From Sipunculus nudus (Eukaryota > Annelida > Sipuncula > Golfingiida > Sipunculidae), in the NCBI GenBank assembly GCA_026874595.1, contig CM049306.1:51682519-51746518 (forward strand): a DNA stretch of 64,000 nucleotides. The letters are read 5' to 3'. The notes under the pieces were generated by a model that worked only from the letters and a program-made list of their open reading frames with translations, had not been told where the DNA came from and did not search any database. Below, piece by piece: positions 1 to 64,000 of this stretch. The position numbers and the translations under genes were made by a program. Position 1 is the stretch's first letter; each line of letters begins with the position of its first letter.

Positions 1-187
1 ATAACTTATCTTACTTTTCAATTTAATAAAATGTCTGTTTGTTAAACCTGGCTTATAAGTATATTTGGAGTCTTATTAGGTAAGTTTAATTTGTGTAAGG
101 CTAGGGTTTAGAAGAATCCGAGATTCGACATTAAACATATAGGTCCTGAAACGTGCAAATGTTCTCTCTAAAACCATGTGTACGAAG

Positions 188-415
188 AATGCCGCGATGG
201 AAGATATGGAGAAAAAAACTGCATAAATGAATGTCCTGAGACATGCAGTGGTCCCTGTAACAAGACCACTGGAAGTTGTCCTGCATGCAAAGAGCGGTAC
301 CATGGTAACCATTGTGATAAACTGTGTGGGGAAGGTTGTCTTGGCAATGGTGCTTGTGACCAAAGCACGGGAGAATGCAAATGCGAGGGTGGTTACAAGT
401 CAGGGAAGTGTGAAG
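188..415 (+). CDS. RPTP exon: EGF-like repeat unit 1
   Basis: A phase 1-1 exon of 76 codons between acceptor AG at 186-187 and donor gtacgg at 416. It encodes CRDGRYG...CINECPETCSGPC...CPACKERYHGNHCDKLCGEGCLG...CKCEGGYKSGKCEG, with the Cys spacing of MEGF/laminin-type EGF repeats. It is closely similar to the exon at 726-950, which points to tandem exon duplication; the phase 1-1 structure allows such units to be added without breaking the frame. The open frame beyond 415 is intron read-through. Confidence 0.88.
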
Positions 416-3400
416 GTACGGAAGCTTACTTTAATTATCTCATGATCTACTTATCTTATATTATTCATAATGATACTAATTTTACAAATTATCTTATCAA
501 CCATTATATCTGGCATAAAAACTATACAAAACCAAACATTTCAACATTTTATCTATACTGTTTTTTTCTGGATCTCCTTATCTTTATTTATTCCTAAATG
601 AACATATAATTATTTTTTTTTCAATTAAGAGTTCCACCATTATCTCAGGCATGAAAACTATACAAAACTATATATTTAATTGTTTTCTATACTGTAAATA
701 ATATGAATCATTTACACATACATAGAATGCGATGATGGGAGATACGGAATAAGATGCAAGTACAATTGTTCTGCGACATGCAGCGGCCCTTGTGACAAGT
801 GGACCGGACATTGCCCCGAATGTCTCCATGGATACTATGGAAACCAGTGTGACAAAGACTGTGGAGAAGGTTGCCTTGGTGATGGTTCCTGTAAACAAAC
901 CACAGGAGAATGCAGATGCAAGGTTGGATACAATAAAGGCAAATGTGAAGGTACCGTAACATAAGAAGAACCACTAATATGCTATAAATTACCTCAATAT
1001 CCATATTACTGATGACGAAAATAATGGAAACGTGAATGTTGTGGAAATATTAACGTAATGAAAAGTCAAGTCCTTATAATTATTCATACTTGAGGATTTA
1101 TTGAAAATACCAATATCATATTCTTGAACACTAATGGCAGTATCTCACTGGGCTGCGACAGCTTGCGACTGGTTAGAGAAACGACAATTGCGAGAAAATA
1201 CGCGAATTAGCGACAATTTTCACTTGCAATCACACTGAATCTTACTTACGACACGTTTGCGAACATCCTACCAGTGTTTGGCCGAAAATTCGGCTGCAGT
1301 TTGTATACCCGTCGTACGAATGTCGTGCGATATTCACAAGACATTTGTGAAAATATTCGCACGACAATTCAGGTAGTATCTCACTCGACTGTGACAGCTT
1401 GCGACTAGTTGGGAAAAAATACGCGAATTAGCAACAATTTTCACTTGCAATCACACTGAATTGTATTTACGACATGTTTGCGAACATCGTACGAGTGTTT
1501 GGCCCAAAATTCCGCTGGAGCTCGTATACCCGTCGTGCGAATGTCGTGCGATGTTCACAAGACATTCGCACGACATTTGTGAAATATTCGCACGACCATT
1601 CGTGACCAGAATGTCAGATTCTCATTTTTATATCCAAATATTCGCAATGTAGTTTCATAGGTTGCAAACCCCTCTCAACGTTGTCTCGCAGTTCTCGCAA
1701 TTCCTGACTTGCAGAAACTGACTTGAGAATAGTTCGAGACATGTTTGAGACGGGTTTGAGACACAAGCGACGCCTCTGCGACTTTTTTTTTGCGAGAAAT
1801 TTTGTTTTGCGAATTTTTTTAACATGTTCAAATTTTGTGCGACATGTTAGCGACATTTTGCGAATCACGCGAGGAAAATGAGAACCGCCGCGAATGTTTT
1901 ACGACTCTTTTGAGACTCTCTCGCGAATGAATTTGCAATTTGTCGCAAAGCTGTCGCAGCCCAGTGAGATACAAGCTATGATATGCGACCAGAATGTCAG
2001 ATTCTCATTTTTATCTCCAAATATTCGCAATGTAGTTTAATAGGTCCCAAACCCCTCTCAAAGTTTTCGCACGTCCTGACTCGCGGAAACTGACTTGAGA
2101 ATAGTTCGATACATGTTTGAGACGGGTTTGAGACACCAGCGACGCCTCTGCGACTATTTTGCGAGAATTTTGTTTTGCAATTTTTTTTAACTTGTTCAAA
2201 ATTTGTGCGACAGTTAAGCGACACTTTGCGAATCACGCGAGGAAATTGAGAACCGCCGCGAAAGTTCTAAGACACTTTTGAGACCCTCTCGCGAATGCAT
2301 TCGCAATTTGTCGCAAAGCTGTCGCAGCCCAGTGAGATACAGGCTTAAAGCATGACTTGATTTTTGTAGTCTCGGTCATTGATACCCTGTGCCTCTTTAA
2401 TTATATCCGATTATCTGTAGAAAAACTATCTTTAATGTGACAGTGTGTGAAGAGGGATTATATGGACCGAGGTGCAAACAGACGTGTGCAGTAACATGCG
2501 TAAATGGATGTGATAAAACAAGTGGTTTATGCGTGTCGTGTCTACCTGGTCACTATGGCGACCGGTGTGAGAGCACATGCTGGCCTGGCTGTGACAACAC
2601 CACGTGTACCAAGAACTATACTCAGTGTGAGTGCAGAGAGGAGTATCAAGGTGACAGATGTGAAGGTAACCATTTCTATTAAAAATGCAATAACCAAATA
2701 TTATTGTACGTTTACACAAGGAACAGCGTTAATGGAGTTGTACGAGTTATAGGAACATGATGAACATGAATTTACTGGACTAGCATCCTTTGGATTTTCC
2801 TGTATTGCCTTTCCCCAATTCTGCATGATATATATGTGGCCTCTTGAGATATCTGGAATGGAACTATGCATGAATGGTTCGGAAAGGTGTTAAATACACC
2901 AAAACTATATAGATTTAGCTCTGTTCGTATTCATTCTTTAGCCAATAGCTTTTAAGAGAGAACACTGTTACTGTATGAAATGCATTTTTTTCAAACAGCA
3001 TACGTCAGAGGCAAGCCAATCGTCAAGCATGCCGCCATTGTGGTTCCACTCTTGATCTGTATCTTCTGCGTAATTGGAATTCTTCTGATAGTCACCTGGT
3101 TCCGGTTAGGTTGAACGTTTACGCACTTTAAAAATATGTATTTATCATAAATTTAAGTATCAGTGTTCTGATCTTCAAAGATATTAAGCGGGCAATATGG
3201 TGTGTCTGAAAGCTATTTCAAAATGATTAACTGCAATTTCTTTTTAACAAAAAAAGATTCACATATATTAGAAACGAATGTGTGGCGAGCTCATAACTTT
3301 GGGTGAATAATTACTAACGACACTATGTATTTTGTTTTAACTTGTCCTGTTTTTTTTTGTGATTATAATAGTGACATTTTATATCACAGGAAAGGAAAAC

Positions 3401-6400
3401 CACAATTTTGGAAGAGGTCATTTAGAGAACGGAATGGTAGTATGTATATATAACAAATTTTAACACGTTTTTTTTTAATTTGGTTTTGTTCTCTTTGTTA
3501 TTCTGACAAATGTATAAGGGTCCAGGTATATAGTGATTTTTAAGTTATAGAAATATTAAAATAATAGGAATAATGACACGTCGTCATACGTTTTAATTCC
3601 TAATACTTAATTCTTAATGCAGCCCCGTTTCATGTTGTTATCGTGCTACTGTACTTGTATTGCCCCTGCATGTCTCAACGAATACACCTCAAGCAATACT
3701 CCATACATCCTGAACTTGTTTGTTCGGAAAATTGAAGGGACAATTTTAAGGATTGCCGATAGATGCCCCCCCCCCCCCTCTCTCTCTCCCCCCCCCCCCC
3801 CCCCCCCTTAGAAATTAAGGTCTGCTCTCAACAACTCGTCCTTAAAATGACAAGCATTACAAATTCTCTCCTCCAAAATAAAATACTTTACATAACTTAC
3901 ACCACTTATCATGACAAAAAAATTGTTTTGTTAGATTTTTAACACTAAATTATCGAGATCGTACATTTTATTTAAACATTCAACAACATAGATTTATCAC
4001 GATTCAATTGACACATGCAATTTCCTACATGTAATCATCATGAGCTGCATTATTGAAATATTGCTGAGGAAATGACGCATCTATGAGATGATTGATTGAA
4101 GTATTACGAAATTAAAAAGTAGATATTCTCCTAAAAGTGAAGGGTACAATATGTACTTTGTACCGTACCCCTTATTAAGTGAGGGGCATGTCCCCTTGTC
4201 CCCTTGAATACAAAGCCCACGCTGTACATTTAACTAACTAAACTCAGGTGTACCATCATAATCACTGGGCATGAACATGTTAGTGTATCTTTTTTTTAAT
4301 AATGTATAGACCTGGAGCTTCACACGCTGTACGGATTGGACCAACAACAACGAACCGATACTTCTTTAACAGAAAACTTTCCGGTGAAGGTGTCGGATTA
4401 CCCTTTGTATATGAAGCAACTTCTTCGAAAAGAAGATGGTTTTGACGATGATTTTAAGGTAAGGGAAACCAATATAATAATTCAATAGTTAAGTAACAGT
4501 TTGGTCCAAAGATAATTTCTGTTGAATCTAGCATAAAGACTGTTCGAGTATATAAAACCAATTAAGTTTTTTTCGGTCGCACTATTAATTTCATACCTTC
4601 TATGTAATGGAACTATTAGTCAGCCATAAACATAAGTGTAATAATTAAAAATGTTAAACAAAAAAGATAGATATTAAGTATAAACGTCATCAGTACTCAT
4701 TTCGTTTTTTATGAAAGGGTTCTCAGGTCCGAAAAAGGGGTCTGGACCGCAAGAATTGGATTGAAACCCATTAAAAGGGATGAATACCCGCAAGACCCCT
4801 TGGACCCCCCCCCCCCCCATCTGGAGCCGCTAATTTCTGCGTTTGTTAATGCAAATCTTTTCCTACGCCTTTTATTCCAGAGAATTTCTATAGACCCTGT
4901 GAGCCCTTGGAATGTTGGCACTCAGCCAAAAAATTTGAACAAGAATAGATTCAGGAACATTATACCTTGTGAGTTATTACTAATTCGTGATTATGATAAT
5001 CATTTTATTTTAATTTAGAAATTTACCCCTTGACGATTTCGACGCTATTTCAATTGGTTTAATGTACTGAAATGCATAGTATTAAGCCATCATATTAACG
5101 CCATTGACTGTATGTATTGATAAACTGATTTAATTCGTTCATATAAAATGATTTTCCTTTTAGATGATAAAAACAGAGTAATGTTAAACAATGGAGAGAA
5201 CGGTGACTACATCAACGCCAGTTACATTAACGTGAGTGAATATCAGTTAAATGCTACAATCCTCATCATTTATTATTAAAAACCTTCGTTTTACTGGAAT
5301 TTCAAGTGATAAAAGCCATACAACACAGACAGTGTAATTGTGGATTATCTTGCATTTTCAGGGTTATGAAAGACCCAGAGCGTTCATAGCCGCACAAGGT
5401 GTGTTATTTATGTTTTTTTTTTTGTATTTTTTCCATATATTTGTTGAAGGAGGTAACTGCCCACCATTTCTTATTGCTAAACATAGTATGTATTGAGAAT
5501 GTACAAAATTCCATTCCGGTATCGGAATATCGATGACAGGGCAATAACACACGCTTACTCTCATTTTATATCCTCGTGTCAACCATGCCTGGTTACTACT
5601 TTACCTGCGGGCCCGTCATACCACTATCGATCATACCAATGAGGAACTCATGGAAGGCGCATTCGTTAGTAAAACACGTCCGTGGGGCAAGGCCTTCCAA
5701 TTAAGCCTGCAGAGGGCTCTCTGTGGGTGGGGCCGATCGAGAAAATTTTCGGCTCGTTGAGATTTTAGCCATGTGCCGTGCACCTAGACCACTGAAGCCG
5801 GAAATTCTGTTGTTATTTGCTTTATCATTTTAATACATGGACTTTCGCTGAAGCAGAGATGGGGGAAGCTTTAATGTGTGACAATCATTGTGGAGCAGCA
5901 GTATATATGTTCAAATGGTGTTAAAACAGTTTTAAATTACCTCACTGTGACATGTACACATATATTTCACATGAATAGAGAATTTCTTTATGAATGTCTT
6001 AAATCCAAAACTGCATGAGAGTTCCACTCAGATAAACATGAATAATTTGTTTGGAAAATAACTTCTTTAATTATATATATTTTAACAGGCCCTAGCCCTC
6101 TGACTCTTACTGATTTTACCATGATGCTTTGGGAACAGAGAGTACCATTAGTTGTTATGGTAACAAACCTTGAGGAAGCTGGAAAGGTGAGGTGTAAGAC
6201 AAGTTATTTTCTAATTGATTAATGTCTCGGCTTATATCGCATAATGTGTGTGTATTGTAAGAAGCCTGTTTAATGTATAAATAGTTTTCTATATTATTCT
6301 TTTTTGTATCTAACAGGTGAAATGTGCACAGTATTGGGCAGATCCAGGCGAAACAAAGAGAATCGGTAGCATCATCGTCACAAGTACCTCTGTGGTCCAG

Positions 6401-9400
6401 AAACCCCATTATATCATTCGACATTTAGTCTTCACACAGGTAATAACCTCCGACATGGAGATTATGTTTTCGTGTCTGTTTGTTTGTTGGTCGTGTTTCA
6501 GTGTAAGAGGGAAAATCCTGTCAGACATGCATGACAAGCCATGAAATCATTATCCGATTAGCCAGGAGCATCATTGTCATAATAGTGGGGTGGGCTTATC
6601 ACTGAAATGGTGGTCGTCGGAGGTTTACTGTATATATGTGGATTTTATAAAGAGTGTTTTGTTGGTCCAGTCCTTGGTTAACAGTATTAAATTCGTTATA
6701 GTTTGCCTATCATGGTGTGATAAAATTCATGATAAATTCAGAAATGGCATCTTTCAAAACACTCATCAAGTAATGTGACGCTGTATGTCACGATTATTTA
6801 TTTTTTGTTTTATTCACTTTTATGAAAACTTCCTTCGTCATATAAAATACGGCCTATTATCAGGGAAAGCATATAATTAAACCAGATATTCAAATTGGAT
6901 GTTAATACACAATAAAAGCATTGTGAACAATTTGTGATATCGAAAAAACAGAAACCGCATCGGAAAGCTGTCTTTAATAAACCACCAAACGTCCTTGAAA
7001 TTATATTAACATTCTGATAGCATGCGGGATAAACACAGGAATAAGTGTTTTAGGCAAATTATAAACAGGATGTGTTATATACATGATGGGGAGCTGTTGT
7101 ACTGATAATTCATCGTCTTTATTGTTATAAATAAAATAATGTTTGTGTATCCATATTAACATTTCCTCAACATGAAATTAGTTTTTTTTTCTTGATTTAC
7201 AGCGACACAACAAACTGTACCACATGTGTTGAACTTGTTTATTTATGATAATGGTGTTTAACGATTTTATAGAATACCACATATGGAAGTGACGAAATAA
7301 AAAAAAAATCTTGAAATAAATCATAATCAGATATATGCTTTACTACTTTTTTTTACTCTTTCCAATATAAGTCAAATCAAGTATGTTCATGCGTGAGCAG
7401 CTAGCCATATTTGTTTCAGCTGGTTATATTTTCAGAGTGTTTACATGACATGACTTTATCAGCAGCTGTCACCTGAGGCTGTTTTTGTATTAAAACAACC
7501 ACCATGACCGCCATAAGTGGTTCTAGCATGTTATAAAATATTATTCTCTGATTAAAAAAAAAAGTAAGGTTTCTCAAATATTGTGAAGGGAAAGTATTCA
7601 GGTTGCTTCTACCATATGCATTACAAAATAAATTGTCTAATTGGGAAATAATATTTCCTATGAAAATGGACTTTATACAAATTTAAAAATGAAATTTCTG
7701 ACAACGCAGGGTGGAGATGAGCACCAGGTGACACAGCTTCACTTTGTGTCCTGGCCTGACCACGGCGTCCCCACAAACCCGGCATCCTTCCTCTCCTTCT
7801 ACAGACATGCCGTGCAGCTCTACAACCCACGGGTCGGACCTACTCTCGTGCACTGCAGGTCATTGTTTGCTAATACATGTACTCTAACTGTGGGATAGAA
7901 AGCTAGGCTCTGGTGGGGCTGGTTTAAAAGAGGCAAACAAATAGAGTACTTCACAATATGTCTTCATTGTTAATTTCGGTATAGCCGCCATTACATCTCA
8001 GCGCCATCCCTTGTTCATTTTAAAATGAAACCCGTTTGAAAAAGGCATTATAACTGGCCTTATAATTACGCCTTTGTATATTCTTGTAATTTTGAGTGGA
8101 TTGCCAACGAGAACATATAACGTTTCACTGTAAAGCTTCTAAATCGTCCGAATACTAATTGGCGCATAGAGGCAAAAGCCGTAGTTTCCGTAAATAGCAA
8201 TATCTTGTCCAAGGAATCCAATAATCAGGAATAAGCCGAAACGTACTATCTTCTAGATTTAAGTTATGAAATTTCTTTCTTTTGAAAAAGTGTATATTTT
8301 TGGGAAATCTTAGAACTGCAAACAAATCAAGTCAGCATTAAAAGAGATCTAAAGGACTGGGTTGCGAAGCAGTTATTAGATATATAACTATAAGCACTGG
8401 ATTCTGAATGAAAACTTGACAAACTGTATATGATTATTTCAGAAGTATAACAATGTTTGCAAACTCTTACTCGTTTATGAGTGATCGATAAAATTCAGTT
8501 ATCTACTGGGGGGGGGGCATAAACGTGGTCACTTACACGAAACACCAAATTTTATAACTGCACGATTTCAGGATTACAACTGCACATTTTCCATTTATAG
8601 CTGCCCAAATAGGAGTCAACTGCATGTTATAATATACCCTGTTTCAACTATTTCACCCACTACTTAACCAAAGTTCTTCGCTTTCAATTATTATATACCA
8701 GAGGTTAAAATCATGACAGAAGTAGCTATAGTAAAATGTTATCAGTTACTTTTAAAATAATTAAGCCTTGTCGGAAAACATGGCGGCTGGCTACATATTT
8801 GCCAGGTTATTTATTATGATTTTCACTTGTTCAGTGTTTCTCAAGGCTTCCATTTTCACGGTCTCATACAATCAACTATATACATAATAAAAAGAATTAT
8901 TTAATATGCGCCTTAAATTTTAACAATCTAAAAGATCAACAAGGGAATATTGAGAGACTGGACATTTTATACATAATAGGCATGCAATATGATATACGGA
9001 TAACATAAAATATCTGTTGTTATTTATTATATCAATATTTTGCATTGTGACGCTTCAGGTATAGATAACGTATATGAGATGACAAAGAGGTTGAAATGTC
9101 AACGAAAGTTTACCTGTGTTGGTGGGAAGTCTTATATACGAAGGTTTTATTTTTGTGGAAAAATTACCTTTCGCGAATATCGCGAATTTGAAAACGTCGC
9201 GAACAAAAAAGCATAATGACCCTTTCCATTTCGATCTATAGTCCGTTTCACCACCTGCTTTCCACCTGTCTTTTGTCAAAAATTTTCTTAAACGTTTATT
9301 ATTTAATAATTTCCTAAAAAAACTACATATGGAAGTGACAACCTAAGATATATGGAGTTAAGGATTTTGCTATAAATCCACAGTTTATGATTCACATTTT

Positions 9401-10865
9401 TTTAGTCTCTTCACAATGATATGGCAGATAAGATGTGTCCCTGCATGAGTAGTTATTTTAATTTTAACTGGTTATAGGCCTACTTTTAGAGTGTTTACAT
9501 GACATCATTCAATCAGCAGCTTTCAATTTAGACTGTTTTTTTTTTTGCATGTGACCAATGACCATGACCGCCATAAGTAGGTCTGATATATTGTAAAATG
9601 TAGACTGATTTCTCATATTTTTTAAATAGTTCTTTTTCTTAAATAAGGTGTGAGGTAAGAGTATATTTACCTTGTTGAAATTTCTGTCCTTAATCCTCTA
9701 CAAAAATTGTTTCCCTTGTAAAGTAGCTAATAAACATTTTTCATAGCAAAAACAGGTGGACTTGGGGGGATGAAACAAACTATAGACACGTGCGTTCCCG
9801 CTGAGATACAGTCAGGGTAATAAGAGAACAGGAGGTAATACTGCAGATCTTTTTTTGCGGAATCCGTTCCTCCTATGGTCACAATGGGAATTTAATATCC
9901 CGATGTCCTATATCACTTGTAGTGCTGGAGTTGGTCGCACTGGTACGTTCCTGGCAATGGATTACCTGCTGAACCAAGCAAGAAGGGAGGGCGCTGTCAG
10001 TGTGTCCGGGTGTATTCAAAACTTGAGGCAACAGAGGGTCAGCATGGTCCAAAACGCGGTTGGTCTCAATATTTGTTTTTTTTTTATAATTTGGTATCTT
10101 GCACCAGCCATCTGACCTAAAGTCCGGTCACACGCATGATATATTAAGCACAGTGGGAGGGATAATTTACATACTCTTTTATTTTTATGTGATTTTTATA
10201 AAAAAAAGTTCTATGTCAAGTGGACAATAAGTAGAAAAATGTGAGGTAGCTGGTCTAAATTTGCCAGCAGTAGCCTCAGTATAGGACCTGTTCTCTTATC
10301 GCTAGAGATTAGGGTACATCATCAATTGTTATCAAAACTGGATTATCTGCATATTTCTAGACTATCCAAACACAGGCAAACCCTTACGCATAGATAATAC
10401 CGGACTGTTGTAGCAGTAGATACTGGTCTACACAAATGATTTAATTCTAAGACAGATTAAAAAAAAATACATCCAAGTGATTTGCTTTAATGACATAAAT
10501 TCCTCTCGTCTTTATAAAATGCACGTTTATAAAACACAGTGATTTATACTGTTATGTATTTTGGCATGAATGAAAGGGTCAATACATCTTCATCCATGAG
10601 TGTCTCCTGGAAGCGCTACTCTTTGAATCCACGGTGTACGACGTGGAAGCTTATGACCCGGTTTCTGCTGTGTCTTCCTCAGACATTCGCCGGCAGTTCC
10701 AGGTAAAAAATGTCATAATGGGCAGGATATAAAGCCTAGCCTTTTTATTGATTCAGCAGAATACTTTGGATCCAAAATTTATGCTTTTATGAATAGACTT
10801 TTTATCATTTGTCCGCTTGATCTTCTCCAATAAAAAACTTCAAAACATACACATTATTATTATTA

Positions 10866-10905
<40 letters not shown>

Positions 10906-13900
10906 TGCAGTCCATACCCATGTTTTATCACATACTTTTTCATACTAGGGCAGTATAAACATTTATGGTCAAAAGGTTGCAGAAGCTATTCCGTTTAAAG
11001 ATACCTGAATAATGTCTTACCTTGCATTTAATTCGAAAGAGACAAATAATCCAAAATATGACAAAATGTTAAAGATTTTTTCAGCGCCGGAGAACTGATT
11101 ATAAACAATCCAGGCAAACTGATGATGTAATTGAAATGAAGGTGATACGCGAACATTATGACGTCTATGTTGCGTCACGGTTGTCTAAGAAACACCACAT
11201 GCAACCATTGACATTGAAAGTGTAGCATGGAGGAACGTATAGTGTCCGACTGACCTGGGAAGACGCCGTCCACTGACAATCGGCGGAATAGCTGCTGCAA
11301 CCTTCTGGCAAGACAGGTTTATACTTTTTGACAAACACAAAAAAGTATCCTGAAAAACATGCGGACATGGGTGCTAGGACAGGCAATATTTCTCCTCTCG
11401 GCGGCCTTCGGCCTTTTGATTTATTTGCTTTGATTTATACTAGGTGTTGGACATACTAATGACTCCGGAAACACAAGGGACATCACACGAGGGGATCGAG
11501 CATGAAAATAAATCCAAGAACCGGAAATATGCCCCGGTCCCTAATATCAAATGGCGCCCTGTCTTAGTGACCCCTGTTACTGGACGAAATGCGTACATAA
11601 ACGCTGTTTACGTCGAGGTATGTTGAAACCAGGCATATATATTTAGTTTGCCCTCTTGTTCGTTTCGGTGTTTAATTCGCAATTTTCACGAAAGGAAAAA
11701 GATCGATTTGATAAATAAAAATAGCCCTTTTAATTTACTCGTAAATCAGAGTTTGGCATTATAAATAATGTCAGACCTTTTAAATCATCTGGCAAAAGTG
11801 AACAATAATTTTTACTCTTTCGATATTCAGTCGGTTATCTCTCTTATTGTAAAGATTTTGCTCGCACATTATATGAAATAAATACAGTTTTTAAAGGTAA
11901 TTCGCTGTGTAGGTTATTGTATAGTGCGAAAGCAATAACCCTCGCAATATAAATTTGTAACATAGTGAATATGAAGCCAACCACAGAAACATGATGCGGC
12001 GTATACGGCTATGTAGAACACTTGAATTTAAGATCAATATTGCTGATACATAACAGCTTTGATCCTTTCTTTGTTTCCCTAGGGCTACACCAAAAACGAC
12101 TGTGTATACGTGACTCAGTCCCCCACGGCAGACACAATTGTTGACCTGTGGCGTTTAGTGTATGACTACAAATGCCCAATCATCGTCGCCCTCAACAGAA
12201 CTGGCACTGCAGTAAATACATATTTGTTTCAGAATATACAGATTTTTAACTTGTATTGATTAATGAAGTTAGATTTTAATTTAATAATGTTTATTCATAA
12301 ACTGCAGTCTGATCAAAGTGAAAAACACAACAGAGGTCACAACACTGTCCACAGATGTTACACAAGATCAATACGATGTGTCAAAGCAGTACGCTCCTCA
12401 CTCCAGTCGTCCCGGGTAACCGCTTCTTTGTATAGCAAGAGTATTCTTGGTTCGACCATCAGGGTGGACACAGAGCGAGAAAGTGAAATCAGACCAATGA
12501 AATCGTGGTATCGCATTGTGCATCCAGCTCCAAATGTTAAACATGCGACACCCGTTCTCGCTGGTTTGATTACACTAGGACTGTAGCTCACGTTGTTCTG
12601 ATTCTAGGCCCTGAGCAAGACCCTTTGTTATCAGAAAAACGAGAGCGGGTGTCGCATGTTAAAAGTTTGGAGCTGGATGCACAATGCCATGCACGCTCTC
12701 ATTGGTCTGTTCAAACGTCTTTGCTCTGTGCACACCCTGAGGTCGAACCATATAACCTTACTATTTAAAGCAGCGTTTATATAAAAAAAGGTCTGGAAAG
12801 ACTGCAGTGTATAACCGCTTCATGAGGAGCGTACAAAGCAGTCAAGCTTTAGGTTCCGCCGTTACTATTTAAGTCTTATTTGAAGCTTTATATATTGAAA
12901 ATATTTACATCATTGAAAATATTCCTCAATTGTAGTTGGTCAGTTTGATCAGTGTCAGTACAAGTGGAACATTATATATATACATATACAGGGAGAATAT
13001 ATCCCCCCCCCCCTTTTTTTTTTTGCAAGGGGATGGTCAATCTTATTACCCCCCCCCCCCCCCCAATATTCACATAATAATATTTATCTACTGAAATTGA
13101 TATATATTAATAACTAAACTTTGCTTCTATTTCTGAGATTACTTTTAAATTCAATATTTCTAAACCTGCATGGTTTAGAGTTAACCTATTTTGGAAACAT
13201 TCTTTTAAAAAAAAAAAAAAAAACAACCTTATACTGAATTGAAATATATAGATTTGAAATGTGTCACATAGACAATTAAAGGTTAATTAAAAAAAGGTTG
13301 CCTACCCACACAGGCCTGCGAATTACCACCCACCCTTGAAGATAAACTGACGCCACTGACAGCACGGGTTCCATCTGGAACCTTATTATAAGTTATGATC
13401 AGGGCGGGAACCTCTAAATGCCAGATGGAACCTTTTCACTGGGAAAATGGTTCTTTCCCATGGGGGTTCTTAGAAGAACCCATAAGAACTCTTTTTTTTT
13501 CTTAGAGTGTAGCAAGTACGGTCATGGCATATATCACTATACACATCACATACAGCGCACATCCTTTTGATTATAGATAGTATTGGCCACCGTCCTAGGA
13601 TATTTCTTATACACTATACACATGCCAACGGGACTCATTACCTATTGGATAATGCGTAAGAGTAATTACAGGGGCCAAGCCATCCGTGTTGAAATAGGTA
13701 GCAATTTCGGACTCTTAATACCTGTTTTGCCAGGTATTATTCAATTACAACTCGAGTACTGTTAACAAGTGGGACACTAGTGCAAAGGAACAAGAAGTTG
13801 AGAAAAAAATACAAAATGGGAAATTAGAGGTCCTTTTCTGGTATGGCCTATGTGTTGCTAGGATGTTAGCATTTTACAAAGGCTTAAGGTTAGATTTAAG

Positions 13901-16900
13901 GTGGTTAGGCATATAAATAGTACTGTGCATACATAAATTATATTGATCAGATACAAACTAGATTCTTAGGCAAAATAAAAAAAAATATGAATTTTGTTTA
14001 AATACTGAACTTAGACTTTATTATTCGTACAGAATCACACGTGCACCCCAGTGTTCCTTTTCAGTTCACCTTAAAAGTATCTTAATCTTTTTTAAAAGTT
14101 ACATGTGTGTACAGCAGTCTGCGAGAGAGGATTTTTAAAAAGATGATATTATCATAAGATTAAGAAGCCGGTAAAAGACGATCTGATCCTAAGAGTCTGA
14201 GTGTCATTCTTATCTAATGATGTATGAACTATTGGCGCCTTTTAATTTCATAAATGCAAGTCACAAGTATGGATCATGCAGTCACTGACTAGCTATATAC
14301 ACGAAACACCCATTACAGGAGCGTCATACAGCGTACCACCCTATTCATATTAACATTGCTTCCTATGGCTGTACAAGCGTGAGTGACTAATAGAGATCCA
14401 GGAATTGCTAAGCAGGATATAGGGGTGAGGCCGGGGCGTAGCGAGCTGTGGGCCGCAGGGAGCAACGCCCCCCCCCCCCCCCCCCCCCAATCTGACTTTC
14501 TATTTCATACTTAGGTTAACTTTCCAGAAACCTAATATCTGTTTAGAAAACAATTGTATGAAAGTAATTTTCAAAATGCAAATAGCGGCGGCCACTATTG
14601 ATAACTGAGACTTTATCCTGCATTTTAATTTTTAAATATTGGATGGCAACTGTTTCCCTTTTTTAATATAAAAATTTTACAACAATATTGAAGTTCTCTA
14701 CTGATTCTCCCCAAACTATAAAATTTTCTTGGATTTCAATTTCTTATCTCACACCATCATATATATATTTATACATATTCGAATGTGCAAAAACCCACCG
14801 TACTGTACAAGCCCCCCCCCCCCCCCCCGTAAATCATTGCTACTCCCGTTGTTATAGGCCAAACATCCCTTGTGCCTGTATTAGACTTTAAATCAGGAAG
14901 CATTAAACACAAAGAGGGATTCTCTTATTATCTTTAACACAATCTACGATTAACTGACAACGTGCTACACGGAGTAAATAAGGTCACGGGTTGTGCAGCT
15001 GCATTAACAAGATTTTAATTTCGATATGATCAGTTGCAACAAAGGGACACGTGTTTGTAGATTTGATAATACATAGTTATATTGAGGGGATTCGCTGTGT
15101 GTTTTATTTTCCATTCCATATTTGAGCCAAATATTTATACCCCAACCAGGAGATGGGCATTAATTATGTTTTAATCTTGCTTTGTCTGTGTTCAAGTTTA
15201 CGCAAAAAAGATTTTGAATAGATTTTGTTGAACTATTGTGTACAGGATAACACCCAAGCAACAATCCATATTTTTTTTGGTAATATATTTTTGAAAATTT
15301 CCTTTTAATTTTGACGTACTGCTCTTTCATCTGTCCCGGGCCATTGTTATAAAGCTTAGAAGTGAAAGGAATTGTTAAACAATGACGAATATTTCCTGTG
15401 TTGCTGCAGGTGTAGTTTGATCAGGATCATGGTGGAGAATTGTTGCCTCTGACCACTTTCTTGTGATTGATAAAACCATACAAGTTAAATTTGTATGTCG
15501 ATGTTGTTCCACCAACATGAACCATAATATCTGAAAATAATAAACTCATTATATATGAAAAAAATATTATTAATATATTCTGCGATAAACATTCATAAGA
15601 TTTCAACTTTTCATGCAAACTTTTCATGGAAGAATTCTTCACTTCTTTAGTGTCAAATATTAACTCATTATAATTTGAATATAACAATTGTTTGACGATA
15701 AAAATTGTAAGTTGCTTGTGTGTAGAACCAAACCAATATGAACTAGAACTTTAGCAAGAATATATAGTGAAGTTTTTGGGATTACAATATATTTCATGAA
15801 GTAAGAAACCTACCGAACTGAGTTTTTTTTTTCATTATTGAAGGACTTTCCAGATTACCTGCCACAGAGGGAAGATACATTCGGATGCTTAAAAATCAAA
15901 ACCGTGAAGGTCACAGATGAGGAAATGTATACAAAAACAAAATTACAATTAAACGTCAAGGTAAGTAAATATAAAAAAAAATCTAACTTTGTCAAAAATA
16001 GCAAGTACTAAGTAACCATTTACAGTTTGAATGGTCAACAGTACAAGATGTTCAGAGATTCTTGAGCTCAAAGCATTCTCTAATTATGCATGTTCTTGAA
16101 AGATAAAACTTTCAGTGGTTAGTAATAAGCCTGTATAATGGTTTCTGTCATTTCTATTGCAGAGGCACAGTGTCAGGCCTATATTATCCTTTCTGTCCTT
16201 TCCATTGCAGAGGCACAGTGTTAGGTCTGTTTAATCCTTTCTGTCCTTTCCATTGCAGAGGCAGTGTTTAGCTTATATAATGGTTTCTGTCCTTTCCATT
16301 GTAGAGGCAAAGCCTGGTTCTCCACCAAGTCTCACTTCGCAAGACTCTCCAGGAGACACTACCGGACGTCACCACCATGCTGACCCTGGTCGAGGAAGTT
16401 CAGAAGTTAAAAAGAGAATCACCAGAGGGAGCAATGGTCGTCCATTGTCAGTAAGTGGCGAAAACTGTGTTATCAACTTATCATAAAGGATTTTTTTTTT
16501 AACATCAGACATTGTGAACTATCGTCATTTCCTGGTCGGACCATCGTTCCCGGCTGTCAAGCACATTTTCGTGAAAAAGTAGGAATAAACGAGACTGGAA
16601 ATGAAAAAATGTTGGACACAAGTAGGAAAATCGAGTTAAAAGTAGGACTGAAATAACACATTGCACGACATTTTTCATATTCATTCTCGATGAAAGAAGG
16701 TGGAATAAAAAATGTAACACAGAACATGTTGAATAGCCTTTGCGTGGTGCTCATTTTGTATACTTGCAGTTCTGAGATCAAATGATGCTACAAATCAACC
16801 GGCTGTAAACACTTAGCTTGTAATAACAAAAGGAAAATTTCATAGTAATGTTGACAGCCTGATGTTCTCAGCCATTAATTTGCATTATAGGTTCTTCACG

Positions 16901-19900
16901 AATGCCGTAACCATAAATGCTAAGGCTAGGTGTTCATACGCGCGTAAGCTAACGCGAATGCGACGGCGAACGAGTCGCGAGCCATTAGCTAGAGCCCTAG
17001 GCGTGTTAGCCACACAAATGCGGCTGGCATGGACAAAAAGACGGCTGTTTCGTATGCCGTGTCCCGTCTTGGCTTGTAAAATGTCGGCTGGTTTAAAATG
17101 ACCTGAACTTTGTAACATTTGACCATGTTACAAAGTCATCATTTCATTTAAACCGGTTATCTTTATTAAGAGTGAAATATTGCATCCATTTTACAATTTT
17201 TTTAACCAGTTTGAGATTAAGTAGAGTTTAGTCTGGTTGTTTCATAAACCAAACTTAAACAATCGTATTGTTTCCAACCAGCGACAGGAAACAAAAAATA
17301 ACAAAACCTAAATAAAATGTTTCGCGCATTTTTAACTGTAAACGATATTTCTTTTTGATATTTTTTTCTTAAGCCAAACTGAGCTGCCCAAAATCGACTT
17401 AATGAAATATTGGCGGCGCCTCCTGATAAACTCGGCTCGATCTTAATTCGGCTGGCGGCTGCGCAAAATGGCGGCGGCTCTGGTCTCCAACGTTGGCGGT
17501 ATTATATTAATTACTATGGAACTCGCGATTTCAAGTCCTTTTCTGCACAATTACATTACAGATATTTTTGTTTTATTTGGTGAATTGTGAATATTTTTAT
17601 CAAAGTGTATATTCTAGATTTAAGTCATGTTCGAATTTAAATTTATCTCAAAATAAAAAGTATGTCGATCGAAGTTATTCTCGATCTACATCCAGCGTTT
17701 CCATTGTCACACATTGCTAGTCATTTTATCAGCTTGTGATAGAGATATATATCTATAAGTCTTCCCTTTGTGACGTAGTTTCAAGGAATTCCAACGCGAA
17801 TGCCGCGGCAGGGCCCCAAATCGCTTCTCCGAGTGATTAAGAAAAGCGCGTTTACGCTTGAAAACGTTATAAGGAATCGCTGTATACATTGATATGTACA
17901 TAGGATCTATTTATGTCGCGCTGGCTCTCCCATTCGCGCTTTTGGTAACGTAGTTTTAAGTTTTAACTTGGCATGCTGACATTCCCCAACAGGTCTCTTT
18001 TGCAAATCTAGGTTACTGTGCGCCGAATTTCCAGTTTCTAGAAAAAAAACACAAATCTGCATACCATGGAATTTAACCGCTTATTAGTAACAGTTCATTC
18101 AAAAACTGACCTGTATTCAGGCATTGAGGAAATTTCCTTGGAAACCAAATATTAATTCATTGTGGCTTTTTTTTTTTTTTTTTTTTGCAATGCATATATG
18201 AGGATGACATTCAACAGCTCATTGTCAGCTAAAGTCTCAATTATTAACTTAGTAACTAAGATTTATTATGATTAGTCACAGGAAGCTCATAATCGACATG
18301 CAGTTTGGTCTCAGACGAACATTCTAACAGTCTCAGGAGCAGGTCACCGTAACAATATTCAGGTTTGAAAATCATTCAAAAAGCCAGGGTTTTTTTAAGG
18401 ATTGGTGGTCGGATCGTCATGGCCGAACAGGGGCAGTTTCCATATAAGCAACGACACACTTTCATTTGGTGAATTTATATAACTTGCAACTGTGAATATT
18501 CTAAAATAAAAAGGCATATTCGAAATCAGCCTAAATTTAGGCAGCTCGAATTAGTGAAACGACTTTGTATTAAAGTGAGCGTCATGGTGTTATCAGTCAT
18601 ATGAATATTTTATAATTACAAGTGGTGTTTTCTGAGCTGTTATGTACCTTGCTGTTCATGTAAGGTTTTATAATAAGATTTTGCGCAGGAATATCGGGGT
18701 TGATCTTTGCCTTTATGATTATGTGAATTTAATCATTTATGGTATTGGGCAGTCTGGGATGTTTTATGCTTTATTGGCCGTATGATGTTTTATCATCAGA
18801 TATGGTGTGGGGCTGTCTGGGCTGTTCTGCGCCTTGATGATAATATGCTGCAAGATCAACCACGAACAGGAGGTGGACGTGTTCCATGCTGTTAAACAGA
18901 TCAGGAAAAGCCGGCCACAGTTCATAAGTACAATGGTATACAGTTCCTGATATCTTGTATAACCAAAGAGTGGAGAATCCACAGGGGGAGGGGTCTGTAA
19001 CCCCTTCTTTTTGAGCGGCAACAACCTTTTCTCCAGGGTTGTAAACCAAACATTCCTGGCTTGACCTCCTCCCCCCCCCCCCCTCCTTCTAGTTCAAGAG
19101 ACCTTTCTTTAGATGTTTTCATTTGAATTCCTGGGTTGGACCTTCCCTTTCCAAAATCCTGAATCAGCCCTATAGGTTCACTTGCTGGAAAAGTCATAAC
19201 ATCGGCTACTTAGTGTTGTTTAAATTATTTTATCTACAGTCCTTGTAGGAACCTGTATGTGATTACAATAAGGTGAAACTAAAACAGTTGGTAATGCAAC
19301 GCAAAGATCTCCTTCCGTGTTATCCTTTCCCATTTCCCATAATGCCCACAAAATGGCTCAGAACAATATTATAATTATAAAAAGGCTCATTTTATGGATG
19401 AAAATCCCATTTATGTTCCCTTTTTGAACTGATTTTCTTTCAGCTTAATGACACATAATTTAATAAGAGACTATTGTTAAAACCATTCCTTTCACTATGT
19501 TCAGCTGATTACCTATCAAATTTATTGTAAATTTTGAGTAATATCGACCTTCTGCATGTTACTAAACTACCCACCTTTAATGGCAATTTAAACAAGGCCT
19601 ACAGGCCTAATGCGAACCTCTGCAAAGTATGAATGGAGGTTAATTTTTTAAATTTAATATTGATCCTCTTAAGTCCTGCATATCTACCTTAGTCATTATA
19701 ATTTCAGCGAAATGGACATTTCGGACCTGCAAGTTTCAAACTAGGACATTTTAAAATTAGAATATTGGTAGTCGACAAGCGACTATGTGTATCCCCAGAA
19801 ATCAGAGTGGGACGGGTGAAGTGAGGCATGGATTAAGTGGCAAGGGTAATAGAGTGAGGTGTGTTGCATATTAGCATTGATGTCTGCAGCGTAAACGGGA

Positions 19901-21896
19901 ATGTAGGTGGAGCCACCTGTCATAAAATCGAGAAAGCTGTCCAGGATGTATAAACCTGCAACATTTCAGGTGGATAAGTCAAACCACTGCTGAGGTATGA
20001 GTGATTTTATTCCAAGGCAGATGAACAGATGAACGCTGTGTATTAGTGGTTGCAGGTGGCGCCACAAGTTTTGCCTATGATGAAGAGCTATGTGAGATCT
20101 ATACACATGCAAAATTTTGGCCCAATCGGTCAAACAGTTCCGAAGATATGAGCTTGGATGTCTGCAGAGTAAACGTGAATGTAGGTGGCGCCACCTGTCA
20201 TAAAATCGAGAAAGCTGTCCAGGATGTATAAACCTGCAAAATTTCAGGTGGATAAGTCAAACCACTTCTGAGATATGAGTGATTTTATCCCAAGGCAGAT
20301 GAACAGATTGTCGCTGTGCAAAAATGGTTGCAGGTGGCGCCACCAGTTTTGCCTATGATGAAGAGCTATGTGGGACCTATACTCATGCAAAACTTTGGCC
20401 CAATCGGTCAAACTGTTCCCGAGATATCAGCTTGGATGTCTGAAGCCACGTGAATGTAGGTGGCGCCTCCTGTTATAAAATCGAGAAAGCTGTCTAGGAT
20501 GTATAAACCTGCAAAATTTCAGGTGGAAAAATCAAACCACTGCTGAGATATGAGTGGTTTTATCCCAAGGCAGGTGAACAGATGGACGCTGTGCAAAATT
20601 GGTTGCAGGTGGCGCCACCATTCTTAGTGTATATTATAAAGCTATCAAAGGGCTATATTTGTGCAAAATTTTTAGCCTGATCAGTCAAACGGTTCCCGAG
20701 ATATATGGGTTTATGTGGGGAAACAGACGCACAAATGGACGCTGGGCAGCAAGGAAATGTTAGAGGTCGACCAAAAATGAGGGCACAGCAGTTCACATGT
20801 GACCTGATGATGCTTGTCGAGTGTTTATTGGCATCTGATTGGCTGCTTGTCACATTGTACGCACTTTTATTTCAGTGGACAACGAACCGCCATCTGGTGT
20901 CTAAATATATCATAAACGGTCAAAACTGGCAGCGTGAAAATCAGTTGCTTCTTCAGAAGCACAAGAAATCCGCTGCCTCGGGAGCGTAACCATAGAATAA
21001 GTTTAAACCAATCAGCTTAACAGTTTCATCATAAATAAGTGTATAAGCTAGAAGAGTTTAAAATTACATTTTTTGCTTGTAAAAAACACATCAATGTAGG
21101 TGGCACCACCAATACCTCAATTTCAGATATGACATATGTGAAAAACATTGGTATAAAATTTGGTGATTATAGCTCTAGCTGTTTCTGAGATTTTAATTTT
21201 AGTGTGCTTTTTTGGACAGATGACTAAGTTCAACCTCCTGTAACTCGGCCAAAAATCTCCGAACTGGAACCATTCGAACAAACTTGAGAAAGATTGTTCA
21301 AGGGATCATTTCTGTGAAATATTGGACAACTTGGCTGGACAGTTTCAGAAAAGAAGATTTTTAAAGCTTTTTTAGCGTTTTCCTTATAAAATCTAAGAAA
21401 ATGCAGTTAGAAAAAAAATTAACAAAATCCGATAGAGTTTTTCAGATGACTGATTATTTGCAAAATATTTGGTGATGCTAGCTTCTGCCGTTTTTGAGAT
21501 AGCTATGGTTAATGTACAGACAACGCATGACGCATGACGGACGACACCACACCATCGCATAAGCTCACAGGTTCGCTAAAAAGGCTTGAGAGGCAGCAAT
21601 ACCACCCAACTTGGAGTTCCATTTATTTTTACATCAATGTTGGCATTTATCATACATGTATTGCTTATGGATTAAAAATGATTTCCCCATTAATGAGTTT
21701 ACTTCCTTACTGAATATTTGGAATATATAGGTAATCAAATTATATATCAAATTTAAGTATTACATTCTTGCATTTACTATACTCTCGAGTGTTAACAGAG
21801 GCAAATTTATCTTTCCAGGAACAATACAAGTGGCTCCACCAAGCAGCAGGACAGTACATCAGCTCAATGCAAACTTATGCCAATTTCCGTTGCTGA
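188..21896 (+). CDS. Receptor-type tyrosine phosphatase with EGF-like ectodomain (gene span, 5' incomplete)
   Basis: Twenty exons listed separately below join in consistent phase into 860 residues plus stop; the start and signal peptide lie upstream of the window. Order: three MEGF/laminin-EGF-like cysteine-rich exons (residues about 1-225), one transmembrane helix (about 236-258), a basic juxtamembrane stretch, catalytic domain D1 (about 300-600) and domain D2 (about 600-860). D1 has KNRFRNIIPYD, DYINASYIN, WPDHGVP (Asp at visible residue 481) and HCSAGVGRTG (Cys513, Arg519), so it should dephosphorylate phosphotyrosine. D2 has lost WPD and reads HCQYGVGLSG, so it is probably a pseudophosphatase acting in regulation or docking, as known for many receptor PTPs. 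The ectodomain suggests a ligand- or matrix-sensing cell-surface receptor; the ligand is unknown. I do not assign an orthologue name because EGF-bearing receptor PTPs are expanded in molluscs. Confidence 0.92.
726..950 (+). CDS. RPTP exon: EGF-like repeat unit 2
   Basis: A phase 1-1 exon of 75 codons, acceptor AG at 724-725, donor gtaccg at 951. It encodes CDDGRYGIRCKYNCSATCSGPCD...CPECLHGYYGNQCDKDCGEGCLGDGSC...CRCKVGYNKGKCEG. The cysteine pattern matches unit 1 position by position, so this is an extracellular disulphide-rich module. It ends at the same relative place, a Cys-Glu-Gly interrupted by the intron. Confidence 0.9.
951..2443. other. RPTP intron holding a rearranged MITE
   Basis: Apart from the inverted-repeat element at 1141-2339 (own entry) nothing coding is seen. 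The short minus-strand frames at 1614-1868 and 1997-2236 resemble each other only because they lie in the two right-half copies of the element. Confidence 0.7.
1141..2339. mobile_element. MITE with TATCTCACTGGG termini, left and right halves each duplicated
   Basis: The left end TATCTCACTGGGCTGCGACA at 1141 is the inverse of the right end, ...GCAGCCCAGTGAGATA ending at 2339, giving a terminal inverted repeat of about 22 bp. CAG flanks both ends (1138-1140 and 2340-2342), a possible 3-bp target duplication. The inside is odd: a second left end starts near 1376, and the right half occurs twice (1604-1971 and about 1986-2339), giving the order left-left-right-right. The interior is rich in GCGA/TCGC words and has no transposase frame, so it is non-autonomous. 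The superfamily is uncertain. Confidence 0.75.
2444..2665 (+). CDS. RPTP exon: EGF-like repeat unit 3
   Basis: A phase 1-1 exon of 74 codons, acceptor AG at 2442-2443, donor gtaacc at 2666. It encodes CEEGLYGPRCKQTCAVTCVNGC...CVSCLPGHYGDRCESTCWPGC...CECREEYQGDRCEG. It is more diverged than units 1 and 2 but keeps the Cys framework. It is the last ectodomain exon seen before the membrane span. Confidence 0.88.
2999..3104 (+). CDS. RPTP exon: transmembrane segment
   Basis: Acceptor tttcaaacag at 2989-2998, donor gttagg at 3105; enters in phase 1 and leaves in phase 2. It encodes AYVRGKPIVKH followed by a hydrophobic helix of about 23 residues (AAIVVPLLICIFCVIG, then ILLIVTW) and a basic FR at the cytosolic side. 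This is the only membrane span in the visible protein, giving type I topology with the EGF repeats outside and the PTP domains inside. Confidence 0.88.
3105..4309. other. RPTP introns with C-rich run, otherwise no signal
   Basis: Apart from the small exon at 3390-3436, the only structure is a C/CT-rich tract at about 3766-3807. Nothing else is recognised. Confidence 0.6.
3390..3436 (+). CDS. RPTP exon: basic juxtamembrane segment
   Basis: A 47-nt exon after acceptor atatcacag, encoding RKGKPQFWKRSFRERN, a basic stretch just inside the membrane. Two donors three bases apart are possible (gtagta at 3437 or gtatgt at 3440). Both keep the frame and would differ by one residue, so the end is uncertain by 3 nt. 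Confidence 0.72.
4310..4458 (+). CDS. RPTP exon: juxtamembrane and start of D1
   Basis: Acceptor aatgtatag, donor gtaagg at 4459; enters phase 1, leaves phase 0. It encodes LELHTLYGLDQQQRTDTSLT then VKVSDYPLYMKQLLRKEDGF and DDDFK, which fits the helical lead-in region of the first PTP domain. Confidence 0.85.
4881..4968 (+). CDS. RPTP exon: D1 phosphotyrosine-recognition loop
   Basis: Acceptor tttattccag at 4871-4880, donor gtgagt at 4969. It encodes RISIDPVSPWNVGTQPKNLN followed by KNRFRNIIP, the KNRYxNIxP motif that forms the phosphotyrosine-recognition loop of classical PTPs. It ends phase 1; the split codon completes to Tyr in the next exon. Confidence 0.92.
5164..5231 (+). CDS. RPTP exon: D1 YINASYI segment
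   Basis: Acceptor tttccttttag, donor gtgagt at 5232. It encodes YDKNRVMLNNGENGDYINAS then YIN, the conserved DYINASY core strand of class I cysteine PTPs. Confidence 0.92.
5362..5398 (+). CDS. RPTP exon: short D1 exon
   Basis: A 37-nt exon after gcattttcag, donor gtgtgt at 5399. It encodes GYERPRAFIAAQG, matching the G(Y)xxxxxFIAxQGP segment of PTP domains; the Gly codon is split and followed by GP in the next exon. Confidence 0.88.
5399..6088. other. RPTP intron, nothing recognised
   Basis: About 690 bp. A GC-richer patch near 5600-5760 has no open frame of interest and no repeat I can pair inside the window. Confidence 0.5.
6089..6186 (+). CDS. RPTP exon: D1 GP...FWxMxWE segment
   Basis: Acceptor attttaacag, donor gtgagg at 6187. 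It encodes GPSPLTLTDFTMMLWEQRVP then LVVMVTNLEEAGK, equal to the conserved 'QGP...T..DFW.M.WE......VM.T...E.G..K' block of D1 (Phe-Thr replaces Phe-Trp). Confidence 0.92.
6317..6439 (+). CDS. RPTP exon: D1 KCxxYWP-like segment
   Basis: Acceptor gtatctaacag, donor gtaata at 6440; 41 codons, phase 0-0. It encodes VKCAQYWADPGETKRIGSII then VTSTSVVQKPHYIIRHLVFTQ, matching the K-C-x-x-Y-W-P block and the following beta strands. Confidence 0.92.
6440..7709. other. RPTP intron with one copy of an old local duplication
   Basis: The segment at about 7270-7545 resembles 9322-9600 in a later intron of the same gene (see findings). No exon is recognised elsewhere in the intron. Confidence 0.5.
7710..7858 (+). 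CDS. RPTP exon: D1 WPD loop and first half of the P-loop
   Basis: Acceptor acaacgcag at 7701-7709, donor gtcatt at 7859. It encodes GGDEHQVTQLHFVSWPDHGV, then PTNPASFLSFYRHAVQLYNP and RVGPTLVHC. The WPDHGVP motif gives the general-acid Asp (visible residue 481) and the exon ends at the catalytic Cys513. Exon GC content is clearly higher than in the flanking introns. Confidence 0.95.
7859..9922. other. RPTP intron, AT-rich
   Basis: It holds a short G run near 8510 and the second copy of the local duplication (9322-9600). No coding signal is seen. Confidence 0.5.
9923..10058 (+). CDS. RPTP exon: D1 catalytic signature and Q-loop
   Basis: Acceptor tatcacttgtag, donor gttggt at 10059. With the two bases from the previous exon it completes HC-SAGVGRTG, including the catalytic Arg519, then TFLAMDYLLNQARREGAVSV and SGCIQNLRQQRVSMVQNA. 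QQRVSMVQ supplies the Q-loop. The D1 active site is therefore complete. Confidence 0.95.
10577..10702 (+). CDS. RPTP exon: C-terminal part of D1
   Basis: 42 codons, phase 0-0, donor gtaaaa at 10703. It encodes GQYIFIHECLLEALLFESTV then YDVEAYDPVSAVSSSDIRRQ and FQ, matching the terminal QYxFIHxALLEA helix. The acceptor (tgaatgaaag) has a poor pyrimidine tract, so the exact 5' edge is less certain, but the join gives VQN-A-GQY with the residue count normal for the family. Confidence 0.88.
10856..10903 (+). repeat. (ATT)n microsatellite
   Basis: A near-perfect ATT/TTA trinucleotide run inside an RPTP intron, with one T-rich interruption. Confidence 0.9.
11085..11141 (+). CDS. Possible cassette exon in the D1-D2 linker
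   Basis: 57 nt between a strong acceptor (T-run then tcag) and donor AAG/gtgata, open for exactly 19 codons in the phase-0 frame shared by its neighbours: RRRTDYKQSRQTDDVIEMK. The neighbouring exons join well without it, so if used it is an optional charged insert between D1 and D2. This is inferred from splice signals and phase only. Confidence 0.35.
11444..11617 (+). CDS. RPTP exon: start of D2
   Basis: 58 codons, phase 0-0, acceptor atttatactag, donor gtatgt at 11618. It encodes VLDILMTPETQGTSHEGIEH, then ENKSKNRKYAPVPNIKWRPV and LVTPVTGRNAYINAVYVE. KNRKYAPVPN and AYINAVYVE correspond to the KNR and YINA motifs of a second PTP domain. Confidence 0.9.
12083..12211 (+). CDS. RPTP exon: D2 core
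   Basis: 43 codons, phase 0-0, acceptor tttccctag, donor gtaaat at 12212. It encodes GYTKNDCVYVTQSPTADTIV then DLWRLVYDYKCPIIVALNRT and GTA, the D2 counterpart of GYxxxxxFIxTQGPxxxTxxDFWRMVxE. Confidence 0.92.
12212..15843. other. Large RPTP intron with MITE, poly-C/T tracts and unidentified sequence
   Basis: It contains the hAT-like MITE at 12390-12833, long C/T runs (about 13003-13024, 13050-13065), an A-run near 13208, and C runs at about 14469-14489 and 14813-14828. A short frame before the MITE is described in findings. No exon is supported. Confidence 0.6.
12390..12833. mobile_element. hAT-like palindromic MITE, 444 bp, with 8-bp target duplication
   Basis: The terminal inverted repeats TACGCTCCTCA and TGAGGAGCGTA are perfect over 11 bp. 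The whole element is a diverged palindrome: the block at 12497-12555 (CATTGTGCATCCAGCTCC) is inverted at 12640-12710, and GGTTCGACC at about 12451 is inverted as GGTCGAACC near 12743. The target duplication CAAAGCAG occurs at 12382-12389 and 12834-12841. An 8-bp duplication is the hallmark of hAT elements. There is no transposase. A related right-end fragment lies at about 42088-42132. Confidence 0.85.
15844..15960 (+). CDS. RPTP exon: D2 central segment
   Basis: 39 codons, phase 0-0, donor gtaagt at 15961. It encodes DFPDYLPQREDTFGCLKIKT then VKVTDEEMYTKTKLQLNVK, replacing the KCxxYWP block of an active domain by PDYLP. The acceptor is T-rich, ending attgaag. Confidence 0.87.
16141..16304 (+). 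repeat. Four tandem copies of a 3' splice-site block
   Basis: The unit TTTCTGTCCTTTCCATTGCA-G followed by AGGCA occurs four times with acceptor AGs at 16161-16162, 16209-16210, 16257-16258 and 16303-16304 (spacings 48, 48, 46). Each copy carries a polypyrimidine tract, an AG and the first exon bases. Only the last copy is in frame with the D2 exon. Confidence 0.88.
16305..16450 (+). CDS. RPTP exon: D2 degenerate WPD region and start of pseudo-P-loop
   Basis: Acceptor cattgtag at 16297-16304, donor gtaagt at 16451; enters phase 0 and leaves phase 2. It encodes RQSLVLHQVSLRKTLQETLP, then DVTTMLTLVEEVQKLKRESP and EGAMVVHC. No WPD tripeptide is present where an active domain would have one. It ends at the Cys of the pseudo-signature (visible residue 789). 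Confidence 0.9.
16451..18799. other. RPTP intron with CpG-rich patches
   Basis: Locally CpG-rich blocks occur at about 16930-17060 and 17410-17500, including GGCGGCG runs. An 11-bp perfect inverted repeat (CTTTGTAACAT / ATGTTACAAAG, 6-nt loop) lies at 17108-17135 and a 22-nt T run near 18166. No exon is found. Confidence 0.5.
18800..18935 (+). CDS. RPTP exon: D2 pseudo-active site
   Basis: Acceptor ttatcatcag, donor gtatac at 18936. With the preceding CA it reads HC-QYGVGLSGLFCALMIICC, then KINHEQEVDVFHAVKQIRKS and RPQFISTM. The signature HCxxGxGRSG has Leu for the invariant Arg (visible residue 795), so phosphate binding should be lost. The EVDVFHAVKQIRKSRPQ helix is the normal D2 consensus, so the domain is otherwise well preserved. 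Confidence 0.93.
19880..20710 (+). repeat. 278-bp tandem array, about three dimeric units with palindromic boxes
   Basis: The phrase GATGTCTG(C/A)AG recurs at 19879, 20157 and 20435, a period of 278 bp. Each unit holds two diverged half-units of about 140 bp, each headed by a GGTGG(C/A)GCCACC-type palindrome and sharing AGCT...GCAAAA.TTT...GTCAAAC...GAGATAT. Inverted relatives lie at about 50440-51260. Confidence 0.85.
20766..20776 (+). other. Unoccupied counterpart of the composite-element insertion site
   Basis: GTCGACCAAAA lies in a repeat-family copy whose flanks match, in reverse complement, both sides of the 2.9-kb element at 47491-50390. That element's target duplication reads GTCAACACAAA on this strand. 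Confidence 0.55.
21819..21896 (+). CDS. RPTP last coding exon
   Basis: Acceptor tatctttccag, phase 0, 25 codons plus TGA at 21894-21896. It encodes EQYKWLHQAAGQYISSMQTY then ANFRC. EQYKW is the D2 equivalent of the terminal EQYxFxYxxxxxY helix. The protein stops soon after D2, as is usual for the family. Confidence 0.92.
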   Translation, partial: EQYKWLHQAAGQYISSMQTYANFRC

Positions 21897-22036
21897 AATT
21901 CTTAATCACAGTCATATATGTATATTATATGATATTGAAAAAAACACCCTCTGGGCCCATGATAAACCATGGCGTTGAAGCTGTGCAGGCTCTTTGTTCC
22001 CGACAAGATTTTTTAAACCAAACAATGTCTTAGCAC

Positions 22037-22042
22037 AATAAA
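22037..22042 (+). terminator. Poly(A) signal of the RPTP gene
   Basis: AATAAA lies 141 bp after the TGA, just before the pogo-like MITE at 22076. It is the first canonical signal downstream; use is inferred. Confidence 0.55.
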
Positions 22043-22075
22043 AGTCATGCATTTTGCCAATTTAATTCATATATA

Positions 22076-22643
22076 CAGTGGAACCCCAATGTTTGGGTCA
22101 AATACAAATTTATATTCATATTTGTATTTAAATACAGTCAAAGTATGTACATGTATTTGATTTATATTTGTATTTGTGTTGTGCAAAATGATAATATTTG
22201 TATTTGGTCTCAATATTTGATCTATTTGATCAAATACTGCACAAATACATATGTATTAATACATCTTCATATCTGCCATAATTTAATGATTTTAACTACT
22301 ACATAACTTCTGAACAACCCAAAAGACAGCATCAAGTCAAGTGTTTCACTGCTCCCTGATGTTTGCCCACACAGATATGCCTGGATCATTAACTGCTCAA
22401 TCACAGTGCTCATTAACTTCTCTTGGCCTCTACCTCACCAGGTTGTTCAGTGCCAAGGGTCAGTATTTGTATCTGTATTTGATGTTCTTGATTTGCATTT
22501 ATCATCACTCACTCAAATTTGTATTAGTATTTCAAGGAGACCAGCTATCATATTTGCATTTGTATTTGGCACACTGTATTTGTCCCCAACCCTGGTCCGA
22601 ACGCCACAATCACAGCCAACAAGGGCATCAAAGTGGTTGTAAT

Positions 22644-22680
<37 letters not shown>

Positions 22681-22786
22681 ACTCATGAATTCTAAGTTAT
22701 ATGGGTCATGCATCCGGGACTAAGAAACAGGTTGCAATTGTTGGATGGTCGCAATTGTGGGATGGTCAGAAGGAGGGGTTCCACTC
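22076..22786. mobile_element. pogo/Tigger-like MITE with a degenerate hAT-like insertion inside
   Basis: The left end CAGTGGAACCCC (22076-22087) is inverted at the right as GGGGTTCCACTC (22775-22786), with TA on both outer sides (22074-22075 and 22787-22788). CAGTGGAACCCC with TA duplication is the usual pogo/Tigger terminus. Inside, a low-complexity AAATACAAAT stretch ends with CCCCAACCCTG (22584-22594), whose complement CAGGGTTGGGG is a common hAT terminus. A G run of about 30 (22645-22673) follows. Confidence 0.65.
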
Positions 22787-22788
22787 TA

Positions 22789-23827
22789 CATAATTTATTG
22801 TTAATTTGATTTATCGTAACTTATTATACATCATTAAAACAGTCTTCTGTTGTGTTTACAAAAGTATATACTTACAGACCAAAAGGTTTCATCTTCATGT
22901 GTCTCACTGACGTCTAGATTACAAAATAAAAAACGCAAATGAAAAGAATTTCAAGGGATGATATAGTCATAGGTTCTTTTTAACTATTATAAATATTTTC
23001 TCTTTTATTCAATGCAAGCTGCCTTCATTTAAATAATAATGCTATTTCATTGCTGTATTATATATCTTCATGTGTTTTTTTTTTTACAAAGATCTTATAG
23101 GTTAATCAAGAAAGAATACACATTACCCATAATTTTTAAAATGTAAAGCATGACAAAAGTTATAACAGAATTTGTTTTATCAATCAGTTATAAAATTGGT
23201 TTTGATTATCATTCTGACTGGACAGCTTTTCCTTGGGAGTCATAAATAACTCGATGAGTTGACTTGCTTGGTGGGAGATAAGGCCACATTTGGTCAAATA
23301 TTTGTTATGCAAGCCACTGTCCTAGTGTATTTACTGTTCCCACATTTGAAAAAAAAATAAATAATGTTTGCACACATCTCATGCTGTTTGTTGTTTTCCT
23401 TTGATTAATTTGGTTACAACTGAATGTTCCTTGAGCTTTTGATATCTGTAATTAAATTTGTGAATTTTTGTTTTCTATCAGCATATTCATGATCACAATT
23501 ACTCATTAACCGTTACTTAATTTGCACAGTCGAAGTAACCAGCTCAAAATGGTAGCACTGATTTTACTTTCTTTTTATTGAAAAAGAAAACAAACAATCA
23601 AAGTTGCTGAATCCATTACTTAACCAATATGGGGAGGGGATCAATTGCTCATATCAAAAGGTCAAAAACTTCTGAGAAAAAGTTTACAATGCCTTTATTT
23701 TTGATACAATATAATGAACGAGTGGCATTCAGCTGTACAATCATAAAGGTAGGAATTTTTTATGAAAGAATATGTGACACAGTTTATCATACACTTTTTT
23801 CTCTAATGTACCTAATAATACCGATGG
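22789..23827. other. Convergent intergenic spacer
   Basis: AT-rich DNA between the RPTP 3' end and the THOC3 3' end. The open frame at 23629-24150 on the + strand is antisense to the THOC3 terminal exon and its duplicated tail. No gene is recognised. Confidence 0.6.
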
Positions 23828-24034
23828 CAGTTTCATATTTCTATGATTTAACAAGAACACATTTATTAAGAGTCTGTAGGCAGATTAAACAGTTTCACTG
23901 TCACTGTGTATTGTTAAGAGTCTACACAAAGGTGTTAAGAGTCTGTAGGCACACTGAACAGTTTCACATTTCTATGATTACAACACATTTGTTAAGAGTC
24001 CGTAGGCAGCCCGAACAGTTTCACTGTCCCTGCA
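23828..24034. repeat. Partial tandem duplications of the THOC3 C-terminal coding end
   Basis: The block CAGTTTCA(C/T)ATTTCTATGATT...TTAAGAGTC.GTAGGCAG...ACAGTTTCACTGTC is present at about 23828-23905 and again at 23959-24034, offset about 131 bp at the start. Further partial TTAAGAGTCT copies lie at about 23913 and 23937. On the minus strand these encode fragments like LFGLPTDS-stop; the copy at 23992 is the real end of THOC3. Confidence 0.8.
23862..23867 (-). terminator. Possible poly(A) signal of THOC3
   Basis: Minus-strand AATAAA 125 bp beyond the THOC3 stop, inside the duplicated tail. A second AATAAA on the same strand at 23694-23699 is an alternative. Confidence 0.35.
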
Positions 24035-24146
24035 TCACGATCTCTGTCATCCTTGTCATCACAAGCGAACGCCAGCAAGTACTTGCGAGGATGCCATGCC
24101 ACTGTAAACGTTGGACTTTCACAAGGAACTTCTGCAACTTTCTCAC
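23992..24146 (-). CDS. THOC3: THOC3 exon 6 (last)
   Basis: Minus-strand acceptor tttactttcag, stop TAA at 23992-23994. It encodes (G)EKVAEVPCESPTFTVAWHPR, then KYLLAFACDDKDDRDRDAGT and VKLFGLPTDS, the seventh blade and conserved tail. The frame is not extended by the duplicated copies beyond the stop. Confidence 0.95.
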
Positions 24147-27100
24147 CTGAAAGTAAACAAAAGCATATGGATGACGATAAAGATGCTGACCAGACCAGAC
24201 CACCCCCTGAGGGTCCTGTCCACCACCACAGTGATCCAGTCCTGGTCCTTATAAGCTACTTAAAAAAACACAAGCACATTGTTCAAAACAAGGGTTGTAG
24301 GTTGAAACTTAGCAGGGGTAGGTGGTCTGGTTTTTTGTGTTGCCAGTCTGGTCCAGTCCAACATTGTGGACTGGACCAGTTAATTGGGTTCCTTCCATAC
24401 CTCTAGATGACAAAGTGAGAGCATAATATGTGTCACACTGTAATGAACTATTGAACATGCCCCTGAATACCACTGATAAAGACAAGGGACCTATGGGTCA
24501 CGTCGCTCAGCTGAATTTTGGAAAATATTAGTAACTGCAAAATATTTTTGTTTCTTATGGTTTTTCCATGTATATTACCATTTGTAAAGCTAAGAGAAAA
24601 TGGCCCAGCTTAAATGAAACTCTGTAAATTATAGAATAATGGACATGAGCTAAAGCATATGTACTGTGTAATAAATGAAACCTTTGGCCTGAAACCATTT
24701 AGTGATGCACCAAAGGAAAAAATGGGCTTACGGTAAGTGTCATATAAAAGTTCCATTTCATAAACAAATAATGTGTGAAGGTAATTAATTTTTCAAAAGT
24801 TAATTATATGGCCATATGAGTTAAAAATTAATCCCACAAAGTTTGACCAATATTTCTAATTTTAAAAACAAGGGACCCATGGGTCACGGCGCTCAGCTGA
24901 TCGTGATTGGACTTTAAATGTTTCTCCACTGTGATACTATATCGAGTCAATAAAGCTTATGAATATCATGGACATGTTGGGCTATTATAAAGGAATGTAA
25001 TGTAATATGTGAGTAAATGATAAATGAAATTACCTGACTGATGGATTTATAGAGTAAAATATAGTGGTTTATTTTTTATTTATTTAGGAGGGGTTGAAAA
25101 TTGTGATATATTTGAGCAAATATGAATGCAATGACAGCAATAATAAGCAGTAGTAGAATGATGATAAGGCTATTTGTTGAAGGATCTAAAGTGTATGGTA
25201 GTCTGCAAGCTTTCAATTTGACAGATATGATGTTATGATTAACTATGCTGATGAAGTGATTTATGAATTTGTGACTGTATGACACAATATCTCTTTAGTC
25301 TTGACAAGGTACATTATTGTGATGCCCACTATGTCTACATATTACACAATATTGACATAATTTCTGGCATGTACATAGGTACCTAGGGACGAATAGTTAT
25401 ACAAAATATTAAAGTATGAATATATCTGATTCATCTTGTTCTTGCTTACTGAGGCTGACTTTGGGATGGGGTTCGAGAGAAGGGAAAAGTGAGGGCAGCA
25501 CGAAGGTGAATGTAGAAACATTCTATTGTAATGTTTTTCATTTATATAAGAATATGAAAAGCTAAGAGGAAAGGGGCCCTCCTACTTGGTTATAGTAAAG
25601 TTCTAAATATATGATTGCAAACTAATACTCTGACAAGACTGTCATGAAGAAAAACAGTAAAAGTTTTGAGATACTGTGATGCATATAAAAATTTACAGAT
25701 GGACAGGCAAGTGAACAGAACGGACTAATACCTTTATTTCACTTTCAAGGGAATAATGCATTTAAGTTTATATATAAGCCTATTTTTTAGCATATCCACT
25801 TTTTCCATTAAGAAGTTTTTATCTGAATCATTTTTTTTTAATTACATGTTTTATAAATTTTTAATAAAAAAACTGAAACTATAAGTTAAAATATTAGAAT
25901 TGTTGCAAAAATTGCAATCATTATATATACAGAGTAAAAAACTGAAACTATAAGTTAAAATATTAGAATTGTTGCAAAAGTTGCAATCATTATATATCCA
26001 GAGTGTAGCTCATATTGGGTCATATTATGCATACACATATATTTTATTATTTTTAAATCATAAATGTTTAAACTGAATTTAAAATAAAATAATGCCACTA
26101 CATGGCATCTACAAGAATATTCCTTGAATCACTATTAAAAAGTTTTGCACATTGGAGTTTTCAGTACATGCTTAATTTTATTCACCAAAATAAAATAAAA
26201 GATTCAGTTAATTTGATAAAAAAAAACATCTTTTCAAATAAAGAATACACACTGTTGGTTGAATGAGGGACAAACAATATCATTGTGCTAATTACTATCC
26301 CAGTTTTAATTTATTACTGGAATAAATAGTCAATTTCACACCTGGTGAAGTTTTTACTCTTCTGAAGTAAGGAATTACTTATCTCATGAACATCCACACT
26401 TTCACAGCAATACACCACTTTGTGGACACAATTAAATGTACACTTTAATCATTGTAACCCTGGTGGTTCAGTACAAAATCTAAAATGTAGCATGTCCAAG
26501 AATAAAATAAAATACAGAAAATTATAACATTCATCTAGTTTATGCACCAGCTGGGGGGGGGGATGAGTGCAGGGCAGAGGGGAAGCCTGCTAGTAGTGGC
26601 CAAGCTGGGCCAAGGTAAGCTGCCCGGGGTCGGTTACATAATGCAAGTGAAGGCTGTACTACTAGGTGGGCTAGATGTAAACAACACTTGACATGGTGTA
26701 TGAAAACATGAATAAAAGCTATTCATTCCAATCAATTTCTTTTGAAAGTTCAGATTTTAAAAGATTAAATCCTTATGCATATATGCTGGGAAAATTAAAT
26801 CAACAGTGCCAAAGTTGGACAAAATTTAAGGTATTGATTTTTTATTTATGCTAATAACTTGAAAAATTTGCAAAATTCAGATCTTATTTTGGGTAAACAA
26901 TTGAATCTTGATTAAATAAAGTTATATTCCTGAAAAAAAAGTCTCTAGGTTCAGCAATTCTCATGTTAGGTGAGTAAATATTTTTCTGATTTAAAAAAAA
27001 ATTGCATTATGTTTTGGCCCATAACTTCAAAATAATACCCAATACTGACCTAATTTTTGGTATGTTCACAGAAAATGTATAAAAGAATGTGAATACTAAA

Positions 27101-30100
27101 TATGATCAAAAACAGATCAGTGGTTTTGATATTAGGCAGCCTTGAAGTGTAACAATGGCTTTTTTTTATGGAAAACAGGTTTTTTTTTCCTTAATATCTC
27201 GAAGGAACAAAGTCCTAATGACCCAATTTTCGGTATGGTAGGAGATTTTGGGGACATCTAAAATTATGTCAACAGCCTGGGGAGCATAGAGATGTGCACT
27301 GAATGACCTACAGTCATTAAAGTGGACTGCTTGACAATGTAAGGGAATACAACAAGAGCCTCCAAAAAAATTCAATAACTAGCCTAATTTTGCAGCTTTT
27401 ATTTTCAAATTTCAGATTTTAACAGATTATGTATAAATCCTTATCCTTATGTATACATGCTGTGAAAATTAAATCCACAGTACTTACAGGAAAAAAACGT
27501 GCCATGGCCAAAGTTGGGCAAAATTTAAGGTACCAATTTTATATTTTTGCCAATATTTAAAAAAATTTAACAAATTTTGATCTAATTTTTGGTATACAAT
27601 TAAATTTTAATTAATTAAAGTTGTATTACTGGAAAAAAAGTCCCTACCTTTAACACTTTTGGCCTTAAGTGACCAAATATCTTCCTGATTTTTTTACAAA
27701 GTCCATTATGTTTTGGCCCATTACTTTTTTAAATTATATAATACTGACTTAATATCTGGCATGTACATAGGAACTATATAGAGGAACATTTATGGTAAAT
27801 ATGAAGAAAACCAGATGAGTGATTTTGATATTAGGCAGTCCTGAAGTGTGAAAATAGATTTCTAATAAAAAATTGAGGTTTTTCCTTAATATCTCAAAGG
27901 AACGAAGTCCTATTGACCCAATTTTCGGCATGGTAGGAGATTATTGGGACATCTAACTGTATGCCGAAATTCAGATTTGTAGGTCCAACGGTGTCGAAAC
28001 GTGCCAGTCTTACGGACAGACATCCAGACGACGGACGGACGGACAGACAGACGGACGGACGACGGACAATGGACCATGACTATAGCTCAGATGACTTATA
28101 GTCAGCTGAGCTAAAAATGGTATCCACCATTGATGACCATCCTGTTACAGGACCACCGTAAAGTGTTACGATCACATTGATTTTTAGTGATCAGAGTGCA
28201 CAGTCTAAGGATAGAAAATATATTAGTACTGTAATAGTGCAAACCTTGTTGTCTTACAAAAGAAGCCTGCTTTTGGTGGAATTAAGCAATGACAGTGGTT
28301 TCTGTCATTGTTATTTTTGTAAACAACTATCACAATCTAGAACAGGTAGATAAATAGACAGACAAATATTTAACAACCTGGTCCTGCAAGCTCAGATCAG
28401 GTGAAACCAGTGAAAGTGGTTTTTGTTATTGGGCTAAAGAAATATTGTCACAAGTTTAATGGCTTTGTCTATGCCCAGCCTGTTTCACAGTTTCGTCTGT
28501 ACAACTCCGAAGTTTGAGAAGATGCGTTCAACTGATGCTGAGCTGGCAGGCAGGGTTGAGAGTTTGGAGGCGATTCTACATTTAGTTATACTACCCATAT
28601 TAGTTTATACTACCCATAATATGAGGGGTTTCTGAGACCTCGGAGTGGCTCAGTAGTACTCAGTTACTGCTCATGTATATGGGTCCTTGTGGTTTCCTAT
28701 GACATAATTACAACAAGCTTACAGCTGGATTGTTGATGAAAAAAACAAAATAAAAAAACAGGTGTCTTTTGTTTCCTTGGCCTCCTCTCCCGCTTACTAA
28801 CGCTTACTAAATGAATATATATGATATATCTCTGCAAAAACAAGCTAAAACAAAATACAATTTAGAAATATGTGACTCAGTTCCTATAATCCCTTTATTT
28901 CCCAGTATTTCCCAAGAATTCCTGGGAAATACCCGGGAATTCCCACTGCCCTGGGAAATATGCTTTTTTCCCGGGAAATTAACAACCCTGGTAGATCTAA
29001 ATGAAATAAAACCCTCAGAGAGTTTATAATTACTTATCAGATTCTGATCAAAAGAGCTAATTCAATGAACTAGAAGAACAGACTGATAATGAAGCCTTAA
29101 AATTTGCTTGATCTGACAATGCTAGCTTTTACTGTGACATTGCATGTTCATGAATAAATTACAGATTTGATGTCAAAAAGGAATTGATTCCATCAAGTAA
29201 CAAAACATGAGGGTTTGCTGGACATATTATGTGCCAGTTATCACGTGAATGATGAAGGTAACAGTTGGTAATGTCTCTGCCAGGGAGAGCATGTGTTCAT
29301 CCACGTTCATGTGTGTGTGTGCTTGTTCACAACTCATGCAACCATAAACAGATTCTTATGAATCATGGCATATCAGAAATGGGCCTATGAACAATCAATT
29401 AGATTTTGGTGTGGATCCGGCACATGATTCAGATCCAGGAACGTCATGACGGAAAAGCCATAAATCTACAGTCACTTATTTATGAATGAACCTTGGAATA
29501 AGGGCAAAATAAATGAATGGCAGAGGCTTGCATTCAAAAGAATGCAGATTTCTAATCACCTACCAGTTTCTACTTCCCCTATGTCGATGAGGAGATCTTC
29601 TGAAGCTGATGCTAATAACTTGCCATCATGGCTAAAACTGAGTGTTCTTACTGGCCAGTCCAATCTGAAATTACCATAATACATGTAAACTTAACAGTGC
29701 TTAAATACATTCAAAGTTCAGCAAATGAACATTGAACAAAGAAATGCGGAAATTTTCTGTGATAATAATGTTTTTTCTCTTATTATAAAACAATTTCTTG
29801 CATTAAAATTGAAAATATATATTAAAATTTATGCTGATTTATAGTTAAACATATAACCTGCAAAGGTGATCATTTTTTATATGGAAATATAATGGAAACT
29901 GTTACATACAATATTTACATATGGGTCTTTATGGGACCAACACAGATATACAAATGAGACCATAAAAAATGACTAACCTTGCAAAGGTCCTCACACATAC
30001 CAGCTCCTCCACATCCCATAAACTTACAAGGGCATCTGCACTGCCAGTAGCAAAGTACTGTCCCGTTGGATCAAACTCTATGCATATACAGTTGGCAGGA

Positions 30101-33100
30101 TGTGCATTCACTATGTACTGTAACTTCAGTTCTGGATAACTACAAGCAAAGAATAAGAATGTAGAAAAAGCAAATTCAAGAAATTTATGTCCCTCGCATT
30201 CTCCTTCTAGTCCGGCATAATTTTACAGTCTGTAGCAAGTACAAAAAGTTTTAACCATGCTCAAAAGATGGCAGCACCTTGCAGCCACCCCAAAAAATTC
30301 AAGTATTTTATGTCCACCGCTAGTGACACCTGTTGGTGAGTAGTGAAACTAAATGTGCTGATTCATCATATAAAAAATGAAATATCATATTTATTTAATA
30401 TCTTGTGAGACAAACACTCCAAAACCAATCCCAACCAAGGTAAGCATGAGAGCAATCACTAGCGCCAGATCGGCTGAGTCGTGATTGTCACGGCTAAGCA
30501 ATCAATAACCCAAATTGGAATGATATTGGATAAAATTTAGGAAAGTTACTGCATGGAAACGAAAAAACCTGACGGACAGACAGAGAGACAGACAGATACA
30601 TTTACAGACAGTCAAACCCCTGGTCCCTACCAAGGATGCGGGGAACAAAAAGATGTAGGATGTAGTCTAGGAGGTCAAGATCCCTTTTTTGATTATAAAT
30701 TGAACCAGAGAGATTTGTTCTAAAACCTTATCTACAGGTGATGCTATCTGGATTATTCCAGAGCTTTAATCATTAATTACAAACCAGTGTCATTCTTGAT
30801 GTATGGTAACGTACTTACCATGAATACACAACAAAGTATGTACTATATTGGAATGGATAATACAAAAAGCAAAATTAAACAACTACAGCAAATCATTTCA
30901 AAATCATTTCACTCTGTCATGTTGCCACTGTTTATGAATACCTTTGCCACATCTATTTCCAAAGGGCTTAAAGTAAATAAATTATGCAATGATAATCCAA
31001 CAGTCAACATACTCTGTGTTGACATTCATGACACACACAAACAATAAATATTCTTTTTTTTTCCTTTGCAAGATTATAAGATAAGAATGTGAAGATAATA
31101 ATACAGTTCCCATTTACCTGAGAATATGAATGCTTCCCTGGCCACTTGTCAAGTAGAAGAGATTCCCTGCATTGTTCCAGCTGATTTCATTCACTTCAAA
31201 TTTGAACTGTTCCTCAGTTTTTGTTTTGTATGACCTCACATTTATAAAGGTCACAAGGTCATCTTTGTTGCCTACTGCTATGGTGCTGCCATCTGGAGCC
31301 CAGCATATATTAATATTTTCTCCTGTATATTAAAACAAAAATCATATGATAGTATTTCTTGACAAAGATTGAAAAATATTTACATTGATTGCTTTGGTTG
31401 GAAAACAGAATGTGATGAATGTTGTGTTCTGTTATCCTATGATTCTAATGACTGTGATTGGGTACTTTATGTACCAATTAATTAGGAATCCTTCAGAAAT
31501 TGTGACAGATTGTGGGAAACTATCTGATATAAAATCTGCTGAAGATACAACAAGATGTGGATATAATTCATACATAATCTGATATATCTTTAATTTTTAA
31601 AGAGAAATACAATAAAACAGTCTGTATATATGTGTGAAAATATGTGTACATTGTTATTCAAGACTAGAACAGGGAAGCATGGACAATCCTACTTGACAGG
31701 TACAATTGATTTAATCCATATCAGGAATTCAGGATATCTCAGGTTAGTTCCTCATGTTAGATATAGGGAAGCAAAACCTTCCTTAAGAATGTGGCACTTT
31801 AGCTCTGTGACTGATATATCAAATGGAATCATTTTTTAAATTTTATTATTCTAGTGAAGTTGGCACTCGTGCTGCCTCATACAGAAGTTTGACAGTTTGA
31901 GTTTTTTATTATTTTTTTTGTAATGGAAGGTCCAGGCTTGAAGGCGAGTTGACAGTGGATACAGTTACGCCAGTTAGTGAGAGAGGTGGAGAACCACAGA
32001 CATTGGATGGGCCACAACAACCCACTCTCTTGGCAACACCTGGGATTGAACCCGGGTCGTCAGCTTAGAGGGCCAGGCGTTTTATCGCTCAGCTGTCCAG
32101 GCCCCGTAAAAGGAATCTAAAACTGGAATGGCCCTTAGCAGAGCACATACCACTGCCAAAGCAGAACAGCTGAACTGAATCTGCCCCTTCTATCCTCTTG
32201 TCCTTATTGAAAGACAGCCTATTTTTGGGGGGGGGGGGGGGGGGGGCTAGAAAGAAAACTTTTCTGACAATGGCAAGCAATAAGTTTTAACATGAAAATG
32301 TGATGAGACTCTGCCACGTTAAAGAAAATGAGAAATTAATAACTGCTGATAAAAATATCAAGAGTAGTTCAAGCAAATTTCAGGATGCCTAATATAGCCA
32401 TTGTAAGTGATCCCATAGACTGTGTTTTTTGGTCAAATATAATTAAATGATGTCATGATTTGTAAGTTGTGCCAATGAGTTTTTGAATTTGTTGGGTTAA
32501 GCTTCTTCAAGTTTTTCAAGTTAACAGGGATGTATGAGGATGCTGCAGATCCAGTTAGTTTTTGACAGATAACAAAAGGATTCCATGGCTGAAATTTAAT
32601 GGACTGTTAAACATAATTTAATTAACAAAATTTACTTGTATCAAAATAAAAAACAAATAAATATTGAGAATAATAAATATTGTTACGGGGTGACATAAAA
32701 GCGGACCGAACTGTCTCGCTAGTGAAGCCTGCTTTTCTGGGGAAGTGGTTGGACTTGTGCGCCACCAACATGGGTTTGAATCCGGGATCGGCCCAATGTT
32801 TTCCCCTGAACAAAAATGTCTTTGTAACAAAATGGGGGCTCGTCCAACGTGATAGTAAACTTCGTGGCCAAGGGAATAAGCTCACCAAAGTGTGAATAAG
32901 TGTGACTCCTGGGATAATTAGTCTTGTTCTGATAGCAGAATACTCTTAAGAGGGGGGTGTGTGACAGGGTGACATAAAAGCAGACCGAACTGACTGTCGA
33001 GTGAAGTTTGCTTTTCTAGGAAGCAGTTGGAACGCCGGACATGTGTGCCACCGACATGGGTTCGAATCCCAGATCGGCCCAGATTTTTCCCCTGAACAAT

Positions 33101-36100
33101 TCCTCTTCATAACAATATAAATAAGATAAAGTTCAATACAAGGGGAGCTGAAGAAATCTTAAGATACAGAAATACAATAAATACATTTAAACCTCACCTT
33201 ACAACCACCACCTCCAAATAATGACTATTTTTTCATGGTCACAGTTCATTTTTGCTCTTCATATCACCTTAAACCACTTTATCAAGGACCTGTTGAGGGT
33301 TGTAAATTTAGAGTTTCACTATTATTGCATGTCGCTTTTTGTTTTACATTAAATAAAGACTTGTGGCTCATTAAAGGGGAATTGAAAATTCTGTTTACCT
33401 TTGGTGGTGACTGATGCTATTGACTTGGAATGTCTTGAATCCCATATCCTGACAGTTTTATCACAGGCAGCTGTGGCAAAGAGATCGGGATTGGTCGGAT
33501 GCCAGCAGAGCTGATCCACGCTGTCTCCATGTCCTCTAAACACATGGTCTTTACTCTGCGAGAAATCACAAACCTACACTTTATTCTGTGTAGCAATTAA
33601 TACACATAAAATAGGTTTAAAAAGAGACATATTACAAAGCAAAATTCAGCAAACTATCACCTTAATGAATTCTGCAGCTTAAAATATTTGAACAATGTTT
33701 ATAAGTTAAAAATCATTTGTATTTTTTATCTATACACTACATGTATTTTTTAAAGCATTATCTTGTTTGTTTGGTTCAAGTTGATTCATGAACTTAAGGA
33801 CAGTACTGGCCAAATCCTACATTAAATATGGGGCCCTGTCAAATCATTGGATACTTAATAGATAATTAGATAGCACAACAGGTGGCTCATCAACATGACA
33901 TTCATATATACTGATAAAAAAAAACAAATAGCAAGCATCAAGGTGTCAATTGCATAATCCACTTTTTTAGGAACTGACTGGAACCTTCCGGAACTGAGCA
34001 CAAGTTATATGAAGTGACTAAAACTGACTAAATTTGCGCCACCTTAATTTTCAAAATAAAAGTGATTAAAAGGTGTAAATGATACATTTTTTTACATGGA
34101 CATTTTTTAACAAGTTCAGATAGAAAATGATACCTGCCATATTATCTGAAATTGTTTACAAATTTTAATCAACCCAGAATGGGCTTCTCCAATCTCAAGC
34201 CTTCTGCTCGCCATTATCTCAGCAAGCCTTTTTCCTATTGGCCAGTGTCTCACAACAAGCTGCCTCATCTGAATGGATATGATGCGACAAACGCATGTGT
34301 TTCCAACTTAGCGGGAGTTTACAAGATAATAAACAAAGGTCATATCATTGCCGTAAATTGTGAACAAATACTTGTTATAGCCTACCAAGCAGTTCATTGG
34401 AAACTTTCTATGATGAAAAATAAACATACTCAAGATAAACACACACTTTTAGGCCAAAGCAGTCTATGTTCTGTAAGCACACCACCTAGTTAGAATCATA
34501 TCGACCCTCTGGCATTACGACCAGATTACTGGCGGCAGAGTGTCTTTACATCTAAGTTCTAGGAACGCATTACAAGGCCTTATGAAGATGCAAATATTTT
34601 CATCATTTCTGACAACACTTAATGGCCTACAGGTACACTGTCAATCAATATAAGCTAGATCAACTGGTAGCATTTTTTGTGTACTTTTTAATAATACCAA
34701 ACATGAGGGAGAAAAATTCCATTTTAACCAGGCACATTGGTAAACCCCTCGGCATGTTTGTTGAATTTATGACCGCATGAACACAAGCATGGTTGCATGG
34801 GTTACAGGACGCAGACAGCTTGCAGACGATACAGAAAATGACCCGTGTCCATGGAGATGGTGTTTCAGTTTGGGTTGTGAACTCTAATGTTGCTGTTGTG
34901 TTCATTTGTTATTCTTAGCATAATATTTAGATTAAGGGCTGTTTATCACAATATGAATGCAGCCTGATGCAAGAACCACTGCGATACATTCCACGATATT
35001 ACTTGTATCACGACTCCGAGTTGGCTTACCAGCCCAAATATCCGATTGCCTACGGAGTCAGGTTGTCACACCTAACCACCTAGTGTGAAAAGGCTTTACT
35101 GCTGAATTATATGCAAGCATCCTCAGAGGCTGCATGATGGTTGATAGCCATCAGTCATCAAATGGATAGTCATACAGTGAATTTAGGAGTTTAGGAAGAA
35201 TTAACTCGAGTATACAGCATTTTTGTCTTAAAGTGTTGAAACAAACATCCCCCATTTGTGAACATTTAATTAATGTGCATTAGCACTTATCTGGCATGTT
35301 TTTCTGTTATTATTGTTTGAGGGAGCTTGCTTTTAATTCCATGCAACATGTTTCCATGACATTAATGTAATTCAACTCTAGGTTCTATGACAATACTTAT
35401 ACCAACCATGACAATGGCTGCAAATTTTCGTTAAAGTGGCTGGGGTTACTTATATGTATATGTTTAGTACATTCAATAAATTACAAAGGTTTTCTTGTGA
35501 TATAAGAATTATAAAGTGTTACACATGAAATCATTCTGCTCTGTTATGTACATTAATTAGTGTTAATTAACAAGGATCCCAAAACAGGACTGTCAGTCTG
35601 TCACACGAAGCAGGCCCCTTCCTGTGACCAGGTGCAGGTACTCCTAGTGTGCAAGGGCATGAATGGTCACATGGGATGGGTCTGCGACCCACCAACCCCC
35701 TCCCCCCATTGTAGGAAGGACAGCCTTTTTAATGGCAGGCCTTATTTCTACTCCCCAGGAGTAATAAGGGATATTTGTTTGTCTTTTATTTCCTCCAAAA
35801 CTGAAGATCCAAAAATGACCCCTTAGTGGTCCTACGATTCAAAAAAAATCGCCGACATCGTCGCTGTTCAATGGCTGTCGACATCAATCAATTTCAAATA
35901 TTAAGAATCAATTTTTTTCTTATTCTTGTCCCTGAGATTGAAAGAGAACAATCACACCCACCTCCCCCCTGATTTCCATGTAGAAGTGTTATTGGGTGCA
36001 CCCCATGGCTAACAAACCAACTTTCCCATATTATTCTGACAAACTATGGCATAACTTCCTGGTGAATACTGCTGCCGACAAAAAGTCACATGTACAATGA

Positions 36101-37691
36101 ACCGTTTCAAAGTGAGGAAGAAAGTGTCTTCCAAAGGTTAATAAACGCTGTGCTGATAAGTGTATCAACCCCCTACATTCTAATTAAAATCTTGTTCCCA
36201 TCTGTGCGTGGTGCACGGTTGCTGGAACAGGCAAATGGCGACCAGCTCTGCTTGGTCACGCGAGCCCCCCCGGACAGGTACATGACAAAACTCCTCCATT
36301 CAAACTCACGCAAACGGTTTATTTTATCACGCCATTGTAGAGACTTAATATTTGTTCGTGTTTTAGTGTGAAATCTGTTGATATGCCATCATCACAATCC
36401 ATTTACCAACAAAGTTTTATATGTATATGCACATTTTTAAGTGACAGGCGATGTCTCAATTGACAGACTTTATTAGTGTCAATAATTACCACTGATGTAA
36501 TAGGTAAGCCTATTATGGAACTTTAAGAAACAATCGTTTGCTATCTCTCTCAAATGGAGAAAAAAAGATTTCTGTTCAGGTATGTGAAATTGTCCACGCT
36601 GACAGTCACTCTGAAAATAAATGCCTGTACAAGATCACCACATGCTCTACCGTTCGGACTGACCATTGCGTTAGGCTACCATGGTTGCACAGGCACTTGT
36701 TTCCAGCACTAAAATGTCTTAGAAACCATAAACACATTGAGTATGGGCGATATACCAGTTATAAAAGAACTTTATATATCGCCCATACTAAATTTACTTT
36801 TATATACTGTGCGTGGTTGTGTACTATCATGTAAACTTTCACATTTTGAATGAGAAACATTAGTAAAAGAAATATTTACAATACAAGAAAAAATACGAAG
36901 ACAAATGTAGTTAATGTTGCTGATATAATTGTTAGTTTAACTGGATCATGTACAACTGGGTCTAATCATGTATATGATTATTGAATTCAGTTATATTTAA
37001 TGCAAGTCTCAAAATGAAGTTTAAAATGACTGAAAAATAAACTGAATAGAGTATAAAATTAATAATAAAAAATGTGACAAAATTTAGTTTATTAAAACGT
37101 AATTAAAATTTAAAAAAAATGCGATTTTAACCCAAAATTGTTTATTACTGTGCAGGGTTTGATTAAAATCGATTCTGAATCAATAATCAGATCAGGTTGG
37201 CTCACCGATAATTGTTTTTTATTTATGTGTCCGATTCCTAACACTATGACCCCCCCCCCCCCCCCCCCATCGCATGTAGGACAGCCTTTATTTCAGTTTT
37301 TTACTATTTCAAGTGTGTGAGGTATTCTATAGTCGTGCAAAATTGATTGCAATCACACCTGTTTTTGATAATTAATGGGTATCTATCAATATCGACGATC
37401 ATAGCATCATACAGGTCACCTGTTTAGCAGAAAATTATGAATAACTTAAATTCAGATTCAGGCTTGAGGCACAGGATTGAAGAATTTGGGCGATAATAGA
37501 AGCTACTTGCGTACCATACGATCTCGTTCCAATGCAAAGACTGTCACGGTCTTATCGAAGGAACCAGACGCAAGTTTTCTTCCATCGCAGTTCCACGCCA
37601 CCGAATGAACTTTTCCCTGGTGAGCCTGGTATGACTTGATTCTGCTGTTGCTCTGGAAATGTTTTTGTGTTTCTTGCAAGTAGGTTGCCAT
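23992..37691 (-). CDS. THOC3: THO complex subunit 3 (gene span, complete)
   Basis: Six minus-strand exons (37515-37691, 33399-33555, 31118-31322, 29978-30139, 29564-29664, 23992-24146) join in phase to 957 nt, 318 residues plus stop; human THOC3 is a little longer at its N-terminus. Seven WD40 blades can be followed: GKVHSVAWNCDGRKLASGSF, GHGDSVDQLCWHPTNPDLFA, NINICWAPDGSTIAVGNKDD, KFEVNEISWNNAGNLFYLTS, ANCICIEFDPTGQYFATGSA, VRTLSFSHDGKLLASASEDL and SPTFTVAWHPRKYLLAFACD. The C-terminus GTVKLFGLPTDS matches the vertebrate GTVKLFGLPNDS. By family knowledge it is a subunit of the nuclear THO/TREX complex that couples transcription and splicing to mRNA export. It is convergent with the RPTP gene. 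Confidence 0.95.
24481..28117 (-). mobile_element. GCTCAGCTGA-ended dispersed repeat complex with internal duplications
   Basis: GACAAGGGACC(T/C)ATGGGTCACG..GCTCAGCTGA occurs at 24481-24514 and again at 24869-24900. The other end, GTCAGCTGAGCTAAAAATGG at 28101-28120, is its inverse over 10 bp. A GACGGACG-rich patch (28020-28070) precedes that end. Inside, about 26750-27250 is repeated with an offset near 700 bp at 27410-27960 (shared TATGTTTTGGCCCAT and GATATTAGGCAG). No protein frame is found. Two related copies in the other orientation lie at 57821-59030. Confidence 0.6.
25866..26003 (+). repeat. 69-bp direct tandem duplication
   Basis: AAACTGAAACTATAAGTTAA and the following sequence up to ATTATATATACAGAGT occurs twice, offset 69 bp, with only a few mismatches, so it is recent. 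It lies in a THOC3 intron. Confidence 0.88.
28892..28990 (-). mobile_element. hAT-like element terminus (fragment)
   Basis: On the minus strand it starts CAGGGTTGTTAATTTCCCGG followed by repeated TTTCCC/GGGAAA words. A CAGGGTTG start is common in hAT elements. The other end was not found. Confidence 0.35.
29564..29664 (-). CDS. THOC3: THOC3 exon 5
   Basis: 101 nt, minus-strand acceptor ggtaatttcag, donor gtaggt. It encodes LDWPVRTLSFSHDGKLLASA then SEDLLIDIGEVETG, blade six. It enters with one base completing Arg and leaves with one base of the Gly codon. Confidence 0.95.
29978..30139 (-). CDS. THOC3: THOC3 exon 4
   Basis: 162 nt, minus-strand acceptor ctttgcttgtag, donor gttagt. It encodes YPELKLQYIVNAHPANCICI, then EFDPTGQYFATGSADALVSL and WDVEELVCVRTFA, blade five. 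The residues are near-identical to vertebrate THOC3 here. Confidence 0.95.
30140..31117. other. THOC3: THOC3 intron, nothing recognised
   Basis: It contains a short GACAGACAGA-type patch near 30570-30610. The open frame at 30787-31047 (+) has no recognisable similarity and is AT-rich. Confidence 0.5.
31118..31322 (-). CDS. THOC3: THOC3 exon 3
   Basis: 205 nt, minus-strand acceptor ttaatatacag, donor gtaaat. It encodes ENINICWAPDGSTIAVGNKD, then DLVTFINVRSYKTKTEEQFK, FEVNEISWNNAGNLFYLTSG and QGSIHIL, blades three and four. Both intron phases agree with the neighbouring exons. Confidence 0.95.
31898..32107 (-). mobile_element. tRNA-derived SINE, about 210 bp
   Basis: Read on the minus strand it begins GGGGCCTGGACAGCTGAGCG (A-box-like), then CCCGGGTTCAATCCCAGGTG (B-box, GGTTCAATCCC) and ends in an A-rich tail (TTTTTTATTATTTTTTTTGT on the + strand at about 31898-31921). 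A tRNA-like head with Pol III boxes plus an A-rich 3' end is the SINE pattern. It lies in a THOC3 intron in the same orientation as the gene. Confidence 0.7.
32226..32247 (+). repeat. Poly-G run
   Basis: A homopolymer of about 21 G after TTTT; the length may be unreliable in assembly. Confidence 0.8.
32685..33115 (+). mobile_element. Tandem dimer of a tRNA-like SINE-type unit
   Basis: GGGTGACATAAAAGC(G/A)GACCGAACTG occurs at about 32689 and 32968 (offset 279 bp). Each unit continues with a Pol III B-box-like motif, GGTTTGAATCC at 32773 and GGGTTCGAATCCC near 33058, and then (G/A)ATCGGCCCA...TTTTCCCCTGAACAA. The open frames on both strands at 32618-32895 are translations of the unit. Confidence 0.6.
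33399..33555 (-). CDS. THOC3: THOC3 exon 2
   Basis: 157 nt, minus-strand acceptor gatttctcgcag, donor gtaaac. It encodes SKDHVFRGHGDSVDQLCWHP, then TNPDLFATAACDKTVRIWDS and RHSKSIASVTTKG. FRGHGDSVDQLCWHP is a THOC3 hallmark (blade two). Confidence 0.96.
33556..37514. other. THOC3: First THOC3 intron, mostly unidentified
   Basis: It holds a C run at 37250-37268 and the inverted repeat at 36740-36789 (own entry). Several frames of 80-113 codons (for example 34152-34493) show no recognisable domain and no splice-site support. Confidence 0.5.
36740..36789. repeat. Perfect 15-bp inverted repeat
   Basis: AGTATGGGCGATATA at 36740-36754 and its exact complement TATATCGCCCATACT at 36775-36789 enclose a 20-nt loop. 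No terminal duplication is seen, so its origin is unclear. Confidence 0.85.
37515..37691 (-). CDS. THOC3: THOC3 exon 1 with start codon
   Basis: ATG at 37689-37691 (minus), 59 codons, donor gtacgc. It encodes MATYLQETQKHFQSNSRIKS, then YQAHQGKVHSVAWNCDGRKL and ASGSFDKTVTVFALERDRM. The conserved part starts at HQGKVHSVAW; this Met is chosen because it gives a compact N-terminus and no upstream extension is recognised. Confidence 0.93.
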
Positions 37692-40210
37692 CTTTGTAAG
37701 TATTCCAAATGGACATTCAGTGGTGTTTTAGTTCCGAAGTAGCCGACTGAGTGCGCTGAATGACAGAAATGTCAAGTTGGATAAGAGTGACATCGTCGCT
37801 TCGTCGGTGATATAAGATTATAAACCTCCACCTTTACATTTTAACTTTAATTTTAAACGGTTGTAAGCAGACCCGGAAAGTGTTTTTAAAGGAAAAATAA
37901 TTAATCTGACGTTTATTATCAGTTTATCTAACAAAAAACATTTAATACAAAAAATATTAATTAATATCAAATTTATTTTAGAAAATATCCTTAATTTGCT
38001 GTAATGCCCCGAATTCCTGAAAATCTTGAATGGACTACAACAAAAGTTCAATTTAATTTTAAGTGTTCATTGATGCGTTTTCCGTGTGGCTCGTATAAAA
38101 TATATTTTATACTGGCCCCGTTATATAGATTAGGCAGAATTCAGTAATACGTTGTAGCAATTTACAATTTACTGGATATTTAATATGCTAAATGTAATTA
38201 TATTTACTGATTTACGAAGATAATTTTATTTAGCCATGCACATGTGATTATCCAGCATCAAGAGCAAATAGCCCGTTAATATTACCTAAAGGCTGATATT
38301 AAAAATAAAACTAAATTGTTGTAAATGTTGTAAAAAAAATAATAATAAAATAAAGAAATCGTTAACAATTTTTCAAATCTTCGATTAGAACTTTAACAAG
38401 TATTATTGCAACCTTGTCTTTCCCGTGTTTTTCCTTTTTTGTGTCAACTCTAAGGAGAGTTCAAAGGCAAATATCAAACTTCATGACATTATCTCAAAAC
38501 TTTCCTGCTTTTCCTCTACCATGTTTCTTTCATGTTTTAAAAAGAAATTTAATTTTTTTATTGAATCAAAATTTAAAAATTAAATTTTAAATGAGGAAGA
38601 AATATGATACCGGGAAAAACAAATCAAATTGTTTGCTTTTACTGGTTGCATAAAATCGTGTATCATTTAAAAAATTAAATTTTCAAATATGTTAAAATTT
38701 TATATATGTAAAGGAATGATAATTTCATAAAAACACACACATTTGGAAAGAGCTCTGTACCTGGTTAACATTATATATACGTTATGGGGTCTTATATGCA
38801 TGCATTTGAAAGTGTTTGACTTGATTTTAAATTTAGAGGTGTTTGCCAGCGATGCTACCTCAAGCCTATATATATATATGCACCATACCATTATAGCATA
38901 CACAAACGCAGGGAATGTGGTCGGTTTATAATCATGCCTGCAAATTCTAGTCAGCTTTGTAATATACTGATTGCGTACTTTAGGTCTTTTGCAGCCAGGT
39001 GCCGGTTTTCCAGAAGTTTCCAGATCTACAGATTTGGCAAGCTCTAGAAAATCACAGAAAGCCATGTATCACAATTCCAGGATTTTCTAGGAATCCCGGG
39101 AGGTCTGTGCGTTCTATAATGGAACCTTCGCTTCGCCTTCCTATCAACACGTGTACATTTTTTACTTGAAATAATTGGGTAGGCCTACTCTGAATTCTTG
39201 AACTGTGTTGCATAATTAATGTCTTTAATTAGTCCTTATACCAAATTAGACGGGTTTCGGACCAGTCATAGCCGGCTTAACGAAACTGATGGTGGGAAAG
39301 GAATCTAGAGCCAAATTATTCATCTTTCACACAGACGGTAATCCCAAGTGATCAAATCAGGGACAAAATTATAGTGTGTTAATTAGGCCCCTTTTCCCAT
39401 GAACAAGGACAACATGGTGGTCAAAGGGAAAAAGAGTTCAGTGATCATAGAAAATTTAGGTCTACATGATTTACATTGGTAAGAAAGAAATTTCGCACAA
39501 GAGAAAAGTTAATTTCACTTAGAGAGGTAAATACGATTTACACGGGTAAAAAATGGCGCGCATGAAAATGTTCATTTCACCACTCGCGTTTTCTGCGTAT
39601 AGATAGAAAAGGCGCTCATAATTTACTAGTACAGTAGTGTGATTTTTTTAGCGCGGAAACGTGGAAAAGGGGCCTTATATATAAAGTCATCATTACCATG
39701 TAAAAAGGGAGTACTATCGCTATCCGTGGACATTCTCAACAAAGAAAACTGGCGTAGTTATCTTAACCCAGAAGATCTAGGCCTATCTGTATGGATGTCA
39801 AGAATAGATCTTCTGCCTACAGTCATGCGCACTGCACTTTTTACCCCGAAATTCTATTTCGTCTCAGCATTGTAAATTTTAATCATTAAGTAATTTATAG
39901 AGCATGTATCGACAACATACATTCCAAATATAACCATCATAAAGTGTTTGCCGGTTAAACATATTTATATATTGCCAAACCTGTGAATCTATTTTGCGGT
40001 GTAATATCCATGATGCGACATGCATTGTAAATATAAACATACTTTTAAAAGCACGTGCTTTTTTGGTGGTATAAAGTGATACACCTGTTTCTAGAATAAT
40101 GAATATGGAAAGTGATCATTCAGTGATATTTTTTATGGCCAGTTCAACATTATGCAACAAGATCACTTGACTGAAATGAAGGGAGGGGGGGATTATCCAG
40201 TATCATGCCA
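37692..40210. other. THOC3 upstream region, no gene recognised
   Basis: This must hold the THOC3 promoter, but no TATA box or CpG island stands out; the first 120 bp upstream of the ATG carry several CG dinucleotides. Further upstream is AT-rich DNA. The minus frame at 38700-39065 is considered under rejected items. Confidence 0.5.
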
Positions 40211-40420
40211 CTAAAACGTGAGGGCAAAGAGATCGAGGCTCACATGTGGTTCACAGTGGTGACAATGCAACTGGTTTGGAATTTTTAGGTCAAATCCATT
40301 ATAATCTACAGGATCAATGTATATATCACAATAGAGCTTGACCCCACAAGGGAGACAACCAGACCGTGTGCATGAACAGGCGCGGCGCAGGGGCACAAAA
40401 CTTTCCCCAATGATCTTGCC
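40211..40420 (-). CDS. Possible orphan terminal exon, Cys-rich
   Basis: On the minus strand an excellent acceptor (aaccaacctccacgcag) is followed by exactly 70 codons ending in TAG: GKIIGESFVPLRRACSCTRS, GCLPCGVKLYCDIYIDPVDY, NGFDLKIPNQLHCHHCEPHV and SLDLFALTF. The CxCx4Cx2C...LYC and HCHHC arrangement suggests a metal-binding or disulphide module, but I recognise no family. Upstream exons would lie beyond 40420 and were not found, so it may be a chance frame or a relic. Confidence 0.25.
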   Translation of the reverse strand, partial: GKIIGESFVPLRRACSCTRSGCLPCGVKLYCDIYIDPVDYNGFDLKIPNQLHCHHCEPHVSLDLFALTF

Positions 40421-42747
40421 CTGCGTGGAGGTTGGTTTAGTTAGTGATAGTTTTATCTTGCAGGTGGCGGTAGTACATATTTTTTGGTGTTACCAAAAGT
40501 CAGGTCTGTGTTCAATATCATGGTGTGCTGCGCATGCTTCGCAGAATTTCTGGCAGTAATGCCCCTTGCACACAATTTAAAGATCACACATCCCGTTTAC
40601 AGCATATATGCCTTGATTTTCGAGTATGTGTAAACTCTAGAGTGTTTTAAAAACTATAATTTAGCTAAGAACATTTTTCTTTTGAGTTATTCAAGCTACA
40701 GCCTTGAACGGAGACTGAATGTTCGGACTAGGGATTTTCTTGTTACTATAAACATTTTTTTCCTTCTGACGAATATCTATTGGGTTATTAACAATCAGTT
40801 ATTCACAATATTAAGTATATAATTTTTATGAACATGTATTCAGGAAGCTTTATCATTAAATGTAGCGCCCTCTGTGTCAATAATGCCCGAAGTGCTATAC
40901 TGTCCTGATCTGGTCATATGGCTACCATGCTACTGTCTAGAACTGGCTACCCACACAGAAGACCATACAGGGAGATTCCTAATTTAATCTACTTAATGAA
41001 TTTATGGGCCCAGTGGAGCAAAAAAAAAAAAAAAAACATTAGCATCCCTATTAATCATCTAATTACTATCAGGATCTATTAGTTAATATTGCCCGCAATA
41101 ATCATAATATATGCATGCACATCTTTTTTTTTATTTAAAATTTGTAAATTCATGGTTAAACCAGAAAAATCTAGCTCAGCAAAATTTTTTTTTAAATAGA
41201 CATACCGTTCACTGTCAACTGTTGTTTTACAATATACGTTTCGACTTTCTGAAATGACTAAAATTCTGAAAGTGGAAAAATATTTGATAAAAAAATTGAA
41301 TCTAACTTTAAAACCTAAACTTTGACATTTTGATAAACAGTTGAAAGGGATTTAGATCACTTTAGAAATAGCTGATATATATATATACGTATTAAATAAA
41401 TTAACAAAATTATTATTTCACTGTAATATTAAAAAACATGGGAATAGAGTTTGGTATATTCCATAGATATTTTCATCAGACCAATATTGAACGCCCATGC
41501 GTGCATGCACTAAATTTGTACATGACTATATTTTCTTATTTTAAAGTTTATATTAAAACTTAGGAGGAAAACCCAGGAAAATTATTAAAGTTGATTCATC
41601 ACATACAGGACACATCTTAAAATATCCGTTGGACGTGTGATAAGTAAATAAATATGTAAATTAGGGTTCTACTTCCACGAAATAAGGAACTCTCTATGTT
41701 ATATCGATGTTATCCCCAGAGAAGATTTTAGCGGATTTGGGATATATATATATCATTCTACAGAAGCTGGCGCTTCGAAAGACATCGAAATCAGCTTTTA
41801 ACAATTGTTTTTTTTTATGTCCCACCCTCCCATGACCCGGCTATACAGGGCATTTATAAGGTTTGGTATATGGCATCTATATAAAAAATGACATCTGTAG
41901 TAACAGCAGAAGTCATTTGTCATTTGACATGTTTACCCGGTACTGAAAAGTGCCCAGGTCATGTATGTATTAACGTTCTTAATAATAAATTAAAAAGTTG
42001 CAATTGGTTTAATGCCTTTGAAATTTTTCTTTTTTGTGTGTGTGTGTTGGGGGGGGGGGGGGGGTAGTCATGGAACTGGTCACATGTACAGTCTTGGACG
42101 ACTGCAGTGTATAACCTCTCCGTGAGGAGTATCTTGAGTGGGTATATAGCACAGTGCAGGAAGGGCGTGCGAAGGATTTTAGCATGGGGGGGGGGGGGGC
42201 ACACGACCGCAATTAGTCTGAGCATTGTAGACCCACAACGTTTCCACAGCTCGGGGAAGGGCCCCCCCCCCTTCAGCCGAGACAGTCGACAGTCGCGCTA
42301 TAAACTATATACCCACCTCCCCCATTGGTTTCTGGATCCACCATAGATGACATTATTTATATTATGAAAGTGTGTGTATATATATGTGTGACTGGCAAGA
42401 TTGGTAGACCCCCCCCCTTTGCAACAGGAAACCGCCCCTTTAATAGTTATTACTATATGAATCAATTTTACCTATAATCCAGGTAAAACTTACCATCCCT
42501 GAGATTGTTTGAAGAAGTCTGTATATTTTTGGAGATCCTATTCTTCTCTATTTGTACATATACTAGTAATATACAGGCTGTAGACAGGCGCAGGAAACTA
42601 GGTAAGCTACTTGTAACCACAGTCGCTCAAATGCCTATTTGTGGTTGTGTTTTTTTCCGAGTAATGGACGATACTGCACTATATATAGAGTATAGTAGTT
42701 CCTTACCCTAGTACGGAGATATAGCATGATTCCCTATAGAGGCGTTA
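40421..42747. other. Gene-free AT-rich DNA with short repeats
   Basis: Poly-A at about 41020-41037, a G run at about 42049-42064, and a partial copy of the 12390-12833 MITE right end at about 42088-42132 (ACTGCAGTGTATAACC, GTGAGGAG). C and G runs near 42185 and 42260 flank it. No gene is seen. Confidence 0.5.
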
Positions 42748-43082
42748 GGCCAAAATAAAAAAAAGTATGGTTCTCAGGCACTTTTTTTCAGAAAACAATG
42801 CGGGCGGGCGGTTTTTTATTTTTATTTTTTTTTATGTTTCGATAAAAATGTCAAATGATCAGGGAAAAGCATGATAATAACAGATTTATTTTGCTAAACA
42901 AGCTAAAGCACTACATATAACAAAGGGAATTGTATGATTCTGTCTACTTGAAAGAAATATCCGAGCGGCTGCAGCTCAAAATCGGTAAGTTTTTGTTGAA
43001 AATCGAAATAAAAATTTTTGACGCGGGGGGTTAAAATTGATGCGGGCGGTGCCTGAGAACCATACCTTTAATTTTTTTGGCC
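42748..43082. mobile_element. Harbinger-type MITE, copy 1
   Basis: Terminal inverted repeats GGCCAAAATAAA...TATGGTTCTCAGGCAC and GTGCCTGAGAACCATACC...TTTTTTTGGCC, with TTA duplicated outside (42745-42747 and 43083-43085). A TTA/TAA 3-bp duplication is the PIF/Harbinger signature. 335 bp, non-coding. Confidence 0.88.
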
Positions 43083-43149
43083 TTATATGCACAGTTTCTT
43101 CCCATTCCCCCCTGAAATAGGGATTCGAACGACTGTGTTGTAACCAATT

Positions 43150-43340
43150 GTTTGCCCAACCTGTTAGAAATAAAGGTTTTTCTAAAGGTTTTAAAAGGGT
43201 TTTTAAGCTGACCCTATAGAAAAACCTTTTAAGGGTTTTATAGAAAACCCAAAGCTGAGGATTTTCTGGAAAACCCTCTGTGATGCATAAAAACCTTTTA
43301 AAAACCTTTCTTTGAATACCAGAAAACCGTCATAATAAGG
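43150..43340. repeat. AAAACCTTTT-word low-complexity palindromic region
   Basis: Many AGGTTTT and AAAACCTT words in both orientations can pair with each other. No terminal repeats or target duplication were recognised. Confidence 0.5.
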
Positions 43341-43540
43341 TTTTCTGTGCAAATAAGAACCTTTGTATTACCATACAATAATCTTTTTCGATGGCCAAAA
43401 AAATCTCTTCTTATGCAAATGGCCATTTATTTTGCACTCTCTCGTCACTCGATGGAAAATATGAACAAGGAATTCAAAAATGGTCATAATACACAGTTTA
43501 TTAGAACAAAACGGTACAAAGAAATACTGTGACACATTAC

Positions 43541-43598
<58 letters not shown>

Positions 43599-43602
43599 AT
43601 AA
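43541..43602. repeat. (TA)n microsatellite
   Basis: Almost pure AT dinucleotides; the YIYIYI open frames on both strands here are translations of it. Confidence 0.92.
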
Positions 43603-44114
43603 TCCAAAGCAAATCATCAAAAAATTCTTCATTATCAGTCTGCAGCCTGTTTTTATGCTGTTCTGCATTGTGTTGTGCATGAGAATTGTTTCGAATTGCG
43701 AAGCAACAGTTTCTACTGTTTTTTGCCTTTGCAAAGAGTTAGGCCTACTTCGCTTCAGGAATGACAGTCACTGACAATTGGTGATGTGTCTATTCGATCA
43801 TATTATTAACATTTATTAAAAATCAGTGATGTTTGAGTAGAAAGGATATATTTTATTCAACTCTCTGGAGATAATATGTTGACGCTCTGAATGAGACTTT
43901 TAGCAGGGCCTCCGAGAGAAATTTTTCCGATTTGGTACAAAAGGTTCCCGGCCCCCTCCTTTTTCTTCGTGATAATAAGTGTTACGGATGTAATTAACTT
44001 TCTATATTTGGTTTAAATCCAAGGCTATCTACTTGTTAAAACGGTATACTAAATAACGGCTGTAACAGAGGGATGCATAGTTTTCTCCATTTAATGATAC
44101 GTAGGGGCCTATAT

Positions 44115-44118
<4 letters not shown>

Positions 44119-44187
<69 letters not shown>
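44119..44187. repeat. (TA)n microsatellite
   Basis: About 69 bp of uninterrupted AT dinucleotides. Confidence 0.92.
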
Positions 44188-44188
<1 letters not shown>

Positions 44189-44830
44189 TTTATCCACCAT
44201 GCTAAACTGAAAAAAAATTCATGTGGAGGTCTCAGAAGGTACCCCTATATATAGCCTCAAGGAAAGCAAACTACAAGATGTTACTCTCACTACAGGTTGT
44301 GCCTTTCATCATATATATATAGTATCGACAACAATACTATCACAATAACGACAAAACCAATTGAAACTAAATTGTAAGAATAAAAAATATTTACAGGAAC
44401 ATAATTAGTGGTCAAAATAGTTAAGATGCAGAGGCGAGGGCAGATGCGTCGGATTGTTACATACTTTGACAGGCGTTAGATCAGCAGTGGGTCCGGTTTC
44501 CCTTTTTAGCCGCCACAACGTGTTTTGAGGGCTTCAAACTTTTTTTTGGCCTGGACTTTTATCTTTATAAAATACTGGATCCGCCCCTGTATATTCCGTT
44601 TTTGTAGTTGTGTACATGAATTCGGTATATAAATGGTTGAGGTATTTGCAGGTGCCTCCAGACAGGGTTTAATATAGACAATTTTTTATATGAATTATTT
44701 TTTCATGGTATATCCTTGAACTAAACACTGATACCTCACCGAGACGAAAATTAACATAATCAAATATGGAATAGTTATTCAGTGTGAAAGCCTTAAATAT
44801 TAAGCCCTTACCTAGCGTGAGATTTGTTTC

Positions 44831-44852
44831 GGGGGGGGGGGGGGGGGGGGGG
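44831..44852 (+). repeat. Poly-G run
   Basis: About 22 G; it makes the Gly run in the local open frame at 44784-44966, which is not a gene. Confidence 0.8.
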
Positions 44853-45112
44853 ATTGCGCCTGTCTTTCGTCGGAGAAGGAAAAGTACCTTTTGTCACCCT
44901 CAATTTTTTTATAAATACACTCATTATTTTTTATCATTTCGATTGAAAAGTAAGTCCGTCTTCTAGCTACAGTTTATAATTGACATTATCCCCAATACTT
45001 TATTGATAATACATCATGCATTGGGAAAATATTGAGAAAATAATATGGTACTTGTAAGTTACCTCATTCATACCTGCCCTACATGTTAGTTTACATAATA
45101 ATAAAACCTGGT

Positions 45113-45159
<47 letters not shown>

Positions 45160-45178
45160 ACTCTTTCTCTCTCTCTCG
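45113..45178 (+). repeat. Poly-C plus (CT)n tract
   Basis: About 11 C followed by a CT dinucleotide run of some 55 bp with two interruptions. Confidence 0.9.
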
Positions 45179-45848
45179 TTTTTAGACAAAAATCCTATTC
45201 ACAATGTCATTCAATAACAAAAAAGTTTATTTATGACTCGGTTTCCACGAATAAAAAACACCAGCCAAAATGACTAATCAGTATGAGTGGTGATTGATGA
45301 TATAAAAATTAAAAAAGTTATGAGACATAGATAATTGAAAAAAAAACATGGTTAAAATAATATACTAAAGTGATGAAAGAATTTTATGCTTTGGATTGGT
45401 GACACATTTGCAGGTTGTTCGATCCTGTCAATTAAGCCCTCTATCAATTAAGGATTTAAATCCATTTTAAAAGTTAAAAGAATTGGTTATATGAGGGTTC
45501 TGGGGGAGCTGAAAGGTTTTCTTTTTCTCTAAGACTATCTTCAAATAGTCCAAGCCAATCCAAAAGAGGTATATACGCTCCTCGAGCAGCTACAGGTTTA
45601 GAAAGCTACAGCATCCACAGCCTCAAAGCCAGAAGCAACCCACATTCCCTCTACCGACCCCAGCAGCGGAGACCCAGCCATGCCATTCGAGAGGCGAACT
45701 CGATCTTGTGAACGACACTGTTTCGAGACCCATAGCCCTTGTACTTGCAGTTTCGACCATTTGGACCGTATTAACCGGGTTTCCCAGTTATGCAAGTTTT
45801 AGCAAGTTTTTTCATCATCGGCAAAATCTTTAAATAGTGTAACAGCTC

Positions 45849-45849
45849 A

Positions 45850-45907
<58 letters not shown>
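45849..45907 (+). repeat. (TA)n-(TG)n compound microsatellite
   Basis: AT dinucleotides pass directly into GT dinucleotides, a common animal compound microsatellite. Confidence 0.9.
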
Positions 45908-45908
<1 letters not shown>

Positions 45909-47479
45909 ATGGTTTTAGATATTTTGTCCTAATACTAGAATTATACAATACCAGTCTCTCAGGCAGATAAACCAAAATCAAAAATAAAAAAATTCGAGAG
46001 AAAAAAAGTGTTTCTATGTCTTAACAGTGTCGTTTTCAGCGCGAAAGTTTCAGACTGGGCAAGGTATTTTACCACGAGCAGGCTAAAGCCTAGGAGGCGG
46101 GTTTTGTAGATGAAAACGTTTTTACATGACACCGAGTAAATCAGAGATTCAGAACCGGCCGTCAGGTGTATATATTATAATGTAAGTTCTTTTATATTTT
46201 GTTTCTCCTGATAAAAATTTCTCGTTTTTTTTTTAAACTGGAGTTACTTATTGTATATAAGATTATTATGAATGATGGTCAACTGTCCCTATGTATATAA
46301 TGTAATAGTGCGTCCATATTTATCCTATTATCGCTCGGTGACACGGTGTAGGTTCGAAGTCCTGGAAATACGTGATATCGCTAATACCGATACTCTCGTG
46401 TGTGGAGGCAGTAAATGATTGTCCATTAGTGCCCCCTAGCGTCCAGCCTGACCAGCCCATTCATGCAACACAGCAGTGTTGGCACTGGACATAGTGTTTT
46501 TAATTACCGAACATCCTGTTATTTATAATTTACCATATTTATTATGCTGTGTTAAAACATATTACAGACACATGAAAAGACATAGGAAATGGCTGCATTC
46601 GGCACGATTTGCATTAGAATTTGATCTTCAATCAACTCCCTTGTAGGATGGCATAAGGAAATGTATACGGGGTGTTTCAGTCATTGTTAAACTTCAAATT
46701 TTGCAAGTTTCCTTGAATTTGTCAAACATTCTGGTACCAAACAATCGTAACCAATTGTATTTATTCAATGAATATATAAATTAATCAGAGTCCATAGCGT
46801 ATATATGTTAACAAACTGGGGAATGTCAGTTCTGTCTGTGCTAATGAGTGTCAGGCTGAATCAGGCTTTGTCTCGGCCCAAGACGTGTGATTCCGATCCG
46901 CTCTGCTCCTCTCGTATCACAGTTGTGGATCCGCAACAAAATCAGGCTTGCCTTCTCAAACGGGCTTCCTGCTGCGTAAGCAAGTCCTTTTTCTCCTCCA
47001 TCTACACGAGAAGCTGCATTAGCAATATCCTGTATTGAAATTCACTTCATTCAGCCCATGGGAAGATGGGGAATGGAACACTAGGAACAAACATAGAATC
47101 TGTCCTACATGTTCGATATTCACTACAGACAGTACGATTTTTATAACAACTAAAAAATAAGGGATAAGACAGTACTGTCAGTAGATAAGAAAACAACCTA
47201 TGATGAATGTCATCAGGTGAAAGGTGCCCAGTTAGAAATCAGTTGATGTACATAGGATCCCCATTTGACCGGTAGTAGCGTAGGACAGATTCTATAGTTG
47301 GTCCAAAGTGGATTTGTCAGGACTACTTTTATCTGCAAAGACAAAGTGTTGAAGATACTGTATTTTTGACCAGGTTCTGCGACCAAGTTCGTTTCCAGAA
47401 TACAATTCTTAGACCACTGGACCAATTTTTTGAAAACTTTACACTATTATCAGTCACCTGTGAACTGGAGCCAAACCAT
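45908..47479. other. No gene recognised
   Basis: Unremarkable AT-rich sequence. 47449-47490 matches, in reverse complement, the repeat-family sequence near 20766-20815, which marks the left flank of the composite element. Confidence 0.5.
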
Positions 47480-47490
47480 TTTGTGTTGAC
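47480..47490 (+). repeat. Left 11-bp target duplication of the composite element
   Basis: TTTGTGTTGAC, repeated exactly at 50391-50401. Confidence 0.75.
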
Positions 47491-48837
47491 TACAGGCCGG
47501 TGAGACGCAGATTTTTGGGACGTAAGCCGCCAGGACGTACCCACTGAAGCGTATCCCGATAGGACGTATTGTTAAAATAAGAGTACATGTATCACTTGTC
47601 TGACTGTCTATACTTTACACGTACTAAAACAAAAAGACTAAGTAATAATAGTTAATTATACTTTCGTTAGTAAACCCTCTCTTGGGTCACTTTGGGAAAT
47701 CATTAAGCTCTGTGATCGATGCAACATACGTCAAATCAGCACACGTTAATGCCTAGTATATCTGTGTTATCCATTATTACTATATTACCCTCATGCACTT
47801 ATATCGTTGTGTTCCTTAACTGAAGTTTGACAAAATATTTAATAATTTTATTGTTAATTAGAGCATTATTTTGGCTTAAAGTACGACCGTCCCTCAATAG
47901 TGATAAACCCCGGGTATGGTTAACCCATCAGCATTCTCCAATTTATTGGCCTAACCAGAGGTTTAAATGACTGATAATTACAGGTTTAAAGTGTAACATC
48001 TTACTTTATTTTCCATATTCCTGTTTTAATTTTCACTATTATAAGTATGTATATCATGTCGTGAGAACATATTAAGTCTGCTCAAACATGAACGAACTGC
48101 TCACCAGAGACCAGCGAAGCCGCAGTATAAACGCGGTCACGAGAAACCATTCACCCGACGCGGCCACTCCTTCAGTTTAATTAACGGACGAAAAATGTCG
48201 ATCAAAGGTTTCTGGATGATGAATCATTTATATTGATCTCTTACACGCACTTAATGTATTAAGGAAAGAATAAATATTTACATATTTTGATTATATTCGA
48301 CTTCTGACAGGAACACATTCCGAATAAAAGACATTATAAATAGACAACAATTTTATGAGAAAAATAACTTTATAGAATAAAAAATTAGGTTGGTTGTTAT
48401 TTTGTTAACATGAAAATACTACCTGTGCGTAGTATTCAGTTAGTATCATCCGCTCTGGCGCAAGTACGATCGGTGGCGGGTGACCTATTTTGGAACAAAT
48501 TAAGTGCGGCGGTTGGTGTAGACAATAAAACTATCCTGAAAACGATTTATCTCCAAATTGTATGTGTATATTTAATTTCTCGCGTGTGTCTGCATGTTGA
48601 AACCGCAGTGTTTAAAACTATCCTGCTGATTGAAGATTCCTCTTCAAATTGTGTGTTTTTTTTTTTTATTTCACCGGTCAGTCTATGTGTTGAAACCGCT
48701 GAATAGTGAATGACGAATAACAATTATACCTTTGAGTTCCTACTAACCGCTAATTGAGTCCATAAAGAACCGCTAATGAATACCCATCTTCCATCAAGCA
48801 ACCGTCAACTTAATGTAAAACCAGAAGACAAAAATAA

Positions 48838-49566
48838 ATGAAAGAAAGAAAGAAAGAGTTATGTAACGAAGGGAAGAATGAAGGAAAGACTGAAAGACAA
48901 AAGAAAGAAAGAAAGAAAGAAAATTGAATGAAAGACCGGAGGAAGAAAGAAAGAAGTAAAGAATATGTAACGAAGGAAGAATGAAGGATATACGGAAAGA
49001 CTGACAGAAAGAAAAACTGAAAGAAAGAAAGACTGAAAGAAAGAAAAAAAAAGAAGAACTGAAAGAAAGACTGGAAGAGGAAAGAAATACTGAAAGACTG
49101 AAAGACTGAAAGAAAGAAAGAAAGAAAGAAAGAAACATGTATCGAAGGGAAGGATGAAGGAAAGACTGAAAGAAAGAAAGGCTGAAAGAAAAAATGATTG
49201 AAAGAAAGACTGAAAGAAAGAAAGAAAGAAAGACTGAAAGAAAGATAGACTGAAAGAAAGAATGAAAGAAAGAAAACAAAAAGACTGAAAGAAAGAATGA
49301 AAGAAAGAATGAAAGAAAGAAAAAAAGAAAGAAAGAATCATGTAACGAATGGAAGGATGAAGGAAAGACTGAAAGAAAGAAAGACTGAAAGAAAGAAAGG
49401 CTGGAAGAAAGAAAGACTGAAAGAAAGAAAGAAAGACTGAAAGAAAGAAAGAAAGACTGAAAGAAAGAATGAAAGACTGAAAGAAAGAAAGAAAGACTGA
49501 AAGACTGAAAGAAAGAATCAGGTAACGAAGGGAAGAAAGAAGGATGGAAGGAGTGAAGAAGGAAGG
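48838..49566 (+). repeat. GAAA/GACTGAAA purine-rich minisatellite
   Basis: About 730 bp built of GAAA, GACT and GGAA words, with a higher-order punctuation (A/C)ATGTA(A/T)CGAAGG.A(G/A)GATGAAGG near 48859, 48965, 49137, 49339 and 49519. The + strand is almost free of C and T outside GACT and the punctuation. The Ser/Phe-rich minus frames at 48794-49341 are its translation, not genes. Confidence 0.92.
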
Positions 49567-49672
49567 GAATTATAATTAATGACTTATAATTAATGTTTGT
49601 GGCTTACTACTGATTGACTCCAGATGAACTCACAGACTCAGCTGAGGTGAAGATCATAGGTGTTACTCAGGA

Positions 49673-50224
49673 GGGTTCGTTTAGCGTAGTTTAAGTCATA
49701 AAAAATACACTTATAAAGAAGAGACGTATCTGGGCAGGATGTATACACGCAGGGTTCGTTTAGCGTAGTTTTAGCCATAAACAATACACTTATGAAATAG
49801 AGACGTAAACCGGCAGAAAGTATACACGCAGGGTTCGTTTAGCGTAGATTTAGCCATAAAAAATACACTTATGAAAGTAAGACGTAGACGGGCAGAAAGT
49901 ATACACGCAGGGTTCGTTTAGCGTAGTTTTAGCCATAAAAAATACACTTATGAAAGAAAGACGTAGACGGGCAGAAAGTATACACGCAGGGTACGTTTAG
50001 CGTAGTTTTAGTCCTAAAAAATACACTTATGAAAGAGAGACGTAGACGGGCAGAAAGTATACACGCAGGGTTCGTTTAGCGTAGTTTTAGTCATAAAAAA
50101 TACACTTATGAAAGAGAGACGTAGACGGGCAGAAAGTATACACGCAGGGTTTGTTTAGCGTAGTTTTAGTCATAAAAATACACTTTTGAAAGAGAGACGT
50201 AGACGAGCAGGAGGTAAACACGCC
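49673..50224 (+). repeat. 79-bp minisatellite, seven units
   Basis: GGGTTCGTTTAGCGTAGTTT starts at 49673, 49752, 49831, 49910, 49989, 50068 and 50147 (exactly 79 bp apart), with the next GGG at 50225. Units are highly similar, differing by a few substitutions, so the array is young or homogenised. Confidence 0.95.
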
Positions 50225-50390
50225 GGGTCCCGCAGCACGACACGCTAAATGGTGACGGGGCGATGTTTATGGAGTGCGTCCTACCGGCCACTCGTCATTG
50301 TTTATATAGTGCGTCCTGCCGCCCTGCGTTTTATCGCACGGTCCGTTGGGACGTACGTCTTATCGGGATGCATCTCACCGGGTGCACACC

Positions 50391-50401
50391 TTTGTGTTGA
50401 C
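50391..50401 (+). repeat. Right 11-bp target duplication of the composite element
   Basis: TTTGTGTTGAC, identical to 47480-47490. Confidence 0.75.
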
Positions 50402-50439
50402 CTCTGAACTTTCCTCTCTGCAGTGTGTCCATCTGTGCT

Positions 50440-51260
50440 TCTGTTTTGACACATTAACCCATATATCTTCAGACTCCTTTTACCAATAGGGCTGAAATTT
50501 TGCACGGGTATAGTGCTTAGACAGCTTTTTAACATACACAAAAATGGTGGCACCTTCTGCAACTATTTTTGTACAGCATCCATCTGTTCATCTGCCTTGG
50601 GGTAAAATCACTCATATCCCTGCTGTGGTTGGACTTATCCACCTGAAATTTTGCATGTGTATACATCCTGGATAGCTTTCTTAATTTAATGACAAGTGGC
50701 ACCACCTACATTCACATTCAGGCTGCAGACATCCATGCTAATATCTCAGGACTGGTTTGACGTATCCTCACATAGCTCTTTATCTTTCACAAAACTGTTG
50801 GCGCCACCTGTCTGTCTGCCGTGGGATAAAATCACTCATATCTTAGCAGTAATATGACTTATCTACCTAAAATTTAAAATATGGATTCATCTTGGATAGC
50901 TTTCTGCATTTTGTTCTAGGTAGCGCCACCAACATACATATTTCAGCTGCAGACACCATGCTAATATCTCAGGACTGGTTTTACGTATTGGCCTAAAAGT
51001 TTGCATGAGTATAGATCTTATATAGCTCTACAGCTAAAATACAAATTTTTTTGGCCCAACTTACAACCATTTTTGCATGGTGTACATTTGCTCATCCGCC
51101 ATAGAGTAAAATCACTCATATCTCAGCAGTGGTTTGACTTATCCACCTGAAATTTTGCATATGTATACATACATCTTTGATTGCTGTCTCTTTTCAAATA
51201 TCAGGTGGTGCCACCTACAAACATGTTTACATGGCAGACATCCATGCTAATATGCAAAAC
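50440..51260 (-). repeat. Inverted relatives of the 278-bp dimeric array
   Basis: Read on the minus strand it shows the same GGTGG.GCCACC boxes, GATATGAGTGATTTTA and TGCAAAATTTCAGGTGGATA words as 19880-20710, in about three diverged units. The + strand shows GTGGCACCACCTAC near 50696 and GCGCCACC near 50801 and 50924. Confidence 0.8.
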
Positions 51261-52081
51261 ATATCACTCTATTTCCACTTTCCACTTAATCCATGCCTCA
51301 TTTCACCTGCCTCACTTTGATTTCAGCGGATACATGTAGTCGCTTGTTGACTAACTGTAATCTAGTCTACATTTGTTTCTTCATGATTCATTCAAATAAT
51401 AAAGCGGGGTTCACATAGTGTTTGGGTTCTTATTCATGTATATATTAAAGAAATGCTCTAATTGGAGTTTGTAAGATTACAATATCAGAAAGCAGGAGCA
51501 AGCATCACCAAATTTTTTGCAAAGGTTGGTCATTTGACTCATATTTGAAATAGAGGTATTGGTGGTGCCACATGCATTGACCCTGTTCTATATGGGATCA
51601 TCCATCTCCTGTACATTAACCCATAATATATCAAGGGAGACTAAAATGTTAAATATATGTGAGAGTCCATTTTAGTCATCACCTCGTGTATGCACTTGGT
51701 TGAGATTCTAAGAAAAAGGTAAGAAACCCATCAGTATCTCAGGTATCTCATTAACCCTTATAATACGGGACCAGTTCACGAAGCATTGTCACCACTATGT
51801 ATACATTCTTACTGCTTCTGTCATGGCATTATCAGCAGCATGACCCTCGTCTTCTTAGACCAAAATACACAATAACTAAAGTTAAATCCACATTCAGTTG
51901 CCAATGTGTTGCAGTTGTATTGAGAATAAGATAGGCGTACTATTGTATGCAATAATCAGTCACATGTCAGATGTTGTTGGATTGAGCTTTTTGTAGCACC
52001 ACCTGCAAAATCTTCAGCCAAATTTTTTTAATATTTCCAGGAAAGGATCACAGAGATTAGCCTGATGTTATCAGACTCAGT
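51261..52081. other. Diverged repeat-family sequence and unidentified DNA
   Basis: Scattered GGTGGTGCCAC and AGCACCACCTGC boxes (near 51562 and 51995) show that the dimeric repeat family continues here in weaker form. Confidence 0.5.
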
Positions 52082-52308
52082 ATTATTCGGCACTACCATG
52101 ATTATACTGCTCTTGAACAAGTCTCAACATTTGTTGTACAATTACCAGCACATCACTCTTCCAAGTTGGCTCCTTTAAACAAAATGTCACAAAATTCTGG
52201 CTCTCAATCCCTTGAGTCAGCGAGGCTCCCAGTATTAAGTGTCTGTACAACTCAGTACTTCACTGTAGCTACTAAAGTAATTGATATGCCTCTGCCCTCT
52301 GGTGAAAA
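52082..52308 (+). CDS. Possible coding exon upstream of PGAP4
   Basis: After a candidate acceptor (tatcagactcag) the frame is open: IIRHYHDYTALEQVSTFVVQ, LPAHHSSKLAPLNKMSQNSG, SQSLESARLPVLSVCTTQYF and TVATKVIDMPLPSGEK, up to a possible donor gttggt at 52309 (an alternative gtaaat lies 4 bp later). The composition looks protein-like and ordinary, but I recognise no family. Spliced in phase 0 to the 52792 exon it would run on into MKGADERNTLSKSMCEAVV and stop on the PGAP4 start codon. Repeat boxes lie on both sides. Could be chance. Confidence 0.3.
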
Positions 52309-52791
52309 GGTTGGTAAATGTTTAAAAATTCTGAATCAAGTTAAATTTAAGTTTCTATCAAAACCATGAAACATTTATTGGTTTCATAATGGTGTAATCC
52401 AGTATCTTGTTGTTAGACACTAACAGGCTATAAAGTACATGCAACAGAACTGTTTTATACACTTCGACTTATCAGCCATAAATTGTGCATGTCCGTACAT
52501 CTTGGATAGCTTTGTCAAATTCCAGAGTGGTGTCACCACCTACAATTCATTGTACTGATGTTTATCCCATTGCACAGGTTCACATTAGGCCAGGAGGCCT
52601 TGTTGTTTGAATGGTTCATAAAAAAATGACAAATAACAGAGAAGTGACTATATTGATTTGCAAAGTTTCTTAACCTGGGCATTGTTTCAATACATGGGAC
52701 CAGCATCCACATATATTAATTTTTAAAATAATATACCAGACATGCAGGTAGAATAGTTCATTTTACAATGCAATTCTGTCTCAATTTACAG

Positions 52792-52860
52792 ATGAAAGGA
52801 GCAGATGAGAGGAATACACTGAGCAAATCCATGTGTGAGGCTGTGGTAACAAGAGGATGA
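52792..52860 (+). CDS. Short frame overlapping the PGAP4 start codon (uORF or end of an upstream exon)
   Basis: An ATG stands directly behind the acceptor tcaatttacag (AG at 52790-52791) and is followed by 22 sense codons, MKGADERNTLSKSMCEAVVT then RG. Its TGA (52858-52860) shares two bases with the PGAP4 ATG (52857-52859), an ATGA overlap. It may act as a uORF with reinitiation on PGAP4, or be the last piece of an upstream frame. Evidence is positional only. Confidence 0.4.
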   Translation: MKGADERNTLSKSMCEAVVTRG

Positions 52861-54113
52861 AGTCGACATATAGATCTTGTCACTGGAGGAATATTCTCAC
52901 CTATCTAAGGGGACCATTTATGAAACACATGCTGGTTTTATATATTCTCACATTTGCTATTTTACTGCCAGCACTTTGTTTCCGACTAAAACACTCAATG
53001 TATTACCTTGCACCCACGAATAAAGCAGAAAGTCAAGATCTCTTAAGGCAAGAAAATGATCAAAGGATCCAGAAAGCTAACTATTTCTTTGAAATGTCTG
53101 ATAAAATAAAGTTGAAAACAGTACTGAAGCAATTCAATGGAAATGGTTCAGATATAGATGTTGTTATTAGCATTATAACAGTTTCCCGCAACCATCAAAG
53201 ACTTGACCAGTATCAACCAAAGTACCTCACACAAGTTGTATGGAAGTTTTTGTCGTTACTGTTCGCTTCCCAAGGTCAAGGATACCCATACAGAATTCAG
53301 TTGTCAGTGTGTAATGTTGATGGTGATCCAGATTCATATATAGAAGCGAAGAACATGTCTGGATATGTCCCAGTGTTCAACAGATTCACGAAACGAACAC
53401 TGAATATCGGTGATGTCCTCGAGAAGGAGAAACAAGATTATGTGTATTGTCTGAACAGCAGTTTTCACCAATACAAACCAAAGTATGTCCTTCTCGTGGA
53501 AGACGATGCTTTGCCTAATGATGATTTCTTTGATATCCTGCAGTTTATGATTAAAAAGCATCTAGGACATAAAGAAACACATGGTTTGGAACAGTTTGAG
53601 AGACCGTTATTGTTTGTAAAAATGTATCACCCAGAAAGACTAATCGGCTTCTACAGTATAGAACCAGAGAGGCTGCCAGAGCTGTTTGGCCTCGGAGCTC
53701 TTGCTGGAACTGTTCTACTTGTTATCTATACAAGGATATTTGCAAGAGAATCTGCCAGTAGGAGCATTTATTTTATCTGGTTTTGTTTTTCAGTGTATAG
53801 TATGCTCGTGGCTTGTGCAATTGGGAGACAAAACTTGGTTGAACTCAGGAGACTGTCTAAACATTTATACAGCTACGTTCCTGCTCCATCTTGTTGCACA
53901 CCAGCAAACCTGTTCCCGGAACAAGGTGGAAAGATGGTGGTGGATTATCTCAGCAAAATCAGATGTTATCCAAGATTTGGTAAAGACACAGCCCTAGACC
54001 AAATGAGACGAGAGAAAAATGCAGCTGCGTTTATGATACAGCCAAATCTGTTTAAACATATAGGGATGTACTCTTCCCTGAGAGATGTAATTCTTGATCC
54101 ATCAATTGTGTGA
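52857..54113 (+). CDS. PGAP4: Post-GPI attachment to proteins factor 4 (TMEM246-like GPI-GalNAc transferase)
   Basis: An uninterrupted frame of 418 codons, close to the roughly 400 residues of vertebrate PGAP4. By family knowledge this Golgi enzyme adds GalNAc to the first mannose of GPI anchors on proteins; it is a GT-A-like transferase with an unusual two-helix membrane insert. Visible here: N-terminal membrane helix (about 25-42), a Rossmann-like start DIDVVISIITVSRN (about 99-112), the DxD-type motif VLLVEDDALPNDDF with EDD at 215-217, KMYHPERL (255-262), the membrane hairpin (about 274-292 and 303-323), then APSCCTPANLFPEQGG (343-358) and QPNLFKHIGMYSSLRD (395-410), all characteristic of the family. 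The ATG is the first in frame after an in-frame TGA at 52836-52838. The coding region is intronless, with a 5' splice acceptor just upstream at 52790. Confidence 0.93.
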   Translation: MKSTYRSCHWRNILTYLRGPFMKHMLVLYILTFAILLPALCFRLKHSMYYLAPTNKAESQDLLRQENDQRIQKANYFFEMSDKIKLKTVLKQFNGNGSDIDVVISIITVSRNHQRLDQYQPKYLTQVVWKFLSLLFASQGQGYPYRIQLSVCNVDGDPDSYIEAKNMSGYVPVFNRFTKRTLNIGDVLEKEKQDYVYCLNSSFHQYKPKYVLLVEDDALPNDDFFDILQFMIKKHLGHKETHGLEQFERPLLFVKMYHPERLIGFYSIEPERLPELFGLGALAGTVLLVIYTRIFARESASRSIYFIWFCFSVYSMLVACAIGRQNLVELRRLSKHLYSYVPAPSCCTPANLFPEQGGKMVVDYLSKIRCYPRFGKDTALDQMRREKNAAAFMIQPNLFKHIGMYSSLRDVILDPSIV

Positions 54114-54340
54114 ATTAACAGAGAACTTTCTGACTGATGTCATATAAACAATAACTTCATGCAAGGGGGCTGATGGTATTAACTGAATATGTATTCCAGG
54201 GCATCAATTAATTTTATTTTTCAATTCAATTTTATTGCCACAAGATTATATACATTATACATGAAACAGTTCATTTATATATTATTGTACCTGTGACAAA
54301 GAGGACTGACTCATTGAGTAAATGTTCTGTCAGTATTAAC

Positions 54341-54346
54341 AATAAA
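54341..54346 (+). terminator. PGAP4: Possible poly(A) signal of PGAP4
   Basis: AATAAA 228 bp after the stop, the first canonical signal on this strand. Confidence 0.45.
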
Positions 54347-55040
54347 TATATAGTAGGTTATATGGTGCAGACACTGTGCAATAAGGAAACTAAATTACAC
54401 TTTGCGCAATATTGAGAAAACAAAATAATAAACATTTGATATTGAATATGATTTTAAATATAATTATTATGATCTCAAGTGGTGGAAAAATATTCTTTCA
54501 GACAATGTTAAATGTTGATATTGCAAAACAAGGATCAATATCTTTAAAAATATTGTTCCAAAATTCCAACCCCATTAAATTGTAAAGTTTTTATGTAGGC
54601 TGCAGTTTTACATACTGGCTCATGGAAAAATGCATTCTTCCTGTTCTGTAATGATGTAAATCTAAGTTTTTGCAAAATAATTCAGATAAAGTTAAAGGTA
54701 ACATTTAATAATAAACCTTTTACATAAATAAACCAACATTATAATTGTAGATATTTTCTAGAGTTAGTTACCTAAGGGATAAAAACAGATCATGTGTATG
54801 TGAATTATGTGGATCAATGCTATAACATTTGGGCCTGTTTCCCAGCCCCAGTCCACCGTTACATCTATGTAATTCTTGACCCATAAATTGCATGAAGGTT
54901 CAAAGAACTTTCTGAATTTTGTCATTTCATGTGTGTGATAATGTTTTCTCTTATTGCAAGTTGTAACTCTGTTAATTAAGCTGTAATATATCAAACTCTT
55001 TTCATATCACTTATTTATAACGAACTAATAGTATTATCAA

Positions 55041-55165
55041 TGGTTTATAACTAAATGGCTTATACCTAAATGGTTTATAAATTAATGGCTTATTATTTAA
55101 TGGTTTATTACTTAATGGTTTATAACTTATTGGTCTATACCCAAATGGTTTATACCTAAATGGTA
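55041..55165 (+). repeat. Short AATGGTTTATA(A)CTA tandem repeat
   Basis: About nine imperfect units of 14-15 bp with the core AATGG(T/C)TTATA; some units have TGGCTTAT or TGGTCTAT. Confidence 0.85.
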
Positions 55166-55867
55166 CAGATCTTGGTTAGACTAGCTATGTGTGGCTTCAT
55201 GTGCAGCTAGTCTTAACAAAAGGTGCCTATACCATTTATATTACATTTCTCAAACAGACTTGCACTTCAGTACTTCAGACTATATTAACAGACAAAACAT
55301 ATCCTTGCAGTGGATACTTTCTTGTGAATTTGTCAAATCTTCTTCCTGAAGTGCAGATTCCCTTTGAATCTTGATATTATGTTGTTATATAATCAAATTT
55401 AATATTATAAAATAAGGATATTTTTTTTTAATTTGCCATTTTATTGTCACATATTTGCCAGAGGGGGTATTGTCCATGCTGGCAGGAATGCCAGTGTCAT
55501 TTACCAGCCTGGCATTTACCAGCCAACCCTGAATACAGGCCGATATAGAGGCTGCAATTCAGTTTCACATTTAAGCTTGCATAGTTTTAAAACTGGTGCT
55601 TCCTAAAGGTGCTCAAAGGCTACAAGGTCAGATTAAATTAGGCATAGTCTTTTGACTTCCTGTTGTACTGACATTGACATAACACTCGATTATAACTGAC
55701 AAATATTATGTATAATCACCATGGATCATGGTTTGTTATATGTCTGAATTTTAAATTGTTCACACATTTTTGACAGGTTTTGTCCATTGATATTGCACAC
55801 TGAGCTCTTGCAGTTTCTAACATTCAAACAGCTTCAGGTGCCCATAATTGTGTGAACTGTAACATTT

Positions 55868-56215
55868 GGCTAAAAATAATTTTTGGTTTTTCAGGCACCT
55901 GTTTTAGAAATCAGTGTGGGCGGGCTATTTTTTTTTTTTTTACCTTTTTTATGTATGTTTTGATTAAAATGTCAAACAATCAGGGAAAAACATGAAATTA
56001 ACAGATTTTTTTTTGGCGAGACAAGTAAAAGAACTACAAAACAAAGGAAATTATATCAAAATTGTATTATTTTATCTTCTTAAAAGAAATGTCCATCTGG
56101 CGGGAGCTCAAAATTGGTATGTTTCTATTGAAAACAAAAAAAAATTATGCAGGGTTTAAAATTGGTGTGGGCGGTGCCTGAGAACCATACCTTTTATTTA
56201 TTTTTTTTTTATTTA
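55868..56215. mobile_element. Harbinger-type MITE, copy 2 (degenerate)
   Basis: It shares with copies 1 and 3 the inner blocks TCAGGCACC, GTGGGCGGGC, GATTAAAATGTCAAA.AATCAGGGAAAA and GGTGCCTGAGAACCATACC. The outermost bases have decayed and no clear target duplication remains. Confidence 0.75.
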
Positions 56216-57820
56216 TAACACCTGAATCTGGCATGAGCTAGTAGCTAACCTAACGTGCAAGACAAAAGGGTTATTCTGATAACTGTGATATCCCATGTAG
56301 GGTCAAGCCTTATATTAACTGTAAACTTTGTTGAGTTTAACTTTTTTTAAAGGGCCCTGTTTTTATATCTGACGTTTATAAACTAAAGATAAGCCCTTGA
56401 ACCTCTTACAAAAATAGGCCAGAAAACATCAATCCCATCGCACACAGGCTGTGCGTTTTGCTTATATCATATTGTTTATAACATGAGGGGGCACCAAAAT
56501 AACCCCAAAACATTAAACAAGAACATCTGGTGAACTAGAAATTTGCAAAGGTGTTTTGCAACCAGTGACCTCCCAACTTAAGCATGTGCAACCACCGAAC
56601 AGTTTATGTTTGTCAACTTAGTCAGTATTATTGGCGCATATTCTGTTTTTACTAACAGTTTGTAGATAAAAAAACATATGTACGTCATGGAGGCATTATA
56701 AGAGCTTTTCTGAGCAGGAATCACCTACAGGTCATTAGTGTGTACACAGAGTAAGCCAGAAATAACTTAAATTCTACAGAAAAAAAGTAGGTTAATAGCC
56801 GGCTTACCTTCAGATATCCCACCTGTACCAAGGTTATACCCTTGAAGTCTTTTTTTTCAATTGTAATTCTATTTTTCAAGTTATCACACTTGTTTGTGTT
56901 CACGGCCAAATATATTGTCTGGTGCAGTTAGTTATGGATATTGCCGGTAGATAGCAGCACGAGCTTGCGTGCGTCTACGCTGCACAGTACGACTTGGGTT
57001 GTGGGGTCAAATTTTGCCACCCACAAGGATTATACCACGTTCACGATGTGCTTATGTAATAATGACATAAATGTTGAACTTTTGTAATAATATCACTTCT
57101 TGATATGTGTTAGTATGCTCATTTCAGAAATATTTATTCATCTTGATGCGCTCGTGAACAGAGATGTATATTATAAGTGACTTTCAATGAACAGGCGGTT
57201 TACGAGATCTGAGGACTGATTCTCTAATTCCATAATGGCAGTATGTTGTTATCTGTACTTAATATAAGTGCCAAATATATTTCAAGCGTAATGTAAAATT
57301 TGAAAGTTATTAAATATGATTTTCAAATGTTTGTACATGTATGTTAATGATATGAAACCATAGCTTGTCTGTTCTTTACTATGTTAATTAAGAAAAACAT
57401 CTATGGACATAATTACATCAAACTGTCTGTAATAATTTTATTTCATTTTCATGTGTAATTTTAATATATATTTGTCTTGTTTTTCACATTCTTTGATTTT
57501 TTTACTGAACTTTAAAAAGTATATGTTTATATTTAATTCACTCAAAAAGTTGCCTGTCGGTTTTTATTTGATATCTTGGTGAGAGAAGAATCCTCGATGA
57601 CTCTGTCAGGTCCAACTTACTTTGGTCATTTGCTTTACTGATGGTATATAAATCATGCCATGTACTTAATAAACTCATTTTGACTATAGGATAATGCTCA
57701 CTTTTGCTTTTAATGACAAAGGTTCTTGGAGATTAAAAAAGTAAGCCTTTTCCGCGAGGATGTGCGCAATACGTATAAGTCTCCTTTGGTCCAGTAAAAC
57801 AGTGTTCTGTTTTTAGCTCA

Positions 57821-59030
57821 AGCTAACGTCATGGTCCTTTTTTGTCGTCCGGACGTCCGTTAGACCTACGAATCCAAACTTCGAAAATGAAAACTAGATG
57901 TCCCTATATATAAGTTCTCCTACATAATCCAAAATTGGCTCGCTGTGACTTCGTTCCTTCGAGAAATTAAGCAAAACCCCCTATTTTTCATTTTTAAAAA
58001 TTGTTACACTTCAAGATGCCAATTATGAAAACTACTTATGTTGTTTCATTCAAATTTGGCATATATATGATCCTACCTATATATATTTCCTATGCTTTTT
58101 GCCAGAAATTAAGATAAGTTACGGATCCGAACATAATGTACCTTGTCAAAACAGCAGGATATACATTAACCTACTTTACATGTTAACGGCTTACGCTGGA
58201 GAGTCTGTTTTAAGGATGTAACAATATTAAATTAAATTTAATTTTATACTAGATAAAGGAGCAGAACTATATTTTTTTTTATAAAACTTAAATTTTGCCC
58301 AACATTGACCATGGCATGCACATTTTTCTCTTATTATAGCACTGTGAGTTTAATTTTTAATAACCTGACATTTGAAAGCAATTTGTCAAAAAATGTAGCA
58401 TTTATTCAAGTTTTCAACTATAAGTCATCTGAGCTAACGTCATGGTCCTTTTTTTTTTTGTCGTTCGGACGTCCGTTAGACCTACGAATCCAAAATTCGA
58501 AAATGAACCATATAGATGTCCCTTAATTCTCCTACCAAACCCAAAATTGGCTCACTGTGACTTCGTTCCTTCGAGAAATTAAGCAAAACCTCCCATTTTT
58601 CATTTTAAAAATTGTTACACTTCAAGATGCCAATTATGAAAACCACTTATGTTGTCTCATTCAAATTTGGCACATATGGTCCTATATACGTATATTTCCT
58701 ATGCTTTTGCCAAAAATTAAGTTTGGAAGTTACGGACCCGAACATAATGTACCTTTTTCAAAACAACGGGATATATATTTACCTACCTTACATGTTAATG
58801 GCTAACGCTGGAGTGTCTGTTTTTAAGGATGTAACAATATTAAATTTAATTGTATACTAGATAATGGAGAAGAACTATATATATATATTTTTAAATAAAA
58901 CAAATTTTGCCCAACATTGACCATAGAACATTTTTCTCCCATATGAGCATTGTGAGTTTAATTTTTTTAATAACCTGACATTTGAAAGCAATATGTCCGA
59001 AAATATAGCATTTATTCAAGTTTTCAACCA
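57821..59030 (+). mobile_element. Tandem dimer of the GCTCAGCTGA-family repeat
   Basis: Two copies about 610 bp apart (57821-58431 and 58432-59030) start AGCTAACGTCATGGTCCTTT and share GGACGTCCGTTAGACCTACG, CAAAATTGGCTC(A/G)CTGTGAC and ATTTATTCAAGTTTTCAAC. In reverse complement they match the end of the 24481-28117 complex (CATGGTCC...GACCTACAAATC...AAAATTGGGTCAATAGGACTTCGTTCCTT). Frames at 58305-58860 are repeat translations. Confidence 0.82.
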
Positions 59031-60769
59031 CCCGGTCAAGTATTGTTTTCATCAGACCAGCCCACAGTGGTATGCACGCGGTGATTGCTACAGCCTTAAT
59101 AAATTCCCCAAGCTATTACATAACTCACTTCTCTCCTGGGCAGCTATAGCCCAGCGCTAGGTTTCTTCATAGATCATAATGCCATTGGGCATTATTTAAG
59201 TACATTTGATTTTTATTTGCGTTATCTGGTAAACATTGTAGAACTCCGAATAAAGAAACACCCGCTCAGCAAAACCTTAAACCTAATGTGTTTTGTGTAC
59301 CGGTACATGCATGTGTATGTTGTTGCCATGGCATGCTTCGATTGTCAGTAACCGCCAGGGATTTCATGTTTTAAACATAGTCGGGGGAAATTCATTAATA
59401 ATTATTTTTTATAAATATGAGTTTAGTATTTTGCTTTTATCTACTTGCACAGAGAGCACAGCTTGTAATTGAAAACTTTTATTGTTCCTCTTTTTACACA
59501 AACGTTTGGAACTTCCAGAACGTTAATTTAAATAACCTTACAAGAAGCGTCATGTTAACAATCTATACAAATGCTGACGTAATACCTCAAAACAAATGTT
59601 TACATACATTAAATCATTCCCTCAGATTGAAATAAGCTTTAATAACCGTCAGGCTGTCGGAAGTTAGGTATTATGTAAATCAATAAATGATTTACCAGCA
59701 ATATAATATGTGTGAAAATGTTACAGCAAGTCTTATGCCAATATCAAAATGTAATACAGGAGCGGATCCAGTATTTAGGAAAAGGAAGGGTCCAACGCAG
59801 GAGGACTAATAACAGAACCTTAAAACAGATCCCCAAGTCATGTGAAGGGTTGGAGAGGCGTCCAGGACGCAGACATTGATTTGAATCCTTACAAAAGGTT
59901 GAGGTGGTTGAAAAAGGGGGCTCTTGACCCCTCCCTGGAACCGCTTCTGTAACAGAAATTGAATTTCCTTACACCAAGCTAGTTTGATGAAAATGTATTA
60001 ATTTATTAACATTCATGCCAGGCACTCATTGCCACTCGTTGAATAAGTATATATGAAAAATCTGCTAAAGAGAAGGAAGGCGATGGTTAGCAGTGGTTCG
60101 TTAAATGAACGACAGAGGGCGTTGTTACTGTTGCAATTTTATCCAGCCGCCTTGGCGCAATATGGGATGTACGTCTCGGGGCACACACAAAATGCATAAA
60201 CGCTCGGATTTGTTTCAAAGAAACATTGATAATGAAAAAGCCCTGCACGGTCGACCTTTTATACATAAAATCCATGTAGGCTTTTTTATATTATATCTTA
60301 TAGAACAGAAGTGCTGAAAATGTTTTACATGTCTCATCATGCATTAATTAGCGAAAAGTCTATTTACTCCTAGCTCATAATATATACGAAAATACCTCCT
60401 TCTCACGCCATAGGACTGCTGTTGTCGCTATATTGTAATTTTTCTTAATTCTTTCGTAAATAGACGATCAAGACGACAAGTGATATTTAGAAAAGACCAG
60501 ATTGGTGTGTCTACTTACGTCTACTCAAGATAAAAGGCCTCCCGCATCGAACCCTTCCCAAGAAAAAACATAGAATTGATTTTTTTTCAGCCAACGTGTT
60601 CTTGTGCAGTCTGACATCTGATGATGCCACTCTCTGAAAACCACTCTCGATTCATCCCTAAAAACACCATGTTCATGAAGATCAAACACATGAGTGTGTG
60701 TGTGTGTGTGTGTGTATTTTTGTTTAATTTTCTCTAGATGTGCATGCATGCATAGATGAAGAATGATAA
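59031..60769. other. No gene recognised
   Basis: AT-rich DNA; a (TG)n run lies at about 60693-60714. Frames of 60-75 codons show no recognisable domain. Confidence 0.5.
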
Positions 60770-61077
60770 GGCCAAAAAAAATTAAAGGTATGGTTCTCAG
60801 GCACCGCCCGCGTCAATTTTAACCCCCCGCATCAAACATTTTTATTTTGATTTTCATCTTTCAAGAAGATAAAATAATACAATTTCGATACGATTTCCTT
60901 TGTTATGTAGTGCCTTTACCTGTTTAGCAAGAAGAAACCTGTCATTTTCATGCTTTTCCAAGATCAAATGAGATTTTTATCGAAACATACAAAAAAGGTC
61001 AAAAATAAAATACCGCCCGCCCGCATTGATTTCTGAAAAAAAGTGCCTGAGAACCATACCCTTTTATTTTTTTGGCC
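60770..61077. mobile_element. Harbinger-type MITE, copy 3
   Basis: GGCCAAAAAAAATTAAAGGT at the left and ACCCTTTTATTTTTTTGGCC at the right, with TAA duplicated outside (60767-60769 and 61078-61080). The interior is in the opposite orientation to copy 1. 308 bp, non-coding. Confidence 0.9.
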
Positions 61078-61080
61078 TAA

Positions 61081-63860
61081 TACCTATTCATCAAATCAAT
61101 TTTGTCCGTTGCAAAAGCTTTCAAAGGTCTGTAATTAAGGCGTCTTAATTCGCCAAGAACCATGCAGTACATATGAATATATATATACATAATCTATATA
61201 TATATATAATCACACTGGAGAACGATTGTGCTATAAAGAGAGCTGCATCATCATTCCGTCAATATGTGTATAGGTTATTTGCATCTATGACTACTGAAGC
61301 CTGTTATTTGTTTATTATATATATTATATATAATATATTATTATATGTATATTATATCTATCTAAAAAATAAATCTTTAGTTGAAAATGTCTTTATCTGG
61401 TTCAAATCTGGATGAAGAATAAAAACTGATTAAAAAAAATAAATAGATGGGTATATAACTGTTCATTTTAAATGGTAACAAAATATACAAATAATAATTT
61501 GTTTTTTAATATTATGGCCATTTTTGTAAAAACATTGTCTGGACATTTGTAACTTATACTATACATTTGGTTGTATGTGTGGCGGGGGGAGGGGGGGGCT
61601 GCATGCTTGCTTATTTTTAGTATCAAAGAAATATATCATTTAATTTTAGGAATGTAGGCTTCAGAACTATATATACCAAAATTTATTCAGCCAGGCTTAC
61701 AAATGCCAGGGAGCGTACAAATGTGAGTACTGGTATAAATAACAGCTAAGGCCTATTTCTTTTGGAAAGCTATAATTGGCAAGGACTTGCTTATAATCAG
61801 TCTCAACATTTCAAGTAATCAAATTATACGTTGTCATGATAATCACAAAGACTCATGCACGGAACCCCTGGGGCATGGATATCCGTACCTGTGGCAATGA
61901 TGAGAGCATATCTAAACAAAGACATAGGGGAAAAACTTTGCATTCAGTATAACTCGAAAAGAATATTATAATTAATCAAGGTGACACTAGGTTATGTTAT
62001 TGTTCTCGATTAATCTACATGATAAAAGAAATAATATGTGCTAAAAAGAGGATAAAACATCTATACATTCAGTTGAATGTGGTCGTCACACATCGCTGAA
62101 TGAGTAATTAACTCAGATTAGTGTGCTTGTTAATGAGCTAATGCATGACGCCGGCACAATACCTCTATACGAGTAATTCATCATCGGAGCAGGGCAGCCA
62201 TGCACATGCAGGATTTCTACAGTGCAACACTTTGCAGAACACATGCCGTATGTATCAGTTTCTGTTAATATGCACTGCCGAGCTTCTCTTGTGACATTTG
62301 TGATTTTTTTTTTGTATCTTTCTCTTTATGGTGCGCCAGATTTTTTTTATTTTCCAACAATTGTTTTCATTATATACATCACAGAAAAATATTTGCACAA
62401 ATATACAGAATTGTTTTCTAAGATACATAAAACTAAATACATTGTTTATTATAAATACAAGTATGGTGTACATTTTCGACCAATATGCTCTATTTTATAT
62501 AAATATAAAGGACTTATTAAAATTTATTAAAATCACGTTGTTAACATGAAGTGTGTTTTTTTTAGAAAAATTATATTAAAAAAAACAATCTTTTGGGGCT
62601 TTTTAAACTTTTAAATTTGCTTTATTTTATTATAAAAAGAAAGAATTCCAATTCTCTTCAATTATATGCCATTGAAATTAAAATTTGCAATATTAATTTA
62701 TATTTACTTTCTTCTCTTTTGTAATATGTTTTCACTAGATAAATATGTTGTTTTAATTTTTTTTACCAAAAAGTGAAATATCATATTAGAGAAAACAACG
62801 GTAAGTGAAGGCTTGGGTTGCATGAGGCAAAGCCGTTACAATAGAAACGCTGCTAGTATTCTTGAACATTACTATGTTTTCTCATAACTTTACCATTGTG
62901 TGATCATACACTGAAAACCTTTACATATCTTAATACTTCCATGCAGACCTTTTCATGCAATCAGATCACAACATATCTATATCATATACATGACGGTGAT
63001 GCCACTACATCCCAGTCACGCAACTCCGGGAATGATGCTCTAAGGGAGCAATATTTCATATTTCAACAAAGATCCTGAAGAATTTCTCATTAATTTCCGA
63101 GGGGCCAAATTGCTTTATTACAAATAACATAATGATAGGGGTATAAGCGAAGATGTACTGATTAAAAACATCTATTAGCTGGTTCGTTAGTATGCATGTG
63201 AAAAACGTGTGAACATGTGCATTGATATTTCATGTCGTTGACACCACAGTGTTACACATCGAAAATAAGCTAGTCGAGATAAATAAATGGCAATTCCTGC
63301 ACTCGTTACTATATCATATATATATACAAAGAATGATTTTGGCGCAAAGAGCTAATGATCGATAGTCTTTAATGTTAACAATCTGCAACTCTGTAATCCC
63401 GCAACAGTTCTGAAGAACTCGCCTGGCTAATTGTCTTCCATTTGACATGATGATTAGGGTATATGTTGAGATGATGAATGTTCTCTCTATTTCTGTTTTC
63501 GATGAAACAGTTTGCTTGTTGGGCTCAAAATGTCACATGACTACTATTTCTATATGTTTGAAAAATTCAAATAAAAATATGTAAAATAAAATACAAATAA
63601 AATACGTAAAAAATAAAGTATAAGTGGAGCCACAGTCTTGCACATCTAAAAGGTGATAAATAACTTGCAAAATTTCAGGAATATTCGCATGCTCATTTAT
63701 AAGATATCCTATACGAAGAATTTCACCCATGAAAAGAATATTCTAAACAATGTTATCATTTGCTTTTTCCTTCATAACAGATGTGAAGAATTCATTGGGC
63801 CGATGATGAAAAAGATATGCGGGGAATGATCGATGGACACCTTTTTTATTTTTTTTTGTA
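61081..63860. other. No gene recognised
   Basis: Very AT-rich, with AT dinucleotide patches near 61170-61215 and 61310-61345 and a G-rich run near 61583-61598. Frames at 62222-62549 are Tyr/Ile/Phe-rich, AT-driven and without recognisable similarity. Confidence 0.5.
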
Positions 63861-64000
63861 GCGAACCTGTGAGTTTATACGATGGCGCGGTGTCGTCCGT
63901 GGGCCGTTATCCGAATACGTTAACCCATGCATATATTATCTCAAAAACGGCAGGAGCTAGCAACACCTAAATTTGTGCAAAAAGACACCTAAAAAACTCT
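63861..64000 (-). mobile_element. Terminus of the dimeric-repeat family element (cut by the window end)
   Basis: AGCGAACCTGTGAGTTTATA, GATGG.G.GGTGTCGTCCGTG and AAAACGGCAGGAGCTAGCAACACC are the reverse complement of the 21455-21577 end (GGTGATGCTAGCTTCTGCCGTTTT ... GGACGACACCACACCATCGC ... AGCTCACAGGTTCGCT). This supports a defined element end rather than a diffuse satellite. Confidence 0.75.

Follow-up and report, generated by a model that had tools for sequence, protein, structure and literature searches.

According to the accessible parts of the papers describing them, Mutator-like elements (MULEs) have target site duplications of 8 to 11 bp (PMC6446971), and the Tm1 family of root-knot nematodes is a Mutator/Foldback (Phantom) family with a Phantom-type transposase (PMC3169594). 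The Spectre MULE of arthropods shares an 8-bp duplication with the element described here, but differs from it by inverted repeats that are perfect over 74 bp (Table 1 of that paper gives 76 bp) and by a transposase of its own (PMC6446971). The Cg_HINE Helentrons of the Pacific oyster resemble our element in being dispersed and non-autonomous and in carrying satellite-like repeats at their centre together with a microsatellite, whereas their Helentron substructures, described in the available text, distinguish them from an element with 8-bp duplications (PMC7492417). We analyzed an element located in a 64,000-nucleotide stretch of Sipunculus nudus DNA (the window; positions 51,682,519-51,746,518 of contig C1) and searched the source genome, which comprises 1,426,538,692 bases in 153 contigs. 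The element is a non-autonomous DNA transposon that is dispersed over the genome, is flanked by 8-bp duplications and contains internal arrays whose length varies. It is probably a cut-and-paste element of the MULE type, and it clearly represents a type already known, not a new one. Its features are listed in Table 1.

Table 1. Features of the transposon, its target site duplications and the related empty site (window positions)
Feature	Position	Strand	Remarks
Related unoccupied target site	20605..20811	-	Joined-flank alignment; next to tandem repeat
Left target site duplication TTTGTGTT	47480..47487	.	8 bp
Non-autonomous DNA transposon	47488..50390	+	2903 bp; boundaries common to copies elsewhere in the genome
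Left outer tip GACTACAGG	47488..47496	+	Without inverted counterpart at the other end
Left sub-terminal array	47497..47569	+	About five ~15-bp repeats; RGACGYA cores at offsets 15, 30, 45, 74; degenerate AAGCGTA at 59
Left interior	47570..48830	+	Without tandem repeats; without ORF of at least 150 aa
Purine-rich GAAA/GACTGAAAG array	48840..49517	+	TRF; length differs between copies
79-bp minisatellite	49672..50228	+	TRF; about seven units, one RRGACGTA motif per unit
Right sub-terminal array	50275..50381	-	RRACGYA cores at inward offsets 15, 30, 59, 74, 109
Right outer tip, inward GGTGTGCAC	50382..50390	-	Differs from left tip
Right target site duplication TTTGTGTT	50391..50398	.	8 bp

The initial annotation had placed the left boundary at 47491. 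However, this position was preceded by GAC (19 loci) or AAC (1 locus) in all 20 fetched loci, while the bases further out varied, and the start was therefore moved to 47488. The right boundary was borne out, as were the motifs CCGGTGAGAYGCA and ATCCCGATARGACGTA, which occur in inverted orientation at the two ends, and the enclosure of both internal arrays by the termini. The copies of TTTGTGTTGAC reported on both sides are indeed present as an 11-base match between 47480-47490 and 50391-50401, but the duplication comprises 8 bp and not 11, because the left GAC belongs to the element and the right GAC (50399-50401) is target sequence. The latter three bases occur at the related empty site as well, and GAC after the right duplication recurs in one other (L047) of 29 copies. 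A chance base match beside an insertion can thus inflate an apparent target duplication, in this case from 8 to 11 bp.

Duplications were read in these 29 copies, namely, the window copy, 18 fetched copies, and 10 from short stretches. They matched at 7 or 8 of 8 positions in 27 copies; L049 reached 7/8 once it had been shifted by eye by one base, and L014 matched at 5/8 positions only. Six long copies (on C16, C9, C11, C3, C4, and C15), read by eye from their ends, had duplications matching at 8/8 positions. Duplications of 8 bp with at least 7/8 matching positions therefore flank 34 of the 35 copies read, a count that does not include the 70-bp miniature L064 (6/8, in an A-rich run). A duplication of 11 bp had been considered atypical of the well-known superfamilies with terminal inverted repeats; the actual length of 8 bp falls within the Mutator-like range as given in the available text of PMC6446971 and is therefore not atypical. 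There was no clear target consensus beyond A/T richness in 27 sites. In hAT elements, the 8-bp duplication has the form nTnnnnAn; among the 27 sites, 15 have A and 9 have T at position 2.

The proposed presence of a related unfilled site in the window was confirmed by the joined flanks, which aligned as one stretch (score 139) with the reverse complement of the site given in Table 1. The 31 bases to the left of the duplication alone scored 28, whereas the highest score among 2000 shuffled targets (single-base shuffling) was 24. A tandem repeat family (278-bp period at 19868-20620; also at ~50463-51253) adjoins the insertion. By eye, the right flank of another element copy, L063, is similar to this family, and this copy may sit in another member of the family. 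Downstream of the element, we noted an open frame of 418 aa (52857-54113, + strand) that looks like a membrane-bound glycosyltransferase.

The two 9-bp tips agree at their first base only. Inside the tips, both ends continue with CCGGTGAGACGCA (the window copy has GAGATGCA at its right end), followed by the ~15-bp repeats with the core RGACGYA. The relaxed core RRACGYA was present at left offsets 15, 30, 45, and 74 in all 19 copies, and at the five right inward offsets in 14, 17, 17, 17, and 18 of 19 copies, respectively; the degenerate left repeat at offset 59 was read in the window copy. The strict core RGACGYA occurs 15 times in the element, whereas 222 overlapping window segments of equal length contain it 0.39 times on average and never more than 3 times. 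Repeats at mirrored offsets inside dissimilar tips fit a MULE trait, namely, inverted termini, which are often long and in some members lie sub-terminally. Single-strand folding of the right end gave a z value of -0.25, and neither Rfam at gathering thresholds nor a tRNA scan returned a match in the whole window.

Helentrons and HINEs insert by a rolling-circle mechanism and are not known to produce a target duplication of this size. The duplications at 34/35 copies read and the inverted sub-terminal arrays leave a negligible probability for a Helentron/HINE-type element, although such elements are known to carry satellite-like repeats in oyster and the available text on Cg_HINE also describes tandem repeats beside a short-motif array (PMC7492417).

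The left 110 bases of the element had at least 40 genome matches with 97-100% identity, and the right 160 bases at least 40 matches with 96-100% identity. A pattern scan allowing up to 3 mismatches retrieved 85 left ends (2 with the reversed-pattern control) and 82 right ends (control, 5). A search for other loci with both termini had been proposed in the initial annotation, and 68 end pairs on the same strand and within 15 kb were found. These pairs span 70 to 10,932 bp and are located on contigs C1 to C17; 45 of the 68 measure between 2.39 and 3.38 kb, and 17 left and 14 right ends were unpaired. Both ends lay within a 9.2-kb stretch in 18/20 fetched loci. Three left-end matches with 3 mismatches on C17 share one common tip sequence. 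In one of these that was fetched (L066) and in L067, the resemblance to the left end of the element stops after the tip, so that some of the 3-mismatch left-end places are probably due to chance. L025 is a truncated left end adjoining other genomic sequence.

Several loci have unusual arrangements. At L065 (C2:51791900-51792520), two copies abut, the right end ...GTGCACAC leading directly into the left end ...TACAGG of a second copy of 287 bp. L064 (C16:27937400-27937570), the smallest pair, is a 70-bp miniature with little beyond the two tips, and L079 (C8:53603160-53603660) is a diverged miniature of ~240 bp in which left-like and right-like ends adjoin.

In the left 1.3 kb, 17 copies differed by substitutions at 1.0-2.4% from the majority sequence, values that refer to 17 of 19 copies (L017 and L021 were left out because of deletions) and to a sample that favours young copies because it was picked by similarity. 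The 79-bp array contained between 3 and 20 units in 19 copies, and the length of the purine array also varied. Copies with 3 to 20 minisatellite units represent a natural series for studying the effect of internal arrays on transposition.

The 79-bp unit carries the RGACGYA core of the ends, in left-end orientation. Because the same motif occurs in both, the unit may be derived from sub-terminal DNA. As each unit repeats the core, the array could act as a multiplied store of transposase-binding motifs that titrates transposase, aids end pairing or allows one-ended events; if so, its size would tune mobility. However, the motif core is not unusually conserved: across the 107 full 79-bp units of 19 copies, 20 of 74 hexamers equal or exceed it in conservation. 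This counts against such a function, which we consider quite improbable.

The initial annotation suggested that a mobile element of this kind might seed 79-bp satellite DNA elsewhere, and arrays of 3-20 units do travel in dispersed copies. A search with a 79-bp dimer returned 69 candidate regions, of which the best 40, drawn by eye as distinct regions from the listed matches, were scored. All 40 lie inside element copies, 39 of them at most 2 kb from a listed right end and one located ~2 kb inward of the left end at C9:46028947, and no free 79-bp array was thus seen among the best 40 of 69 candidate regions. As a consequence, satellite seeding is unsupported and appears highly improbable.

The statement that the element lacks a transposase agrees with our data, as none was seen in the window copy or in the seven longest end pairs. 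All open reading frames of at least 150 aa overlapping the window element read the purine array in antisense orientation. A long copy with a transposase between the same termini had been suggested as a search target, but was not found: the seven pairs above 4 kb correspond to the same element altered inside, and no MULE transposase was seen in them, five having been compared with the L073 protein (see below) with no match and those on C16 and C3 having been judged by their open frames. The 10.9-kb pair on C16 (L057-L058, C16:35411850-35422940) was rejected as an autonomous copy, since an LTR element, which we take to be Gypsy-like from its open frames, is nested at element position ~240. Also rejected were the pairs of 7.8 kb on C9, 6.7 kb on C11, and 5.4 kb on C3 (element plus inserted DNA), L013 with 6.2 kb (expanded purine array and ~2.6 kb between its 79-bp units), the 4.6-kb pair on C4 (L062, C4:62222010-62226735), in which the middle is replaced by ~2.9 kb with antisense ORF scraps, and the 4.1-kb pair on C15 (changed middle). 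The scraps in L062, which look like SWIM-finger and YqaJ-type proteins, had no Pfam match up to an E value of 0.1.

MULE DNA was encountered at diverged left ends. At C14:14929691 (77% identity over 269 aligned positions), the shared CCCTCATGCAC is followed directly by MULE coding DNA in the same orientation, and at C2:5372930 (79% over 267), TTGATGCC leads directly into the C-terminal part of a MULE, also in the same orientation. The two junctions differ, as expected of independent internal deletions. One fragment at C14:14929691 matched the Pfam MULE family at 4.5e-5, which is below the curated Pfam cut-off, and a second reading frame there had no MULE match in Pfam. Neither remnant shows an N-terminal part, and no right end was listed for either MULE-bearing relative. 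The best relative of the C14 remnant elsewhere in the genome, L073, contains an open frame of 461 aa that matches the Pfam domains FLYWCH (2.1e-7) and MULE (2.6e-14). The genome thus encodes a FLYWCH plus MULE protein, but no termini matching those of the element were present in the 4.6 kb fetched at L073. When the L073 protein was compared by tblastn with four relatives, it matched those on C14 (E 2e-25) and C2 (E 6e-10); no MULE match was present in 2.0 kb at a third relative, C16:30619201 (73% over 871 aligned positions), or in 1.7 kb at C14:44615691. MULE DNA occurs at 2 of 8 fetched unpaired left ends (17 in total), with L016, L066, and L067 outside the protein comparison.

A search for the MULE family in the 1.43 Gb gave 252 candidate places, and the best 150 of these were scored, a lower bound; the resulting 131 listed matches exclude the C14 and C2 remnants. 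None of these 131 matches lies closer than 26 kb to any of the 85 left and 17 right ends included in the comparison, so that the assembly has no known partner with such ends. A 607-aa open frame was noted by eye in 43 among the 131 MULE matches listed, with nearly identical scores (e.g., C8:54901684), which suggests that this MULE family was recently active.

Duplications of 8 bp are also compatible with the hAT, P, Merlin, and Zisupton superfamilies. A non-autonomous element of one of these, lying beside MULE fragments by chance at two relatives, would agree with the failure to find an autonomous MULE with these ends, and the transposase searches covered MULEs only. Nevertheless, 2 of 8 fetched unpaired left ends run into MULE DNA in the same orientation, set against 252 MULE candidate places in 1.43 Gb, and the composite ends resemble a Phantom-type family; we therefore regard another superfamily as rather unlikely. 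The MULE assignment draws on the many left and right ends and their pairs, the 8-bp duplications, the phased RGACGYA repeats, the two relatives that run into MULE DNA and the Tm1-like architecture. Against it stand the location of the MULE remnants in diverged relatives rather than in core copies, and the fact that an intact transposase between matching ends was not found. Taken together, MULEs are well supported as the mobilising superfamily, short of proof.

Under the MULE assignment, a transposase, probably of a FLYWCH/Phantom-like lineage, would bind the phased RGACGYA repeats inside each end, cut at the dissimilar 9-bp tips and insert the element at target cuts staggered by 8 bp. The purine and 79-bp arrays would be passengers that move with the element, and may grow and shrink by slippage or unequal exchange.

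The literature searched contained no account of this transposon family, which does not by itself prove its absence in print. The Tetris foldback transposon of Drosophila virilis is likewise tied to tandem repeats and satellite DNA; according to the available text, it supplied an emerging satellite (PMC4079207), whereas no free satellite was seen here among the best 40 of 69 regions. As described in the accessible part of PMC6446971, Rehavkus and aphid Phantom MULEs also contain a minisatellite, located before the 3' inverted repeat in the former and after the transposase ORF in the latter; Phantom duplications measure 8-10 bp where given. Rehavkus differs by 9-bp duplications, as compared to 8 bp here, and by a PHD-finger transposase (PMC6446971); no transposase was seen in our copies. 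The element also resembles Tm1, for which the available text describes dissimilar outer tips (7 bp, 9 bp here) backed by short tandem repeats (13-15 bp, ~15 bp here); most Tm1 copies have duplications of 8-10 bp, the majority of members are MITE-like, and a GA-rich motif is located internal to the ends (PMC3169594). Differences from Tm1 are that its duplications are most often 9 bp, that its repeat motif is another one, and that the word minisatellite is absent from the paper (PMC3169594). The present element thus extends the composite-end plan known from nematode Tm1 to another genome, in which it is represented by many well-preserved copies.
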